A stretch of DNA of 64,000 nucleotides from Vibrio sp. SCSIO 43137 (lineage in GTDB: Bacteria > Pseudomonadota > Gammaproteobacteria > Enterobacterales > Vibrionaceae), in assembly GCF_028201475.1 (NCBI RefSeq), contig NZ_CP116383.1:1674001-1738000 (forward strand). Reading direction: 5' to 3'. The number at the start of each line of letters is the position of its first letter. Positions within the stretch are counted from its first letter, which is position 1. The notes below the pieces were generated by a model that searched no databases, was not told where the DNA came from, and saw nothing but the letters and a program-made list of their open reading frames with translations. Shown piece after piece: positions 1 through 64,000 of this stretch. A program made the translations under genes and the position numbers.

Positions 1-702
1 TTCGATCATTTCCATTGCGGCTTCATTAGCGCCGCCGTGAAGAGGACCACGAAGTGTTCCGATTGCACCTGTGATACAAGAGTGAATATCCGAAAGTGTA
101 GAAGCACAGACACGGGCAGAAAATGTCGATGCGTTAAATTCATGTTCAGCGTAAAGAATAAGAGAACAGTGCATCACTTTTTTGTGCAGTTCACTTGGTT
201 TATTGTCGGTCAGCATCTTAAGGAAGTAGCCGCCGATACAGTTCTCACTGTTATCTTCAGTATCGATACGAACACCGTCATGGCTATAACGATACCAGTA
301 ACAAATGATGGCCGGGAACGTGGCCAGCATACGTTCTGTTGCGTGCTGTTGTTGTGAAAAATCCATCTCCTGCTCAAGGTTACCCAATACTGAACAACCG
401 GTACGCATAACATCCATTGGATGGGCATCTTTCGGGATTAACTCAAGGGCATTTTTCAGCTCCTGAGGCAACCCCCGAAGGCCGACTAGACGAGTCTTAT
501 AATCGTCCAGTTCTTTCTGATTAGGCAGGTGACCTTGTAACAAAAGGTGGGCGACTTCTTCAAATTCGGCATTATTTGCCAAATCGGTAATATCGTAGCC
601 GCGATAGGTTAAGCCTGTTCCTGACTTTCCTACGGTACAGAGAGATGTTGTACCTGCACTTTGTCCGCGAAGACCTGCACCACCAAGTTTCTTGTCCGAC
701 AT
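1..702 (-). CDS. prpC: 2-methylcitrate synthase, 5' part only
   Basis: Condenses propionyl-CoA with oxaloacetate to 2-methylcitrate, the entry step of the cytoplasmic methylcitrate cycle. The gene runs off the left edge, so only the first 234 codons are visible. The start reads MSDKKLGGAGLRGQSAG, followed by the citrate-synthase-like stretch TYRGYDITDLA and, at the edge, the HGGANEAAMEMI motif that carries a catalytic histidine in citrate and methylcitrate synthases. The GLRGQSAG start is typical of PrpC rather than GltA. The ATG at 702 is preceded by an AAGGAG ribosome site. It lies downstream of prpB in the same direction after a 236-bp gap, so it is probably in the same transcription unit. 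Confidence 0.93.
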   Translation of the reverse strand, partial: MSDKKLGGAGLRGQSAGTTSLCTVGKSGTGLTYRGYDITDLANNAEFEEVAHLLLQGHLPNQKELDDYKTRLVGLRGLPQELKNALELIPKDAHPMDVMRTGCSVLGNLEQEMDFSQQQHATERMLATFPAIICYWYRYSHDGVRIDTEDNSENCIGGYFLKMLTDNKPSELHKKVMHCSLILYAEHEFNASTFSARVCASTLSDIHSCITGAIGTLRGPLHGGANEAAMEMIE

Positions 703-830
703 GACGAACTCCTTCCCTTTATTTCTGAAGCTTCCCTACTGCTTTTGCTTCACTTAATTAACGTTATTGGATTAAATATCTGTTGCTAAATATGCTTTGC
801 TGCCAGAAAACACCGAACACAATCACGCAT

Positions 831-878
831 AAACCCTTCCTTGGTGCTCCGCTGCGCCATCCATGACGCGGAGGGTTT
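831..878. repeat. Nested inverted repeat between prpB and prpC
   Basis: Outer arms AAACCCT (831-837) and AGGGTTT (872-878) enclose inner arms CTCCGC (847-852) and GCGGAG (868-873). The loop itself is a near-palindrome around CATCCATG. There is no T-run, so a simple terminator is unlikely. It could be an RNA processing or stabilising hairpin between the two prp genes, or a copy of a dispersed REP/MITE-like intergenic repeat. There is only one copy in this window. Confidence 0.55.
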
Positions 879-938
879 GTTTATCGCTGTTTTCCTTGTA
901 AAGAAGCCGCTACACATTTCAGCACAATTAATTAGTCA

Positions 939-1832
939 TTATTTTTCAGAAAACAGCTGATCCAGCTTGTCTTCGTAATCGTGATAATTCAGATGAGCGT
1001 AAAGCTCTTTTCTGGTCTGCATCTGTTCAACAACCGCTTCCTGATTACCCTCATTTAACAGATGCTGATAAACCATCTCAGCCGCTTTGTTCATTGCCCG
1101 GAATGCACTGAGCGGATAAAGCACCATATCAACACCGTGATTGGCCAGCTCTTCCCCGCCATAAAGAGGTGTCTGACCAAACTCGGTGATGTTTGCCAGA
1201 ATTGGCACATGCTCACCAGTGGCTGAGGATAGTGCGCTTGAGAATGTCTGGTACTGGCTTAGTTCTGTCATTGCTTCCGGAAAGATCATATCGGCACCGG
1301 CCTCAACACAGGCAATGGCGCGTTCAATGGCGGAATCAATCCCTTCAACGGCCAGTGCATCAGTTCTTGCCATAATGACGAAGTCGTCGTTATTTCTGGC
1401 ATCTACCGCCGCTTTAATACGGTCAACCATCTCCTGCTTACTGACGATGGCTTTGTTAGGCCTGTGTCCACATCGCTTCTGAGCCACCTGATCTTCCATA
1501 TGAACGGCAGCGGCGCCTGCTTTCTCCATCGCCTTAATAGTACGGGCAATGTTAAAAGCACCACCAAAACCAGTATCGATATCCACCATCAGAGGCAGAT
1601 CGCAGGCGTTAGTGATTCTGTCTACATCCACCAAAACATCGTTCAGTGTGGTAATACCTAGATCCGGCAAACCATAGGATGCGTTGGCGATACCACCACC
1701 GGAAAGATAAATGGCCTGATGACCGACGTTCTTGGCCATCATGGCGCAGTATGGGTTAACCGTACCGACAATCTGTAACGGATTGTTTTCTTTAACAGCG
1801 AGGCGAAACTTAGCGCCCTGACTTAAACTCAT
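939..1832 (-). CDS. prpB: 2-methylisocitrate lyase
   Basis: Cleaves 2-methylisocitrate to pyruvate and succinate, the last step of the methylcitrate cycle. The 297-aa protein belongs to the PEP mutase/isocitrate lyase superfamily. The metal-binding VDIDTG motif is at residues 83-88 and the catalytic loop KRCGHRPNK is at 119-127, with the active cysteine at 121. Length matches E. coli PrpB (about 296 aa). The ATG at 1832 has a GGAG site eight bases upstream and overlaps the stop of the upstream GntR gene by 4 bp (ATGA), so translation of the two is probably coupled. prpC follows. Confidence 0.95.
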
Positions 1833-2533
1833 GAGTGGTTCTCCTTTCCTGACTCCATCTGTTGCTCGATAAGAATTCTGCTACCGGATATATGCCTGCG
1901 CATTAAAAGTTCGGCCAGCTCTTCATCGCGGTTAGCTATCGCTTTTAAAATAAACTTATGTTCTTCAAGGGCTTTTTCTGGTCTTGAGTGAGACCGTGGT
2001 GACTGATAGCGATACATACGTAGCAAGTGATATAACTCGTCGCATAAAAGGGCTATCAGCTTTTTATTTCTGCTTGCTTTGATGATTCGGTAGTGAAAAT
2101 CGAAGTCTCCTTGTTGCTGAAAATAAGATTTACCCTCTACCTGATCGATATGCTTTGAATGTGTCGACAATAACTGTTTTAAGGCGTCGAGCTCTTCCTC
2201 GCTGATATTTCTCGCAGCAAGGCGTGCCGCCATCCCCTCAAGAGACTCCCTTACTGCATACAGTTCGGACAAATTCTCTGAGGAAAAGGTAACGACTCTG
2301 GCACCAACATGGGGAATTCTCTCAATCAGACCCAGACCTTCCAGTCGCATAATCGCTTCCCGCAACGGCCCGCGGCTAACGCCGAACTGCTTAGATAATT
2401 CCGGCTCAGAAATTTTCTGCCCGGAGGCTAATTCACCACTGACAATGGCTTCAATCAGGTACTCAGTCAGGTTTTCTGACTTAGTCCCTTCTTTCTCTGC
2501 GGTGCGCCTGTTTTTATCTGCAACTAAACCCAT
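1829..2533 (-). CDS. GntR-family (FCD type) regulator of the prp genes
   Basis: Transcription factor of 234 aa. An N-terminal winged helix of the GntR type lies at about residues 20-88 ([20 protein letters not shown]), followed by an alpha-helical FCD effector domain at about 95-225. Being the first gene of the prpB-prpC cluster, with a 4-bp overlap to prpB, it most likely senses a methylcitrate-pathway acyl-CoA or acid and represses its own operon. I recall similar Vibrio and Shewanella regulators being called PrpQ, but cannot check. Enterobacteria instead use the unrelated sigma54-type PrpR. Two TTGTCGACAA palindromes upstream are likely operators. Confidence 0.88.
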
Positions 2534-2610
2534 TTATAAATTCCAGAATGTTAACAATATGTAAGAAACAGTATAAAAATAGACCATCAGGCGGCATCTA
2601 CACAAGAAGA

Positions 2611-2620
2611 TTGTCGACAA
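2611..2620. promoter_or_regulatory. Probable GntR operator, gene-proximal copy
   Basis: The perfect palindrome TTGTCGACAA is 78 bp before the gntR start codon. FCD-type GntR proteins commonly bind sites of the pattern TTGT-N2-ACAA. A second copy lies 108 bp further out. Two copies in one intergenic region argue for autoregulation. Confidence 0.7.
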
Positions 2621-2727
2621 ACTAGACTAATGTCTAAAGCCAAGTGTAAAGAAAATTATCAGTAGAAAGGCGTATTGAGGGGCTTTCTGTACATAAAAGG
2701 GCGAATTACCAACCGGTTAAGTAAGGG

Positions 2728-2739
2728 ATTGTCGACAAT
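2728..2739. promoter_or_regulatory. Probable GntR operator, distal copy
   Basis: The perfect 12-bp palindrome ATTGTCGACAAT contains the same 10-bp core as the site at 2611. It is 117 bp upstream of the divergent tolC-like gene, so it could influence either direction. Its position among the prp genes favours control of gntR-prpBC. Confidence 0.65.
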
Positions 2740-2811
2740 CGGTAGAAGCTGTTAAAGAAAGAGCGACAGTTTGCATAGTTAGAGTGGTCTAACCATTGAG
2801 AGTGAAATTAT

Positions 2812-2827
2812 TAGAGTATATACTCTA
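2812..2827. promoter_or_regulatory. Perfect 16-bp palindrome before the efflux operon
   Basis: TAGAGTATATACTCTA is a perfect inverted repeat ending 28 bp before the ATG of the tolC-like gene. Its size and position suit a dimeric repressor such as a TetR- or MarR-type protein, but no such gene is in the window. The rest of the 322-bp gap (2534-2855) holds the two GntR sites, an AACCGGTT palindrome at 2711-2718 and a TGGT-CTA-ACCA dyad at 2785-2795. I saw no convincing -10/-35 pair. Confidence 0.5.
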
Positions 2828-2855
2828 TTTTTTATTTATCTCCGGTGTCAATTGA

Positions 2856-4301
2856 ATGATCACCCATAAGATCCGATTTACCACATTACTTGTGGCGTTT
2901 GCTGTTTCACCTTTCAGTCATTCTGCTGAAATCAGTTTTGAGCAGGCGTGGCAGCTTTTGCAGGACAAGAACAATCCGATAGCGGCAAGTAAAGCAAATG
3001 TCGACAGATATAAACATTTGCAACAGTCTAAACAGGCTCTTAACTACCCCACTATCTCCGTAGGTGCTAACTATACCCGTCTGGATAGTGATGTAACCGT
3101 CAACGGCGAACAGCTACTGGATAGCCTTGATTCCGCCAGTAGAGCCTCTCTCGGCCAGATTCTGGCAGGCTTAGCCGCTGGAAACCCGGCACTAGCCGGT
3201 GCACTAAGCGGATTAAATCCCGTCTCTACCATAGCCGAAAAAGATCTGTTTACCTCTTCTATACGCGCGACATGGCCGCTGTTTACCGGTGGCAGAATTA
3301 CCGCAGCGCAAAATATTGCTGCCGGCCAGACAGACGAAGCTGTTGCTCAGTTAAAGATAGAAGTTCTGGCTCAGTATGAAGATTTGGCCAAGTACTATTT
3401 TAGTGTGGTTCTTGCCCGTCAGGTTCTTCAGACCCGTCAATCTGTGGAAGCGGGGCTGACAAAACACCGCAACTTTGCCCTGAAGATGGAAAAACAGGGT
3501 CAGATTGCTAAGGTTGAACGACTTCAGGCAGAAGCATCACTGGCAAAGGCGGTTGTAGACAGAAAGAAAGCGGAAAAAGATGTTGAGATAGCGGTTTCTG
3601 CCCTTAGTCAGATACTTAACCAAAACGAAAAAGTACTGCCGAACACTGAGTTATTTATTAACCAGTCACTGCCCCCGAAATCCGCTTTTACAGAGCAGAC
3701 CCTGAACACCTATCCGGGGTTGGATCTACTGGCAGCGAAAAAGAAGCAAGCAACCAACTTAATCAAAGCAGAGAAAGGCCGCTACTTCCCTCAGGTAATG
3801 GCTTATGGCAACTACACCCTGCATGAAGATGACACATTGGCGAGTGAAATGGCGCCCGACTGGATGGTCGGCATAGGTGTCAGCCTGCCCCTTGTTGACT
3901 CCAGTGGCCGATCGGAAAACATGCAGGCAGCACAAAGCGCCGTATTACAGATCAACCATCTTAATCAGCAGGCGGTAAAAGATCTTACTCTGCTGGTGGA
4001 GAAAACCTATTTCGAAGCGCAACAGGCCGTCGAAGAGGCAGAAGGCTTACAGGTAAGCATTACCCTCGCCGATGAGAACCTTAAGTTAAGAAACAGAGCA
4101 TTTTCACAAGGGCTTTCTACCTCACTGGAAGTGGTTGACGCAGAACTGTATCTGGCCGGAGTAAAAACCCAGCAGGAACTTGCCCGTTTTAACTACCTAA
4201 TTGCACTGAACAAGCTGCTGGCCCTGAGTAACGAAATCAATACATATAATCAGTACGAACGAACGGCGTACCAACCAGTTAACGACGAGGCAACTCAATG
4301 A
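2856..4301 (+). CDS. TolC-family outer-membrane efflux protein
   Basis: Outer-membrane channel of a tripartite exporter, 481 aa. A signal peptide ends near SHSA (about residue 24). The rest has the two-fold repeated, coiled-coil-rich organisation of OEP/TolC proteins, with long helical stretches at about 160-260 and 380-460. The stop overlaps the start of the HlyD-like gene by 4 bp (ATGA), the first of several couplings through this four-gene operon. Genes of this sort supply the outer-membrane exit duct for the adaptor and inner-membrane permeases encoded downstream. The substrate cannot be predicted. Confidence 0.88.
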   Translation: MITHKIRFTTLLVAFAVSPFSHSAEISFEQAWQLLQDKNNPIAASKANVDRYKHLQQSKQALNYPTISVGANYTRLDSDVTVNGEQLLDSLDSASRASLGQILAGLAAGNPALAGALSGLNPVSTIAEKDLFTSSIRATWPLFTGGRITAAQNIAAGQTDEAVAQLKIEVLAQYEDLAKYYFSVVLARQVLQTRQSVEAGLTKHRNFALKMEKQGQIAKVERLQAEASLAKAVVDRKKAEKDVEIAVSALSQILNQNEKVLPNTELFINQSLPPKSAFTEQTLNTYPGLDLLAAKKKQATNLIKAEKGRYFPQVMAYGNYTLHEDDTLASEMAPDWMVGIGVSLPLVDSSGRSENMQAAQSAVLQINHLNQQAVKDLTLLVEKTYFEAQQAVEEAEGLQVSITLADENLKLRNRAFSQGLSTSLEVVDAELYLAGVKTQQELARFNYLIALNKLLALSNEINTYNQYERTAYQPVNDEATQ

Positions 4302-5275
4302 ACAAAGTAAAACCAATTTTAGTCACCTCTGTTGCTGTCGGTATTGCGGCTTGGGTCGGATATAGTTTTTATCAGGCCTACCAGCCTGAGCCGGTAAGAC
4401 TGCAAGGTCAGATTGAAGCTCAGCAATACAGCATTTCATCTAAAGTCGCCGGCCGTATCGATCAAGTGATGGTAAAAAAAGGCGATATGGTCAGAGAGGG
4501 AGATCCTATCTTTACTCTGTATAGCCCTGAAATTGATGCCAAGCTTGAACAGGCCAAAGCCGGTCAGGAAGCGGCCGGTGCATTGGCTCAGGAAGCTCAG
4601 AACGGGGCAAGAAGCCAGCAAATCTCTGCTGCCAAAGACCAGTGGCAGAAAGCCAAAGCAGCGGCACAGCTTGCAGAAAAGACCTTTAACCGGGTAGATA
4701 ATCTGTATAAAGATGGCGTTGTTGCCGAACAGAAAAGAGATGAAGCGCTGACACAATGGAAAGCGGCCGAATATACACAGAGTGCGGCCTATCAGATGTA
4801 TCAGATGGCCAGAGAAGGCGCCCGTGCAGAGACCAAACGCGCTGCAGAAGAGAAAGCCCGTATGGCGGCGGGAGCCGTTGCGGAAGTTGAAGCTTATGCT
4901 GCTGACACCCGGATAAAAAGCTGGTTTAACGGCGAAGTCTCACAGGTACTGCTCAACAGCGGCGAGCTTGCGCCTCAGGGCTTCCCCGTGGTTACCGTCG
5001 TTGATATGCAAGACGCGTGGGCTGTATTTAATGTGCGGGAAGACTTACTTAAAGATTTTCAGAAAGGTAAAACCTTTACCGGTTACCTTCCTGCCCTGCA
5101 GAAAAACGTTGAGTTTAAAGTGACTCATATTTCAGTGATGGGAGACTTTGCGACCTGGCGCTCAACCGATGCCTCTCAGGGTTTTGATTTGCGCACATTT
5201 GAAGTTGAAGCTAAGCCTGTGAACGAGCAGTTGACTGACCTTAGGGTTGGCATGAGCGTTTCTGTCGAGCTTTAA
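4298..5275 (+). CDS. HlyD-family periplasmic adaptor (membrane fusion protein)
   Basis: Links an inner-membrane exporter to a TolC channel. The 325-aa protein has one N-terminal membrane anchor (about residues 8-25), then a biotinyl-lipoyl-like half motif (SISSKVAGRIDQVMVKKGDMV), an alanine/glutamine-rich coiled coil at about 85-190, the second lipoyl half and a beta-barrel. This layout resembles YhiI/YbhG adaptors, which serve ABC-2 drug exporters. It overlaps the tolC-like gene by 4 bp and ends 2 bp before the first permease gene. Confidence 0.9.
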   Translation: MNKVKPILVTSVAVGIAAWVGYSFYQAYQPEPVRLQGQIEAQQYSISSKVAGRIDQVMVKKGDMVREGDPIFTLYSPEIDAKLEQAKAGQEAAGALAQEAQNGARSQQISAAKDQWQKAKAAAQLAEKTFNRVDNLYKDGVVAEQKRDEALTQWKAAEYTQSAAYQMYQMAREGARAETKRAAEEKARMAAGAVAEVEAYAADTRIKSWFNGEVSQVLLNSGELAPQGFPVVTVVDMQDAWAVFNVREDLLKDFQKGKTFTGYLPALQKNVEFKVTHISVMGDFATWRSTDASQGFDLRTFEVEAKPVNEQLTDLRVGMSVSVEL

Positions 5276-5277
5276 CT

Positions 5278-6429
5278 ATGCAGCTTAATCAAAAACCATC
5301 CCAGTGGCATGTGATCAGCAGCGATAAATGGCTGCTCTCCTGCCTGACTTGGATTCCTCTTATCCTCGCCCTCACTATGTGGTGGATTTTTTCGCAGGGG
5401 ATCGCCCGGGATCTTCCCGTTGGCATTGTTGACCTGCAGAAAAGTAGTTTGTCTAGAACCCTTGTCAGGGAAATAGACGCCACTGCGTCCCTCAAGGTAG
5501 AGGAATCCTTTACTGACGTCGCTCAGGCAAAAAATCAGCTAATTACCGATAAAGTGTATGCCTATATGGTTATCCCGCGAAACTTTGACCGCGATATCCG
5601 TCTCGGGCTGGACCCGCAGGTATCTGTCTTCTATAACAGCCAGTATATTCTGGTTGGCAAGCTGATTAATTCTGCTGTTTTGCAGGCTCACGGAACCTTT
5701 AATGCAAAAGTCGGAGCTTTAAAACAGTTGGCCAAAGGTAACACCACATCAAGCTCTGCTGTTGCCAAAACCGTTGCAGTACGCAACCAGATAACTCCCC
5801 TGTTTAACCGAAACGGCAACTACGCTCAGTTTTTGGTAACGGCAATAGTTCCGGCTTTGTGGCAGATTTTTATTGTTACCGGAACCATACTGGCTCTGAC
5901 AGCCAATCACAGAATCTACGGTTTAGAAGGAATGCTGGGGGGCTCAAAGGCAAAGTCTTGTTTCTGTTTTATTCTGTTCTACCTGCCATTTTATATGCTG
6001 ATGGGAATTGGTTTTTTGCTGTGGTTTTATATCGGTCTCGATTTTCCATTTGAGGGGACACTGGCTCCGCTGATTTACGCCCAGTTTCTTACCATACTGG
6101 CTAGTATGGCTATGGGGGCGTTCTTCTTTTTTCTTACCCTTGACCCCGCAAGAGCGATGAGTTTCGCCGGTGCATTTACCGCTCCCAGCTTCGCCTTTCT
6201 CGGGGTGACATTCCCTGTCAGCGATATGGGCTCACTGGCACAATGGTGGCGAAGCCTTCTTCCGGCCAGTCACTATATCGAAGCTCAGATAAGTCAGGTT
6301 AGTTACAATGTCACACCATGGCAAACCATTAGTGACCTTACTCCGTCAATGGCCGGCTATCTTATTCCCCTGCTACTGTGCGTCCCTCTCATTAGCAGAC
6401 ACTTAGCAAAATCGGGGGGCTCAGAATGA
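5278..6429 (+). CDS. ABC-2 type transporter permease, first of a pair
   Basis: Inner-membrane subunit of 383 aa. One transmembrane helix near residues 18-38 is followed by a large extracytoplasmic domain (about 40-175; LPVGIVDLQKSSLSRTLVREID) and five or six hydrophobic helices from about 188 to the end. This is the ABC2_membrane_3 architecture of YhhJ/YbhR/YbhS-like exporters. It overlaps the next permease gene by 4 bp, suggesting a heterodimer. An ABC-2 exporter normally needs an ATP-binding subunit, yet none is encoded in this operon or elsewhere in the window. Confidence 0.85.
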   Translation: MQLNQKPSQWHVISSDKWLLSCLTWIPLILALTMWWIFSQGIARDLPVGIVDLQKSSLSRTLVREIDATASLKVEESFTDVAQAKNQLITDKVYAYMVIPRNFDRDIRLGLDPQVSVFYNSQYILVGKLINSAVLQAHGTFNAKVGALKQLAKGNTTSSSAVAKTVAVRNQITPLFNRNGNYAQFLVTAIVPALWQIFIVTGTILALTANHRIYGLEGMLGGSKAKSCFCFILFYLPFYMLMGIGFLLWFYIGLDFPFEGTLAPLIYAQFLTILASMAMGAFFFFLTLDPARAMSFAGAFTAPSFAFLGVTFPVSDMGSLAQWWRSLLPASHYIEAQISQVSYNVTPWQTISDLTPSMAGYLIPLLLCVPLISRHLAKSGGSE

Positions 6430-7562
6430 ACAGTGTTGAACTGATTAAAAATGAGTTCAAAGGGATTTTCACTAATCCGGTGATTGTCCTGACTCTGTTT
6501 GCCGGTGTCGTGTTCTACTCATTTTTGTATCCTTTGCCCTACTCTCATCAGACTCCGCGAGAACAGGAAATTGTGGTGGTTAATCAGGATAAAAGCCTGA
6601 CCAGTTTGCAGCTGGAAAGGATGGTTGATGCCACTCCTCAGGTTAAAATCACTCACAGACGTCATACACTTGAAGAGGCGAAGCAACTGTTTCTAAAAGG
6701 AGAGGCCAAAGGAATACTGTTTATACCTAAACACTTTTACCGTGACCTGCTACTTGGCAAAAGCCCGACACTGGCCTTTGCCGGAGATTCCGCTTATTTC
6801 CTTGTTTACGGAACAGTAGTCGAAGGACTGGCGAAAGCGAGCGGAACTCTTGCTGCCAAGGCAAAAGTCACCAAGCTTTTAATGGAAGGCAGCCCCCTCT
6901 CTGCTGCCCAGCAGCAGTTCTCAGCAAGCTCGGTAAATTTAAAACCGACCTTTAACCCAACTATTGGTTATGTAGATTATGTTGTTCCGGCGGTATTTGT
7001 ACTAATTCTCCAGCAAACCCTGATTATGGGCGTCGGCCTTATGGGAGGAACTCAGAAATATGGTCTTGGATACTGGAGTAAAGTACCTCACTTAAAGCTG
7101 TTGTTGGTAAGAAGCCTGATCTTTGTTTTTATCTACTACTTCCTCTCCATGTATTACTTTGGCTTTAGTTTTGATTACTACCATATAAGCCGCCTGGCAG
7201 AGCCTGAAACCTTATTAATGCTGCTTCTGCCCTTTTTGCTGACCAGCAGTTTTATCGGTTCGTTACTTGGAACACTATTACCAAGAAGAGAACTGGTAAC
7301 CTTTGTGGTGTTAATAAGTTCAATGCCACTAATATTCATCGCAGGGTTTATATGGCCGCTTGAAAGTGTCCCAACCCCTTTGATTGCATTATCCAACCTG
7401 TTCCCTTCTACTCCTGCGATACAGAGCTTCGTCAAGATAAATCAGATGGGTGCAGATTTATCGCAAGTCATTAAGCAATATGGCCTGATGTGGATACAGT
7501 GCTTAAGCTGGGGAGTTTTGGCTTATTTTGCTGACAGAAAATTTAGACAAGTACAGAGCTAG
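6426..7562 (+). CDS. ABC-2 type transporter permease, second of a pair
   Basis: Paralogue of the preceding permease, 378 aa, with the same plan: an N-terminal helix at about 18-36, an extracytoplasmic domain (EIVVVNQDKSLTSLQLERMVDATP) and five to six helices from about 185 onward. The start lies in an ATGA overlap with the previous gene. It ends the operon and is followed at once by a strong terminator. The conserved VDxx-S-R-x-(D/N)A-type segment in both permeases suggests they form the two halves of one exporter. Whether the exporter works with an unlinked ATPase is unknown. Confidence 0.85.
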   Translation: MNSVELIKNEFKGIFTNPVIVLTLFAGVVFYSFLYPLPYSHQTPREQEIVVVNQDKSLTSLQLERMVDATPQVKITHRRHTLEEAKQLFLKGEAKGILFIPKHFYRDLLLGKSPTLAFAGDSAYFLVYGTVVEGLAKASGTLAAKAKVTKLLMEGSPLSAAQQQFSASSVNLKPTFNPTIGYVDYVVPAVFVLILQQTLIMGVGLMGGTQKYGLGYWSKVPHLKLLLVRSLIFVFIYYFLSMYYFGFSFDYYHISRLAEPETLLMLLLPFLLTSSFIGSLLGTLLPRRELVTFVVLISSMPLIFIAGFIWPLESVPTPLIALSNLFPSTPAIQSFVKINQMGADLSQVIKQYGLMWIQCLSWGVLAYFADRKFRQVQS

Positions 7563-7567
7563 CAGAT

Positions 7568-7596
7568 CAATAAAGGGGCATCATGCCCCTTTATTG
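7568..7596. terminator. Bidirectional terminator between convergent operons
   Basis: A perfect 14-bp inverted repeat, CAATAAAGGGGCAT (7568-7581) against ATGCCCCTTTATTG (7583-7596), lies just after the permease stop codon and before the end of the opposing coiled-coil gene. T-rich sequence follows on the plus side. Confidence 0.9.
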
Positions 7597-7619
7597 TTTT
7601 GTATTTTGTTGAGGAGTTT

Positions 7620-8369
7620 TTACAAACCCATCTGTTCAGAAATTTGTTTGATTTCTCTTAAATCCAGCTTATGAACTTCAATCATTTGATCTATCTGACT
7701 TAGTTCAGAGTTTACTGCATCCTGCTGGTCACAGGACTTAGACGATGCGTCCCAGGACTTTCCTTCAAGATAGATATCACACTGCTTCTTATAGGTTTCC
7801 AGTTTAGGGGCTAAGGCTTCACGCTCTTCCTGAAGCTTGGCGAGTTGCTGCTTTATACTAAACTCCCGCTGGAAGAGCTCACGCGAACGCTCAAGTACGG
7901 CAGTTTGTAGGTCGCTCTGACGATTAAGTGAGCTTAGCTGACCAATTTGCTCATCTATCTGTTTCTGCTGAGCCTGAACCCGCTCTTCCAGCTCTATATT
8001 AAGTTTTTCCAGTTCAGTGACCATAGCGCCTGACTGAGCGAGTTTCTGCTGAAAATCTTCAGTCATTACATCAATTTGTTCAGATACTCTCTGTTCGATT
8101 AGCTGATCGATATTCTCTTGTTTTTGCTCTATCTGAATCACTTTTTCAGTGACGATTTGCTCTTTTTCACTCTTAATAGACTCGATTTTTGCCTCAAGTG
8201 AAATATAGGCAGACTGCCATTTGCTATTGGTTGCATACGAACCAATCAATCCACCCATTGCCAGACCCAACACAGCCGCCGTTGCGATATAAAGGATATT
8301 TTTACTATCCCGCTCCTCAATAACAACAACGTTTTCGTCTTGATCCAAAGGCTGGTCTTCATTATTCAC
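7620..8369 (-). CDS. Membrane-anchored coiled-coil protein of unknown function
   Basis: A 249-aa protein with an acidic cytoplasmic N-terminus, one transmembrane helix at about residues 25-46 (NILYIATAAVLGLAMGGLIG) and a long, charged, glutamine-rich coiled coil from about 50 to 185. A short C-terminal domain has two cysteines (about 197 and 213). It resembles conserved Vibrio proteins sometimes loosely labelled chromosome-partitioning proteins, but nothing in the sequence shows that role. A second small membrane gene lies 18 bp upstream in the same direction, so the two may be co-transcribed. Confidence 0.75.
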   Translation of the reverse strand: MNNEDQPLDQDENVVVIEERDSKNILYIATAAVLGLAMGGLIGSYATNSKWQSAYISLEAKIESIKSEKEQIVTEKVIQIEQKQENIDQLIEQRVSEQIDVMTEDFQQKLAQSGAMVTELEKLNIELEERVQAQQKQIDEQIGQLSSLNRQSDLQTAVLERSRELFQREFSIKQQLAKLQEEREALAPKLETYKKQCDIYLEGKSWDASSKSCDQQDAVNSELSQIDQMIEVHKLDLREIKQISEQMGL

Positions 8370-8387
8370 TACTTACCTACTCCTAAC

Positions 8388-8546
8388 TTAACGGGATAGC
8401 TCACTAATTACGATTAAAATGGTATATATAGCGAGGCCGCACAAAAATGCTATGGTGACGCCTTGCTGGACATTTTTATTGGTACGGTAACGAAACAAAA
8501 ATACCGACAACGCAATAAAGGCTGCGATTGCAACAAGTCTGGTCAT
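8388..8546 (-). CDS. Small two-helix membrane protein (52 aa)
   Basis: Unrecognised protein with two hydrophobic helices (about residues 3-17 and 28-48) joined by a short basic loop (RYRTNKN). I chose the ATG at 8546 because a GGAGG ribosome site lies four bases before it. A longer in-frame ATG at 8576 has no such site. The gene ends 18 bp before the coiled-coil membrane protein and is probably co-transcribed with it. Confidence 0.65.
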   Translation of the reverse strand: MTRLVAIAAFIALSVFLFRYRTNKNVQQGVTIAFLCGLAIYTILIVISELSR

Positions 8547-9019
8547 ATAACCTCCGTACATAACGTCTAGCAACATTCAGACCATATTCTGAAATGGCAC
8601 TTTGTATTTATAGCATTAAATATCAAAGGATTGCTAAGTTTGTCTTAAGTAATGTTTAAATCTAACCGGCAATATCAACCCATTGTAAAAAATTATCTAT
8701 TTCTTTCTGATGAGATATTCATCAGATGTAAATCATCTGTTACTTTGCAACCCTGACTACATTTCAATTCTACAGTGCATAATAAACAGGCTAAAACCTT
8801 GCACTCCCGTCGAATACGAAGGCATATGCAGCAAACAAGCACACAACAATGCAGCAAAAAAAATCCCCGCGCTGCTCCATTTCCTGTAAACAATTATTGC
8901 AGTTTACATATTATTAACGCCGCACATCAGCTAACCCTTTAATTAATATTAGTATTTAATCTTGTCATAGCTAACTTTTTATGTAACATATGCTGCCTTG
9001 ATTAATTTTGTAAAGTTAA
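8547..9019. other. Non-coding AT-rich gap upstream of the glycine riboswitch
   Basis: No convincing gene. Two adjacent dyads stand out: GATGA-N5-TCATC at 8709-8723 and CAGATG-N5-CATCTG at 8723-8739. They could be an operator or a weak hairpin. The promoter for the riboswitch transcript should lie in the AT-rich part after about 8930. Confidence 0.5.
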
Positions 9020-9024
9020 TCAGT

Positions 9025-9246
9025 TCCGATGAAGACTATAGGAGAAAGACAACGCACCCTATTTGAGTGTTTTGTCTGCCGAAGAAGCACAGCGAAGTAA
9101 CTTAATTCGTTTAATCTTTCAGGTGCCGCACGCGCGGTGAGGACTGTAGTTGGAGGAACCTCTGGAGAGAACCGTTTAATCGGTCGCCGAAGGAGCAAGC
9201 TTGTTTATACAGGTCAAACTCTCAGGCAAAAGGACAGAGGAGTGGA
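9025..9246 (+). ncRNA. Tandem glycine riboswitch (two aptamers)
   Basis: Two glycine aptamers in series precede the symporter gene. The first runs from about 9031 (CTATAGGAGAAAG), through GCCGAAGAAGCA at 9078, to CTTTCAGGT at about 9116-9124. The second runs from about 9139, with CTCTGGAGAGAACCG, GCCGAAGGAGCAAGC at 9186-9200 and CTCTCAGGCAAAAGGAC near 9219-9235. The repeated order of GGAGA, GCCGAAG and CTCAGG-type segments is diagnostic of this class. Between 9247 and 9345 a hairpin (CTGGTGAT/ATCACCGG, about 9281-9300) sits before the AAGGGGA ribosome site and may be part of the switch. Glycine probably controls symporter expression. Confidence 0.93.
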
Positions 9247-9345
9247 AAGTTACAACCTATTTTTGCCCAATTTAGTTATATCTGGTGATCTATCACCGGT
9301 CTTTCCCTCTTCTCCTTAAATTTTTGTTTTATTAAGGGGAAAGCA

Positions 9346-10725
9346 ATGAATAATTTTCAATCTCTACTTCAAACCATAGACAGTTTTGTCTGGGGACCAC
9401 CACTACTGATTCTGCTGGTCGGAACCGGTGTTTACTTTACTTTTCGTCTGGGCTTACTTCAGTTCAGGCACCTGCCAACAGCGTTAGCTCTGGTTTTTTC
9501 CCGCTCGGATAAAAACAAAGGTCAGGGTGACGTATCCAGCTTTGCCGCTCTTTGTACAGCACTTTCTGCCACCATTGGTACAGGTAATATTGTTGGTGTT
9601 GCAACCGCAATTAAACTTGGAGGTCCGGGAGCACTGTTCTGGATGTGGCTTGCTGCCCTGTTTGGAATGGCAACTAAGTACGCCGAATGTCTGCTGGCGG
9701 TAAAATACCGTAAAACTGATGACAAAGGTCAGATGGTCGGCGGTCCTATGTACTACCTGCAGTACGGTGTCGGTTCTAAAGTTCTGGCAACCATGTTTGC
9801 GATTTTTGCCCTTGGTGTTGCCTGTTTTGGTATCGGTACCTTCCCACAGGTAAACGCCATTCTGGACGCCTCTCAACTTTCATTTGGTGTATCGCGTGAT
9901 GTTTCTGCTGTTGTACTGACTCTGCTGGTCGCATTTGTCACCATTGGCGGTATTAAATCTATCGCAAAAGTTGCCGGCAAAGTGGTTCCTGCCATGGCGG
10001 TGTTCTACGTTATCGCCTGCCTGATGGTTCTGGTAAGCAATGCAGATCAACTGCTGGCAGCCATTGAGCTGGTTGTGGTATCTGCCTTTACTTCTACCGC
10101 AGCAACGGGTGGATTTTTAGGTGCGTCGATAATGCTGGCAATTCAGTCTGGTATCGCCCGCGGTGTATTCTCTAACGAATCCGGTCTGGGTAGTGCGCCA
10201 ATGGCCGCAGCGGCAGCGAAGACCGACTCTTGTGTCCGTCAGGGTCTAATCTCAATGACAGGGACCTTCTTTGATACCATTATCATCTGTACCATGACCG
10301 GCCTTGCGCTAATTATGACAGGTGCATGGCAGAGTAATTACGCCGGCGCAGAAATGACCACCTACGCTTTTGAACTTGGCCTGAACTCCGATACTTTCGG
10401 CCCTATGCTGGTTTCTATCGGTCTTATGTTCTTCGCCTTTACTACCATTCTTGGCTGGAACTACTACGGTGAACGTTGTGTGGTATTCTTGCTGGGAACC
10501 AAAGCGGTGCTGCCGTACAAGATTATTTTCCTTGCTTTGGTGGCATCCGGCGCATTCCTTCACTTAGATATGATTTGGCTGATTGCTGATATCGTAAACG
10601 GGCTGATGGCGGTACCAAACCTGATTGGTCTGATTGCCCTTCGTCATGTAGTCATCGAAGAGACAAAACGATTCTTCGATATCGATACAGAAAGTGAAGA
10701 AGAGCTTTCCTTCCAGCACAGTTAA
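9346..10725 (+). CDS. Sodium:alanine/glycine symporter (AGCS family)
   Basis: Inner-membrane sodium-coupled carrier for alanine or glycine, 459 aa with about 11 hydrophobic segments. The AGCS signature is clear (GTGNIVGVATAIKLGGPGALFWMW near residues 78-101), followed by the conserved MVGGPMYYLQYG and FSNESGLGSAPMAAAAA segments. The start has a strong AAGGGGA ribosome site. The tandem glycine riboswitch in its leader supports glycine as substrate or signal, as known for similar Vibrio genes. A bidirectional terminator follows. Confidence 0.93.
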   Translation: MNNFQSLLQTIDSFVWGPPLLILLVGTGVYFTFRLGLLQFRHLPTALALVFSRSDKNKGQGDVSSFAALCTALSATIGTGNIVGVATAIKLGGPGALFWMWLAALFGMATKYAECLLAVKYRKTDDKGQMVGGPMYYLQYGVGSKVLATMFAIFALGVACFGIGTFPQVNAILDASQLSFGVSRDVSAVVLTLLVAFVTIGGIKSIAKVAGKVVPAMAVFYVIACLMVLVSNADQLLAAIELVVVSAFTSTAATGGFLGASIMLAIQSGIARGVFSNESGLGSAPMAAAAAKTDSCVRQGLISMTGTFFDTIIICTMTGLALIMTGAWQSNYAGAEMTTYAFELGLNSDTFGPMLVSIGLMFFAFTTILGWNYYGERCVVFLLGTKAVLPYKIIFLALVASGAFLHLDMIWLIADIVNGLMAVPNLIGLIALRHVVIEETKRFFDIDTESEEELSFQHS

Positions 10726-10741
10726 GGTTGAATAAGCAAGC

Positions 10742-10779
10742 AAAAAGGCCCGTCATTTTGTCAGTAACGGGCCTTTTTT
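10742..10779. terminator. Bidirectional terminator
   Basis: AAAAAGGCCCGT (10742-10753) pairs with ACGGGCCTTTTT (10767-10778), with A- and T-runs on both sides. It lies between the symporter gene and the convergent LysE-type gene. Confidence 0.9.
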
Positions 10780-10793
10780 ATTGGTGATAAGAA

Positions 10794-11435
10794 TCAGGTT
10801 GTCGGCGGTTCTTCCAAAATCAACTTAACGCCCAATGCAATCAGAACAGTACCTGTGATTCCTTCCATCCAGTTAAGAAAAGCGCTGTTCTTAATCAGTT
10901 TAGTGGCAGAGCCTACAGTACCGGCCAGAGCACACTGCCACGCCATGGAAATAACAAAGTGAATACCCGCCATGGTCAGAGACTGAATAAACGGCGAGTA
11001 ATTAGGGTCAATAAACTGAGGAAGAAAGGCCAGATAAAAAACCGCCGTTTTCGGGTTTAACACATTAGACAGAAAACCTTCACGCAGAGATCGTTTAGCA
11101 TCAAACTGTCTCTGCTGAGTCACTTCAACGTTAAGTTTATTGTTACCGCGGAATGTCGATTTTAATCCTGAAATGCCAAGCCAGATCAGATAAGCCGCCC
11201 CTATCCACTTCATCACCTGAAAAGCTTCAGCCGATTGCAGCAAAATAGCGGAAACCCCAATTGCCGAAAATGTTGCATGAACAAAAAGACCTGAACAGAT
11301 ACCCAGACTGGTAATATAGCCGTCCTTCGCCCCGGAACGGCTGGAATTTCTGATGATAACGGCGGTGTCCAGACCGGGAGTGACAGTAAGAATAGTTATG
11401 GCGATTAAGAACGCCTCAAAATTAACAATGTGCAA
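10794..11435 (-). CDS. LysE/RhtB-family amino-acid exporter
   Basis: Inner-membrane exporter of 213 aa with about six hydrophobic helices. The N-terminal family motif TPGLDT (residues about 19-24; usually TPGP) and the mid-protein NPKTAVFYLAFLPQF motif are characteristic. The start appears to be TTG at 11435, because AGAGG lies eight bases before it and the reading frame then gives the expected family N-terminus. Substrate is not predictable; relatives export threonine, homoserine, leucine or lysine. It is divergent from the M32 carboxypeptidase gene. Confidence 0.85.
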   Translation of the reverse strand: MHIVNFEAFLIAITILTVTPGLDTAVIIRNSSRSGAKDGYITSLGICSGLFVHATFSAIGVSAILLQSAEAFQVMKWIGAAYLIWLGISGLKSTFRGNNKLNVEVTQQRQFDAKRSLREGFLSNVLNPKTAVFYLAFLPQFIDPNYSPFIQSLTMAGIHFVISMAWQCALAGTVGSATKLIKNSAFLNWMEGITGTVLIALGVKLILEEPPTT

Positions 11436-11590
11436 AAATAGATCCTCTGTAATGCTTTCCCTTTATTCTCCTTATATCAACATTCCTTTGATAAACCAAT
11501 AGTTCCGGCAGCCTATTTACATGCCGATAATCTGAGACTTTACTGATTTCAGTGCTAAAATAGCTTTTTTTGCAAATGGAATAATAAGTT

Positions 11591-13072
11591 ATGCAGGCTT
11601 ATCAAAAGCTAACTGAGCATTCAAAAAAAATCTCACACTTTAATCATCTGGCTGCCATCTGCGGCTGGGATCAGGCCGCGGTTATGCCTTCAGGCGGTAA
11701 TCAGGCGCGCTCTGAAGCGATGGCCGAGCTTTCGGTTCATATCCATAAGTTAATGACAGAACCTCAATTGGCTGAGTGGTTCGATAAAGCAGAACAAGAA
11801 GAGCTTAACTCTGAACAGCAGGCAAGCCTGCGCGAATTAAAACGCGGCTGGCAACAAGCCAACGTATTACCAGAAGAACTGGTACAGAAGAAATCTCTGG
11901 CAGGTTCAAAATGCGAGCACGCATGGCGTAGCCAACGTGGCGAAAATAACTGGCAGGGTTTTGCTGAAAACTGGAAAGAAGTGGTTGCTTTATCCAAGGA
12001 AGAAGCAACGATTCGCGCTGAAGCATCAGGCCTTTCTGCCTATGACGCAATGCTTGATCTATACGAAGCCGGCACCAGCAGTGCTTCACTGAATACCCTG
12101 TTTGCTGATGTAAAACAGTGGTTACCGGGATTAATCGATCAAGTGATCGACAAGCAGAATCAGCAACAGATTCTTCTGCCGCAAGGCCACTACCCGGCGG
12201 CAAAACAGAAGGAGTTAGGCTTAGAAGTCATGAAGCTTCTTAAGTTTGACTTCACCCACGGCAGACTGGACGAAAGTGTTCACCCTTTCTGTGGTGGTGT
12301 GCCTCAGGATGTCCGTATTACTACCCGTTACGATGAAAAGGACTTTATCCAGTCACTGATGGGAACCGTACATGAAACCGGCCATGCCCGTTATGAACAA
12401 GGTTTGCCTAAGTCTCTGGCTGGTCTACCTGTTGGTGAAGCGCGCTCAATGGGTATTCACGAATCACAGTCACTGTTTTTCGAGATGCAGGTAGGCAGAA
12501 ACGACACCTTTATCAACCATCTGGCTCATATGGCGGCTAATGCGTTCGGTACTGAGAGTGACGCTGTTTTCTCCGCGGACAACTTTAAAAAGCTATACAC
12601 CCGGGTAGAAAAAGGATTTATCCGCGTTGATGCTGACGAGCTCACCTACCCTGCTCACGTCATTCTGCGCTATGAGATTGAACGCGACCTGATCAACGGT
12701 GTGATTGACTACAAAGACGTTCCTGAGTTGTGGGATCAGAAAATGCAATCTTATCTTGGCTTAACCACCAAAGATAACTATAAGAATGGCTGTATGCAGG
12801 ATATCCACTGGACAGACGGCGCTTTCGGCTATTTCCCTAGCTACACACTTGGTGCTATGTATGCAGCTCAGTTTATGGCGGCCATGCGCAAAACTGTTGA
12901 TGTAGAATCAGCGATCGCCTCGAAAGATCTTTCTCCGATCTTTAACTGGTTGTCTGAAAATATCTGGAGTAAAGCAAGCCTGCTGCAAACAGATGATTTA
13001 GTAAAAGCGGCGACAGGTGAAACTCTGAATGCCGATTACTTCCAGAAACATTTAACAAGTCGTTATCTATAA
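11591..13072 (+). CDS. M32 metallocarboxypeptidase
   Basis: Zinc- or cobalt-dependent carboxypeptidase (thermostable carboxypeptidase Taq family), cytoplasmic, 493 aa, the usual family length. The zinc site HETGH is at residues 261-265 and the downstream HESQS motif, containing the third metal ligand region, starts at residue 290. Both are intact. The C-terminal half carries the conserved IRVDADELTYPAHVILRYEIE and GxFGYFPSYTLG segments. It stands alone, with a hairpin downstream. Confidence 0.93.
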   Translation: MQAYQKLTEHSKKISHFNHLAAICGWDQAAVMPSGGNQARSEAMAELSVHIHKLMTEPQLAEWFDKAEQEELNSEQQASLRELKRGWQQANVLPEELVQKKSLAGSKCEHAWRSQRGENNWQGFAENWKEVVALSKEEATIRAEASGLSAYDAMLDLYEAGTSSASLNTLFADVKQWLPGLIDQVIDKQNQQQILLPQGHYPAAKQKELGLEVMKLLKFDFTHGRLDESVHPFCGGVPQDVRITTRYDEKDFIQSLMGTVHETGHARYEQGLPKSLAGLPVGEARSMGIHESQSLFFEMQVGRNDTFINHLAHMAANAFGTESDAVFSADNFKKLYTRVEKGFIRVDADELTYPAHVILRYEIERDLINGVIDYKDVPELWDQKMQSYLGLTTKDNYKNGCMQDIHWTDGAFGYFPSYTLGAMYAAQFMAAMRKTVDVESAIASKDLSPIFNWLSENIWSKASLLQTDDLVKAATGETLNADYFQKHLTSRYL

Positions 13073-13078
13073 CCTAGT

Positions 13079-13103
13079 GCGGGAACAGCCTGACTGTTCC
13101 CGC
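13079..13103 (+). terminator. Probable terminator after the M32 gene
   Basis: A perfect 10-bp stem, GCGGGAACAG (13079-13088) against CTGTTCCCGC (13094-13103), begins 7 bp after the stop codon. The following T-run is weak (TATAATT). Confidence 0.7.
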
Positions 13104-13120
13104 TATAATTCCATATCTAA

Positions 13121-13450
13121 TTAATTTAAGTCTTTGATGATTTGGTGCCGATATAGAGCACTAATTAAATCTTGTTTCGTATGCAAAATTAGCATCACAT
13201 AGGCTTTGTCATCGATTACTTCATAGAGACATCGATACGAACTCTCTAACCTTTCCTGAAACTTGATTCCGAAATCTAGCAACGTAGCGTTATATCTGTA
13301 CCGTTCCGGGTTTTCTGAGATAGCATCATAATTCCGATTTACTAAACCGTCAGTAAACGCTGCGACTTGCTGTTAGGAATGGTTCTCAACTGCAAGGGAT
13401 TCTATTTCCAACAAACAGTTAACCGCCATTTCAGTGAAGATGACTTCCAA
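13121..13450 (-). pseudogene. StbE/RelE-type toxin gene with one nonsense codon
   Basis: Directly downstream of the antitoxin, a frame from TTG at 13450 to a TAA at 13121-13123 encodes 109 residues resembling ParE/RelE-superfamily toxins (ISENPERYRYNATLLDFGIKFQERL, then CLYEVIDDKAYVMLILH and LYRHQI). It is broken only once, by TAA at 13373-13375 (codon 26), where a GAA or CAA codon would restore it. Everything after the stop is open and in frame, so this looks like recent inactivation by a single substitution. Restart at an internal codon would lack the N-terminal helix. Confidence 0.8.
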
Positions 13451-13453
13451 GTG

Positions 13454-13729
13454 TTAGCTCCTTGCTTCGCGAAGGCGTTCTAATACTTCTTTTTTTGAAT
13501 GAACCCTACCAGCAGAAACGTCTTCTTTGGCCATCATAGCTAACTTCAATAGCGCATTTGCTTGTCGCTCAGCATGAATAACCCGCTCTTCCTGTTCTCT
13601 TTCTTCCGCCGTTTGGATATACAGTTCAGCACTGCCATTTTTTGTTATAACGCAGCCACCTTTAAAGGCATCAGGATTACCAAGGCTATCTTTTGCTGCA
13701 CGTTGTGACATGGTATGAGTCTTATTCAT
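13454..13729 (-). CDS. Phd/YefM-like antitoxin of a type II toxin-antitoxin pair
   Basis: A 91-aa protein of the StbD/YefM/Phd kind. The N-terminal half is the DNA-binding fold (MSQRAAKDSLGNPDAFKGGCVITKNGSAELYIQT, split here: SQRAAKDS..., PVVITKNGxA-like segment), and the charged C-terminal helix would clamp the toxin. An intact antitoxin precedes the broken toxin frame by only 3 bp, the normal order for this class. Such antitoxins repress their own promoter. With the toxin disabled, it may persist as an anti-addiction antitoxin or simply be decaying. Confidence 0.8.
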   Translation of the reverse strand: MNKTHTMSQRAAKDSLGNPDAFKGGCVITKNGSAELYIQTAEEREQEERVIHAERQANALLKLAMMAKEDVSAGRVHSKKEVLERLREARS

Positions 13730-13915
13730 AGTGACCTCGCTAAAAGTTACACAAAAATTTTATGCCAACACTGTTTAGAGATCAAATATAGCCTCAATTT
13801 ATCCCTATCAGGTTAAATATATGGTTCACAAGATTATTGGTAACAAAGGCTGGCCTAGTTTCTGGTTCAGCCTTTATATAACGTAATCAAATTACGATCT
13901 GGCGTGATGACCAGT

Positions 13916-14656
13916 TTATATGGACAACTGATAAGCACAGATATTCACTGCGCTGGCAAGGTTTAGTGAGTCTATCTTACCGCTACCTGCGATAGTAAAA
14001 GGCTGAGCATTACAGTCGGCTAATGCTTGCTTAGGTACGCCACGGGCTTCATTACCAAACAGATAGCATTCATAATCAGAAAACTGGCAAGAGTTGACTT
14101 TATCCCCTTGCATATCCAGATAGGCAAAACGATCAAAGCGTTGATTAAGTTCAGTAAGCTCAATCCCTTGCTCTACAGGCAGATGAAAAATGGCACCCAT
14201 GCTAGAACGAACCACTTTAGGGTTATAGGGATCAACGCTGTTGTTACTTAATAGCAAGCGAAAGTGACCAAACCAGGCAAGGCTACGTAAAATGGTCCCC
14301 AGATTTCCTGGGTCCTGTACCTCATGTAAGTAGATGCAGCGCTCACCTTCTTGCAGAGGCGCGCTCTCTGTTTTAGCGGGTAAAGGAACGCAGGCGATAA
14401 TGCCTTGTGGCGTTTTAGTATCACTTAGTCCGGCCATCTGTTTCTTATTAATAACAGTAATCGAGTACGAATGAGTAAGCTGCTCTGCCCACGCCTGATA
14501 CTCTTCAGTTACATATAAAATGGTCTCTTTAAGATAGGGCTGCGTCTGCGCTGCTTTATCCAGCTCGAGGATCAGGTGTTCCCCTTCAACTAAATAGTGA
14601 CCAAATTGTTCACGATATTTTTTTTGATGCAGCTTCTTTGCATTATCCAGTTTCAT
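13916..14656 (-). CDS. TrmH/SpoU-family 2'-O-ribose RNA methyltransferase
   Basis: SAM-dependent, knotted methyltransferase of 246 aa acting on rRNA or tRNA. All three SPOUT motifs are visible: NLGTILRSLAWFG (motif 1), LFGNEARGV (motif 2) and SLNLASAVNICAYQL near the C-terminus (motif 3). An N-terminal substrate-binding region (KYREQFGHYLVEGEHLILE) resembles RlmB/TsnR proteins. I prefer the ATG at 14656. An upstream GTG frame extension to 14731 adds a basic segment not expected in the family. It is divergent from rlmE. The target nucleotide is unknown. Confidence 0.85.
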   Translation of the reverse strand: MKLDNAKKLHQKKYREQFGHYLVEGEHLILELDKAAQTQPYLKETILYVTEEYQAWAEQLTHSYSITVINKKQMAGLSDTKTPQGIIACVPLPAKTESAPLQEGERCIYLHEVQDPGNLGTILRSLAWFGHFRLLLSNNSVDPYNPKVVRSSMGAIFHLPVEQGIELTELNQRFDRFAYLDMQGDKVNSCQFSDYECYLFGNEARGVPKQALADCNAQPFTIAGSGKIDSLNLASAVNICAYQLSI

Positions 14657-14813
14657 ATATTGTCCGGTTTTATGTGGCTTGCTATTTCTTCGCCGGCGAT
14701 TGTACTCTTTTGTCCGGTAAAATGTCACCACCCCAACTCTGCAGATATTGGCAAATCAACAGGACACGATTACAATAGCGCTCCTTAAATTTTACCAATA
14801 TGGCGAATAACCT

Positions 14814-15434
14814 ATGGCACGTTCAAAAACCAGCAAAAAATGGCTCGATGAACACGTAAACGATCCTTATGTAAAAAAAGCTCAAGCCGACGGTTATCGC
14901 TCGCGGGCAAGTTATAAGCTAATCGAAATTAACGAAAAAGATCAGCTTATAAAACCGGGCGATATCGCTATGGATCTTGGTTCAGCACCGGGTGGCTGGT
15001 CGCAGATTGTTGCTCCTCTTGTCGGAGATAACGGTAAGGTTATCGCCTCAGATATTTTGCCTATGGATGGCCTGATGGGTGTCACCTTTATTCAAGGCGA
15101 CTTTACCGATGAAGCGGTTTACGAGCGTATTTTGCAAACCATCGACGGCAAAGGGGTTGATGTCGTTATCTCTGATATGGCTCCCAACATGAGCGGCGTA
15201 AAAACCACCGACCAGTACAGCTCAATGTATCTGGTTGAGCTTGCTCTGGATATGGCGCGTAATGTGCTTAAGCCGGGTGGCAACTTTTGCGCTAAGGTTT
15301 TTCAGGGCGTTGGTTACGAAGAGTATGTAAAAGATGTCCGCACTTCATTTAACAAGGTAATTATCCGTAAGCCTGCGGCTTCACGCCCACGTTCCCGTGA
15401 GGTATATGTGGTCGGCAAAGGATTTAAAGGCTAA
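14814..15434 (+). CDS. rlmE: 23S rRNA 2'-O-methyltransferase (RrmJ/FtsJ)
   Basis: Methylates U2552 of 23S rRNA in the ribosomal A loop, by homology to E. coli RlmE. The 206-aa protein keeps the catalytic K-D-K-E tetrad (K35, D121, K161, E196) and the SAM loop [11 protein letters not shown] at 54-64. In most gammaproteobacteria this gene sits just before ftsH. Here it is beside another RNA methyltransferase and a ferredoxin, so it could be a relocated gene or a second copy. A long stem-loop lies just downstream. Confidence 0.9.
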
Positions 15435-15448
15435 CTCGGGTCAATTAA

Positions 15449-15507
15449 CTCCCCTTTTGCATCTATTTCGTTAAATTTATTTCCTTTAATAGATGTGCTG
15501 AGGGGAG
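15449..15507. repeat. Long stem-loop in the rlmE 3' region
   Basis: CTCCCCT (15449-15455) and GCATCTATT (15459-15467) pair with AATAGATGT (15488-15496, one G-U) and AGGGGAG (15501-15507), giving an interrupted two-part stem around a 20-base AT-rich loop. It lies 15 bp after the rlmE stop and is not followed by a clear T-run. It may stabilise or end the rlmE transcript. Confidence 0.55.
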
Positions 15508-15540
15508 AAATTTTACCTGACGTTTTTGATTTATTTTTCC

Positions 15541-15585
15541 GGCTTACTTTTCCAGCCTTTATTTTTCAAGCCTTTATTTTTCAAG
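15541..15585 (-). repeat. Three 15-bp repeats carrying three in-frame stop codons
   Basis: On the minus strand CTTGAAAAATAAAGG occurs twice in tandem (15585-15571 and 15570-15556), followed by a diverged third unit (15555-15541). The first unit encodes the last residues LEK and the stop of the ferredoxin gene. Because the unit is five codons, each following unit again reads LEK-stop in the same frame. Confidence 0.85.
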
Positions 15586-15897
15586 TAATGGACGTTTGTT
15601 CTCTACGCCATTCCACTCATCTGCATCTTCGGGTGCTGGTATTACCTCGGTAATATTAGGCCAAATCTTACAAAGTTCTGCATTAAGCTCAATAAACTCA
15701 ATCTGATCGGAAGGCACTTCCGTATCCTGATAAATGGCATCAGCCGCACATTCAGGTGCGCACAGGGAGCAATCGATGCAGATATCCGGATCGATCGCTA
15801 AAAAATTGGGACCTTCAAAAAAGGCATCGACCGGGCAAACTGCTACACAGTCGGAGTACTTACATTTGATGCAGTTCTCTGTCACTACAAAAGTCAT
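15574..15897 (-). CDS. fdxA: FdxA-type 7Fe ferredoxin
   Basis: Small acidic electron carrier, 107 aa, cytoplasmic. The N-terminal half has the 3Fe-4S/4Fe-4S cysteine pattern: C9, C12, C17 and C21 followed by P22, then C40, C43, C46 and C50. The C-terminal tail (about 60-107) without cysteines is typical of FdxA/Azotobacter-type ferredoxins. Partner enzymes cannot be deduced from the context, although a large FAD-dependent oxidoreductase is encoded divergently next door. The stop codon lies within a 15-bp tandem repeat. Confidence 0.88.
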
Positions 15898-16068
15898 TTA
15901 AACGCTATTTCTTCATTTATCGAGTGTGGCGTGATTTTAAAGAATACCCCTCAAAACACAAGTTTCTTTGTTAGTGATATCGTGTAAAATCCAACCCTTA
16001 ATTTCGTACTTCGATCTTATCCTGCCCTGACGGAAAGGCCGTCCGGCATATAAAAGAGACATTTATCT

Positions 16069-17670
16069 ATGCTACGTTTAACAGACATCAAACTGCCCCT
16101 CGATCACGATGAGCTTGCACTCGAACAAGCCATTCTGAAAAAACTAAAAATTAAAAAAGAGCGACTGTTGTCCTTTACTATGTTCAGACGTGGTTACGAT
16201 GCCCGTAATAACAAAAACATTCAGCTTATCTACACCCTTGATGTTGAGGTAGACAAGCCGTCAGAGCTTCTTGAAAAGTTTGCTGATGATCACCGCGTTA
16301 AAGAGACGCCGGATATGAGCTATAAGTTTGTTGCGCAGGCACCTGAGCAATTAGAGGAGCGACCGGTAGTTATCGGTTTTGGTCCTTGCGGACTATTCTC
16401 TGCCCTTATTTTGGCGCAGATGGGCTTTAAACCAATTGTTCTTGAACGTGGTAAGGCTGTGCGTGAGCGTACAAAAGATACCTTCGGTTTCTGGCGCAAA
16501 CAGCCACTGAATCCTGAGTCAAATGTGCAATTTGGTGAAGGCGGCGCTGGTACCTTCTCAGACGGCAAGCTTTATACCCAAATCAAAGATCCAAATCACT
16601 ATGGCCGCAAAGTCATTAATGAGTTTGTTGAAGCCGGTGCACCGGAAGAGATTCAATATGTGAGCAAGCCACATATTGGTACGTTTAAGCTGGTCGGCAT
16701 GATTGAGAAAATGCGGGCAAAAATCATCGAACTGGGTGGTGAAATCCACTTTAGTACCCGTGTCGATAAACTCGATCTTGTCGATAATCGGGTTCAGGGC
16801 CTGCATCTATCAAATGGTGAGTACCTGAAAAGCCGCCACGTTATCCTTGCTGTTGGTCATAGTGCCCGTGATACGTTTAGCTCACTGTATGAGCAAGGTA
16901 TCTATATGGAAGCAAAACCATTTTCAGTGGGCTTCCGTATAGAGCATGAACAGAGTGCTATTGACCGTTGCCGTTTTGGTGACAATGCGGGTCACCCTTT
17001 GCTGGGTGCCGCTGACTATAAACTGGTGCATCACTGTAAGAACGGGCGTAGTGTTTATAGTTTCTGTATGTGCCCGGGAGGAACTGTGGTTGCAGCCACG
17101 TCTGAAGAGGGGCGCGTAGTAACAAACGGTATGAGCCAGTACTCGCGACATGAACGAAATGCTAACAGTGCCATTGTGGTCGGTATCTCCCCTGAAGAGG
17201 ATTACCCGGGCCACCCGTTAGCCGGGATTGAGTTCCAGCGTAAACTGGAAGCCTTAGCCTTTAAAGAAGGTGGCGAAAACTACCATGCGCCAGCCCAGTT
17301 AATTGGTGACTTCCTGGCAGGGAAATCAAGTAAAGAGCTTGGGGAGGTTCAGCCGTCTTATACACCGGGTATAACCCTTGCTGATCTTAGTAAAGTAGTA
17401 CCGGACTATGTTACTGAAGCCATCCGTGAAGCGATTCCAGCGTTTGAAAAGAAAATCAAAGGATTCTCAAAACCGGACGGCATGCTGACAGGCGTTGAAA
17501 CCCGTACATCTTCTCCTATCTGTATCAAGCGTGGTAAAGATTTTCAGAGCATCAGTACCCCGGGTCTTTATCCTGCCGGTGAAGGCGCAGGTTATGCTGG
17601 CGGAATCCTGTCGGCAGGGATCGATGGTATCCGTGTTGCTGAAGCGGTAGCCCGCGCAATGACTGAGTAA
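16069..17670 (+). CDS. FAD-dependent oxidoreductase (COG2509-type)
   Basis: A 533-aa flavoprotein. An N-terminal extension of about 95 residues precedes the FAD-binding Rossmann motif (VVIGFGPCGLFSALI, about 101-115). The family-specific FGEGGAGTFSDGKLYT segment and the C-terminal FAD motif (STPGLYPAGEGAGYAGGI) follow. It matches conserved, uncharacterised bacterial FAD dehydrogenases of 530-550 aa. Substrate and electron acceptor are unknown. The divergent ferredoxin gene is a possible but unproven partner. A strong terminator follows. Confidence 0.85.
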   Translation: MLRLTDIKLPLDHDELALEQAILKKLKIKKERLLSFTMFRRGYDARNNKNIQLIYTLDVEVDKPSELLEKFADDHRVKETPDMSYKFVAQAPEQLEERPVVIGFGPCGLFSALILAQMGFKPIVLERGKAVRERTKDTFGFWRKQPLNPESNVQFGEGGAGTFSDGKLYTQIKDPNHYGRKVINEFVEAGAPEEIQYVSKPHIGTFKLVGMIEKMRAKIIELGGEIHFSTRVDKLDLVDNRVQGLHLSNGEYLKSRHVILAVGHSARDTFSSLYEQGIYMEAKPFSVGFRIEHEQSAIDRCRFGDNAGHPLLGAADYKLVHHCKNGRSVYSFCMCPGGTVVAATSEEGRVVTNGMSQYSRHERNANSAIVVGISPEEDYPGHPLAGIEFQRKLEALAFKEGGENYHAPAQLIGDFLAGKSSKELGEVQPSYTPGITLADLSKVVPDYVTEAIREAIPAFEKKIKGFSKPDGMLTGVETRTSSPICIKRGKDFQSISTPGLYPAGEGAGYAGGILSAGIDGIRVAEAVARAMTE

Positions 17671-17694
17671 CGATAAACAGCAAAAACAACATTC

Positions 17695-17721
17695 AAAAGG
17701 CCTGACATTGTCAGGCCTTTT
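17695..17721 (+). terminator. Terminator after the FAD oxidoreductase gene
   Basis: AAAAGGCCTGACA (17695-17707) pairs perfectly with TGTCAGGCCTTTT (17709-17721), followed by TT. Confidence 0.9.
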
Positions 17722-17852
17722 TCTGTGATGCACTTTTCTCAACAGAACTTGCATTAATAGCATTTTTTTTATTATTAACCTGCTTCATGATACCGATGGG
17801 CGCTGAATTAGCTTCAGCGTAATAATAACGATAACCTGTCCGGTACTCGCAA

Positions 17853-19733
17853 ATGAAGAAGTTTAAATTTCAAATTTTAAGTTCATTAAGTATCATTCTT
17901 ATTTCGGTTGTTTCAACCATTATATTCCTTAATCATCAATCCTTTAGTGCTGAAAGCATACAGTTGAGCAAAGAGCTTCTCAGACAGCAAAGTCACTCCT
18001 TTAAATCCGTTCTCGAAGAGCGCTTTAGTGGCTACAAACAGGCCCTTTCCGCTATATCTGCCTCAAGTTCAGACATTGAAGATAACCGACTGTCTGAACA
18101 ACTAATAAAACAACTTCAGCCCCTTAGCCGTGCTTATAAAGAGATTAGTCAGGGGATCCGTGTGTTTAACAAGGACGGAGATGTTTTTAATGAAAACGGC
18201 AAGCTACTCGGTTATAACGTAAAAAAACTGAACCGATCCTATTACAGGGCGATATTTCAGCAGGGGGAGGATTTCTTTGTTTCAGAACCGATAACATCAG
18301 CCCTTACAGGTAAAGAGATCATCATTATTGTTCAGAAGCTGACTGACTCAGTAGCTGTAGGAACTTCAGCATTTCTGAACTCGGTTATTGCACAGGATAA
18401 TCAACCTGAGAACCTGTTCCTGTATAGCAAAAACGGCACTATTTTAATCTCCCCCTACCCTGAGCTTAAAGGAAAGAAGATTAGCGATGTGCGTAACCAG
18501 TACGCAAACTTCAGCAAAAGCATGCCAGAGCTAAACTATACCGTTAATCATAAAGGAGACAGTATAGACTTTACTGCCTTCTGGGACAGTTTTGATATTA
18601 ACGGCTGGAGTATAGGGACCTTTGAAAAAGATCAAGTTATAGAGAGTGCCGCATCAGAACAGCTTATTCATTCAGTTTTGATTACTCTTATATGCCTCGG
18701 GCTAACGGGAATCGTAGCAATGTATGTGATTAACCGTCTGGTACTGCAGCCTGTCGGTGGAGCGCCCAGGGAAATTGAAGCTTTGATGGAGAATATGGCA
18801 GACGGACAGCTTTCATTTCAAAGTCACAATAGCGGCCATCGCAGCGGTATTTATGCCTCTGTTATCAATCTTTCCGGTAAGCTTTCCTCCTTGATCAACA
18901 ACTCCCATAAGATCTCCGAGAATATTGCCGCCTCCTCTCACCAGTTATGTACCACGATGCAAAGCTCACTGGACAATGCCAAACAAGAGCTGAATCAGGT
19001 CGAGCAGATATCTACAGCGATTACAGAGCTGTCGTCAACTTCTCTTGAGGTAAGCGATAACGCAGCAATAGCAGAGGAGAAAAACCGTAAAGCACAACAA
19101 GAAGTACAGGAAGGTATCACCACCCTGCAACGGAACATTAAGCTATCTAATAAGATTAACGCATCAGTTAATGAAACGGCTGAACTGATAACGCAGCTTA
19201 GAGACTTCGCTATCGAAATAGGTTCCGTTACCGAAGTTGTCGACTCCATCTCTGAACAAACTAACTTACTGGCTTTAAATGCGGCTATTGAAGCAGCACG
19301 TGCAGGAGAACATGGACGGGGTTTTGCGGTAGTGGCCGATGAAGTAAGAGCTTTGGCGTCTAAGACTCAGCAATCTACCGCCAACATTCAGTCGATCATT
19401 GAGAAACTGCAGCAGCACTCTGACAAAGCGAACCATAATATGGCAGATAACCTGGCCTTGATAGCTGACTCTGTCGTCCTTGCAGATACCATTCAGCTTG
19501 CCTTCGGCAATATCTCAGACTCTGTTGAATCTATTTCACAGATGAATACCCTTGTCGCGACGGCTTCTCAGCAACAACATAGCGTTACTGAGGAGATTTC
19601 ACGCAATGTTAATCGTACTTATGATTTAGTGCAAGAGAATGTAGAAGCGGTACATCAGATACTTCAGGCTTCAACAGAATTGTCGCGTATGTCAGATACT
19701 CAGAAATCTGAGCTTTCATACTTTAAGGTCTGA
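17853..19733 (+). CDS. Methyl-accepting chemotaxis protein with Cache sensor
   Basis: Transmembrane chemoreceptor of 626 aa. One helix at about residues 8-28, a periplasmic double-Cache-type sensor at about 35-265 ([22 protein letters not shown] and [22 protein letters not shown] segments), a second helix at about 268-292, a HAMP-like linker and a coiled-coil signalling domain. The hairpin tip [35 protein letters not shown] is canonical (quoted here as [20 protein letters not shown] and onward). It signals to CheA/CheW. Two periplasmic binding-protein genes follow it, which may deliver ligands. Confidence 0.93.
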
Positions 19734-19848
19734 TTTACCTATAATAGCCCCGGCTCATGGTTCTCCTGTAGTTTGCTATACTTTTTATTAGAAGTACTGC
19801 TACGAATTGCATTTTAACCTTATTAATAACAAAAGTGAGTCGGGCGCA

Positions 19849-20841
19849 ATGCATAAAATACTTTTCCGGTACGGCATTTATACAGCTCTTCTGCTATTTT
19901 CAGCATCTGGTCTTTATGCAAAAACTATCTATGTTGTAGATAGTTACCATGGTAGTTTTGCCTGGACAGCAGCCAACCGCTTAGGCTTTGAGGAAAACCT
20001 TGCTGACGGATATCAAGTTCATTACTTTGAAATGGATACCAAGCGAATCCCGCCTTCACAATTTGCAACGCGGGCAGATAAAATCTGGTCTAAACTCATT
20101 GTCGGTAATCCTGATCTTATCATTACTATGGATGACAATGCCCTTAAGTATCTTGGTCAGCGTATAACCGATGCCGGTTATCCACTGCTGTTTATGGGCA
20201 TTAACAATGATCCGGCCATCTATTTTCGCAATAAGATTATTCCGGCTAAAGTAGCCGGAATTTTTGAGCGTCCCCTTCTGAAGCAAAACGTCGCACTGAT
20301 TTCTAAAGTGCTTACAATGAAAAACCGTAGGGTACTTCTTGTGATGGATAACGGAACCACATCAAGTAACTTCTATCAACAGACACTAAATGAAAAAACC
20401 TCTCATACTATCAATGGTATAAAGCTCGATGTCTATATGGCCGAAACTCTGGAATCTTGGAAAGAGAAGTTTAGTAAGTTGTCTCCGCAACACTATGATG
20501 CAGTGTTAATCGGTAGCTTTTCTACCCTTAAAAATCCGGGGCAAACACAAATTTCCGATAAGGAAATTTACCGCTGGACCAGTCTGAACAGTATTGTGCC
20601 CATCTTCACTTTCTGGAGTAACCGGGTAGGAAAAGGAAAAGCGTTAGGGGGTATGGTTATTAGTGGTTATGAACAAGGCGCCAATGCGGCTATTGCAGCC
20701 AATGATATGCTTGAAAGTGGCAACATCCCATTATTTACCGTACCGGATAAGGGAAATATTATGTTTAGCCGTAGTGAGCTTAAACGTTGGCAGGTAACGC
20801 TACCAAAATACATCAAAAACAGAAGCTCTCTGGTGGACTAA
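19849..20841 (+). CDS. Periplasmic ABC_sub_bind-like ligand-binding protein
   Basis: Secreted protein of 330 aa with a clear signal peptide (MHKILFRYGIYTALLLFSAS, cleavage near GLYA). The two-lobed fold resembles the ABC_sub_bind family (KTIYVVDSYHGSFAW at the mature N-terminus, then PDLIITMDDNALKYLG and PLLFMGINNDP). The ATG at 19849 is chosen because it begins the signal peptide; a TTG 42 bp upstream gives an unlikely extension. No transporter subunits are adjacent, so it may act as a sensor protein for the chemoreceptor encoded 116 bp upstream. Confidence 0.8.
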   Translation: MHKILFRYGIYTALLLFSASGLYAKTIYVVDSYHGSFAWTAANRLGFEENLADGYQVHYFEMDTKRIPPSQFATRADKIWSKLIVGNPDLIITMDDNALKYLGQRITDAGYPLLFMGINNDPAIYFRNKIIPAKVAGIFERPLLKQNVALISKVLTMKNRRVLLVMDNGTTSSNFYQQTLNEKTSHTINGIKLDVYMAETLESWKEKFSKLSPQHYDAVLIGSFSTLKNPGQTQISDKEIYRWTSLNSIVPIFTFWSNRVGKGKALGGMVISGYEQGANAAIAANDMLESGNIPLFTVPDKGNIMFSRSELKRWQVTLPKYIKNRSSLVD

Positions 20842-20842
20842 G

Positions 20843-21670
20843 TTAACGTGAAGCCGTTTTCTGTTTGCGGTATTTCAACATTAACTCACTATGAGGCTGA
20901 TAGCTTTCGATTAAACGGGATAAAAGCCCTTGGTCATAAAGTTTTCTGTAGCTGAGTTTAAGCTGCTCTACGACCGGCTCAGGCATTCTCTTACTGGCTA
21001 CCAGCCAAAGCGAGTGAGATAGCTCTTCGATTTCAAGTACGGGTTTAAACCGAGCCGGATCAAACCCATACTGCTCCATCCGGTAGAAATAACTGGAAGA
21101 AACTAATGGTGCAAAGTCTATCCGTTTCCCCTCCAGCAGAAGGATTGAGCGACGGCCATAAGTAACAGACATTATATTGCTGATCCCTTTCTTAATCAGA
21201 AGCTCTTCAAAGGCACTCCCTGACTGGGCACCAAAACGATATTGTTTTATATCTTCCAGGTTCGAAGGGGCAACGTCCGGCCCGTTTGTGTGCCGGTAAA
21301 GAGCCATGCTGTAAGGCGAGATCTCACCTATCCAGTGATACTTATCTTCTCTTGACGGGGTACGCAGAATGGAGAAATAGAGCACATTATCAGCCATTTG
21401 TGTCGCTCTGATGGCTCTTTTCCAAGGTACAAAATGGGTTTTATTAATCTGAACCGGTACAGATGCTGCAGCATCTTCAACGATGGCTTTGACGAAATCA
21501 ACAACATAGCCGGCGGGTTTTCCCTCGACCTGAACCTGAAGTGGCGGAAACTCTTCTGTGTATAGCTCCAGTTTCAATGGCTCAGCATCGGCGAGACCAG
21601 AAAAAGCAATTGCAGAAGTGAGCAGACAAACGATCATACGACTGCGAAGCTCTCTCCAATAATATTGCAT
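20843..21670 (-). CDS. Periplasmic SBP_bac_3-type solute-binding protein
   Basis: Secreted protein of 275 aa related to polar amino-acid binding proteins (PF00497). A signal peptide ends near ADA (about residue 29), then LELYTEEFPPLQVQVEGKPAGYVVDFVKAI begins the binding domain (quoted as LYTEEFPPLQ and GYVVDFVKAI). As in many Vibrio and Shewanella paralogues it stands alone without permease or ATPase. It ends 1 bp from the convergent upstream gene. Ligand and role are unknown. Confidence 0.82.
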   Translation of the reverse strand: MQYYWRELRSRMIVCLLTSAIAFSGLADAEPLKLELYTEEFPPLQVQVEGKPAGYVVDFVKAIVEDAAASVPVQINKTHFVPWKRAIRATQMADNVLYFSILRTPSREDKYHWIGEISPYSMALYRHTNGPDVAPSNLEDIKQYRFGAQSGSAFEELLIKKGISNIMSVTYGRRSILLLEGKRIDFAPLVSSSYFYRMEQYGFDPARFKPVLEIEELSHSLWLVASKRMPEPVVEQLKLSYRKLYDQGLLSRLIESYQPHSELMLKYRKQKTASR

Positions 21671-21869
21671 AACTTACTGCTCCTGATACTCGCTGTTACT
21701 TTCACTAAAGACTAACGCGATTCTTTTGTTATAAAAGCCTATCTTTTCAGTGGCCTGTTTACAAATTAACGCTCTGAGTCTGTTATCTGCATTAGGTAAT
21801 TAATAAGCCAGCATACACGAATCGGCGAATGAACATATTGAGTCAGATTATTAAAATTTACAGTAATAG

Positions 21870-22760
21870 CTACTCAGTTGCTCTGCTAAATTTCTTTGCT
21901 CTTTTTCGGGACAGTGCTTCTACACTGACTAAAAACAGGCCGAGCCAGATACAGCTGAAACTAATAAATTTTGCCATATCAAACAACTCACCGAATACAA
22001 GTACAGCAAGAATAAACTGCAGACTCGGTTCGATATACTGAATCAATCCAATCATCGTCAGGGTTGTGCGTTCAACGGCCATAGCAAACAGCACCAGAGG
22101 AATCAAGGTAACGGGCGCAGCACCGAGATAAAGCAATATTTCTGAGGTTTCGGGAGAGAGCAGAATAGAGTCAGAGTGATTTACTCCCCACAAAATAACC
22201 ATCATAGCAGCAGGCATAAGGCTGATGAGTTCGAATAAGGTCGTTGTCATTGGGTCTAGGGGAATGTATTTTTTTATCAGGCCATACAGAGCGAAAGCAC
22301 CACCCATAACGAGTGACAACCAGGGTAGTTCACCATAGTAAAATACCTGATAAGCAATACCACAACAGGAAAATACTACCGCGGCCTTTTGTGCCGGCGT
22401 CAGGTTATCTTTAAAAAACATCACCCCAAGTACGATGGATATGATTGGGTTAATAAAGTAGCCCATACTCACTGCCAGCACTTCATTATTGGTCAGTGCC
22501 CAGGTCATACTGTAAAGAGAAACCGTATTAACGACACCTGCTAACATGCAAAGGAGAAGCACTCTTTTATTTTCTAACGCCTGATAAATTGTACGCACAG
22601 AGCCGGACAATAATTTTATCAGCAGCAGCATGATAGGAATCGAAACTAATATTCTTATGGAAAGTAACTCAAGGACGTTAGCATCAGGAAGAAACTGAAA
22701 ATAGAGAGGGATTAATCCCCATAGAAAAAATGCAGAGACTGAAAGAAGGTTTCCTGACAT
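21870..22760 (-). CDS. rarD: RarD-type EamA permease
   Basis: Inner-membrane transporter of the drug/metabolite superfamily, 296 aa, with ten predicted helices in two EamA halves. The start (LSVSAFFLWGLIPLYFQFL) and the FINPIISIVLGVMFFKDNLTPAQ segment match RarD proteins, which were named for chloramphenicol sensitivity in E. coli. The true substrate is not known. It is monocistronic. Confidence 0.87.
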   Translation of the reverse strand: MSGNLLSVSAFFLWGLIPLYFQFLPDANVLELLSIRILVSIPIMLLLIKLLSGSVRTIYQALENKRVLLLCMLAGVVNTVSLYSMTWALTNNEVLAVSMGYFINPIISIVLGVMFFKDNLTPAQKAAVVFSCCGIAYQVFYYGELPWLSLVMGGAFALYGLIKKYIPLDPMTTTLFELISLMPAAMMVILWGVNHSDSILLSPETSEILLYLGAAPVTLIPLVLFAMAVERTTLTMIGLIQYIEPSLQFILAVLVFGELFDMAKFISFSCIWLGLFLVSVEALSRKRAKKFSRATE

Positions 22761-22919
22761 AGGTTTTCTGGCTAAAAGTGAGTTAAAAAAAGATACCGGA
22801 GAGATATCTGAGATAAGCCATTATAGTTACCAATGGTTAACTATTCCAGCAAATATCAATAAAATAAGCTGCAATAGTTAACATTTATAACCTATACAAT
22901 ATGTAAACCCAGAGTAATG

Positions 22920-23525
22920 TCAGATCTTTTTCAGAATAACACCAAGGCGGCCTTTATCCCGGCCACCATCTGGCTCATTAACCAGTTCACTCTGAATAAC
23001 CCTGAAGCCTATCGCTTCGCAGTGATCCAGTAAGTCGCAAATGGTGAAAGAGTCATAATAAAACTCCTTATCAAACATGGAACCGGTAAAGGGGCTGATA
23101 TTGTGATTTGAGCCTCCGCTGGAGAGTATCACTGCCCCTCCATAGCGCAATGCTTTGTAAGCTTTCTCAATCAGCTTTACATGCTCTGTTCTTGGCAGGT
23201 GAAACATAGAGTCCCAAATTACAATACCGTCAAACTGCTCTGCAGGCTGGTAGCTCTCCAAATCACTCAGCACCCATTGGTGTTCGGGCATCAGGCTCTT
23301 AGCGTGAGAGAGTAATTTTTCTGAGCGATCCACCCCAACTATCTGATGACCGTATGAGGAGATCAGGCTGGCAACAGGCACTCCGTGACCACAACCAAGA
23401 TCCAACACTTTTGCATCGTTATTCAGATAAGATAAAAAAAGTTTAAACATAGAAAAATCTTTTTCCGGCAACTTAACCCTTATCTGACGCCACTGCTCAG
23501 CAATTAAATCGTATTCTGCCTTCAT
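22920..23525 (-). CDS. Class I SAM-dependent methyltransferase
   Basis: Small-molecule-type methyltransferase of 201 aa. Motif I is VLDLGCGHGVPVASLI, followed by the acidic ribose-binding loop GVDRSEKLLSHA and DGIVIWDSMFHLPR as motif IV. The ATG at 23525 is preceded by AGGAGG with ideal spacing; a GTG 24 bp upstream is less likely. Substrate is not predictable. It is not in an obvious operon. Confidence 0.85.
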   Translation of the reverse strand: MKAEYDLIAEQWRQIRVKLPEKDFSMFKLFLSYLNNDAKVLDLGCGHGVPVASLISSYGHQIVGVDRSEKLLSHAKSLMPEHQWVLSDLESYQPAEQFDGIVIWDSMFHLPRTEHVKLIEKAYKALRYGGAVILSSGGSNHNISPFTGSMFDKEFYYDSFTICDLLDHCEAIGFRVIQSELVNEPDGGRDKGRLGVILKKI

Positions 23526-23627
23526 AACGCCTCCTGCGTATTTATGCACTCCTTTTTACAAGGTAACATTAAACTCCATAATACTACAAGAGTAAAGAAT
23601 TAGATTTCATCAATGAAAACAAGCAAA

Positions 23628-23648
23628 AAGCCGCCATTACGGCGGCTT
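23628..23648 (-). terminator. Terminator of the small outer-membrane protein gene
   Basis: Stem AAGCCGCC (23628-23635) against GGCGGCTT (23641-23648). Read on the minus strand it is followed by TTTTTGC, as expected for a terminator of the gene ending at 23667. Confidence 0.85.
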
Positions 23649-23666
23649 CAGGATTAGAAAAGTAAA

Positions 23667-24143
23667 TCAAAAGAAATGTATGGTTGCACTTAAGTTCAGG
23701 TTAGAAATGTTTTCATCGTCGGTTGAGTAGACATGATATCCCGCCCCCAGAGCCATAGGCCCCATGGTAAAATACTCGACACCAAAGCCAAACATCATAT
23801 CAACGCCGTCGTCATCCCTTCCGCCACTGATATCCCACCGGTGAACACCGGCCCGGCCGTATATGTGCAGCGGGCCAAGATCGAGACTGGGACGCAGTGC
23901 AATAAAAACTGAGTTGGCTTTAACATCGGCTATGCCTTTAAACTCAAACTCGCCATGGTCGGCATAGCCACCTTCTACTCCGAGAATAGGTAAGATCCCT
24001 GTACCAATATAGGCACTGGCAGCCGTTGAATTATCACCATCATACTCAGACTGCCCGACCATGGCACCGCCATACAATAAAGCGTCAGCGGATACAGAGC
24101 TCGCAAAGCCGGTTAACACTAGCGCAATTAACGTTTTTTTCAT
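23667..24143 (-). CDS. Small outer-membrane beta-barrel protein
   Basis: A 158-aa protein with a signal peptide (MKKTLIALVLTGFASSVSA) and alternating hydrophobic strands ending in the aromatic residue F158, as outer-membrane barrels do. At about 140 mature residues it fits an eight-stranded OmpX/OmpW-like barrel. The acidic turns (DGDNST, GGRDDDG, STDDEN) look like extracellular loops. No function can be assigned. It has its own terminator. Confidence 0.78.
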   Translation of the reverse strand: MKKTLIALVLTGFASSVSADALLYGGAMVGQSEYDGDNSTAASAYIGTGILPILGVEGGYADHGEFEFKGIADVKANSVFIALRPSLDLGPLHIYGRAGVHRWDISGGRDDDGVDMMFGFGVEYFTMGPMALGAGYHVYSTDDENISNLNLSATIHFF

Positions 24144-24225
24144 ACTCTACCTTCCCTAATAAGATGTTGTTACAGGTATTTCCTGCCCCACAAATAGAAG
24201 TTTAGTAGAGAATGCAAATTTTCTG

Positions 24226-27200
24226 CTAGATAGCGTCAATTGCGTTTTTAATCCTTTTATCTGATACCGGATATGGAGTACCAAGTTGCTGGGCAAAGTA
24301 ACTTACCCTTAGTTCTTCAATCATCCAGCGTATCTCTTTGACCTCCAGAGGAATATGCATCCCTTTAGGTATCTTATTTAACAGTTCCTTGTAATCATGG
24401 TAAACAGCTTCGATTTTAAGCATATGTAAGCGGTCGCGGTTCGGGTCAATAGGTAGCTTCTCCATTCTGCGCTCAATCGCTTTCAGATAGCGAAGAATAT
24501 CAGGTAGCTTGCGCCATCCACATTCGGTAGCAAAACCTCTGAATATCAGGTTTTCTACCTGAGATTTAATATCTGACAAGGCAAACGCCATAGTAAAATC
24601 GATTTTACCTTTAAGCTTTTTATTGATATTGAATGCCGTCGTCAGAATGGTTTCCACCTGTTTGGCAATATCAACCACAGTATCGCCAAGCTCAGCCCTC
24701 ACATACTCTTTCACCTGCTCAAACTGTTCCGGTTGCCACACCAGACCACCTTTCTCTTCTATCAGCTTATCTACCCCACAGGCAATACAGTCGTCGATAA
24801 GATCCATTACCTTGCCATAGGGGTTGAAATAGAGGCCAAGCTTCGACTTATTAGGCAAATTAGCGTGCAGATACTTAATTGGCGAAGGAACATTAAGCAG
24901 TACAAGCCTTCTCTGACCTGCTGCCATTGCACTTATCTGTTCTTGCTCGGTTTCAAACAGCTTCACTTCAACACTGTCACGGTTATCTACCAGCGCCGGA
25001 TAGGCTTTAACATCAAACCCACCGCGCTTTTGCTGATAAACCTTAGGCAGTTCACCAAAGCTCCAGGTATGTATCCCCTGCTGCTCGATATCATCATCGG
25101 CAACTTGCGAAAGAGTTTCCTGCACCTTCTCTTTCAGGCTCTCTTTTAACTCGTGCAGATCTTTATGCTCTTTTAGTTTACGACGATGCTGGTCTACTGC
25201 CCGGAAAGTCACTTTCAGGTGCTCGGGTACTTGCTCAAGGTTCCAGTCCTCCCGGTAGATCTCAACACCGGTCATGCGCTTTAGTTCTTTCTCAAGAGAG
25301 TCGAGAAGCGGGGCTTCCATAGCATTAACACGGGCAAGAAAGGCATCAGCGTAATTAGGTGCAGGTACAAAGTTACGGCGTAGCGTTTTTGGCAACGATT
25401 TAATCAGACAGACCACCAGTTCATGACGCAGGCCCGGGATCTGCCAATCAAAGCCGCTCATATCGATCTGGTTTAGTATCGGCAGCGGAATATGAACTGT
25501 AACCCCGTCGTTATCATCGCCCGGTTCAAACTGATAGCTGAGTTTCAGCTTCAGGTTAGCCTGATGCCAGAAATTAGGATAATCGAGATCCGTTACATGG
25601 CTGGCATCACCGCGGAACAGCATATCTTTATCAAAGTTAAGCATATCAGGCTGAGACTGACTCTGCTTCTTCCACCAGCTATCAAAATGACGACCGGAAA
25701 CAACTTCCGTCCCTACCCGCTGGTCGTAAAAATCAAACAGATCATCGTCGTCTACCAGAATATCGCGACGTCGTGACTTATGTTCCAGCTCTTCCACTTC
25801 CCGCAGCAGTTTACGGTTTTTCTTAAAGAACTGATGGCGGGTCTCCCAGTCGCCTTCAACCAGAGCTGAGCGGATAAAGATCTCTCTGCTCACCACAGGA
25901 TCAATACTACCGTAATTAACCTGACGCTTAGGTACCACAGGAATGCCGTACAGCATCACCTTTTCGTAAGCCATAACTGCGGCTTGTTTCTTCGACCAGT
26001 GGGGCTCACTGTAACTGCGCTTGATCAGGTGTTTTGCCAGTGGTTCAATCCATTCCGGCTGAATTTTAGCGACAATGCGCCCCCATAGCCTGGAAGTTTC
26101 TACCAGCTCAGCGGAGATAATCCATTTAGGCTGCTTTTTAAATAGGCCAGATGCCGGAAAAATATGGAACCGTGCATTCCGCGCCCCCTGATACTCGTTC
26201 TTCTCCTGATCCTTAACACCGATATGAGAAAGAAGCCCCACCAACAGCGCACTATGAATGCCCTGATAGCCTGCAGGCTCGTCATTCACCTTGGTATCCA
26301 TCTCTCTCATCGCCTGATGAATCTGGAAATAGACATCCTGCCACTCGCGCACTCTCAGGTAGTTCAGGTAGTCCTGTTTACACTGCTTACGGAACTGATT
26401 ACCAGATAAGGCTTTTTGTTGCTTCTGGATGTAGTCCCACAGGTTTACAAAAGTAATAAAGTCGGACTCTTTATCGAAGAAACGTTTGTGTTTATCATCG
26501 GACGATTGCTGCTTGTCTGATGGTCTTTCCCTTGGATCCTGTATCGATAACGCCGATGCAATCACCATAATCTCTTTCAGACAGCCAAATCTTGGCGCTT
26601 CAATTACCATACGGGCAAGACGCGGGTCAATTGGCAAACGGGAAAGTTTCCGCCCAATAGTTGTTAGCTTTTTCTTACTGTCTTTAGCACCTGAGTTAAA
26701 TGCCCCCAGCTCTTCAAGCAGACGTACACCATCCTGAATGTTACGTTTATCCGGCGCTTCTACAAAAGGAAATGCCTGTATGTCACCAAGACCAATGGCC
26801 GTCATCTGCAAAATTACCGAAGCAAGGTTAGTACGCAGAATCTCCGGATCGGTAAATTCTGCTCTGGAGAGAAAATCTTCTTCCGAATAAAGACGTATAC
26901 AGATACCCTCGGCAACACGGCCACAACGCCCTTTCCTCTGATTAGCACTAGCCTGAGAAACTGGTTCAATTGGTAGTCGCTGTACCTTGGTCCTGTAGCT
27001 ATAACGGCTGATACGTGCGGTACCCGGGTCAATAACGTAGCGTATGCCCGGTACCGTCAGCGAGGTTTCCGCCACGTTTGTTGCCAGTACTATCCTTCTG
27101 CCGCTGTGCGGCTGGAAAATCTTATTTTGTTCCCCGGCAGACAAACGGGCATAAAGAGGAACAATCTCGGTACCTCTCAGGTTACGCTTGTTTAATGCAT

Positions 27201-28161
27201 CTGCGGTATCGCGGATTTCCCGTTCGCCATTCATAAAGATCAGAATATCACCCAGACCTTCATCGCACAGCTCATCAACCGCATCAAAAATGCCTTCAAG
27301 CTGATCTCTGTCATCCGCGTTGTCTGAGCTTAACGGACGGTAACGGGTTTCTACCGGATAGGTGCGGCCTGACACTTCGATAATAGGAGCATTAAAAAAG
27401 TGTTTAGAAAAACGCTCCGGATCAATGGTTGCCGAGGTGATAATCACCTTCAGGTCAGGACGTTTAGGTAACAGCTCTTTCAGATAGCCAAGGATAAAAT
27501 CAATATTCAGGCTTCGTTCATGAGCCTCATCGATAATAATGGTGTCATACTGGTTAAGAAAACGGTCATGCTGAATCTCAGCCAGCAAAATACCGTCAGT
27601 CATCAGCTTAATCTGGGTATTATCAGATATCTGGTCGTTAAAACGGACTTTATAACCGACAAACTCGCCAAGTTTAGTCTCCATCTCTTCGGCAATGCGG
27701 CTGGCAACGGAACGGGCTGCTAACCTTCTTGGCTGAGTATGACCGATTAAACCAAACTTACCGCGGCCAAGTTCGGCACAGATTTTCGGTAACTGAGTGG
27801 TTTTACCCGAGCCTGTTTCACCGGCAACGATAACTACCTGATTTTCTTCAATAGCTTTTGCTATGTCGTCACGTTTCTGACTAACAGGAAGTTGATCGGG
27901 ATACTCTATTTTGACTCTGTTTTGCGATTTCTCTTGAACTGCCATCATTGATTTTGCAATATCTAACGCAATTTCATCAAACACGGCGTTTCTCGATGCG
28001 TCTTTTTTAATTTTACTCGCACCTGAGATTCTTTTTTGCAGCCTGAATCTGTCTTTAATCAGACAATCTTTTAACGCTGCTGTTAGCTGTTTTGCACTGT
28101 TTTTTTCTGAATGATTATTTTCGGCACTTTGATTTTGTGTGCCAGCCTGTGACGATGTCAA
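24226..28161 (-). CDS. hrpA: ATP-dependent RNA helicase HrpA
   Basis: DEAH-box RNA helicase of about 1311 aa, close to the 1300 aa of E. coli HrpA, which rescues stalled or collided ribosomes. Visible motifs are Walker A GETGSGKTTQ (about 114-123), IIDEAHERSLN, SATID, the C-terminal helicase motif HSGRRIVLATNVAETSLT and QRKGRCGR, then the long HrpA-specific C-terminal region ending SYFAQQLGTPYP. I place the start at TTG 28161, which has AGG seven bases before it. The frame stays open to GTG at 28215, which lacks a ribosome site. Confidence 0.95.
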   Translation of the reverse strand: MTSSQAGTQNQSAENNHSEKNSAKQLTAALKDCLIKDRFRLQKRISGASKIKKDASRNAVFDEIALDIAKSMMAVQEKSQNRVKIEYPDQLPVSQKRDDIAKAIEENQVVIVAGETGSGKTTQLPKICAELGRGKFGLIGHTQPRRLAARSVASRIAEEMETKLGEFVGYKVRFNDQISDNTQIKLMTDGILLAEIQHDRFLNQYDTIIIDEAHERSLNIDFILGYLKELLPKRPDLKVIITSATIDPERFSKHFFNAPIIEVSGRTYPVETRYRPLSSDNADDRDQLEGIFDAVDELCDEGLGDILIFMNGEREIRDTADALNKRNLRGTEIVPLYARLSAGEQNKIFQPHSGRRIVLATNVAETSLTVPGIRYVIDPGTARISRYSYRTKVQRLPIEPVSQASANQRKGRCGRVAEGICIRLYSEEDFLSRAEFTDPEILRTNLASVILQMTAIGLGDIQAFPFVEAPDKRNIQDGVRLLEELGAFNSGAKDSKKKLTTIGRKLSRLPIDPRLARMVIEAPRFGCLKEIMVIASALSIQDPRERPSDKQQSSDDKHKRFFDKESDFITFVNLWDYIQKQQKALSGNQFRKQCKQDYLNYLRVREWQDVYFQIHQAMREMDTKVNDEPAGYQGIHSALLVGLLSHIGVKDQEKNEYQGARNARFHIFPASGLFKKQPKWIISAELVETSRLWGRIVAKIQPEWIEPLAKHLIKRSYSEPHWSKKQAAVMAYEKVMLYGIPVVPKRQVNYGSIDPVVSREIFIRSALVEGDWETRHQFFKKNRKLLREVEELEHKSRRRDILVDDDDLFDFYDQRVGTEVVSGRHFDSWWKKQSQSQPDMLNFDKDMLFRGDASHVTDLDYPNFWHQANLKLKLSYQFEPGDDNDGVTVHIPLPILNQIDMSGFDWQIPGLRHELVVCLIKSLPKTLRRNFVPAPNYADAFLARVNAMEAPLLDSLEKELKRMTGVEIYREDWNLEQVPEHLKVTFRAVDQHRRKLKEHKDLHELKESLKEKVQETLSQVADDDIEQQGIHTWSFGELPKVYQQKRGGFDVKAYPALVDNRDSVEVKLFETEQEQISAMAAGQRRLVLLNVPSPIKYLHANLPNKSKLGLYFNPYGKVMDLIDDCIACGVDKLIEEKGGLVWQPEQFEQVKEYVRAELGDTVVDIAKQVETILTTAFNINKKLKGKIDFTMAFALSDIKSQVENLIFRGFATECGWRKLPDILRYLKAIERRMEKLPIDPNRDRLHMLKIEAVYHDYKELLNKIPKGMHIPLEVKEIRWMIEELRVSYFAQQLGTPYPVSDKRIKNAIDAI

Positions 28162-28319
28162 AGCTATACCTACGTAGTTCTTGAAATGTTCTTGAAATTG
28201 CGCCGATTGTACCACAGCAATCTGTTCAGAGACTATTACGGAAAAACAGAGATTACTTATAAGGTTTTCCTCTGTTTAGCCGTTAAAATACCAATAAATT
28301 AATAAGAAGTAGAATACCT

Positions 28320-28703
28320 ATGAAAGCATCAGAACTGATGGCATTTTTGTCAGACATTGACGGCGACAAAGAGATTGTTACCGGTGAAAGCTGGCTGCCT
28401 GAGCAGTTAATAAATGCTGAGTTTGACGGCGAACTTATCAACCTTGAGTTTGATAATGCTCCTGAGGACGATGCCGGTGATACCGAAGGGCGTGGTTTTG
28501 TTGAGCATGAAGTGAATATGCTTAGAGACAAGATTGTACAGCTACTGTTCGATGACACTATGCCGGCGAAAGTTAAAACTGACGTATTTCTTAAGTTGTT
28601 CCTGATGATTCATGAAAAGAGCAGTTCAGAAGTGGTGGAAATCCTTGAAGAGAGTTCACCACTCCACTCCAGAGAGATTCCTCTTCAGAGCGAAGTGAAA
28701 TAA
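28320..28703 (+). CDS. Conserved hypothetical acidic protein
   Basis: A 127-aa soluble acidic protein with no motif I recognise (MKASELMAFLSDIDGDKEIV at the start, FVEHEVNMLRDKIVQLLFDD in the middle). There is no signal peptide or membrane segment. It is divergent from hrpA and its 3' end overlaps the convergent TauE-like gene by 19 bp. Codon use looks like the neighbours, which supports a real gene. Confidence 0.7.
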   Translation: MKASELMAFLSDIDGDKEIVTGESWLPEQLINAEFDGELINLEFDNAPEDDAGDTEGRGFVEHEVNMLRDKIVQLLFDDTMPAKVKTDVFLKLFLMIHEKSSSEVVEILEESSPLHSREIPLQSEVK

Positions 28704-29419
28704 CCACTTTGCCAGATAGCACTAGTCCCGCTGACTAAACATAAAATCAATGCCGCTATGCGAATTTTTTCCTTTGATACATAAGGAATACAGAGTAAAG
28801 CGGCACGATATCCCAGCCATGCAGCCGGTAGCAATGGCAGGCTAATCAGAACATGTTTTACCGTCAGATAACCAGCAAAAAGCTGCACAATTAACGAAAT
28901 TGCTGAACTAAACAGAAAGAATGCAGAAAGATTTCCTCTGAATGCGGCAGCCTCTTGATGCTGGAGCAGTATGGCCATAGGAGGGCCACCTATACTGGAT
29001 GTTGTGCCCATAAAACCGGATAAAAACCCTGCAACTGCCATTCTGTTCGGGGTAGGTTCCAGTTTGTAAGGGAGCAGACTGACCACAAGGGATAGCAACA
29101 CAGCGATACCAAGCCATAGGGATAACAGACTGGCTGAGATGTTCATTAATATCACACCACCTATTACAGAGCCGGGAACCCTGGCTATTAACGCACTTTT
29201 CAGCCGGCCAAGCTGTATGTTTTCCCGGTTTTTTAAAGTATTAAACAGAGAAATAAACAGAGCCACTATCACTATTGGTGCCGGCACATAATCCGGCGAC
29301 AAGAGGATAAGCAACGGCGCGGCAACAATAGCGAGTCCGAAACCTATGGTCGATTGAACAAAAGCGCCGAGAAAGATAAAAGTCATGGCGTAGAAGATGG
29401 TGATATTGAGTTCAGGCAA
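28685..29419 (-). CDS. TauE/SafE-family anion exporter
   Basis: Inner-membrane protein of 244 aa with about seven helices in the two-fold TauE/SafE arrangement (PF01925). The motif GFGLAIVAAPLLILLSP near residues 25-41 and GFMGTTSSIGGPPMAILL in the second half are typical. Relatives export sulfite, sulfoacetate or other organosulfur anions. The start seems to be TTG at 29419, with GGAG seven bases before it. It overlaps the convergent gene at its 3' end. Confidence 0.83.
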   Translation of the reverse strand: MPELNITIFYAMTFIFLGAFVQSTIGFGLAIVAAPLLILLSPDYVPAPIVIVALFISLFNTLKNRENIQLGRLKSALIARVPGSVIGGVILMNISASLLSLWLGIAVLLSLVVSLLPYKLEPTPNRMAVAGFLSGFMGTTSSIGGPPMAILLQHQEAAAFRGNLSAFFLFSSAISLIVQLFAGYLTVKHVLISLPLLPAAWLGYRAALLCIPYVSKEKIRIAALILCLVSGTSAIWQSGYFTSL

Positions 29420-29555
29420 TGGTTAACTCCATGATAGAAAACGCTATTCTAACCTAGTTTCTGTTTATTAAAGTAAATTAATGTAATGACCAACTTGTAA
29501 TAAGCTTTCGCAGCTACAATGTAATAATACAAGTTATAAATTCAAGAGTTATATT

Positions 29556-30002
29556 ATGTTCTCCTCAATTACTTCAATATTTAAACAGTTACTTGAAGGT
29601 GAAGACTTAGCCAAGTCTTCTGAAGTATCAGTGGATTTGGCTATTGCTGCACTGTTATGTCAGGTGGCTCTGGCCGATCAACAAGTCGATGAAGACGAGA
29701 AAAAAGCCAAAGTACAGTTACTGACTCACCTGCTGGATATCGATACAGATAAAGCAAAGTCTTTACTTGATAAGGCTGAGCAAACAGCCGAACAAGCGAT
29801 TTCACTTTACGAGTTTACTACTCAGTTACGCGAACTTGACCACGAAAAACGTTACGAGTTGGTTCAGGCGATGTGGCAGGTGGCCAATGCTGATGGTGTG
29901 ATAGACCCGCTGGAAGATGCGGTGATTAGACAGGTCGCTGAATTGCTTTATGTTGATCATAGTGAATTTATCAGGGCAAAGCTTAGCGTTATCGATGGTT
30001 AA
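29556..30002 (+). CDS. TerB-family protein
   Basis: A 148-aa soluble, helical, acidic protein with the TerB/DjlA-N fold: LAIAALLCQVALADQQVDEDEKK followed by an EF-like second repeat VANADGVIDPLEDAVIRQVAELL (quoted in part). The repeated acidic D-x-x-D-P/DEDE loops are those thought to bind metal in TerB. Despite the family name, tellurite resistance should not be inferred from a solitary TerB-like gene. A hairpin shared with the convergent gene ends it. Confidence 0.82.
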   Translation: MFSSITSIFKQLLEGEDLAKSSEVSVDLAIAALLCQVALADQQVDEDEKKAKVQLLTHLLDIDTDKAKSLLDKAEQTAEQAISLYEFTTQLRELDHEKRYELVQAMWQVANADGVIDPLEDAVIRQVAELLYVDHSEFIRAKLSVIDG

Positions 30003-30020
30003 TTATCTGCCCTTTTCTAT

Positions 30021-30055
30021 AAAGCCCGCCAGCCGATAAAGCTGACGGGCTTTTT
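30021..30055. terminator. Bidirectional terminator
   Basis: AAAGCCCGCCAGC (30021-30033) pairs with GCTGACGGGCTTT (30041-30053), one mismatch, followed by a T-run on the plus strand. It separates the TerB-like gene and the convergent periplasmic-protein gene. Confidence 0.85.
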
Positions 30056-30056
30056 G

Positions 30057-30632
30057 CTACTTGACTAACTCGTAGTTGGCCTTCATCTCTTCAGGTGCAA
30101 TACCGTATTCATAGTTAGCAAGATAGCCGTCTTTATAGACTGTCATACCATTTTTATCCCAGCTCACTTTGATTATTGCCGTTTTGCCATCGGTACTTTC
30201 CAGCAGCTTCAGCATCTCGTCATCAATTTTAATCGCTTTGATGGTTTTCACCCGGCGGAAAGATTCAAACTTTGTCGACTCAGGAAGCTTGCCATAGTTC
30301 TCAACCCACTTAGATTTAGGCACTAACCACTGATTATACACCTCTCCGGCGATTGGCTCAGGCATGCTGGCGACAACCACATCGTCACTCATTGTATTGC
30401 TGGTTTCCAGCGTATAGCCGCCCTTTCCGTCAGAGACATAAGTATCAAATGGTTTGCCTATCTCGTTAGCTTCAGCCAGACGCCCAAGCGTTCTTGCTTT
30501 CTTAACAAAAAGCTGAGGGTTTTCAAACTTCGCCATAATCTGAGGAATTTTCTGGAACTCTACCGGCTCGGCAAATGCATTTGCAGCCAAAATAGAGAGA
30601 GGTAGCAGGGATAGTTTCAGCCAGTTTTTCAT
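30057..30632 (-). CDS. Hypothetical secreted protein
   Basis: A 191-aa protein with a signal peptide (MKNWLKLSLLPLSILAANAF, cleavage after AFA). The ATG at 30632 begins that peptide and has AAGG six bases upstream. The mature protein is soluble, with no cysteines or motif I recognise. It looks like a Vibrio conserved periplasmic protein of unknown function and is monocistronic. Confidence 0.75.
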   Translation of the reverse strand: MKNWLKLSLLPLSILAANAFAEPVEFQKIPQIMAKFENPQLFVKKARTLGRLAEANEIGKPFDTYVSDGKGGYTLETSNTMSDDVVVASMPEPIAGEVYNQWLVPKSKWVENYGKLPESTKFESFRRVKTIKAIKIDDEMLKLLESTDGKTAIIKVSWDKNGMTVYKDGYLANYEYGIAPEEMKANYELVK

Positions 30633-30774
30633 ATCAAACCTTATTATTAACAACAAAATTAATATATTAATAATATTTCTGGCTAAATTTCAAATCGATA
30701 TACCGGTTTTATTACGGATATGGAACAAAGGTTAACAGAGTAACCTGCCGTCGACCATCCCACTTCAACAGCTA

Positions 30775-31305
30775 TCAGAGCATGGTCAGTGCAAGCTTAG
30801 CGAGATTATAAGCATCCACGTAACCAGAGTGCTGGCGGCCTTCCCATGGAATATTCTTCTGCTCCTGTGCGGCACTGTGACCAATACGCTTATCTTTCAG
30901 ACGGTTCTGGATTCGGTAAAGGGTAGCAAGGTTAATAAACTCGCTAAAAGGCATCTCAACCTCTTTCTGCAGACACTCATTCTTCAGGATCAGATCATCT
31001 CTTCCCCACGCAGCGTAGATCTTATTAGGGCCGCCAAAATTTTTCAGCATAGATTGAACGACAGAGCCAAGTTCTCTGCCCTGTTTTTGCACTACTTTCG
31101 GCGTAATGCCGGTCAGCTCGGTGCAAAACTGCGAAACCTTATCTGTTTCAGGTTTTACATAATACTGAGCACGTTTAACGATCTCTTGCTTAGCAAGATC
31201 AATCTCAGCTAAACCAATTTCAATAATTTCACCTGTTGTGCCGACGCCGTCGACATTCCAGCAGCACATTTCCAAATCGAAACAGACTACTCGGTTGTAA
31301 TTCAT
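30775..31305 (-). CDS. DEDDh 3'-5' exonuclease (KapD/ERI1-like)
   Basis: RNase T-superfamily exonuclease of 176 aa. Exo I is VVCFDLEM (D10, E12), Exo II lies near TELTGITP and the later AAWGRDD, and Exo III is H159 with D164 in HSGYVDAYN, the DEDDh arrangement. The single-domain form resembles KapD/ERI1-like nucleases, which act on RNA ends or single strands. Substrate is unproven. It has its own start next to the upstream GGDEF gene, 40 bp away. Confidence 0.85.
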   Translation of the reverse strand: MNYNRVVCFDLEMCCWNVDGVGTTGEIIEIGLAEIDLAKQEIVKRAQYYVKPETDKVSQFCTELTGITPKVVQKQGRELGSVVQSMLKNFGGPNKIYAAWGRDDLILKNECLQKEVEMPFSEFINLATLYRIQNRLKDKRIGHSAAQEQKNIPWEGRQHSGYVDAYNLAKLALTML

Positions 31306-31345
31306 TATTTCCCTTTACACTTGCTGTTTTTTCAAAGGCGCGATT

Positions 31346-32869
31346 CTAGCTTATATCCTCACTGTCGCCCAGTACTGAGACCCGATTGCGGCCAAATTCT
31401 TTACTTTTATATAGCTGAAGATCCACTTGCTGAATAAACTGTTCACTATCCTGCCCCGTCCATACCGCAGCACCTATACTGACAGTAAGGGGAATTTCTA
31501 TATCTGTCGTTAACGGATTCTCAGCGACTGCCAGACGAACCTTCTCCGCATACTCAGCCAGGTGCTTGATATCCGTTAGCTGGCATATGATGTAAAACTC
31601 GTCACCACCAACCCGGTATAAATTCCCCTGACTCCCCAGTTCCTCAGCTACCTTCAGTGCAATATGAGATAACGCAGCGTCACCAACGGGATGACCATAT
31701 ATATCATTAATGACTTTAAAATTATCGATATCAAAGGTGACCAGTGAAAAGCCGCTTTCTTCTGAAACAAAACGTTCAAAATCGCGGTTAAATGCCCGCC
31801 TGTTGAGTGTATCTGTGCTGGGGTCATGATTAACAAGATAGTTTAGTTCTCTGGTTCGCTTCTTTAGCTCGTGACGCAGAACTTCCCTCTGGTTAATACT
31901 CTTGTTTACAATACTGGCAATTAAAAATGAGATAACAAAACCCGACATTCCGATAAAAATCAGAGATATTTTGTCACTTTCAGTCACCACATCACTAAAT
32001 CTGAACTCAAGTTGCCAGTGACGGTTAGGAAACTGCACTTTCTGCGATAACTGATAAGAGTATGATAAATCCCAGCCGTCACTCTGATACAGAATAGGGT
32101 CTTCCTCTGCATTAAAACCTTTGTCCCGAATTTGTACCTGAATATTATCGTTACGCATGGTTTGCGCTATCAGAAAATCGAAATAGACACTGGCGCGCAC
32201 AACGCCTATCACTATCCCTTTTAGCAGACTTGAATCCGGGTAATTAAATACCGGAGAGTAGACAAGAAAACCGTCTGCGGCCTCTTTATTATGAATATCA
32301 TCCTGTAGCAGCGTAACCATATCCGAAATGCTCGCCTCACGGCTAACGGAAATAGACTTAACGACTCGAGTAAAACGCTCTTTTTCTGAGAAAAAGCCCA
32401 GAACTTTAAGGTTTGCTTCCGTGCGGGGATAAACATCGGTAGCAACATAAATTTCGCTACCCTTCAGGTCTGAGGGAGAAACGATGACTTCATCGTCTTC
32501 TGTGGTGGTAAACAGGTTGGCCTGAGGAAACTGGCGGTTAATACGGCGGAGATGTTCCTGAAGGTTGGTTGAGTCTATCTTCTCCATCCACTGCACAGCC
32601 ACCAGACTTTGCGACTGATCAGACATACCCTGAACAAAATCACTGAAATGACGCCAGTCCTGAGGCTCAGTGGCCTGAAAAAAATTGGCTACAGCCCCAA
32701 TAGAACCGATGTCACTGTATACGGTACTCTCAAGCAGGCGGGTCCAGCGCTCAACAGCAATTCTGTTCATCTCTATTGAGTTATCGCGCTGTATATTCCA
32801 AATGTTCACCAAACCGATGAGGGTAATCAACAGTGAGAACGAAAAAACCACAAACACCCTTATCCCCAT
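31346..32869 (-). CDS. CHASE-domain diguanylate cyclase
   Basis: Membrane protein of 507 aa that should make cyclic di-GMP. An N-terminal helix (about 5-23), a periplasmic CHASE sensor (about 40-270), a second helix (about 302-324) and a C-terminal GGDEF domain. The active-site GGDEF is intact at residues 421-425. The allosteric RxxD inhibitory site expected a few residues upstream is absent (the segment reads ELGSQGNLYR), so product inhibition may be lacking. The ligand of the CHASE domain is unknown. Confidence 0.92.
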   Translation of the reverse strand: MGIRVFVVFSFSLLITLIGLVNIWNIQRDNSIEMNRIAVERWTRLLESTVYSDIGSIGAVANFFQATEPQDWRHFSDFVQGMSDQSQSLVAVQWMEKIDSTNLQEHLRRINRQFPQANLFTTTEDDEVIVSPSDLKGSEIYVATDVYPRTEANLKVLGFFSEKERFTRVVKSISVSREASISDMVTLLQDDIHNKEAADGFLVYSPVFNYPDSSLLKGIVIGVVRASVYFDFLIAQTMRNDNIQVQIRDKGFNAEEDPILYQSDGWDLSYSYQLSQKVQFPNRHWQLEFRFSDVVTESDKISLIFIGMSGFVISFLIASIVNKSINQREVLRHELKKRTRELNYLVNHDPSTDTLNRRAFNRDFERFVSEESGFSLVTFDIDNFKVINDIYGHPVGDAALSHIALKVAEELGSQGNLYRVGGDEFYIICQLTDIKHLAEYAEKVRLAVAENPLTTDIEIPLTVSIGAAVWTGQDSEQFIQQVDLQLYKSKEFGRNRVSVLGDSEDIS

Positions 32870-32982
32870 ATACAGTTCTCTCTAGTCCTTTTCAGCCGGC
32901 CTCAAACTAAACAATAGCTTTATTGTATGAATCTTTAAAGAAAATGGCCTATTTATCTAAGTTAAAGGTGTTTTTCCTACAT

Positions 32983-33008
32983 AAAAAAACGACTCCCTAA
33001 AGAGTCGC
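32983..33008 (-). terminator. Terminator of the tyrR-rimJ-HD-DUF2947 unit
   Basis: On the minus strand GCGACTC pairs with GAGTCGT around TTTAGG and is followed by seven T residues. Two further GAGTCG/CGACTC copies up to 33033 make alternative stems. Confidence 0.85.
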
Positions 33009-33042
33009 TTGAAAAGTCGCTCGAAGAGTCGTTTGTATCCGG

Positions 33043-33516
33043 TTATTTTCTGACGCCGATTTTCACCTTGCCATTATCTGAAAACCATAAAGCTTCAGAG
33101 CGGCGACGGCCTATTAAGATAGGTCCGTCGTCAAAAAACAGGAAGTTCTTCCAGTTATTTTTAAATACTGACCATTTAGTTTCAATGACGTTGTACTTTT
33201 CATAACAGAAGTACACAGTTACATCATCCTGCCAGTCAATCGCCTGCAGGATCTCTTCCGGCATAGCAGGATCATCGTCTTCCCAAGCCCCCATCCATGA
33301 AACTTCACTGTGCCAGTTTGCTTTTTTGCTTGGCCAGTCCTGATTACTCAGCCTTTCAGCGTCAGGGCTCTGACTGCTGATATTGTCGATCCATAACTGG
33401 CTGGAACGAGCTTGTGTCATTGGTTTAATCTGCTCAAGCTCACTTTCATCTACTGGCATAGACTGATGAGTAAAAATCCACTTTCGGTTATAGTCATTGA
33501 TGTTGATATAGGACAT
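33043..33516 (-). CDS. DUF2947-like conserved protein
   Basis: A 157-aa soluble protein rich in tryptophan and aspartate (SWMGAWEDDDPAMPEEILQA, WSVFKNNWKNFLFFDDGPIL). I recall this pattern from DUF2947 proteins of Vibrio and Shewanella, but give the family name with moderate confidence. There is no known function. It is last in a compact minus-strand unit behind tyrR, rimJ and an HD-domain gene, 15 bp after the latter. Confidence 0.72.
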   Translation of the reverse strand: MSYININDYNRKWIFTHQSMPVDESELEQIKPMTQARSSQLWIDNISSQSPDAERLSNQDWPSKKANWHSEVSWMGAWEDDDPAMPEEILQAIDWQDDVTVYFCYEKYNVIETKWSVFKNNWKNFLFFDDGPILIGRRRSEALWFSDNGKVKIGVRK

Positions 33517-33531
33517 TTATACTCCGCTATA

Positions 33532-34125
33532 TTAAGGTTTCAACCAGCCGTTATTTACAGACTCGTCTATGATCTGCAAGGCTTTCTGCCACAGGCGCTC
33601 TGAGCCCTTTTCGATTCTCTGATTTATTTCAACCACCTGATGTCTGGCAATACCGTGTTCAATCCAGCTCTGGCCGTGGTTATTGTGATTCATAAGAATG
33701 GGAATGATACGGTCGATGGCCTTGGCAAACTTTGCATCAGCAGATTCAGCCTGTTCAAACTCCAGCCATAAAGTTTTAAGCTGCTCAGCCTGATCGTCAG
33801 GAAGCATAGAGAAAAGCCTTTCTGCCGCTTCAAGTTCCTTCTGTTCCTGCTGCTCAGAAGCCTGCACATCATAAACAAAGGTATCGCCTGCATCGATCTC
33901 AACAATATCGTGCAGCAGCAGCATTTTCACAACGCGTTCTATCTGAACGGGCTCATTAGCGTGTTCCTCAAGAAGAACTGCCATCAGGGCTACATGCCAG
34001 CTGTGTTCAGCACTGTTCTCCAGCCGTTTATCTGCGCATTTTACCCTTGTTCTTCTTAATACTGACTTGAGCCGGTCCAGCTCCATAATCAGTGATAGCT
34101 GACGGGCTAATCTTTCGTTATTCAT
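33532..34125 (-). CDS. HD-domain hydrolase
   Basis: A 197-aa protein of the HD_3/HDDC2 (YfbR-like) group, which includes 5'-deoxynucleotidases. Metal ligands are visible as H in SAEHSWHVAL, the HD pair in LLLHDIVEIDAGD and a later acidic residue in AKAIDRIIPILMNH. Substrate specificity cannot be read from the sequence. It overlaps the rimJ stop by 8 bp, so the two are probably translated together. Confidence 0.83.
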   Translation of the reverse strand: MNNERLARQLSLIMELDRLKSVLRRTRVKCADKRLENSAEHSWHVALMAVLLEEHANEPVQIERVVKMLLLHDIVEIDAGDTFVYDVQASEQQEQKELEAAERLFSMLPDDQAEQLKTLWLEFEQAESADAKFAKAIDRIIPILMNHNNHGQSWIEHGIARHQVVEINQRIEKGSERLWQKALQIIDESVNNGWLKP

Positions 34126-34702
34126 TATTATCCTGCCATTCGGTATTTATAAGGGAAGTGAGTTTATGATCCTGCCAGCGGCCATCAATCAATAGGTAAT
34201 CTTTGGCATAACCGACGGGTTCGAAGCCATTAGCTAACAGAACCGCTTCACTTTTCAGGTTATGGGGCATATAGCTGGCGGATATGCGGTGTAAATTTTG
34301 CACCCTGAACATCCAGTCACAAGCCATTTTAACAGCCTGACGCATGACTCCCCTGCCTTGGGCATCCTCATCAAGTGAGTAGCCTACATTACACGAGTGC
34401 AACGGGAAGCGGACTAAATTGCTAAAGGAGACCGTTCCCAGCATTTCGCCGCTTTTAAGATCGATAATCAGGCAGTAAAACCCAAGGTTAAGGGCATGAA
34501 GTTCACATAACTTAATCAGTTTTTTCTTCCAGCCCTGTTCCGTAAAGAACGCCTCTTCCCTTTTCGGCTCCCACGGCTTAAGAAACTGACGATTTTTTAA
34601 AAAGTAACCACTGATCAATGCAGCGTCATCTTTTCTGGCCAGCCGTAGCTGAATATCACCGTTTCGCAAATCCATCTGATGGATTTTGTAATCACGCCAC
34701 AT
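34118..34702 (-). CDS. rimJ: RimJ-like ribosomal protein S5 N-acetyltransferase
   Basis: GNAT acetyltransferase of 194 aa, the same length as E. coli RimJ, which acetylates the N-terminal alanine of ribosomal protein S5. Conserved blocks include NRQFLKPWEPKRE, LGTVSFSNLVR, the acetyl-CoA loop DEDAQGRGVMRQA, ASYMPHNLKSE and YAKDYLLIDGRWQDH. It starts 2 bp after the tyrR stop and overlaps the HD gene at its end. Confidence 0.88.
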   Translation of the reverse strand: MWRDYKIHQMDLRNGDIQLRLARKDDAALISGYFLKNRQFLKPWEPKREEAFFTEQGWKKKLIKLCELHALNLGFYCLIIDLKSGEMLGTVSFSNLVRFPLHSCNVGYSLDEDAQGRGVMRQAVKMACDWMFRVQNLHRISASYMPHNLKSEAVLLANGFEPVGYAKDYLLIDGRWQDHKLTSLINTEWQDNNE

Positions 34703-34704
34703 GG

Positions 34705-36252
34705 TTATTTTTTCCTGATGCCATAGTCACGTAGTTTATTGGCAATGGAGGTATGCGATACGCCAAGACGCTTTGCCAGTTTACGGCTGGAAGGGAATGA
34801 CTGATAAAGACGATCCAGTACCTTAGTCTCATAATCTTTCATGATTTCATCCAGCGAACCATCAAGGTTAACGCCTACCTGATTTACAACAGCAGAGTCA
34901 ACTTTCGGCAACTGGAACTCGTCGATAGTCAGAAGGTTATCGCTTATTCTGGTTAAAGCACGAAGGACAGTATTGTCCAACTCACGAATATTACCCGGCC
35001 ACTGATAGGCGGCCAGTTCGTCCATTGTCTCTTCCGTCAGCAGAGGTTTCTCTATACCAAGCTCCTGACAATAACGTTTAAGGAACAGGTCAATCAGGAA
35101 ACTTACGTCATTAGAACGCTCTCTCAGCGAAGGTATAGACAGGGTTAATACATTTAATCTGTAGTACAGATCTTCCCTGAACTCACCTTTTTCCGTCAGC
35201 TCAGCCAGATTTTGCTTAGTCGCGGCGATAACCCGCACATCGACATGCACTTCATGCTCTTCACCCACCCTGCGGAAAGTACCATCCTGCAAAAATCGTA
35301 GTAACTTGATTTGCAGGTGGGAACTCATCTCACCTATCTCGTCAAGAAATACCGTTCCGCCGTCAGCCTGTTCAAAAATGCCTTTGTGTCCTGCGCCCTG
35401 ATTAAATGCTCCGGGCGCATGACCAAACAGTTCTGTTTCTGCCACATCGTCAGGCATAGAAGCACAACTCAACACCAGAAACGGTTTAGATGCCCGGTCA
35501 GAACGGTTATGACACGCTCTGGCAAGCATCTCTTTACCGGTTCCGGTTTCGCCTTCAATCAACAAGGGTTGGTCAAGCATTGCCAGCTTCTTAGCCTGAC
35601 TCATCAATGCTTTATGACGGTTAGAGATACCGACAAAATGTTCAAAACCTATGGTATTTGACTCAGGAAGGAACATCACACGGGATTTGCCTGCATTATC
35701 AGATTTTAGAGTCACTACGGCACTAGCCAGTACTGATTCATCACTGTTCTCCCCCCTGATATAAACAGGAACAATTTCTAAGGTATAGTCGAGACCATTG
35801 ACGACAACATTTTCTCTTTTGCGGCTGATTTCACCTTCTGCCCAATTAGAAAAGCTAAAGCCAGAGATATAGTTGTTTAATTGGCTGCCGACCAGTTCAT
35901 CCTGCTCTGTTTCCAGAAGCGCGCTGGCGGCATGGTTTGCCATATCAATGGAGCCTTTCAGGCTGACAGACAAGACAGGATCAGGAAGGTTAGCCAGCAG
36001 GGAAACCAGTTCGGTATTGTGGCGCTCACTGGGCATAAACTGGATTTTCCGCACATCCATCACACCGGATATGCGCCGGATCTGAGCCATCAGTTCACTA
36101 AACACTTCGAAGTCGATTTCAGGGCAGTTCAGATAGATAATACCGCTGACATCTATCTCAATGCCTCTGAGGTCAATATTTTTTGAAGCGAGTATATCCA
36201 ACAGCTCACGGGTTAACCCAAGCCGATCTTCACATAAAACTTCTAGACGCAA
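34705..36252 (-). CDS. tyrR: Aromatic amino-acid regulator TyrR
   Basis: Regulator of aromatic amino-acid synthesis and transport, 515 aa. An ACT domain starts at RLEVLCEDRLGLTREL, then a PAS domain (about 80-180), an AAA+ ATPase (about 205-425, Walker A GETGTGKE) and a C-terminal Fis-type helix-turn-helix (SSRKLAKRLGVSHTSIANKL). The GAFTGA loop for sigma54 contact reads GAFNQG, consistent with TyrR acting on sigma70. The start is TTG at 36252: it aligns with E. coli TyrR and has GAGG upstream, whereas the GTG at 36288 adds 12 extra residues. Confidence 0.94.
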   Translation of the reverse strand: MRLEVLCEDRLGLTRELLDILASKNIDLRGIEIDVSGIIYLNCPEIDFEVFSELMAQIRRISGVMDVRKIQFMPSERHNTELVSLLANLPDPVLSVSLKGSIDMANHAASALLETEQDELVGSQLNNYISGFSFSNWAEGEISRKRENVVVNGLDYTLEIVPVYIRGENSDESVLASAVVTLKSDNAGKSRVMFLPESNTIGFEHFVGISNRHKALMSQAKKLAMLDQPLLIEGETGTGKEMLARACHNRSDRASKPFLVLSCASMPDDVAETELFGHAPGAFNQGAGHKGIFEQADGGTVFLDEIGEMSSHLQIKLLRFLQDGTFRRVGEEHEVHVDVRVIAATKQNLAELTEKGEFREDLYYRLNVLTLSIPSLRERSNDVSFLIDLFLKRYCQELGIEKPLLTEETMDELAAYQWPGNIRELDNTVLRALTRISDNLLTIDEFQLPKVDSAVVNQVGVNLDGSLDEIMKDYETKVLDRLYQSFPSSRKLAKRLGVSHTSIANKLRDYGIRKK

Positions 36253-36407
36253 GACAATATCCTCAAGGGTGTCAGGAAAAGTTGACACCAGTTTGAATTA
36301 ACCGCCCTGCCTCGTCAAGTCGCCTTTAAAAAAGCGCTGCTAATTGCTCGTTTAACGACTGATTTTGTTCACTTGTTCAGCAAATATGCAATCAGGTAAC
36401 ATAAGTT

Positions 36408-37427
36408 TTACAACTTATTTTTCAGCTCTAACAACAGCGCCTTACGAATCTCGCCAAGTTTAACCCTGCTTTGCTCGTTCCAAGGCACAGGGCGTAGCAG
36501 AGACATAGCTTTAAGCCCCAGCCTTGCAGTCAGGATCCCAACACCAAAGCCTTGTGCCACTCGTGCTGACAGTTTTCCTGCCAGATCCATTGAAAGCAGA
36601 TCCGCACCGGCATCAGTTGCCAGTTCCGTTGCTCCGGCAGCGGCCATGTTGATCAATACTAATTTAAACAGCTGAATTCGCGACCAGTACCCCAGTTCAA
36701 CACCATATATTTCAGCCAGTTTGTCGATCATTTTCAGGTTGCGCCACGCCACCAGCAGGATATCGGCCACTGCCAAAGGGCTGATGGCCACCAGTGCAGC
36801 AGATTCGGTAGAGAGTTTAGCTACAATGGCTTTTGCCTGTTTATCTTGTTGGCTAACTACCATACCGTCATACATTTCAATAATTTCAGCATCACTATGA
36901 GAAGGGTCGATAGCATTGCTCCAGCGATCCAGATAAGGATTTTCGGCAATAATTCGTGACTGTGCGGCCAGATCTTCACAAAATGCTTTGCCTTTACCGA
37001 TACTGTCACTGTTTATTATTGACTCACTCTGTTCCTGAACAGAAAAGTGGTTGCGCAGCTTGCGTATCTTCCATAATTCCCGTGTTAACGCACTAATACC
37101 AAGGCCTGCAACAGCAGCAATAAATGCTGACCAGCCTATAGTCAGCCAGTCTGAGCTTTGCCACGCCGTAATGACGCTATCCACCGTCTGCCAGCCGACT
37201 AAGCCGGTAAATGATGCAAGCAAGGCTGACACCATAACTCCCCTGCTTTTCTTTGGCCGGATAACTGACTCAAGTTGCTGTTCACTCTGCTCAGACTCAG
37301 TTTCGTCAATTTCACTGGGAACGAACTTCTGTTTCGGCTCAAACTGCTGCTGCAGAGTCAGCTCCTCATCAGAACGCTCTTTCTGAAGAGGCTGTTCAAA
37401 AATCTGCTTGGTTTTTATTTCTGTCAT
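36408..37427 (-). CDS. ycjF: YcjF-family (TIGR01620) membrane protein
   Basis: Inner-membrane protein of 339 aa. The first ~65 residues are polar and glutamate-rich, then two helices lie at about 66-88 and 95-113, followed by a conserved DUF697-type C-terminal domain with further hydrophobic stretches ([40 protein letters not shown]). It overlaps ycjX by 4 bp. The ycjX-ycjF-tyrR order is the same as in E. coli, where ycjXF belong to the phage-shock regulon. No psp genes are visible here. Confidence 0.9.
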
Positions 37428-38812
37428 TTTAATTTGTCTCCAATCAGATACTGAATCGCTTTATCCAGACGTATATGTGCCAGAGGAGCATCCGCTTCGC
37501 TCTCCAGTGGAAGAAAACTATTAAAGTCAAACCGGTTATTTTGCCAAAAATCCGCTTTGGGTAATTTCTTAGGTACCTCGCCCGGAAATAGTGTCATAGG
37601 TTCACCGCTAAGGGTAACTCCCTGAATAGCGGGTATATTCTGTTCACCGTCGGAAACAAAACCGTTCGAGGTAGCTTTAATGGAAGCGATACTAATACAC
37701 TCCATATCGATGTTCTCATAGGCGGCGTGCTGCCATGACGGATGAATCAGTTGCTGAAGCAGCGACACCTGGTGGCTGTGTTGATCCGGGGTAATATGAT
37801 CCGCTTTGGTTGCAGCAAATAGTATTTTATCGATTCTTGGGGCAAACAGTCGTTTCAGCATCGATGAGCGGCCATACTTAAAGCTTTTTAGTATCTGCTC
37901 TAATGCATCCCTCATATCATAAAAAGGCTCCTGTCCGGCATTCAGTGGCTGCAAGCAGTCCACCAAAACAATTTGCCGGTCAAAAGTAGAAAAGTGCTCT
38001 TTATAAAAACGCTTAACAACACTGTTCTGATACTCACGATAGCGGGATTTCAGCATCTGGAAATTAGAATCTTTAGCCGCTTTTTGCAGCTGCTTTTCCT
38101 TGCCTTTCAGCTGTACCGGATAAAACTGTAATACGGGTGCGCCATCGAGATCACCCGGCAATACAAAGCGCCCGGGTTGTACCCAGTGTAGTCCGGCATC
38201 TTTGCAGCTATGCAGGTACTGAGTATAGGCCTGCGAAACCTGCTCAATCTGTTTTTCGTCAGCGGTTGCCATGAGATCTTGTTGTTGTTCAAGTTGCATC
38301 CACTGCTCAGCAAGCTGCTTTCTTTTACCTTTCATACTCTCAAACTGTGTCTCACACCACTGTTCGAAAGTAAGGTCCAGCAGAGGGAGGTCCAGTAACC
38401 ACTCGCCGGGATAGTCAATAATATCCAGATACAGAGTACTACTGTCAGAAATCAGTTTTTTAGCGCCCTTTTCAGGCCTGAACTTAATCGCCAAACGAAT
38501 TTCGCTCACATCCCTTGTAGGGACAGGCCAGCACGGAGGCTGACTAAACAAGGCTTCCATTGACTCATCGTAGCCAAATCGGGGCACCATTAAGTTTTGC
38601 TGAGGAACACGCTTAGCACCAATAAGCCGTCTGTCTCTGGATACATGGAACAAAGGCAGGTTATCTGCAGTAGAAGAGTGCAGCATCTGGTTTACCAGTG
38701 AAGTAATAAAGGCGGTTTTCCCTGCCCGGGACAGTCCGGTTACGGCAAGTTTAAGATGACTGTCCATGCCGCGGTTAATAAAGTCATTAATTTCCTGACG
38801 AATTTTTTTCAT
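37424..38812 (-). CDS. ycjX: YcjX-family P-loop GTPase-like protein
   Basis: A 462-aa predicted nucleotide-binding protein (DUF463/YcjX). The P-loop GLSRAGKT is at residues 26-33, and the family blocks [34 protein letters not shown] and [11 protein letters not shown] (G4-like) follow. It is presumed to act with YcjF at the inner membrane, perhaps in envelope stress, as inferred from E. coli. The 4-bp overlap with ycjF implies coupled translation. Confidence 0.92.
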
Positions 38813-38905
38813 TATCTATTTTCCTCTGAACCGCTCCAGAGTAAGGTAAATACAGGTTCATTACTATGAAATAGTAGGAAATTTAACTTACTTTACAAAC
38901 AAAAA

Positions 38906-38927
38906 CGGCTGGTCCAATAACCAGCCG
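38906..38927 (-). terminator. Terminator of the 61-aa membrane protein gene
   Basis: CGGCTGGT (38906-38913) pairs with ACCAGCCG (38920-38927). Read on the minus strand it is followed by TTTTTG, 30 bp after the small gene ends. Confidence 0.85.
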
Positions 38928-38958
38928 CGAACACAGTTATTTTATAACCAGTATCTGG

Positions 38959-39144
38959 TTAATCATCTTCAATTAGCTTATAAATAACCAGTAATGCCAG
39001 CTCAAGCAGAAGTGTGGTCGCAACAGCTATCACTACCCAGTGCTGATTAAAAATGGCAATACCGTTTAGTACAATGTCCCGGGCAACAAAAAAGCCAACG
39101 ACAACGGCGATAACCAGTTGAAGAAACTGAACAAAACGGGGCAT
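38959..39144 (-). CDS. Small membrane protein (61 aa)
   Basis: Unrecognised protein with two hydrophobic helices (about residues 5-25 and 34-56) and an acidic C-terminus (LIEDD). A GGAGAG ribosome site precedes the ATG and a good terminator follows, so it is likely real and transcribed alone. It sits upstream of ycjX, where E. coli has psp genes, but I see no similarity to PspB, PspC, PspD or PspG. Confidence 0.68.
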   Translation of the reverse strand: MPRFVQFLQLVIAVVVGFFVARDIVLNGIAIFNQHWVVIAVATTLLLELALLVIYKLIEDD

Positions 39145-39231
39145 ACTCTCTCCTGCTTTCAGCTCTCAAAGAGCCATTAGTACTTAGGTTATTAGCGCAC
39201 TAAACCATTTAACGCGCCAATGTTAATAAAA

Positions 39232-40743
39232 TTATTCCGCTTCAGCGATTTTAACTTTCCACGTGTCAGGGCCAATCTGGTGGGCGTTCGAACCGGTAGA
39301 GTCAACCGCTACTGTTACCGGCATATCTTCCACTTCAAACTCATAAATAGCTTCCATACCAAGCTCTTCAAAAGCAACCACACGCGCTTTCTTAATCGCC
39401 TTAGCTACCAGATACGCCGCGCCACCTACGGCCATCAGATAAACCGCTTTATGTTTCTTGATGGACTCAATGGCAGCAGGGCCACGCTCAGCCTTACCAA
39501 TCATACCTGTCAGACCGGTTTGCGACAGCATCATGTCGGTGAACTTGTCCATACGGGTTGAGGTAGTCGGGCCGGCAGGACCAACCACTTCATCACCTAC
39601 TGCGTCAACAGGGCCGACATAGTAGATAAACTTACCGTTGAAATCGACACCTTCAGGCAAGCCTTCGCCGCTTTCCAGCAGCCCCTGAATTTTTTTATGG
39701 GCAGCATCACGACCGGTCAGAATCTTACCGGAGAGCAGTACAGTTTCACCGGTTTTCCAGCTCTGTACATCTTCCTTGGTCACTTCATCAAGGTTTACAC
39801 GACGGGTATTTTCGTCCGCTTCCCAGGTGATTTCAGGCCAGTCTTCCAGCTTAGGTGGTGTCAGCTCAGCAGGGCCGCTGCCATCCAGTGTAAAGTGAAC
39901 GTGTCTGGTTGCTGCACAGTTAGGGATCATACAAACAGGTTTTGATGCCGCGTGTGTTGGCGCTGTTTTGATTTTCACATCCACAACGGTAGTTAACCCG
40001 CCAAGGCCCTGAGCACCAATACCCAGCTTGTTTACTCTGTTAAAGATATCAAGGCGCAGCTCTTCTTCTGCATTTTCGGGGCCGCGCTCGATAAGCTCCT
40101 GAATATCGATATGCTCCATCAGAGACTCTTTCGCCAGTACCGCTGCTTTTTCAGCCGTACCACCAATACCTATACCCAGCATTCCCGGCGGACACCAGCC
40201 CGCTCCCATCAGAGGAACCGTCTTCTCTACCCATTCAGCGATATCATCAGACGGATTTAACATAACCATCTTAGTTTTGTTCTCTGAACCGCCGCCCTTG
40301 GCCGCGATCTGAACTTCAACCTTGTCGCCCGGAACCATATTAATATGAACAACCGCCGGAGTATTATCTTTGGTGTTAGCACGTTTCCCAGCGGGGTCGC
40401 TTAGAACAGAAGCACGCAGCGGGTTATCCGGATTGGTATAAGCCTGACGGACACCTTCGTCCACCATCTGCTGAACAGTAAGGTCACTCTCCCACTGAAC
40501 ATTCATACCAATATTAACAAAACAGGTCACAATCCCCGTATCCTGGCAAATAGGACGATGCCCTTCAGCGGACATACGGGAGTTAATCAAGATCTGAGCG
40601 ATAGCGTCCTTTGCTGCCTGGCTCTGTTCCTTTTCATACGCCTTTTCAAGCGCCTGAACAAAATCTAACGGGTGGTAGTAGGAAATGTACTGAAGTGCAT
40701 CAGCAACACTGCTGATGAGATCCTGTTTTCGGATGACGGTCAT
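39232..40743 (-). CDS. fumA: Class I (iron-sulfur) fumarate hydratase
   Basis: Converts fumarate to malate in the TCA cycle using a 4Fe-4S cluster. The 503-aa protein carries both class I domains in one chain: the alpha domain with CQDTG (about residues 66-70), GWCPPGMLGIGIGG and CMIPNCAATRH supplying the three cluster cysteines, and the beta domain from about 330 with VGPAGPTTSTRMDKFTD. It is about 45 residues shorter than E. coli FumA. Symbol fumA is by homology; fumB would fit as well. It is divergent from pabB. Confidence 0.92.
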   Translation of the reverse strand: MTVIRKQDLISSVADALQYISYYHPLDFVQALEKAYEKEQSQAAKDAIAQILINSRMSAEGHRPICQDTGIVTCFVNIGMNVQWESDLTVQQMVDEGVRQAYTNPDNPLRASVLSDPAGKRANTKDNTPAVVHINMVPGDKVEVQIAAKGGGSENKTKMVMLNPSDDIAEWVEKTVPLMGAGWCPPGMLGIGIGGTAEKAAVLAKESLMEHIDIQELIERGPENAEEELRLDIFNRVNKLGIGAQGLGGLTTVVDVKIKTAPTHAASKPVCMIPNCAATRHVHFTLDGSGPAELTPPKLEDWPEITWEADENTRRVNLDEVTKEDVQSWKTGETVLLSGKILTGRDAAHKKIQGLLESGEGLPEGVDFNGKFIYYVGPVDAVGDEVVGPAGPTTSTRMDKFTDMMLSQTGLTGMIGKAERGPAAIESIKKHKAVYLMAVGGAAYLVAKAIKKARVVAFEELGMEAIYEFEVEDMPVTVAVDSTGSNAHQIGPDTWKVKIAEAE

Positions 40744-40868
40744 TGCTTGCCTCTTTATTTGTTATGGATTCAATGAGATGTAATTTATTTTCCCTCTACA
40801 TTCTCAACTGAAATATTTAGAATTTTATTAAAGTGAAATTATGATACTCTCGCTTCCAATGTCACGCT

Positions 40869-42275
40869 ATGTCACCTTTACATTCTTTGTCACAAATTAC
40901 GCAAATGATTAACACGAATAAGCCAGAGACTCTGCAACTTGAGTATCACCCTGAATTAGCAACAACTCTGTTCGCGCCAATATCCGCTATGCCCTGGTCA
41001 ATGCTGCTTAGCTCTGCGTCTGCAGATCATCCGGACAGCAGATTCGATATTATTGTCGCCAATCCAGTTGCAACTTTGCTGACTAAAGATCAACAAACTG
41101 CATATAGTGATGGCAATGTTACGACAACCAGTGACGAATGTCCTTTTCAATTACTGCAACAACACTTAGACAAGCTGGTGACAAAATATGAGTCTGACGA
41201 ACGCTATCCATTTACCGGCGGCGCCCTTGGCTACTTCAGCTATGATTTAGGGCGACGAGTAGAACAGATACCAGAAATTGCTGAAAACGATATTGATACC
41301 GCCCAGATGGCTGTGGGGATCTATCAATGGGCCGTTATCATTGATCACAAAGAGAAAAGCGCAACAGTCGTGGGAGAGCAAGTTAAGAAACACCACCTCT
41401 GGCTGCAGGCACAGAAACAAAATGCCTCTGCTCCCTTCACTCTTGTCTCTGAGTTTTGCTCTAATATGTCAAAACAGAGCTACAAGGCTAAGTTTGATAA
41501 GATTCAGGACTACCTGTTATCAGGTGACTGTTACCAAATCAATCTGGCGCAACGTTTTTCCGCAGAGTATAGCGGCTCTGAGTGGGATGCATTTATGCGA
41601 CTTCAATCGCACAATAAAGCGCCTTTTTCCGCCTTTACCCGTCTTGACGATTGCGCCATACTGAGTGTCTCTCCTGAGCGGTTTATCCAGCTTAAACAGG
41701 GCGAAATTGAGACAAAACCCATTAAAGGCACCAGACCGAGAAGTGATAATCCTGAGCAAGATTTAGCAAATGCCGTTGAACTGACTAATACTGAAAAAGA
41801 TCAGGCGGAAAACCTGATGATTGTCGACCTGCTACGTAATGACATCGGCAGAGTGGCAAAACCGGGGACGGTTCAGGTGCCAAAACTGTTTGATGTAGAG
41901 AGCTTTCCCGCAGTACACCACCTTGTCAGTACGGTGACTGCCGAGCTGGATAAAGGTTACAGTGCAACGCAACTACTTAGAGCTTGCTTCCCGGGAGGTT
42001 CCATTACCGGAGCCCCCAAAATAAGGGCAATGGAAATAATTGAAGAGCTGGAACCTCACCGCAGAAACGTCTATTGCGGCAGTATCGGATACCTGAGTAG
42101 CAGTGGCCGCATGGACACCAGTATTACCATCCGCACCCTGATCACACGTAAGAACCGCATCTATGCATGGGCTGGTGGCGGGATTGTCGCTGACAGTCAG
42201 TGCGATGCAGAGTATCAGGAGACGCTGGATAAGCTGAGTAAGATACTTCCGGTATTAGAGAACGAAAAATTATGA
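40869..42275 (+). CDS. pabB: Aminodeoxychorismate synthase component I
   Basis: Aminates chorismate to 4-amino-4-deoxychorismate for folate synthesis, together with the glutaminase PabA. The 468-aa protein has the N-terminal anthranilate-synthase-I-like region (FTGGALGYFSYDLGRR) and the C-terminal chorismate-binding domain (SGDCYQINLAQRF, SVSPERF, ETKPIKGTRPR with the PabB lysine, FPGGSITGAPKIRAMEII). The PIKGT lysine distinguishes PabB from TrpE. It overlaps nudL by 4 bp. No clear ribosome site precedes the ATG at 40869, so ATG 40905 is an alternative start. Confidence 0.92.
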   Translation: MSPLHSLSQITQMINTNKPETLQLEYHPELATTLFAPISAMPWSMLLSSASADHPDSRFDIIVANPVATLLTKDQQTAYSDGNVTTTSDECPFQLLQQHLDKLVTKYESDERYPFTGGALGYFSYDLGRRVEQIPEIAENDIDTAQMAVGIYQWAVIIDHKEKSATVVGEQVKKHHLWLQAQKQNASAPFTLVSEFCSNMSKQSYKAKFDKIQDYLLSGDCYQINLAQRFSAEYSGSEWDAFMRLQSHNKAPFSAFTRLDDCAILSVSPERFIQLKQGEIETKPIKGTRPRSDNPEQDLANAVELTNTEKDQAENLMIVDLLRNDIGRVAKPGTVQVPKLFDVESFPAVHHLVSTVTAELDKGYSATQLLRACFPGGSITGAPKIRAMEIIEELEPHRRNVYCGSIGYLSSSGRMDTSITIRTLITRKNRIYAWAGGGIVADSQCDAEYQETLDKLSKILPVLENEKL

Positions 42276-42883
42276 ATAAAACTGCCCTGCTTACCCGTTT
42301 TAATCTCTCCCTTCCTGCCCAGTATCACAGGAAGGCGTTAAAACGTATCGCGGGGTTAGATCCTAAAACAGCCAGAAAAGCAGCGGTACTAATAGGTTTT
42401 GTTGAGCGTAACGATCAACTAATGGTTGTACTGACCCGGAGAGCAAAACACTTACGCCATCATCCGGGGCAAGTCAGCTTTCCCGGAGGCAAACTTGAAC
42501 AGAGTGATTTATCCCTTGTTCATACCGCAATCAGGGAAACAGAAGAAGAGATAGGCATCTATCAGCAGCAGATCTCCGTTATCGGTCAGTTACCTGAACT
42601 TATGACCGTCAGTCATTTTATGGTGACGCCAGTAGTGGCGATGATAAATCCGGACTATCAGCTCAGTATAGACAGCAATGAGGTCGATGAAGTTTTCGAG
42701 GTTCCTGCAAGCCATTTACTGGATACCCGGCAACTCTATAGTCAGGACTTTCAGTTAAAAAATGCCTCTCATCGTGTTTTTGCTATCCCCTATGAACACC
42801 ACCTTATCTGGGGAGTTACTGCACAAATTGTTCAGGCACTTCAACGACAACTTTCGTGGATAAATAACATTTCTTCTATATAA
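42272..42883 (+). CDS. nudL: CoA pyrophosphatase (Nudix)
   Basis: Nudix hydrolase of 203 aa expected to cleave CoA to phosphopantetheine and 3',5'-ADP. The extended NudL-type Nudix box GGKLEQSDLSLVHTAIRETEEEIG spans about residues 72-95 (core REXXEEXG intact), preceded by the CoA-pyrophosphatase signature RRAKHLRHHPGQVSFPGG. It follows pabB with an ATGA overlap, the same pairing as pabB-nudL in E. coli. Confidence 0.92.
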   Translation: MNKTALLTRFNLSLPAQYHRKALKRIAGLDPKTARKAAVLIGFVERNDQLMVVLTRRAKHLRHHPGQVSFPGGKLEQSDLSLVHTAIRETEEEIGIYQQQISVIGQLPELMTVSHFMVTPVVAMINPDYQLSIDSNEVDEVFEVPASHLLDTRQLYSQDFQLKNASHRVFAIPYEHHLIWGVTAQIVQALQRQLSWINNISSI

Positions 42884-42932
42884 TCAAAGTTTCTGGTTAT
42901 CTTTGGGTTTATTCAGAGGCTGGGCATACTAG

Positions 42933-43403
42933 ATGATTACAATTCGAAAAGCGAAATTTAAAGACTATGCAAGATTGATGGAAATCCGTGTAGCTAATGA
43001 GCAACGGGATTTCGTTTCTGACTTTAATACCCTGTTTGAACACAGAACACCCGATCATGAGTTTTATGTGATTAATGACGGAAAAGAGATTTTCGGCTTC
43101 TTTATGCTGGATAAATCCTATGCCCGTCAATACACATTTGCCCGCGCCAAAGAGCTTGGCCTGCGCAACTTGGTTGTAGATCAGCAACATCAACGTAAAG
43201 GTTACGCCAAGCAGGCGTTAAACCGGTTATTTCCATACCTATACGGAGCCTATCCCGACTTTGATACTCTGGGGCTGACGGTAAACAAAAAAAACCAAGC
43301 TGCTCACGATTTATATCTTAAGGCTGGCTTCAGTGACACCGACACCATCTATCATGGCGGTGATGCCGGTCCACAACATGTATTGCGAAAACCCATCCCT
43401 TAG
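42933..43403 (+). CDS. GNAT-family N-acetyltransferase
   Basis: A 156-aa acetyltransferase of the GNAT fold. The acetyl-CoA binding stretch is LRNLVVDQQHQRKGYAKQAL (R/Q-x-x-G-x-A pattern), with strand four and helix seen in GLTVNKKNQAAHDLYLKAGF. Substrate is unknown; similar proteins act on polyamines, amino acids or drugs. It lies 49 bp after nudL in the same direction and may be read from that transcript. Confidence 0.83.
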   Translation: MITIRKAKFKDYARLMEIRVANEQRDFVSDFNTLFEHRTPDHEFYVINDGKEIFGFFMLDKSYARQYTFARAKELGLRNLVVDQQHQRKGYAKQALNRLFPYLYGAYPDFDTLGLTVNKKNQAAHDLYLKAGFSDTDTIYHGGDAGPQHVLRKPIP

Positions 43404-43646
43404 ATGCTTTCTACATAAAGCCGCATTTAATTAAATATTTTTTAGTGTTATGGGTTTTTAGTTAGATTAAATCAAAAAACTTATCAATTTTATCTAATTA
43501 AACGTGAATAATCCTTGAAGCTAAAGAAATCACAGGTAATATGTGCTGCTGAAATAGAAATTTCCAGTAATCCAATGGTATTTCTGCCGGTTTTCCGGAT
43601 GAGTGCCATTGGCTTAACGTTTAATTCAACGGAGAATATTAATAAA

Positions 43647-45047
43647 ATGACTTACGCGCCTGTAACAGACGTACTTAGCGGTAAGCTGGCGGTAGACAGT
43701 GAAGTAACTGTCCGCGGCTGGATTCGCTCACGTCGTGATTCCAAAGCCGGAATCTCTTTCCTTGCCATATACGACGGCTCTTGTTTCGACCCGATTCAGG
43801 CCGTGGTCCCTAATGAACTTAATAATTACCAGAATGAAGTACTAAAGCTCACCACTGGTTGTTCCGTTGAAGTAACAGGTAAGATTGTTGAATCGCCTGC
43901 AAAAGGTCAGGATTTTGAACTGGCGGCCACTGACGTTAAAGTTGTCGGCTGGGTTGAAGATGCTGATACTTACCCGATGGCGAAAACCCGTCACTCAATT
44001 GAGTACCTTCGTGAAGTTGCTCACCTGCGTCCGCGTACCAATGTAATCGGTGCCGTGGCCCGTGTACGTAACTGTCTGTCTCAGGCAATCCACCGCTTCT
44101 ATCACGAGCAAGGATATTTCTGGATGTCTGCTCCGCTAATCACTGCGTCTGATGCAGAAGGTGCCGGTGAAATGTTCCGCGTTTCAACGCTGGATCTGGC
44201 TAACCTGCCACGCACTGAACAAGGCGATGTTGACTTTAACGAAGATTTCTTCGGTAAAGAGACATTCCTGACAGTATCCGGCCAGCTTAACGCTGAAGCG
44301 TATGCTTGTGCACTAAGTAAGGTTTATACCTTCGGTCCTACATTCCGTGCAGAAAACTCAAACACCAGCCGCCATCTTGCCGAGTTCTGGATGGTTGAGC
44401 CTGAAGTCGCCTTTGCTGATCTGGATGATGTGGCAAAACTGGCTGAAGATATGCTTAAGTATGTATTTAAAGCGGTTCTGGAAGAGCGTCGCGACGATCT
44501 TGAGTTCTTTGCTCAGCGTATTAATAAAGACGCTATCAGCCGTCTTGAGAGCTTCGTAGATTCCGACTTTGCTCAGGTAGACTACACTGACGCAATCCAG
44601 ATCCTGCTGGATTCTGGCCGTGAGTTTGAGTTCCCTGTTGAATGGGGTATCGATATGTCTTCTGAGCATGAGCGCTATCTTGCTGAAGAGCACTTTAAAG
44701 CGCCGGTTATCGTTAAGAACTATCCAAAAGATATCAAAGCATTCTATATGCGTATGAACGACGACGGTAAGACAGTTGCGGCTATGGACGTTCTGGCACC
44801 GGGCATTGGTGAAATCATCGGTGGTTCTCAGCGTGAAGAGCGTCTGGATATGCTGGACAGCCGTATGCGTGAGATGAACATCGATCCTGAACATATGAAC
44901 TGGTTCCGCGATCTACGTCGTTATGGTACTGTTCCTCACTCAGGTTTCGGTCTGGGCTTTGAGCGTCTGGTTTCTTACGTGACAGGTATGGCTAACGTTC
45001 GTGACGTTATCCCGTTCCCACGTACACCACGTAGCGCAAACTTCTAA
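43647..45047 (+). CDS. asnS: Asparaginyl-tRNA synthetase
   Basis: Class IIb synthetase charging tRNA-Asn, 466 aa, identical in length to E. coli AsnS. An N-terminal OB fold ([20 protein letters not shown]) is followed by the catalytic core with motif 2 ([22 protein letters not shown]) and motif 3 ([15 protein letters not shown]). The ATG at 43647 matches the family start ([12 protein letters not shown]) and has a GGAG site upstream; an in-frame ORF opening at 43515 is an artefact. The 243-bp leader (43404-43646) is AT-rich, with an imperfect inverted repeat at about 43455-43505. Confidence 0.96.
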
Positions 45048-45085
45048 GCTAAGAGCTTAAAATGAAAGTTTAGAGCTTAATTTGA

Positions 45086-45110
45086 AAGCCGCCATCAAGG
45101 CGGCTTTTTT
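45086..45110 (+). terminator. Terminator of asnS
   Basis: AAGCCGCC (45086-45093) pairs with GGCGGCTT (45099-45106), followed by six T residues. Confidence 0.92.
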
Positions 45111-45244
45111 AGATCCTGTTGGTTTCCTTTGCTAGCCCTCGCATTTACCACTTTTCTGTTTCAATTTATTGACCATTGAAATAATTTACTCAATCATATG
45201 GTCTGGTGTTATGAACTACACATATAAGTGCAGGATAGAATTTA

Positions 45245-46687
45245 ATGTATAAAGCGAAATATCAGGAAAAAAACACTTTCCTGAGTTATGTAGTGGCCGC
45301 AATTGTTTACGGGACATACGGGAGCCGCGTGTGCCCTTTTCTCGACACATTAACTACTAAAGAGATTTTCCTGCAAGTCTCCTTTGTATTTGCATTGCTG
45401 TTTATTACCCGTCTTACTTTAGCAAAGAGAGGCATTCCGGATTACAAAGGCAGCATTGCTAAATTAGATACCCTGCTGTTTTTCAGTTTTTCTCTGCCTT
45501 TCTCTCTGTTTTATAACCTTGTTTATGATTTCGGTGTCGACAGTCATTTTAAAGTCGTATTCGGCATGACGCTATTTGGCTTCCTGACCGGAACCATTCT
45601 GGAGTTGCTGGATAAAGAGCGATATCTGCAAAGCGATAAGCTTCCGGTTAGCCTGTCTGGTGAACGCCGCTCTATTATTAAGCAGATGATTGGCCTGTTC
45701 ACCACCCTGATTGTCGCCCTGACTGTCTCTATGGTGATGATTGAAATTAAAGATATCTACTGGCTTGAGCATAATATCGATAAACTGGCAGACGGCAGCG
45801 GTAAACTGAGTGTCATTAAAGAGTTTATCTATGTGTCAGCGGTTTTGTTCGCTTATGCGTTTTATATCATCCGTCTCTGGACCCGCTTACTTAAAGCGGT
45901 ATTAAATTCACAAGAGTCAGCTTTAGCGGCAGTTAGCGCAGGAGATGCTCAGACAAGAGTTCCGGTGTTTGATCATGATGAACTGGGTTCCGTTGCCTCA
46001 CTGACCAACAGTATGCTTGACTCACTGGAAGTTTCTCATCAGGAAGTGCAGACAACGCGGGACGTAGCAATTGTCAGTCTGGCAGCACTGGCGGAGTCAA
46101 GAGACAATGAAACCGGTGCTCATATCCTAAGAACCCAGCAGTATGTTAAGTCGCTGGCTGAATTTATGTCGCAAAAGCCCCAGCACACAGAGTTACTTAC
46201 CCCTGCCTATATCGACTTGCTGTATAAGTCTGCTCCGCTGCACGATGTTGGCAAGGTTGGTATCCCGGATAGCGTGTTACTGAAACCGGGCAAGCTAACA
46301 GACGAAGAGTTTGAAACCATGAAGGGACATCCGCAGATAGGTGCTGATGCTCTGGCCACGGCGGAACAGCAGTTGGGCTCCTCTTCTTTTCTTAATGTGG
46401 CAAAAGAGATCTCCCTCACTCACCATGAAAAGTGGGATGGTTCCGGTTACCCTAATAAGCTTTCCGGTACCGATATCCCTCTTTCCGGCAGGTTAATGGC
46501 ACTGGCAGATGTTTATGATGCACTTATCTCCAAACGCGTCTATAAACCGGCATTTAGCCACGAAAAGGCCAAGGCAATCATCCTTGAAGGCTCTGGAAGT
46601 CATTTTGACCCTGAAGTGGTAGAAGCCTTTGTCGCTATCGAAGATGAGTTTGTCCGCATCGCTGCTACCTTTAAAGACAACGAATAA
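45245..46687 (+). CDS. Membrane HD-GYP phosphodiesterase
   Basis: Probable cyclic di-GMP phosphodiesterase of 480 aa. The N-terminal half has five or so hydrophobic helices (to about residue 220), then a HAMP-like linker and the HD-GYP domain (about 270-475). Key motifs are intact: ETGAHILRTQQYV, the HD pair in SAPLHDVGKVGIPD, and HHEKWDGSGYPNKLSG containing the GYP. It works against diguanylate cyclases such as the CHASE-GGDEF protein elsewhere in the window. The input signal is unknown. It is monocistronic. Confidence 0.9.
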   Translation: MYKAKYQEKNTFLSYVVAAIVYGTYGSRVCPFLDTLTTKEIFLQVSFVFALLFITRLTLAKRGIPDYKGSIAKLDTLLFFSFSLPFSLFYNLVYDFGVDSHFKVVFGMTLFGFLTGTILELLDKERYLQSDKLPVSLSGERRSIIKQMIGLFTTLIVALTVSMVMIEIKDIYWLEHNIDKLADGSGKLSVIKEFIYVSAVLFAYAFYIIRLWTRLLKAVLNSQESALAAVSAGDAQTRVPVFDHDELGSVASLTNSMLDSLEVSHQEVQTTRDVAIVSLAALAESRDNETGAHILRTQQYVKSLAEFMSQKPQHTELLTPAYIDLLYKSAPLHDVGKVGIPDSVLLKPGKLTDEEFETMKGHPQIGADALATAEQQLGSSSFLNVAKEISLTHHEKWDGSGYPNKLSGTDIPLSGRLMALADVYDALISKRVYKPAFSHEKAKAIILEGSGSHFDPEVVEAFVAIEDEFVRIAATFKDNE

Positions 46688-46693
46688 TCTGCA

Positions 46694-46715
46694 GGCGGGA
46701 CTTACTAGTCCCGCC
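46694..46715 (+). terminator. Terminator of the HD-GYP gene
   Basis: GGCGGGACT (46694-46702) pairs with AGTCCCGCC (46707-46715), followed by TTCTTCTTTT, 6 bp after the stop codon. Confidence 0.88.
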
Positions 46716-46776
46716 TTCTTCTTTTCGGCACTTTTCCTCATCAAATTGCTCTTTTTTCCCTCTGCTAACTGGCAAA

Positions 46777-46798
46777 ATAAATGACTTAAATCATTTAT
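46777..46798. promoter_or_regulatory. Dyad upstream of the aminotransferase gene
   Basis: ATAAATGA and TCATTTAT are perfect 8-bp arms around CTTAAA, 110 bp before the aspC start. The size suits a dimeric regulator site, loosely like an ARG box. It does not match the TyrR box (TGTAAA-N6-TTTACA). Confidence 0.4.
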
Positions 46799-46908
46799 GT
46801 CCTTCAAATTGGAAAAAATTCAACTTTTCTGTTTTTTAGCTGTTGTTTCTGCCGATCCTTACAGGTATAAATAAACCGTACCTATCACAGTTAACATGGA
46901 TGACGATT

Positions 46909-48099
46909 ATGTTTGATAAAGTTGTTGCTGCCCCGGCAGACCCTATTCTTGGCCTTACAGAGCTATTTAAAAAAGATACCCGCGCAGAAAAAATCAACCT
47001 TGGTGTTGGTATTTATAAAGATGAGCAGGGAACTACCCCGGTACTGGCTACCGTAAAGAAGGCGGAAGCAGCACTGCTTGAATCGGAAAAAACCAAATCT
47101 TACCTCACTATTGAAGGTACTGCAGAATATGGTTTAGCGGTACAAAAACTTTTGTTTGGTGAACAATCCGATATCGTTGTCAGCAAAAAAGCCAAAACCG
47201 CGCAAGCTCCCGGCGGAACAGGCGCTCTTCGCGTAGCAGGCGAATTTATCAAACGCCAGTTAGGCGCGCCTAAAATCTGGATCAGTAACCCGACATGGGC
47301 GAACCATAATGGTGTATTTACTGCTGCCGGATTAGAAACGGTGCAATACGGTTACTACAACGCCGACACCAAAGAGAAAGATTTTGCTGCAATGGTGGCA
47401 GATCTGAAAAAAGCCTCTGAAGGTGACATTGTTCTGCTACACGGCTGCTGCCATAACCCGACTGGTATCGACCCGACACAAGATGAGTGGCTTGAGCTGG
47501 CCAAACTGTGTGCAGAGAAAAAACTACTGCCGCTGTTTGACTTTGCCTATCAGGGTTTTGCGAAAGGCGTTGAAGAAGATGCGGCTGGCCTGCGTACTTT
47601 TGCTAAGTACAACAAAGAGATTCTGGTAGCCAGCTCATTCTCTAAAAACTTCGGTTTGTACAATGAGCGTGTTGGCGCTTTCACTCTGGTTGCTGAATCA
47701 GAAGAAGTGGCAGCGACGGCATTTTCTCAGGTTAAAGCCATTATCCGTTCAATCTACTCAAACCCGCCGGCACACGGTGCAGCGGTTGTTACTTATATTC
47801 TCAACAATGCTGAACTAAGAGCAGAATGGGAACAGGAAGTAGCAGAGATGCGCGATCGTATTCAGGAGATGCGTTCACTTTTTGTTGAAACACTGAAAGC
47901 TAATGGTGTAACAGAAGATTTCAGCTTTATTGAGCGTCAAAATGGCATGTTCTCATTCTCCGGCCTGACGAAAGAGCAGGTGGAGCGTCTGAAGCAGGAG
48001 TTCGGCATCTATATCGTTGGTTCCGGTCGTATCAGCGTAGCCGGAATGACAAAAGCGAATATGGAACCTTTATGTAAAGGCATTGCCGCAGTACTATAA
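46909..48099 (+). CDS. aspC: Aspartate/aromatic amino-acid aminotransferase
   Basis: PLP-dependent class I aminotransferase of 396 aa, like E. coli AspC, interconverting aspartate and oxaloacetate with 2-oxoglutarate. The start [16 protein letters not shown] aligns with AspC and fixes ATG 46909; an ORF extension to 46843 is not expected. [35 protein letters not shown] and the PLP-lysine motif [15 protein letters not shown] are all present. TyrB-like activity on aromatic keto acids is also possible, so the symbol is by closest resemblance. Confidence 0.92.
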
Positions 48100-48117
48100 T
48101 AGATATCCTGACTAATG

Positions 48118-48153
48118 GGGCCAGTCTCCTCCTTCCGGAGACTGGCCCTTTTT
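48118..48153 (+). terminator. Terminator of aspC
   Basis: GGGCCAGTCTCC (48118-48129) pairs perfectly with GGAGACTGGCCC (48137-48148), then five T residues. The next gene starts 14 bp later. Confidence 0.93.
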
Positions 48154-48167
48154 CTTACGAGGCATTC

Positions 48168-50054
48168 ATGGACGCAGAGTTACTAGAGATCCAGAGTTTT
48201 TTAATCCAGCACCCTCCCTTTAACGAACTTCCTGAGGATGCTATCTCGTTAATCGCCAGAAATATTGAGATCTCCTATTTTCGTGAAGATACGCCTATCG
48301 TTCATCTTGGTGACCATATCCACGATCTCTATATGATACGAACCGGAGTGGTTGAAGTTTACCGCCGTAAAGGTGAGCTCTATAACCGCATAGGTGAAGG
48401 TGCACTGTTTGGTCAGATGGGTTTACTGACCAATAATAAAGTACGTTTTCCGGCAAAAGCCATTGAAGACACCCTGCTCTACTGTATCCCCGAAAAAGTA
48501 TTTCAGGAACTTTACGATAGTCACGAAACCTTCGCCGATTTTGTTGAGGTTGAAGATACTGTCCGCCTCAGACAAACCGTATCCAGCAATAACGACGCTA
48601 ACGATCTGACAACCTCAAAGCTCACTACCCTGATAACCCGTGATCCTGTTATTGTGGCCAAAAATCTCTCTATTCAGGACGCGGCTAAAAAGATGGCTGA
48701 TGAAGCCGTCTCCTCTCTGTTGGTTTACGATCCCGATATCGATGAAGAGGAAGAAGACACTTCATCAATAATCGGCATTATCACTGACCGGGATTTATGT
48801 ACCCGCGTTATTGCTGAAGGGCTCGACCCTGCCGGAGATATATCTGAGGTAATGACCCACGAAGTGATTATCCTTGATCACAACGCTTACGTTTATGAGG
48901 CAATGTTGACCATGCTTCGTTATAACGTGCACCATCTTCCGGTTTTAAAGAACCGAAAACCCGTCGGCATTGTTGAGTCTACTGATATTGTCCGCTACGA
49001 ATCGCAAAACTCGCTGTTGCTGGTGAGCAGTATCTTTTTGCAGTCTACCATTGAAGAACTGGCAGCCCTTTCCGAGCAGGTTAAAGACAGTTTTGTCCGG
49101 CTGGTTAATGAAGACGCGAATGCCCATATGGTAGGTACCGCAATGTCAGTAATAGGCCGCAGCTTTAAACAGCGGATTATTGAGCTGGCTGAACAGGAGC
49201 TGGGTAAACCGCCTGTCCCTTACTGTTTTCTTGCGCTGGGCTCCATGGCGAGAGATGAACAGCTTATTGTAACCGATCAGGACAACGCCATTATCCTCGA
49301 TGACAACTATATCGAAAGGATACACGGCGACTACTTTGAAAAGCTGGCTAAGTTTGTCTGTGATGCTCTCGACCAGTGCGGTTACAACTACTGCACCGGC
49401 GATATTATGGCAACCAATCCGGAATGGCGTATGACCCGTTCAGAATGGGAACAGTGCTTTGCCGACTGGATAGATAATCCAAACCCTAAAGCCCTGCTTA
49501 ACAGCTCAATTTTCTTCGATCTGGACGGTATTTACGGCAAGCTTAAATGGGCTGAGCAGTTAAACAGTTTTATTCTGCGCAGGGCGCGTAAAAACAATCG
49601 CTTCCTTGCCTGTCTGGCGCGTAATGCCCTCAACAGAACACCGCCGTTAGGTTTTTTCCAGAGCTTTGTAATGGAGAAAGACGGCCAGCACAAAAACTCC
49701 ATTAACCTTAAAAGACGTGGTACTGCACCACTTGCTGACTTGATTCGTGTACACGCACTGGCTGTTGGCTCCCGCTCGCAAAACTCTTTTGAACGGCTGG
49801 ATGACATTGCCGACGCCGGCATTTTACCGAAAGGACGGGCTCAGGACTTACGTGACGCTATGGAGTTTATCTCCATGGTGCGTATACGCCATCAGGCGAT
49901 CGATATAGAGAGCGAAATAGAGCCCGATAACAATATCGAGCCGGACAATATTTCTGACTTCGACAGACGCAACCTGAAGGACGCTTTCCAGATTCTGAGT
50001 AATGCGCAAAACTTCCTTAAGTTCCGTTACCAGGCAAGTAATAAGTTCAATTAA
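48168..50054 (+). CDS. cNMP-binding, CBS and DUF294 nucleotidyltransferase-like protein
   Basis: A 628-aa signalling-type protein. Domains in order: a cyclic-nucleotide-binding fold (about 15-125; HLGDHIHDLYMIRTGVVEVYRR and GEGALFGQMGLL), two CBS domains (about 150-275; VSSLLVYD, GIITDRDLCTRV, VYEAMLTMLRYNVHHLPVL), a DUF294 nucleotidyltransferase-like domain (about 300-440; LGSMARDEQLIVTDQDNAII, resembling the GlnD/GlnE active site) and a DUF294 C-terminal domain. Target protein is unknown. An exonuclease gene follows 9 bp later, a conserved pair in Vibrio next to acetate or carbon-metabolism genes. Confidence 0.9.
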   Translation: MDAELLEIQSFLIQHPPFNELPEDAISLIARNIEISYFREDTPIVHLGDHIHDLYMIRTGVVEVYRRKGELYNRIGEGALFGQMGLLTNNKVRFPAKAIEDTLLYCIPEKVFQELYDSHETFADFVEVEDTVRLRQTVSSNNDANDLTTSKLTTLITRDPVIVAKNLSIQDAAKKMADEAVSSLLVYDPDIDEEEEDTSSIIGIITDRDLCTRVIAEGLDPAGDISEVMTHEVIILDHNAYVYEAMLTMLRYNVHHLPVLKNRKPVGIVESTDIVRYESQNSLLLVSSIFLQSTIEELAALSEQVKDSFVRLVNEDANAHMVGTAMSVIGRSFKQRIIELAEQELGKPPVPYCFLALGSMARDEQLIVTDQDNAIILDDNYIERIHGDYFEKLAKFVCDALDQCGYNYCTGDIMATNPEWRMTRSEWEQCFADWIDNPNPKALLNSSIFFDLDGIYGKLKWAEQLNSFILRRARKNNRFLACLARNALNRTPPLGFFQSFVMEKDGQHKNSINLKRRGTAPLADLIRVHALAVGSRSQNSFERLDDIADAGILPKGRAQDLRDAMEFISMVRIRHQAIDIESEIEPDNNIEPDNISDFDRRNLKDAFQILSNAQNFLKFRYQASNKFN

Positions 50055-50063
50055 GGTATCCAG

Positions 50064-50789
50064 ATGAAACTACTGAACTTAGTCAAGAAACCACAGCAGA
50101 TAGACTGGCCTGAGCACTACCGGAAAATGGCGGAAGTCGCAGAGGATGAGCGCCTTAAGCACTTTTATCAGCAAGGAGTAGTAACAGAAGAGACGCCTTT
50201 GTCTGAAGTGAGGTTTGTCGCGCTGGACTTTGAAACCACAGGCTTAGACCCGGTACGGGACGATATTATCAGTATAGGCCTTGTCCCTTTTACCCTTAAC
50301 AGAGTGTTCCTAAACGAAGCAAAACACTGGTACGTTAACCCGAACACCTCACTAAGCGAAGATTCTGTCGTTATCCACGGCATCACCCATAGTGATATTG
50401 TTGACGCTCCGGATCTTAAACGTATTCTGCAACAGGTGCTGGATGCGCTGGCGGGTAATATTGTGGTGGTTCATTACCGCAGAATTGAACGCGAGTTTTT
50501 TGATATTGCGCTGGATGAACGTATTGGTGAAGGTATTCTGTTTCCGGTTATTGATACCCTGGATCTGGAAAGTACTATTCAGGCAAAGAAAACCAGCGGC
50601 ATTATTAACCGCTTAAAAGGTGCTAAGCCCGGCTCGGTAAGACTTGGCTCCAGCAGAAAACGCTACGGGCTGCCGAACTACTCTCCTCATCATGCGTTAA
50701 CGGATTCCATTGCCACTGCTGAGTTATTACAAGCTCAGATAGCCCATCACTTCTCGCCTGATACGCCGATTAAGCAGCTCTGGAAGTAA
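50064..50789 (+). CDS. DnaQ-like 3'-5' exonuclease
   Basis: DEDDh exonuclease of 241 aa. Exo I is FVALDFETTGLDPVRDDIISIG, Exo II is around HGITHSDIVDAP and NIVVVHYRRIEREFF, and Exo III is HHALTDSIATAELL. An AAGG ribosome site precedes the start, and the gene lies 9 bp after the DUF294 gene, so they are probably one operon. It lacks the clamp-binding and polymerase context of DnaQ; the substrate is unknown. Confidence 0.88.
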   Translation: MKLLNLVKKPQQIDWPEHYRKMAEVAEDERLKHFYQQGVVTEETPLSEVRFVALDFETTGLDPVRDDIISIGLVPFTLNRVFLNEAKHWYVNPNTSLSEDSVVIHGITHSDIVDAPDLKRILQQVLDALAGNIVVVHYRRIEREFFDIALDERIGEGILFPVIDTLDLESTIQAKKTSGIINRLKGAKPGSVRLGSSRKRYGLPNYSPHHALTDSIATAELLQAQIAHHFSPDTPIKQLWK

Positions 50790-50832
50790 TACTTAGCGAG
50801 TCGTTCTCTGAAACAGATTCCGTGATACTAAA

Positions 50833-50856
50833 AAGGGCTTCCTTACGGAAGCCCTT
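50833..50856. terminator. Bidirectional terminator
   Basis: AAGGGCTTCC (50833-50842) pairs perfectly with GGAAGCCCTT (50847-50856), between the exonuclease gene and the convergent BCCT gene. Confidence 0.88.
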
Positions 50857-50886
50857 ATCACAATCATCTTGCAGTAATGTTTGGCA

Positions 50887-52455
50887 CTATTTCTCGGTTC
50901 TGAGGCCAAGCAGCAGGCTCAGACACATTGCCAGCAGGACAAAAGTGAATGGTAAGGCGGTTGATATTGCGCCCGCCTGTAGTGCCTGTATCGCTTCAGT
51001 TCCACCTATCCAGAGCAGAACCGCAGCAACCGCACCTTCGAGAAATGCCCAGAATACGCGTTGCAGAACAGGTGCATCCACTTTACCACCAGCGGTAATG
51101 CTGTCGATAACCAGCGAACCGGAATCTGATGAGGTAATAAAGAACACCAGCACCAGAATAATGGCAATCACAGAAAGAACCGTTCCGAACGGAATCGCTT
51201 CAAACATTTCAAACATGGCCAACGGAACTTCAGTCAGGCCGTTCTGGCCCAGTGCGCCGATGCCATTAATTACCTGATCAATCGCCATGCCGCCAAATAC
51301 AGACATCCAGATCAGAGTCACCAGTGTCGGTACAATCAGTACCGCGGTAATAAACTCTCTGATAGTACGTCCACGCGATACGCGGGCAATAAACATACCT
51401 ACGAATGGCGACCATGAAATCCACCATGCCCAGTAGAATACAGTCCAGCCCTGGAACCATGCCGTATCTTCACGACCAACCGGATTACTGAGCGGAATAA
51501 TGTTTTCTACATAAGCCATTAAGGTAGTCGGAATTGAGCCGAGAGTAATGGCGTAACCAATCAGTGCAACCAGAAGCAATAGCAGGAAGGCGACAACCAT
51601 ATTGATATTACTGATCACCTTGACGCCGCCATCAATGCCACGCAGCACCGAAACAACCGCCAGTAATGTAACTACGGTAATAACAACGATTTGCAGGCCA
51701 AGCCCGCCGTCAATACCAAACACATGGTTAATACCACTTGCTGCCTGCTGCGCACCTAAGCCCAGCGAGGTTGCCAGACCAAACAGAGTCGCCAGCACAG
51801 CCAGAATATCAACAATGTGCCCTGCCCAGCCCCATGCTCTGTCTCCCAGAAGCGGGTAGAAAATAGAGCGCATAGAGAGAGGCAAACCTTTGTTATAGGT
51901 AAAGAAAGCCAGTGAAAGAGCCACAACACCATAGATAGCCCATGGGTGCAGTCCCCAGTGGAACATGGTTGCGCCGAGCGCCAGTTTAGCCGCTTCAGGG
52001 GAGTTTGCTTCCACATTCAGCGGTGTTTCATACCAACCGGTAAAGTAAGCGATTGGCTCTGCCACACTCCAGAACATCAGGCCGATACCCATACCGGCAG
52101 CAAATAGCATGGCTATCCATGACTTAAACGAGTATTCCGCTTCAGCATCTTCACCACCAAGCCTGATCTTTCCATATGGAGAGACAATCAAAGCCAGGCA
52201 GAAGATAACGAAAATGTTTGCTGACCAGATAAACAGACTGTCAAAAGCCCCGATGATTTGCCATTTCACGCCGTCAAGCACAGACTTTGTACTTTCAGCA
52301 TCACTGACAAGAGAAGCAACTATAAAGAGAACTATCAGACCGGCACTGATACCAAACACCGGATTATGTACATCAAACCCCCATTTCTGGACGTTATCCT
52401 GACCAATTGTATAGTCAGTACTGTCGATACTGTATTTATCGATTCCTTTAGTCAA
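50887..52455 (-). CDS. BCCT-family betaine/carnitine/choline transporter
   Basis: Sodium- or proton-coupled uptake carrier for trimethylammonium compounds, 522 aa with twelve helices. The family signature FYWAWWISWSPFVGMFIARVSRGRTIREF (quoted in part: WAWWISWSPFVGMFIARVSR) is intact, as are MFWSVAEPIAYF and FHWGLHPWAIYGVVALSLAFF. Such proteins take up osmoprotectants in salt-living bacteria. I prefer TTG at 52455, with AAGGTGA five bases upstream, over TTG at 52488. Substrate among glycine betaine, choline or carnitine is not decided. Confidence 0.9.
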   Translation of the reverse strand: MTKGIDKYSIDSTDYTIGQDNVQKWGFDVHNPVFGISAGLIVLFIVASLVSDAESTKSVLDGVKWQIIGAFDSLFIWSANIFVIFCLALIVSPYGKIRLGGEDAEAEYSFKSWIAMLFAAGMGIGLMFWSVAEPIAYFTGWYETPLNVEANSPEAAKLALGATMFHWGLHPWAIYGVVALSLAFFTYNKGLPLSMRSIFYPLLGDRAWGWAGHIVDILAVLATLFGLATSLGLGAQQAASGINHVFGIDGGLGLQIVVITVVTLLAVVSVLRGIDGGVKVISNINMVVAFLLLLLVALIGYAITLGSIPTTLMAYVENIIPLSNPVGREDTAWFQGWTVFYWAWWISWSPFVGMFIARVSRGRTIREFITAVLIVPTLVTLIWMSVFGGMAIDQVINGIGALGQNGLTEVPLAMFEMFEAIPFGTVLSVIAIILVLVFFITSSDSGSLVIDSITAGGKVDAPVLQRVFWAFLEGAVAAVLLWIGGTEAIQALQAGAISTALPFTFVLLAMCLSLLLGLRTEK

Positions 52456-52633
52456 AATTTCACCTTGGAAATTCCGTTTTATGAACAATGAAAAAAGTAA
52501 CTTAGTTTCAATTTAAGCAACGGTAAACGCAAAATGAAGCACTACTTTTCCCGATGAAGGGCACTACATTAACATTTCTGAAATTTTATTTCAGAGCTTA
52601 ATTGTTGCAATACCATGAGGTTACCTTATAAGA

Positions 52634-53272
52634 CTAGTCTATGATCCCCTTCTCCATGGCATATTTTGCTAACTCAGCCGTAGAGTGTATATCCAGCTTA
52701 TGTTTTATATTCTGACGGTGGGTTTCTACGGTTCTGTAACTAATACTGAGTAAACTGGCTATTTTCTTACTACTACTGCCCTGAGCGACTAACTTCAGTA
52801 CCGCCTCTTCACGGCGGCTAAGGGGGTTAAGTTTCTTAGCCGCAGGAACAATTTGTTCGGTAAACAGTGTCTGAGTAGTGCTTTCACAGAAGTAGGTGGA
52901 GCCGAGGTTGACGGTCTTAATCGCCTGTACCATTTTCTCAGCGGAAATCTCTTTCAGCATATAGCCCACAGCCCCCGCCTGCATTACATTCATAATGTAC
53001 TCGCGGTTGTCGTGCATAGTGAGCATAAGCACCTTAACTGATGGGAATTCTTCCCTTATCAACTTGGTTGCCTCTATGCCATTAAGGATCGGCATACTGA
53101 TATCCATCAGCACCACATCAGGCTGATAATTCCTTACTACATCTATAGCTGCAAGGCCGTTACAGGCGGTGGCAACCACTTCAATCTCTGCTTCAGACTC
53201 TAGCCTCGCCATAAAACCATCCAGCACAACCTGATGATCATCCACAATGACGACTTTTATCGTTTTTTCCAT
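52634..53272 (-). CDS. NarL/LuxR-type response regulator
   Basis: Two-component output protein of 212 aa. The receiver domain has the acidic pair D11-D12, the phosphoacceptor D57 (VVLMDISMP) and a C-terminal LuxR helix-turn-helix (LSRREEAVLKLVAQGSSSKK, then ISYRTVETHRQNIKHKL). It overlaps the histidine kinase gene by 16 bp, so the two are co-expressed. Given the neighbouring TRAP transporter, it most likely controls uptake of the TRAP substrate. Confidence 0.92.
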   Translation of the reverse strand: MEKTIKVVIVDDHQVVLDGFMARLESEAEIEVVATACNGLAAIDVVRNYQPDVVLMDISMPILNGIEATKLIREEFPSVKVLMLTMHDNREYIMNVMQAGAVGYMLKEISAEKMVQAIKTVNLGSTYFCESTTQTLFTEQIVPAAKKLNPLSRREEAVLKLVAQGSSSKKIASLLSISYRTVETHRQNIKHKLDIHSTAELAKYAMEKGIID

Positions 53273-54636
53273 ACCATCAATCCATCAATATTTAATAGCA
53301 CTGTAATTTCGGTTCCGACGCCCTGCTCGCTGACCAGCTCAAAGTCGCCGCCGATAAATTCAACTCTTTCTCTCATATTACGTAGCCCGATTCCCTTATT
53401 GCGGGAGAGATCACCGTCATCAAACCCGACACCGTTATCACGGATAATAAGCTGCAACATATAGCCCATCTGGCGGAGGATCACGCTCACCTGAGTCGCC
53501 CGGGCATGTTTTTCAATATTGGTCAGTGACTCCTGAGTAACCCGGTAAAGTGTCGTGGCGACCTCGGACTGTAACTGGCCATCCTGAGTATCAAACATAA
53601 TCTCAACATCTACCTGTTCGGAGTGAGACTGAAAATCTTTAAGTAAGGTATTTAAGGCGGCTTCCAGCCCTATATCATCCAGTGCACTGGGACGCAGGCT
53701 ATGGGATATACGCCGGACTTCATTAATGGCCGTTATCAGGGAGTTTTGTGACTTCTCCATATAAGGGATTAACTCTTCTCCCCCCGACAGGCGATCTAAC
53801 TTACGTGATGAGAGTTCTAGGTGACATTTACTGGATACCAGCAACTGATTAATTCCGTCATGTAACTCCCGGGCCAGATGTTTCTTTTCATCCTCCTGAA
53901 ACATCACGGTTTTATGGGCCAGCTCTTTCAGGTTTCTGTCTGCCAGCCTGTGTTCGTGAAGGTTGATGGCCAGAGTCAGCACAATAATGACCGCCACGGT
54001 AAAAGCCAGAATCACAATCACAGAAAAAAAGGTGGTTTCAATATTCTTATTAACGGAAGCCTGCATAAAGGCGACTTCCTGATGAACATCCTCGATATAG
54101 AGGCCGGTACCTATCATCCATTGCCATTTATCCAGCCACTCCACATAGCCCAGCTTCTGCACTGTCTCATTAGTGGATGGTTTCTGCCACATATATGAGT
54201 GATAACCACCGCCCGATTGCGCCTTATTGAGCAGCGCTTCAATCAGATAGTTGCCATTTTCATCCTGCAGATCGATCAGGTTTTTTCCCACCAGATTCGT
54301 CAGTATGGGGTGAACCACATTGGTTCCGGATTTATCATAAACAAAGAAGTAACCATCTGAGCCGAACCTCAGCTCATTAATCACCTGTTTAACCGCTTGC
54401 TTGGCCTGTTCTTTGTCCAGAGAGGGATTGTCGTAGATAGGACGTATGGCGCTGATAGCTAAATCAACACTGTCTTTCAGGGCAGACTCGCGTGATTTGA
54501 TCAGATTCTGACGGAAGATCTCCACTTCCTTATCACCCAGTGATTTCGCCTGATAAATAGCTATCCAGCTGATACTGGCAGTGACCATAATCAGCGGGAT
54601 CAAGGTAAGTAAAATAAGCTTTGCTTTCAGAGGCAT
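53257..54636 (-). CDS. Cache-domain histidine kinase (NarX/DegS type)
   Basis: Membrane sensor kinase of 459 aa. Helix at about residues 7-29, a periplasmic single-Cache (sCache_2) sensor (about 38-195; FGSDGYFFVYDKSGTNVVHP), a second helix at about 203-225, then HisKA_3 with phosphoacceptor H259 in ARELHDGINQLL, and a HATPase_c domain (DNGVGFDDGD and GIGLRNMRERVE). sCache_2 sensors often bind small organic acids, in keeping with the TRAP genes next door. A hairpin separates it from dctM. Confidence 0.92.
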   Translation of the reverse strand: MPLKAKLILLTLIPLIMVTASISWIAIYQAKSLGDKEVEIFRQNLIKSRESALKDSVDLAISAIRPIYDNPSLDKEQAKQAVKQVINELRFGSDGYFFVYDKSGTNVVHPILTNLVGKNLIDLQDENGNYLIEALLNKAQSGGGYHSYMWQKPSTNETVQKLGYVEWLDKWQWMIGTGLYIEDVHQEVAFMQASVNKNIETTFFSVIVILAFTVAVIIVLTLAINLHEHRLADRNLKELAHKTVMFQEDEKKHLARELHDGINQLLVSSKCHLELSSRKLDRLSGGEELIPYMEKSQNSLITAINEVRRISHSLRPSALDDIGLEAALNTLLKDFQSHSEQVDVEIMFDTQDGQLQSEVATTLYRVTQESLTNIEKHARATQVSVILRQMGYMLQLIIRDNGVGFDDGDLSRNKGIGLRNMRERVEFIGGDFELVSEQGVGTEITVLLNIDGLMVWKKR

Positions 54637-54651
54637 TCCATTCCCTCATAA

Positions 54652-54679
54652 AAAAACGCTCCTGTTCAGGAGCATTTTT
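54652..54679 (-). terminator. Terminator of the TRAP operon
   Basis: GCTCCTG (54658-54664) pairs with CAGGAGC (54667-54673), flanked by A- and T-runs. Read on the minus strand it ends in a long T-run after dctM and before the kinase gene. Confidence 0.85.
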
Positions 54680-54737
54680 CTATCATAGCAAGCTAATTAA
54701 CCAAGAAAAAACTTTACTTATCATTACCCGTTGTTGA

Positions 54738-56021
54738 TCACATTCCATAGAAGCCGGGGAAAACCAGCAGTGATGCCAGTACCATCACCTGAATGACGAT
54801 AAACGGGATCACACCGCGGTAAATATCCATGGTAGTAACCCCCTTAGGCGCTACACCTTTCAGGTAGAACAAACTGAAGCCAAATGGTGGTGTCAGGAAT
54901 GAGGTTTGCAGGTTCATGGCAATCAGAATGGCAAACCAGACCATATCGATCCCCATCAGCTCAGCTACCGGTGCAATAATCGGCACGATGATAAAACAGA
55001 TCTCAACAAAGTCGATAAAGAAGCCCAGCAGCAGAATCACCAACATAACGATGATCAGGAAGCCCCACTTCTCACCCGGTAGCTCAAGCATCCACTCTTC
55101 TACCAGAAGATCGCCGCCGGTATAGGTAAACGCCATCGAGAACGCCGTAGCACCAAGCAGAATAGCAAATACCATAGCGGTAACTTTGACTGTCTCTTTT
55201 GCCGCCTCATACACCATACGCCAGCTAAACTGACGATAAAGCAGTGACAGCACGATAGCACCCGCGCCGCCAAGGGCTGCTGATTCAGTCGGTGTAGCCA
55301 CACCGGCAAAAATGGAACCCAGTACAACAATAATCAATGCCAGAGGCGGAATAACCGCTTTTAATGCGCTGATAACTTCATCTCTGCGGGAAACAGATTC
55401 ATCACGCTCAATTGGTTGTGCCGCTTCAGGGTTAAGTTTTGCATAGATAAGAATGTAGAGAATATACGCGCCGACCAGTACAAAACCGGGCCAAAGTGCC
55501 GCCTGAAACAGGTCACCAACCGGAACCCCCAACACATCACCCAGCAGTATCAGAACAATAGATGGCGGAATAATCTGCCCCAAAGTACCGGAAGCACAGA
55601 TGGTTCCGCAGGCCAGCCCCTTGTTGTAATTGTACTTAAGCATTACCGGCAGGGATATCAGACCCATTGCAACAACAGAAGCACCGACAACACCGGTGGA
55701 AGCCGCCAGTAGCGCACCAACCAGAACGGTGGAAATAGCGATACCACCGCGAACTCCGCCAAACAGGCGCCCCATGGATTCCAGCAGCTGTTCTGCCAGT
55801 TTGGTTTTCTGTAATACCAGCCCCATAAACACAAACAGAGGTACCGCCATCAGTACCGTGTTTTCCATAATGGACTGTATCCTGTATGGCATAAAGGCGA
55901 ACATCTCTATCCCTTCTGCCCAGACTCCGAATATCAACGCGATACCGCCGAAGGTGAACGCCACTGGGAAGCCAAGCAGCAGGGCTAACAGTGCGACAAA
56001 AAACATCACTATGCCGATCAT
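54738..56021 (-). CDS. dctM: TRAP transporter large permease
   Basis: Twelve-helix DctM subunit of 427 aa that carries solute and sodium across the inner membrane. The family block GALLAASTGVVGASVVAMGLISLPVML (quoted as GVVGASVVAMGLISLPVML) and the later FGFSLFYLKGVAP segment are typical of the COG4664 branch. Its start overlaps dctQ by 4 bp. The neighbouring solute-binding protein looks like the keto-acid or mannitol/chloroaromatic group. Confidence 0.92.
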   Translation of the reverse strand: MIGIVMFFVALLALLLGFPVAFTFGGIALIFGVWAEGIEMFAFMPYRIQSIMENTVLMAVPLFVFMGLVLQKTKLAEQLLESMGRLFGGVRGGIAISTVLVGALLAASTGVVGASVVAMGLISLPVMLKYNYNKGLACGTICASGTLGQIIPPSIVLILLGDVLGVPVGDLFQAALWPGFVLVGAYILYILIYAKLNPEAAQPIERDESVSRRDEVISALKAVIPPLALIIVVLGSIFAGVATPTESAALGGAGAIVLSLLYRQFSWRMVYEAAKETVKVTAMVFAILLGATAFSMAFTYTGGDLLVEEWMLELPGEKWGFLIIVMLVILLLGFFIDFVEICFIIVPIIAPVAELMGIDMVWFAILIAMNLQTSFLTPPFGFSLFYLKGVAPKGVTTMDIYRGVIPFIVIQVMVLASLLVFPGFYGM

Positions 56022-56566
56022 AGTTCACCTCCGTGTGCGTTGTTACTGCCATGAACTATCTGCGGATAGAGAATAGAGTTTACTGAGTGCAGAAGAAGTC
56101 CCATTCCGCTAATTGCCATAAAGATAAAGGAGGTAGGAATCATGGCTTTGATGATCCAGCGATAAGGCAGACCACCCGGATCTCCGGAAGTCTCACCCAA
56201 CTGATAACTCTCTTTGGCAAAATCAATACCGAACCATGCCACCAACAGGCAAAACGGCAGCAGGAAAATCAATGTGCCCAGCAGATCAATAATGGATTTA
56301 GCTCTCAGGGAGAGTCGCTCGTAGAATATGTCCACACGCACATGGCCTGAACTGCGTATCGCAAAAGGAACGCCCAGCAAAAATACAGCAGAAAACAGAT
56401 GCCACTCCATCTCCTGAAAAGCGATAGATACGTCATTAAATACGTATCTCATAACAACGTCGTAGACAACATTTGCCAGCAGCAAAATGAATAAGATACT
56501 GGATAGCCAGCCGAGAAAATCACCGATGCGGTTAATTAACTGTTCCATCTTAATGAGGGTTCTCAT
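56018..56566 (-). CDS. dctQ: TRAP transporter small permease
   Basis: Four-helix DctQ subunit of 182 aa. Hydrophobic segments lie at about 13-38, 50-68, 90-112 and 140-162, with the conserved WHLFSAVFLLGVPFAIRSSGHVRVD (quoted as LLGVPFAIRSSGHVRVD). I choose ATG 56566, which has GGAG six bases before it. An ATG 12 bp upstream has no ribosome site. It overlaps dctM by 4 bp. Confidence 0.88.
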   Translation of the reverse strand: MRTLIKMEQLINRIGDFLGWLSSILFILLLANVVYDVVMRYVFNDVSIAFQEMEWHLFSAVFLLGVPFAIRSSGHVRVDIFYERLSLRAKSIIDLLGTLIFLLPFCLLVAWFGIDFAKESYQLGETSGDPGGLPYRWIIKAMIPTSFIFMAISGMGLLLHSVNSILYPQIVHGSNNAHGGEL

Positions 56567-56615
56567 TTCAGACTCCATGGAAAACGGTTTATCGGGTAAG
56601 TAAAGTTAGTCAGTA

Positions 56616-56644
56616 AAGCCGGCTTACATCAGATAAGCCGGCTT
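56616..56644 (-). terminator. Hairpin between the TRAP binding protein and permease genes
   Basis: AAGCCGGCTTA (56616-56626) pairs perfectly with TAAGCCGGCTT (56634-56644), 7 bp after the dctP stop. T-run is poor, so it may be a leaky terminator or an mRNA end-protecting hairpin that keeps binding protein above permease levels. Confidence 0.75.
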
Positions 56645-56650
56645 GTCTTC

Positions 56651-57751
56651 TTATTGAGCTTGTGCCTGACTATTCAGGTAAGCGCGGTGCGAGATATCCG
56701 TCCATGAACGAACCTGCTTCAGGTAGTCCGCCTGAGATTTCTGAATCTCTTTAGTCAGCGGATCTTTAGCAGCATGCTCTTTCAGCAGCTTATCGTTAGC
56801 TGCGCGCATTGCTTTCATTACAGCCGGTGGGAAATCTTTAACCTGAACATTAGGGTATTCAGTTTTGATTGATGACCAGTTCTTACCACTCTCATGAGTT
56901 GCTTGTGTGTACATGTCGTAAGCAGCAGTACGCATCGCTATACGCAGAATTTCACGCAGATCTTCCGGCAGACGGTTCCATGTTCTCTTGTTCACAAGGA
57001 ACTGAAGCTCTGAACCCGGCTCATGCCAGCCAGTGTAGTAGTAAGGGGCGATTTTGTGGAAGCCCATACGCAGGTCAAGAGAAGGACCTACCCACTCCAG
57101 CGCATCGATTGTTCTGCGCTCTAGTGAAGTGTACAGCTCACCCGGTGCAATGTTAGTTGGTTTCGCACCCAGCTCTGCCAGTACTTCGCCGGCAAAACCC
57201 GGAATGCGCATTTTCAGACCTTTCAGATCATCAACAGAGTTGATCTCTTTCTGGAACCAGCCACCCATCTGCACATCGGTGTTACCACCCGGGAAGGAAA
57301 GAAGGTTGTGCGGAGAGTAAACTTTTTCCATCAGCTCCATACCACCGCCATGGTAGAACCATGCATACTGCTCAGCAGGCGTCATACCAAAAGGCATAGA
57401 GGTAAAGTAAAGGGTGTTTGGCACTTTGCCTTTCCAGTAGTACGAACCTGAGTGGCCCATATCGTACTGGCCGGATTTAACCATATCAAACACACCCAGC
57501 GGTGCTTTATGTTTGTTCGCAGAGTCGATACGGATCTGCAGACGACCGTTTGACATCTTTTCAGCCATTGCTGCCATATTCTTAGTGGCATCACCAAATA
57601 CAGGGAAATTTGGTCCCCATGTTTCTGCCAGTTTAAGACGGTACACTTTATCGGCTGCAGAAGCAGAGGTGGAGATCATTGCGGAGCAAGCAGTTGCAGC
57701 CAGCATAACGCCCGCCACAAGATTCTTTATCGGTTTTTTAAGTAGGCTCAT
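56651..57751 (-). CDS. dctP: TRAP transporter solute-binding protein (TakP-like)
   Basis: Periplasmic receptor of 366 aa with a signal peptide (cleavage near SASA, about residue 32). LAETWGPNFPVFGDATKNMA, the binding helix LKGLKMRIPGFAGEVLAELG with the usual arginine (R in MRIPG), and TIDALEWVGPSLDL match the COG4663 group, whose characterised member TakP binds 2-keto acids. It is first in a three-gene operon, with dctQ and dctM downstream and a Cache sensor kinase system beyond. The exact ligand is inference. Confidence 0.9.
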   Translation of the reverse strand: MSLLKKPIKNLVAGVMLAATACSAMISTSASAADKVYRLKLAETWGPNFPVFGDATKNMAAMAEKMSNGRLQIRIDSANKHKAPLGVFDMVKSGQYDMGHSGSYYWKGKVPNTLYFTSMPFGMTPAEQYAWFYHGGGMELMEKVYSPHNLLSFPGGNTDVQMGGWFQKEINSVDDLKGLKMRIPGFAGEVLAELGAKPTNIAPGELYTSLERRTIDALEWVGPSLDLRMGFHKIAPYYYTGWHEPGSELQFLVNKRTWNRLPEDLREILRIAMRTAAYDMYTQATHESGKNWSSIKTEYPNVQVKDFPPAVMKAMRAANDKLLKEHAAKDPLTKEIQKSQADYLKQVRSWTDISHRAYLNSQAQAQ

Positions 57752-58222
57752 ACCCTATAATCCTTTATACAAGTGATAACAATTAACCCCGGAAGATTAA
57801 TACATGAGCTACCATGACCATTTTGTTACAGAATTAATATTGGCAGGAACACTGAGCGCCTTTTGCAACACCACTACGCATTAGACCTTGGTATTAAGTA
57901 GTTATACGTAGCCTAATCGCCTGTTATTTTTTATCCTTCTGTTTTATATAGTTTAATAGAAAACACGATGTTCACTTACACGGATAAACACTTAGGTATT
58001 ACAACCTAATAAGAAAGTTACCAGAATTAACATAAATTAGAGTTTTTGCACGTTTTAGTGGTTAAAGTGCTTAGCCTGAAGTGTATTACTAATCTGTAAA
58101 CTAACTTTATATCAGGTTGACTGGCATAGTTACCCTCAGAAAAATTGAGATGATAACTATGCCTATAAAGTGAGATTTACAACAATTTTATCGCCAGATT
58201 AACCATTGTGAGTGGCTATTAT
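57752..58222. other. Non-coding gap before the accessory region
   Basis: 471 bp with no convincing gene on either strand. It is AT-rich, should hold the dctP promoter near its left end, and marks the change to the AT-rich accessory DNA. I see no inverted repeat or operator worth naming. Confidence 0.5.
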
Positions 58223-58977
58223 CTAAAGTGTGAGTTTTACTTTTCTTCTCTGATCTACACCTAGAATCAACTGCCCATTAGACGAGGATTGTATTGAATT
58301 TTTGGTAGCAACAATATCCATCTCAAACACGCATTTGTCATAACCTTGCTTTAGTTGTGCTTGAGTTTTTTCGAATATATCACTCAGGCTCTTATTATAA
58401 GATCCCGAATTAAGTATATGCTCACCCGCCCTTATATCCGGTGATACGCCAGAGATGTATGTTTTTACATTGTTTTTACATTGTTTTTACAGGTCAACCA
58501 TTCTCCCAGATAAACATATTTATGATCTGCTTCCGGAGCCCATGACACATCGATCACTTCACCTGCTAAACTTGAGGTTAATGTAAAAGGTAAAGGTAAC
58601 TCGGTTGCTGTCAGTGAACTGATAACCACATTATCTCTTATAAATTTAACCGTATATTCTGAAGCATTTGCTGACACAACAGGACTAGTATAATAGACCC
58701 CGCCAGTTTCCTGCGTCTCAGTCAGAATAAAATTTACGCCATCGACCTCGGCGACAAGTTTGTCGTTACCACCTAATTCTATATATTGCTGTAAAGGGTC
58801 TTTAACATATGCGGTAAACTTAGCTTCAGATGAAGTTTCTCCCGACAATATAAAATCCACACGTACATCAGAAGTTGCAAAGTCACTGCTCAAATTAACT
58901 TTGTTTGAACTGGAACCACCTCCCCCACCACCACAACCGACAAGAAAAACTAAAGCTAATATATAATATGCTTTCAT
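58223..58977 (-). pseudogene. Lipoprotein gene split by an 11-bp tandem duplication
   Basis: The first 170 codons (58977 to 58465) encode a lipoprotein: signal peptide with lipobox LVGC, cysteine followed by six glycines, then an extracytoplasmic domain of unknown family. The frame stops after VKTM inside the repeat TGTAAAAACAA-TGTAAAAACAA. Removing one 11-bp unit restores an open frame to TAG at 58223-58225, adding about 76 codons (TYISGVSPDIRAGEHILNSG and on) for a 247-aa protein, and the corrected length is an exact multiple of three. The longer form is therefore ancestral. The shorter form may still be made. Confidence 0.8.
58466..58496. repeat. 11-bp direct repeat, nearly three units
   Basis: Minus strand: TGTAAAAACAA twice in a row, then TGTAAAAACA. 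Loss or gain of one unit shifts the lipoprotein reading frame. Confidence 0.85.
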
Positions 58978-59235
58978 AGAACCACCCTTTCTAACTGATA
59001 TTTAAAATAATGCGATCTTTTGAATGTTAGGATAAGAATCTATAAGTATTTTAAACTGGAACGTTTAATTACTTGTAGATTCATTATTTCACAGAAATCC
59101 AAAAATTCTATTCAGAAAAAACTCTAACAGTTCAAGATTTAATAATCACCAACCAATAATAAAAGCGTTTCATTGAAATAAAACAAATAAAAAGTAGCAA
59201 ATTTCGTTATTATCAGAATCTATATAATATATTTA

Positions 59236-59347
59236 TACCTTGTTCCCACGGTCTCCGTGGGAATACATACCGGATTTACTAATACCCACGTAACTAGCTT
59301 TATTTCTACCTACGCTATGCATTGCCACGCAAAGCATGGCAACGAGA
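59236..59347. repeat. Double-hairpin dispersed repeat, copy 1
   Basis: Begins TACCTTGTTCCCACGG and ends GGCAACGAG. The left hairpin is TTCCCACGG-TCT-CCGTGGGAA (59243-59263), perfect. The right is TTGCCACGC-AAA-GCATGGCAA, one mismatch. A spacer of about 60 bp is partly conserved. It lies just 3' of the first 159-aa gene and is closely similar to copies at 60303 and 62082. The 399-bp gap 58978-59376 holds nothing else I can name. Confidence 0.9.
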
Positions 59348-59376
59348 GTGGTGCTTATAAATACCATAATTTGAAA

Positions 59377-59856
59377 CTAAGCCGATAAATCTTTTTCTTT
59401 TATTCTTTTTCTTTGGCTACAATACGCACCTAACAAAAAACTAGCGGAAATAAATAACGGCTGTATATAACCAAAACCAATGACAAGTGATACGTAAATC
59501 AAACCGTTCAATATATGCAATTTTCGTTCTAGCTTATACTTTCTCCCTAATAAAAACAAACTAAGACATCCTATCGGAAGAAGAAGAAAGTAACGAAAAA
59601 ACATTATCCTTTTATTGAACAAGTCCAAGTTAAGAATATATCTGATACGAACTTTCTCTTTCTGAGACAGAATTTTCGATTCTTGTTTAGTAATGACTCT
59701 GTTCTTCAGTTCACCGTACATTTTGGAGTAACCTGAAGTATCAATCGGTGTATTTTTAATTTCATACTTAGCTATAGTGCTCTGAGCATAATACAGAAGC
59801 ACTATTACCAATCCGATTGATAGCATTTTTACCGCGGAGAACAAGTATTTTCTCAT
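59377..59856 (-). CDS. Small membrane protein, paralogue A (orphan immunity candidate)
   Basis: A 159-aa protein with a helix at about 10-30, an external polar loop (about 31-85) and two or three C-terminal helices (about 87-104, 112-145), ending RKRIKEKDLSA. It is a paralogue of the gene at 60444: both termini are almost identical, while the loop has diverged strongly. Neither matches a family I know. The position, in a row of small genes behind an Rhs-type toxin gene, suggests an immunity protein; this is inference. AT-rich compared with the core genes. Confidence 0.72.
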   Translation of the reverse strand: MRKYLFSAVKMLSIGLVIVLLYYAQSTIAKYEIKNTPIDTSGYSKMYGELKNRVITKQESKILSQKEKVRIRYILNLDLFNKRIMFFRYFLLLPIGCLSLFLLGRKYKLERKLHILNGLIYVSLVIGFGYIQPLFISASFLLGAYCSQRKRIKEKDLSA

Positions 59857-59906
59857 AGCGATGTTGCTTTAATGTCCAATTAAAAATTCAATTTTACGCT
59901 ACTATC

Positions 59907-60248
59907 TTAACTGCTACCGTAAGCTTTAACATGGTTTTCCAAACCAACCAATGATACATAGAACATTATCGGCAAGACTAATAAGACAACAATATAATCA
60001 GGGATTAGAACGCAACTTATCGCAGATAAAACGGAGATCAACAACACGCTAATTCTGTATTTTCGATCAGTTTTAAACATTAATCTAGGGTACTTCTGTA
60101 TAAATCCAATGTAACACATCATCGCAATTACCAATGCTTCATATCGACCAGTTTTAATATAAATAGATGTCAGAGGTATAGCTGCTCCAGATAACATCAT
60201 TATCATTAATTTTGGATATATACCCTTTATTTCGAAGGCTCTGCTCAT
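59907..60248 (-). CDS. Small four-helix membrane protein (immunity candidate)
   Basis: A 113-aa protein that is almost entirely hydrophobic: helices at about 14-31, 36-52, 65-80 and 83-101, with short basic loops (KTGRYE, KTDRKYR). No family recognised. It lies between paralogue A and a copy of the double-hairpin repeat, in the same direction as the Rhs toxin gene. Size and hydrophobicity resemble the toxin-linked immunity candidate at 62246, without clear sequence similarity. Confidence 0.65.
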   Translation of the reverse strand: MSRAFEIKGIYPKLMIMMLSGAAIPLTSIYIKTGRYEALVIAMMCYIGFIQKYPRLMFKTDRKYRISVLLISVLSAISCVLIPDYIVVLLVLPIMFYVSLVGLENHVKAYGSS

Positions 60249-60302
60249 GAAACATCCTTAATTCGAGAATTTACTAGTTATTAACATCTAAGTAATCTGA
60301 AC

Positions 60303-60414
60303 TACCTTGTTCCCACGGTCTCCGTGGGAATACATACCAGATTTACTAATACCTGCATAATTTACCCATATTTCAAACTTCGCTATGCGTTGCCACGCTA
60401 TGCATGGCAACGAG
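60303..60414. repeat. Double-hairpin dispersed repeat, copy 2
   Basis: Same left hairpin as copy 1 (TTCCCACGG-TCT-CCGTGGGAA) and a right hairpin TTGCCACGC-TAT-GCATGGCAA. The spacer is diverged from copies 1 and 3. It is immediately 3' of paralogue B, in the same relative position as copy 1 to paralogue A, so repeat and gene were duplicated together. Confidence 0.9.
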
Positions 60415-60443
60415 TGTGTTGCTTATAAACACCATAATAAAAA

Positions 60444-60923
60444 CTAAGCTGATAAATCTTTCTCCTTTATTCTCTTTCTTTGGCTATAATACGCACCTAA
60501 CAAAAAACTAGCGGAAATAAATAACGGTTGTATATAACCAAAACCAATGACAAGTGATGCATAGATAATCCCACTTGATATATATGAGTTTCGATCTAGC
60601 TTATACCTTCGTCCTAATATGAACATACTAATACATCCAATAGGAAGCAGAAGAAAATAATGAAAGAATGTTATTTTCTTTTCAAAAAGATCTTTATTTA
60701 GTCTATACCTAACTGCTTCTTCACTTTTTTTTCTAAGAATTACACCTTCTTGTTTAGATATTACTTTATCCTTAGCATAGTTATAAAAATCGCTAAAACC
60801 AGAATTATCAACAGGCATATTATTAATCTCATACTTAGCTATAGTGCTCTGAGCAAAATACAGAAGCACTATTACCAATCCGATTGATACCATTTTTACC
60901 GCGGAGAGCAGGTTATTACGCAT
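60444..60923 (-). CDS. Small membrane protein, paralogue B (orphan immunity candidate)
   Basis: A 159-aa paralogue of the gene at 59377, same length and topology. The first 33 residues (SAVKM, SIGLVIVLLY, AQSTIAKYE) and the last 40 (YIQPLFISASFLLGAY, SQRKRIKEKDLSA) are nearly unchanged between the two, while residues about 35-85, predicted to be outside the membrane, differ at most positions. This is the pattern expected for duplicated immunity genes diversifying in specificity. The link to the Rhs toxin is inference from position. Confidence 0.72.
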   Translation of the reverse strand: MRNNLLSAVKMVSIGLVIVLLYFAQSTIAKYEINNMPVDNSGFSDFYNYAKDKVISKQEGVILRKKSEEAVRYRLNKDLFEKKITFFHYFLLLPIGCISMFILGRRYKLDRNSYISSGIIYASLVIGFGYIQPLFISASFLLGAYYSQRKRIKEKDLSA

Positions 60924-61035
60924 ATGCTTATTCCATCTAACTTCCAGTAAGTGTTATGGTCAAACTCATGCAGAATCCAATAAGGCGCTGCGGAAGTTGC
61001 TACATGTTCCCCAATAGAAAATAGTTCTTTTGAGT

Positions 61036-61102
61036 TATACATACTTAGCATATTAGAACCTACATAGCGTATACCTTTACTTCAGTCTACGCTATGCAAC
61101 AC
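61036..61102. repeat. Degenerate remnant of the dispersed repeat
   Basis: ATACATACTTAGCATATTAG, then ACCTACATAG and CTACGCTATGCAACAC, aligns with the spacer of copy 3 but lacks both hairpins. It lies in the 190-bp gap between paralogue B and the exported pair and marks a decayed cassette boundary. Confidence 0.6.
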
Positions 61103-61113
61103 ATTACTAATCA

Positions 61114-61560
61114 TTAATTACAATCAGCTTGAAAGAATGTCCCATCACCGGCCAGCTTTATAATTACACGTTGTTCGTTAATTTCTTTCACCTCAATACT
61201 GCTACCCCGGGACGAAATCATTAATATTTCTTCCATATAGTCACGCCTCATTAAATAAAGTAAATTAATATCTGAAAACCTATTAATACCCTTTATTCTT
61301 TGATAATGAAATGATGTTCCTTTATACTCTTCCAAAATTTCAGCGTTTTCATGACTATCATTCAGCGTAGGCTCATACATTTCCTCAAAATCAATTATCA
61401 CATTCTTTGTAAGTGATGAATAAACCTTACTGCTTAGTCTCTCCATGTCCAAGGGGATGCTCCAGCGACATCCCATAAAGTTATAGCTTTCTGCATACAC
61501 CAAGACCGAATCAAGCATTAAATAAGTAGTCATCTGCATTATTAGTACAAACTTACTCAT
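61114..61560 (-). CDS. Exported protein, paralogue 2 of a pair
   Basis: A 148-aa protein with an N-terminal hydrophobic export signal (about 5-22) and a mature domain of about 120 residues. It shares FMGC-W-IP-D-ERL at about residues 28-42, the YQR and LLYLMRRDY segments and a cysteine close to the C-terminus with the next gene upstream. The two conserved cysteines may form a disulfide in the periplasm. No family recognised. It follows its paralogue by 15 bp, so they form a two-gene unit. Confidence 0.7.
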   Translation of the reverse strand: MSKFVLIMQMTTYLMLDSVLVYAESYNFMGCRWSIPLDMERLSSKVYSSLTKNVIIDFEEMYEPTLNDSHENAEILEEYKGTSFHYQRIKGINRFSDINLLYLMRRDYMEEILMISSRGSSIEVKEINEQRVIIKLAGDGTFFQADCN

Positions 61561-61575
61561 TATCTATACCAGTCA

Positions 61576-62034
61576 TCACTCAAGATCACAACTTGCCGTA
61601 ATCTTATAGTCTTTGTTCTCAGCTACTAATTCAATGCTACTTTCACTTAACTCACTCACTAAAATATCACCATCGCGAATAGATATCGTCAAAATTTCTT
61701 TATCAAAATTATCCCTAACCAAATAAAGAAATTTAATATAGGAAAGTTCTCCTTTCCCGGATAGACGTTGAAAACGAAACCCTTGTTCTGTGTAATCTTC
61801 CAAAACCTTTGCATCACTATATATAGACTTTAATTGAGTTAAGTCAGAACCTCTATCAAAGTAAATTTTGCTATGCTTAGAAAGTGAAAAATATGTATCA
61901 TCATTCAACCTCTCAAAATCATAAGGAATATCCCAGTAACATCCCATAAATGTACTTTGACTACGTGACATAGAAGAGAAGCTAATTGCAAGAGAAGTAA
62001 ACGTAATTATAATAGTCAGTAATAACTTCATCAT
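61576..62034 (-). CDS. Exported protein, paralogue 1 of a pair
   Basis: A 152-aa protein with a signal peptide (about 1-20, MMKLLLTIIITFTSLAISFS) and the same mature plan as its downstream paralogue: FMGCYWDIPYDFERLNDDTY near the N-terminus, FRFQRLSGKG and FLYLVRDNFDKEILTISIRDG in the middle, and a cysteine four residues from the end. Sequence identity between the two is low, but the motif order is the same. A periplasmic immunity role is plausible from its place in the Rhs gene array, but unproven. Confidence 0.7.
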   Translation of the reverse strand: MMKLLLTIIITFTSLAISFSSMSRSQSTFMGCYWDIPYDFERLNDDTYFSLSKHSKIYFDRGSDLTQLKSIYSDAKVLEDYTEQGFRFQRLSGKGELSYIKFLYLVRDNFDKEILTISIRDGDILVSELSESSIELVAENKDYKITASCDLE

Positions 62035-62081
62035 TCATACCCCACTACTTCACACGTAATACTTTGGCAGTTATAATCAAA

Positions 62082-62193
62082 TACCTTGTTCCCACGGTCT
62101 CCGTGGGAATACATACCAGATTTGCTAACACCTACATATTTAGCCTTTATTTCTACCTACGCTATGCATTGCCACGCAGAGCATGGCAACGAG
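62082..62193. repeat. Double-hairpin dispersed repeat, copy 3
   Basis: Left hairpin TTCCCACGG-TCT-CCGTGGGAA, spacer ACATACCAGATTTGCTAAC and on, right hairpin TTGCCACGC-AGA-GCATGGCAA ending in CGAG. It separates the toxin-linked immunity candidate from the exported pair. Confidence 0.9.
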
Positions 62194-62245
62194 TGTCCTG
62201 AGTATATATCTTGTTCCTATACCCCTACGATGTGTAGTCTTTCTA

Positions 62246-62596
62246 TTATTGTCCAAATCCATTTTTTTTAATTAATATGGCAATACATATTGGAATAGGA
62301 AGAAAAACAACCATCCAAAAAGCAAACATTCCTATCGAAAAACCAAATGCATGAAATGGTAGAAAGTTGATATAGATAGCAACATAGAAAACTAATAAAG
62401 TTAACATGAAAAACCTATAGAGCCGAAAGCTATTGAATGAACAATACAGACCAACAACCATCATAAGAACATAAGCAGCAATCTCTATAAACTCATTACT
62501 AATCCCACTAACGTTCCATTCCAATAATAATACTAATAAATTAAAAACCACAAACAAAACTATTGATAATATATAAATTCTACGAAATAAAGTCAT
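62246..62596 (-). CDS. Four-helix membrane protein, probable immunity protein of the Rhs toxin
   Basis: A 116-aa hydrophobic protein with helices at about 7-28, 36-54, 59-80 and 86-110. Its ATG at 62594-62596 overlaps the TGA of the toxin gene (ATGA), the tight coupling expected of a toxin and its cognate immunity gene. A membrane immunity protein would suggest a toxin that acts on or enters through the inner membrane. No family recognised, so function is inferred only from position and topology. Confidence 0.75.
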   Translation of the reverse strand: MTLFRRIYILSIVLFVVFNLLVLLLEWNVSGISNEFIEIAAYVLMMVVGLYCSFNSFRLYRFFMLTLLVFYVAIYINFLPFHAFGFSIGMFAFWMVVFLPIPICIAILIKKNGFGQ

Positions 62597-64000
62597 TCAT
62601 TCATATTCCTTTGAAATGATTGTTGTTCACACATAACAATACAGTACTCCTTATTATTTTGATACCTCTCAAAAAAAGTATATATATAAATTCCCGCGTC
62701 ATATTGTTTAGGGACTGGTAAGTCTTTAAGATCCATAAGCGTTTTACCATTGCTATACACATTATTAAGGGCTTCTGTTACTTCATTACCTCCTTTACCA
62801 AATATTGTACCAGCTATCGAACACGTGACTGTCTCATACACGGAGCAACCATAAGATGTATCAGGATTTAGCCCTGCAGCAGTAAGAGCTACGTTATCTC
62901 TATGCTGCCAAACTCCATCGCTACGCTTCGCCATTTCAGACCTAGATGAATGAGTATCAGATTGGTTGTCATTATATAGATAAATCATAACCACACTCAC
63001 CGCGGTGCGCAGTACTGCATCCTGACTATTAGCACCGCTTGCGGCGGCTGCAACGGCAGAGACGATCACCAGACCGCCACCTTCCATCAGAGTAAGGGTG
63101 TTATCGCCATTATGAACAAGGCTTCCACCCATCTTGCCAATAACTCCGGCGATAAAGCCTTGTTTAAAGCTGCCGCCACGCATTTCATGGAAACCGCCCT
63201 GCACTACACCGTGCGCTAATGGCAGAGCATCACCAAACGGGCTGGTGCCACCGGTCGCACCGTGAGCCACACCGTAGGTTACTAACGCTGACATTCCACC
63301 CATTGCCCCTGCTTCTGCTGCGCAAGCGAAATCTCCGGTCATCACATAATTGGTGGTAAACGAAGTAGTAGCACCAGCAGCGGCTATTTGTGCATGTTCA
63401 CTTAAACCTGTATAAAATCCGCCAGCACCATAGGCCATCATCACCGAACCAACGATAGCACCAACCTTCTGAATTGCCGGGTCATCAAATGTCTGGGAGA
63501 CGACAAATATTGTTAACCCGGCAATAAACCATCCCCATACATGCCCTGTAGGGTCATTAAACTTCACCGGATTATTCAGTACATAGGCGTAACGGTTATA
63601 GCTCTGGCTATAGCCAGGTTCCGGTATATAACTGTCGGCAGTTAAGAACCGGCCGATAACCGGATCATACAGTCGCGCATTCATATTAATCAGATTACTG
63701 CTGTAACCGACATTTTCATGGCCGGTAAAACCACGTAATTCTTTATTAATAAACATTGGCGGCGATTGCAGTTCAACAGAGGCCAGTAACTCACCAAATG
63801 GCGTGTAGCCCCGTTCTATCTGAACCTGTCCGTTAGGATCCGTGACAAGATCAGTGGTTTCCAACGCATCCCGGTGGAAATAAGCGGTACGGTCGATCTG
63901 CTTCTCTTCTTCTATCAGGGTCTTAACATGCTCAGCCACTGCATTTTTATCTGCAATGATACGGTGACGCATCTTGGTGATCTTTTTGCCTTTCTTATCA
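62593..64000 (-). CDS. Rhs/YD-repeat polymorphic toxin, C-terminal part only
   Basis: The frame enters from the right edge and is open to the stop at 62593, giving about 469 residues of a much larger protein. The Rhs-associated core is clear: GYTPFGELLAS, RGFTGHENVGYSSNLINMNARLYDPVIGRFLTADS (quoted in parts: MNARLYDPVIGRFLTADSYI) and NRYAYVLNNPVKFNDPTGH. After DPTG about 320 residues form the variable tip: a glycine/alanine-rich hydrophobic region, then a polar, cysteine-containing end (SYGCSVYETVTCSIAGTIFG, EYCIVMCEQQ) that I do not recognise as any toxin family. The immunity candidate follows with a 4-bp overlap. Confidence 0.88.
   Translation of the reverse strand, partial: DKKGKKITKMRHRIIADKNAVAEHVKTLIEEEKQIDRTAYFHRDALETTDLVTDPNGQVQIERGYTPFGELLASVELQSPPMFINKELRGFTGHENVGYSSNLINMNARLYDPVIGRFLTADSYIPEPGYSQSYNRYAYVLNNPVKFNDPTGHVWGWFIAGLTIFVVSQTFDDPAIQKVGAIVGSVMMAYGAGGFYTGLSEHAQIAAAGATTSFTTNYVMTGDFACAAEAGAMGGMSALVTYGVAHGATGGTSPFGDALPLAHGVVQGGFHEMRGGSFKQGFIAGVIGKMGGSLVHNGDNTLTLMEGGGLVIVSAVAAAASGANSQDAVLRTAVSVVMIYLYNDNQSDTHSSRSEMAKRSDGVWQHRDNVALTAAGLNPDTSYGCSVYETVTCSIAGTIFGKGGNEVTEALNNVYSNGKTLMDLKDLPVPKQYDAGIYIYTFFERYQNNKEYCIVMCEQQSFQRNMNE

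Follow-up and report, generated by a model that had tools for sequence, protein, structure and literature searches.

The six small genes that follow a partial Rhs gene at the end of the window (the whole 64,000-nt stretch of DNA analysed, cited below by its own positions) are likely, in our reading, to be immunity genes of a polymorphic-toxin locus, with the 116-aa product acting as the cognate immunity protein of the Rhs tip and the other five genes being orphan immunity genes. The Rhs protein of this predicted polymorphic-toxin locus has a signal peptide and no PAAR match. Tandem immunity genes of several families are the mark of an orphan array; two of the six genes are supported by relatives that adjoin tips, and for the other four the indications are only suggestive.

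Overall architecture of the locus

As the original prediction had it, the open reading frame list places all six small genes behind the Rhs gene on the same strand, and their order of transcription is 116, 152, 148, 159, 113 and 159 aa (Table 1). The array has a GC content of 32–34%, versus 43–51% at 52–58 kb. In the relatives that were compared, a conserved frame surrounds such stretches, running from an Lnt-like gene and a small membrane gene through the Rhs gene and the variable stretch to a lipoprotein gene. The lipoprotein gene behind the present array has a broken frame, a detail absent from the original prediction.

Table 1. Features of the Rhs locus (positions in the window)
Feature	Position	Strand	Remark
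Rhs gene, 3′ part (core, conserved pre-tip and tip)	62593..64000	-	ORF continues past the window
Polymorphic Rhs tip, about the last 120 residues	62593..62979	-	57% and 52% identity to the G181 and G059 tips
116-aa multi-pass membrane protein gene, likely cognate immunity	62246..62596	-	4-nt overlap with the Rhs stop
Two-hairpin repeat copy 1, dispersed element	62081..62206	.	
152-aa protein gene, candidate orphan immunity	61576..62034	-	Signal-like N-terminus; two Cys in common with paralogue; modelled Mog1/PsbP-like fold
148-aa protein gene, paralogue of 152-aa	61114..61560	-	
Decayed repeat piece	61063..61098	.	
159-aa membrane protein gene, candidate orphan immunity	60444..60923	-	
Two-hairpin repeat copy 2, dispersed element	60302..60427	.	
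113-aa membrane protein gene	59907..60248	-	Relatives adjoin two related tips (Vibrio SWAT-3, V. sonorensis)
Second 159-aa protein gene, paralogue	59377..59856	-	Duplicated jointly with the repeat
Two-hairpin repeat copy 3, dispersed element	59235..59360	.	
Lipoprotein gene	58465..58977	-	Closes the locus in relatives (264–265 aa in three); frame broken here in the last third

The expectation that every product is membrane-bound or exported is borne out by a crude hydropathy scan, in which all six proteins have at least one hydrophobic segment at a threshold of 1.4 and the 148-aa protein has none at 1.6. They had also been described as unrecognised, and indeed all stay below the curated cut-offs of Pfam and NCBIfam and none has a match in PADLOC (a run that left out the lipoprotein at 58465). 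An Rfam scan of 58000–64000 gave no match, and sequence searches with three alignments returned no solved relative below E 0.2. The two pairs of paralogues are likewise real, the two 159-aa proteins sharing 71% identity and the 152- and 148-aa proteins 34%, while the remaining two genes are single.

The Rhs gene and its likely cognate immunity gene

Beyond the window, the full Rhs frame in the genome is a 2213-aa ORF (2257 codons from stop to stop, L004:4593-11234) in which PF05593 and TIGR03696 exceed their cut-offs, corresponding to Rhs repeats and the Rhs-associated core, and whose middle part is TcdB-like. The N-terminal PAAR domain of T6SS Rhs effectors has no match at E 0.01 in this ORF, to which the scan was confined, the 79-aa N-terminal piece lying outside it. 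That piece begins with a signal-like segment, aligns with the N-termini of the relatives' full-length proteins, and ends after codon 79 at an in-frame stop, which lies outside the window and had been missed by the original prediction. Owing to this early stop the toxin gene is not intact; the toxin is probably silent in this genome with the shields remaining, and the locus may therefore have become purely protective.

In relatives the same pre-tip is joined to differing tips. Among 247 Vibrionaceae genomes, strong matches to the 116-aa family occur solely in G000, G181, G059 and G200, four weak matches, all with stops, having been set aside as chance, and the Rhs tip and the 116-aa family co-occur in 4/4 genomes where the tip was found, directly adjacent every time. 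An immunity gene directly 3′ of its tip is characteristic of this class, and the adjacency provides good support for the 116-aa protein as the likely cognate immunity protein. A large protein set, searched at E 0.001, yielded no tip homologue among 102 candidates similar in total length; this negative weighs little, since a 159-aa query did not recover its 71% paralogue from the same set. A profile of the tip found only its own genome among 394 genomes of the order, which says little because that sample cannot have included the tip-bearing G181 and G059.

Candidate orphan immunity genes and their relatives

In Vibrio SWAT-3 and V. sonorensis, relatives of the 113-aa gene lie directly 3′ of tips. 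These two tips are themselves related (35% identity, E 3e-21), as are the genes behind them, and the 113-aa protein joins that gene family with scores of 93 and 67, reached in 0/1000 and 2/1000 hydropathy-class shuffles. A pre-tip remnant sits directly 3′ of the immunity gene in V. sonorensis, as would be expected of a displaced unit that has since decayed. We therefore regard an immunity role for the 113-aa protein as fairly well supported. Homologues directly 3′ of Rhs tips elsewhere, which the original prediction had asked about for each small protein, were found for the 116- and 113-aa genes. The opposite pattern, homologues away from toxin genes, which was to count against that prediction, was encountered once, as a solitary gene of the 113-aa family in G036.

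The 159-aa pair is mosaic and looks constrained (dN 0.20, dS 0.73), and outside the array only a weak relative was found. A 51-aa ORF at 60896-61051, before one of the 159-aa genes, was considered as a tip remnant and rejected, its best matches being unrelated proteins. The 152/148-aa similarity has an alignment score reached in 0/1000 shuffles. No relatives of this pair were found, and none is convincing in the relatives' loci. The model of the 152-aa protein resembles Mog1/PsbP-like proteins, a fold class that has two T6SS immunity proteins, Tsi3 and TplEi/Tli4, among its members. Comparison of the 152-aa protein with the 120–126-aa immunity proteins of Hep-1b-8 and G200 revealed no link, and a BLAST match inside the G090 Rhs protein (E 0.003, without composition correction) was taken as chance. 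For both pairs, identification as orphan immunity proteins is only suggestive.

Elsewhere in the Rhs family, tip and immunity gene travel together as well. The orphan tip of G181 and the G200:C125 tip share 87% identity, and the genes that follow them 74%. For the Hep-1b-8 tip and a displaced tip in G200:C142 the identity is 63%, and for the genes that follow, 52%. All of the ten small genes adjoining tips of the family (10/10) encode at least one predicted membrane segment, a count that leaves out a 118-aa gene in G200:C142. The latter gene begins with a signal-like stretch, reaches 1.55 and so lacks a segment at the 1.6 threshold, and follows a 1333-aa ORF without a match to the Rhs family. 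Two further small-protein searches had their chance matches dropped, five in one (three with internal stops, two in longer open frames) and four in the other (three with stops).

Orphan tips are carried by relatives, and none was found in the array. The C-terminal Rhs query has one match in its own genome at E <1e-10, and tblastn of the array with 214 queries from relatives detected no tip or tip remnant, so that the reported lack of orphan tips holds within the limits of these searches.

Taken together, the tip is accompanied by the first variable gene, which would be its cognate immunity gene. The other five would be orphans left when tip-plus-immunity units displaced one another, or duplicates, and may have been kept because they protect against relatives bearing matching tips. 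With all six products apparently in the membrane or exported, the envelope is presumably where the matching toxins act.

The two-hairpin repeat and alternative explanations

The repeat noted between the small genes is indeed present, as three full copies within 3 kb and the decayed piece, and each full copy folds better than 200/200 shuffles (z -3.5 to -3.9). It had been proposed to bound cassettes, and a repeat-built system that moves immunity genes could explain the one gene-plus-repeat duplication in the array, in which the unit between the repeat's outer edge and the point where the 159-aa gene starts recurs at a constant 1067-nt spacing, as well as the clustering of copies, given that the full form was found at one other genome site only (C2:650545). 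Yet the repeat or its single hairpins, mostly the latter, also occupy ordinary intergenic sites in this genome, which the original prediction had not noticed, and in three other Vibrio (4 of the 113 Vibrio genomes examined, counting this one); the flanks of 16 other copies, about 1.5 kb in each direction, contain no array or relative-array protein, and the repeat is absent from the 18 stretches from Rhs relatives (0/18). The repeat is thus a dispersed intergenic element that does not define cassettes, despite the single duplication, and the cassette explanation is quite improbable. Like REP/BIME elements, it is palindromic, dispersed and intergenic, but about a dozen full or partial copies were found versus the more than 100 per genome given for REP/BIME (PMC2817692). 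REP/BIME elements are associated with a RAYT transposase; one Y1_Tnp match, in a 136-aa IS200-like ORF, was obtained here.

An unlikely alternative to the orphan immunity reading, though one that fits the paucity of relatives for the 152/148- and 159-aa pairs, is that only the 116-aa and perhaps the 113-aa protein confer immunity, and that an AT-rich variable spot has caught the other four, which would be unrelated small genes, quick to evolve, with membrane or exported products. The four nevertheless sit within the segment that houses tip/immunity units in relatives, all on the same strand and with envelope-located products, and the apparent constraint on the 159-aa pair also argues against this. 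Eag chaperones are cytoplasmic and act on N-terminal membrane segments of PAAR effectors. That the exported 152/148-aa pair serves the Rhs protein in an Eag-like accessory or chaperone role, instead of conferring immunity, is very improbable in view of the signal-like N-termini and two shared cysteines of the pair, the Rhs ORF without a PAAR match and the lack of a convincing relative in the relatives' loci. More specific, and doubtful as a whole, is the scenario of a secreted-Rhs locus turned stand-alone shield, its toxin silenced and orphan tips lost, with immunity genes that keep diversifying, both through duplication of a gene with its repeat and through recombination in which the central part of the 159-aa protein is exchanged and its conserved ends are kept.

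Relation to known systems

Immunity genes without tips had been thought to make the locus an interesting variant; with tip-free orphan immunity already described for V. cholerae T6SS and Serratia Rhs, it is instead a known kind of arrangement in a new place. The V. cholerae clusters (PMC5361080) have long orphan immunity arrays 3′ of an effector-immunity pair, explained, as proposed here, by effectors displaced and immunity genes retained; those effectors are T6SS effectors, whereas the Rhs protein here carries a signal peptide and a TcdB-like middle and has no PAAR match. Serratia Rhs1 (PMC10539506) similarly has orphan immunity genes without a matching tip 3′ of the Rhs-RhsI pair, one of which was shown to protect, but with two extra genes and T6SS delivery, compared with five extra genes and an interrupted Rhs gene here. 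The tandem immunity paralogues esaG and tipC of the Firmicute T7SS recombine and have conserved blocks in common, which in tipC lie at the 5′ and 3′ ends (PMC9484751); the mosaic 159-aa pair resembles them in its common conserved blocks, although it comprises only two copies and no protein kinship is claimed. Polyimmunity loci (PMC3482391) are also tandem immunity genes, interpreted as a reserve for defence, but they stand apart from ordinary toxin loci and consist of named immunity families, in contrast to the unrecognised membrane proteins that immediately follow the Rhs gene here.

Tip-free orphan immunity, so far described with T6SS effectors, would through this locus reach a Vibrio family of Rhs proteins with signal peptides, for which several co-travelling tip-immunity pairs are identified. 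It also illustrates that a conspicuous repeat between immunity-like genes can be ordinary genome furniture, and it provides an example of a weapon that seems to have become separated from its shields.

Organization of the Rhs locus and its relatives

The window spans positions 1,674,001–1,738,000 of contig C1 in the 4.94-Mb, two-contig genome of Vibrio sp. SCSIO 43137. Its minus strand carries a long Rhs frame and, behind it, six small genes whose products are 116, 152, 148, 159, 113, and 159 aa long, in that order. The Rhs frame extends beyond the window to a 2213-aa ORF, in which RHS repeats, an FG-GAP repeat, and the Rhs-associated core were recognised along with a middle part that is TcdB-like. 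The ORF layout bears out the original observation of six same-strand genes with two pairs of paralogues (71% identity for 159/159 aa, 34% for 152/148 aa). As it also held, the six proteins are unrecognised: none scores above a curated Pfam or NCBIfam cut-off, and none has a match in PADLOC. The GC content of the array is 32–34%, compared with 43–51% at 52–58 kb of the window.

The last 468 residues of the Rhs ORF, searched against 247 Vibrionaceae genomes (E < 1e-10), gave matches in 41, this genome included. The nearest relatives share the pre-tip region (to about residue 347) and mostly differ in the tip, the polymorphic toxin end of about 120 residues. Among named genomes, a pre-tip profile identified six loci: Vibrionales SWAT-3, Vibrio sp. 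Hep-1b-8, V. thalassae (two), V. barjaei, and V. sonorensis. The gene order is conserved: an Lnt-like gene (LNT_N and CN_hydrolase above cut-off) comes first, then a small membrane gene, then the Rhs gene; a variable stretch follows, and in relatives a glycine-rich lipoprotein gene closes the locus. The first two genes stand ahead of the Rhs gene in this genome and in five relatives, and could possibly help to export or anchor the Rhs protein; among the literature titles listed, none dealt with this. The variable stretch of V. barjaei holds one orphan tip, and contig C142 of V. thalassae carries displaced tips followed by small membrane genes, ahead of the lipoprotein gene.

Coordinates of features at the locus and elsewhere (L, extracted stretches; C2, second contig of the source genome; unprefixed positions count along the window)
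Feature	Position	Remark
Lnt-like gene	L004:12144-13649	just beyond window end
Small membrane gene	L004:11603-12124	just beyond window end
Glycine-rich lipoprotein gene	58465-58977	frame-broken
Duplicated unit	59235-59857	159-aa gene plus following repeat
Duplicated unit	60302-60924	constant 1067-nt spacing
Complete two-hairpin repeat outside array	C2:650545	only such site found in this genome
Y1_Tnp ORF	L018:2643-3053	136 aa, IS200-like
V. sonorensis pre-tip remnant	L074:737-802	directly behind 113-family putative immunity gene
Lone relative of 113-aa gene	L089:9495-9767	another Vibrionaceae genus

Tips and the genes behind them

The tip of the Rhs ORF is common to V. barjaei, a further Vibrionaceae genome (G059), and V. 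thalassae, where it is a displaced, frame-broken copy whose second piece is 50% identical over 72 residues. A profile of the 116-aa family matches strongly (E < 1e-40) in this genome and those three, and in no other of the 247 searched; in all four the gene lies directly behind the shared tip. Since the profile was made from those four proteins, what is informative is the lack of other genomes and the constant tip adjacency; four further rows, with E near 8e-4, all contain internal stops. The tip search used a long query at E < 1e-10, so a lone diverged tip could escape it. Pairwise links from the 116-aa protein to its V. barjaei and G059 counterparts exceed 1000 of 1000 shuffles. The link to V. 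thalassae alone is reached by 11 of 1000 class shuffles, but the V. thalassae protein has a firm link to its G059 counterpart.

Other pairs behave alike. The V. barjaei orphan tip and the tip on V. thalassae contig C125 are 87% identical, and the genes that follow them are 74% identical. For the Hep-1b-8 tip and a displaced tip on C142, identity is 63% between the tips and 52% between the genes that follow. Tips of SWAT-3 and V. sonorensis share 35% identity (E 3e-21), and the genes next in line are related too (score 80, reached by 0 of 1000 shuffles). By sequence comparison, tips and the putative immunity genes behind them travel together. The short V. sonorensis remnant is possibly the scar of a displaced tip, and the lone 113-family gene in G036 possibly a free-standing immunity gene.

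A mosaic gene pair and a dispersed repeat

The 159-aa paralogues lie in a duplicated unit and are mosaic. Scored by 40-nt steps, their identity is 83–98% in the first 120 nt, 48–60% in nt 121–240, 68–78% in the next 120 nt, and 90–98% in the last 120 nt. Third-position divergence is clustered too (1 of 10000 permutations), a sign that recombination has shaped the pair in addition to any selection. With dN 0.20 and dS 0.73 overall, both copies look constrained. Recombination among T7SS immunity paralogues with conserved blocks has been described (PMC9484751).

The array had been proposed to consist of cassettes bounded by the two-hairpin repeat, a view that the distribution of the repeat does not support. 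The array holds three full copies; besides the one complete copy elsewhere, the remaining sites in the genome are single hairpins or variants between ordinary genes on both contigs. Of 113 Vibrio genomes searched, 4 contain the repeat, this one counted. It was absent from all 18 stretches taken from relatives of the Rhs locus, even with up to three substitutions allowed. About 1.5 kb either side of 16 other copies, no protein of this or a relative's array was found. By these sequence criteria the repeat is a REP-like dispersed element outside the immunity system, and may have served as a duplication site. Some 1.5 kb from hairpin-repeat variants is the genome's sole Y1_Tnp match, beside a gene that we take from its sequence to be obgE-like.

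An interrupted Rhs gene and known orphan-immunity loci

An in-frame stop interrupts the Rhs gene after codon 79. The piece encoded before it aligns with relatives' N-termini (for V. thalassae, 66% over 73 residues), and past the stop the gene is one continuous open frame. Sequencing error possibly lies behind this break and that in the lipoprotein gene. Taken as real, the two breaks and the absence of tips from the array suggest that the locus lost its weapon and retained its shields.

A defence-only array had been put forward as an interesting variant, and the kind is already in print. V. cholerae T6SS clusters contain long orphan-immunity arrays, for which a displacement model has been given (PMC5361080). 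For Serratia, tip-less orphan immunity genes downstream of an Rhs-immunity pair have been reported and put to the test, and that study sets them against orphan tip-immunity modules (PMC10539506). The definition of polyimmunity loci dates from 2012 (PMC3482391). The present locus is a further case of this kind, in which the Rhs family is a different one and the toxin gene is interrupted.
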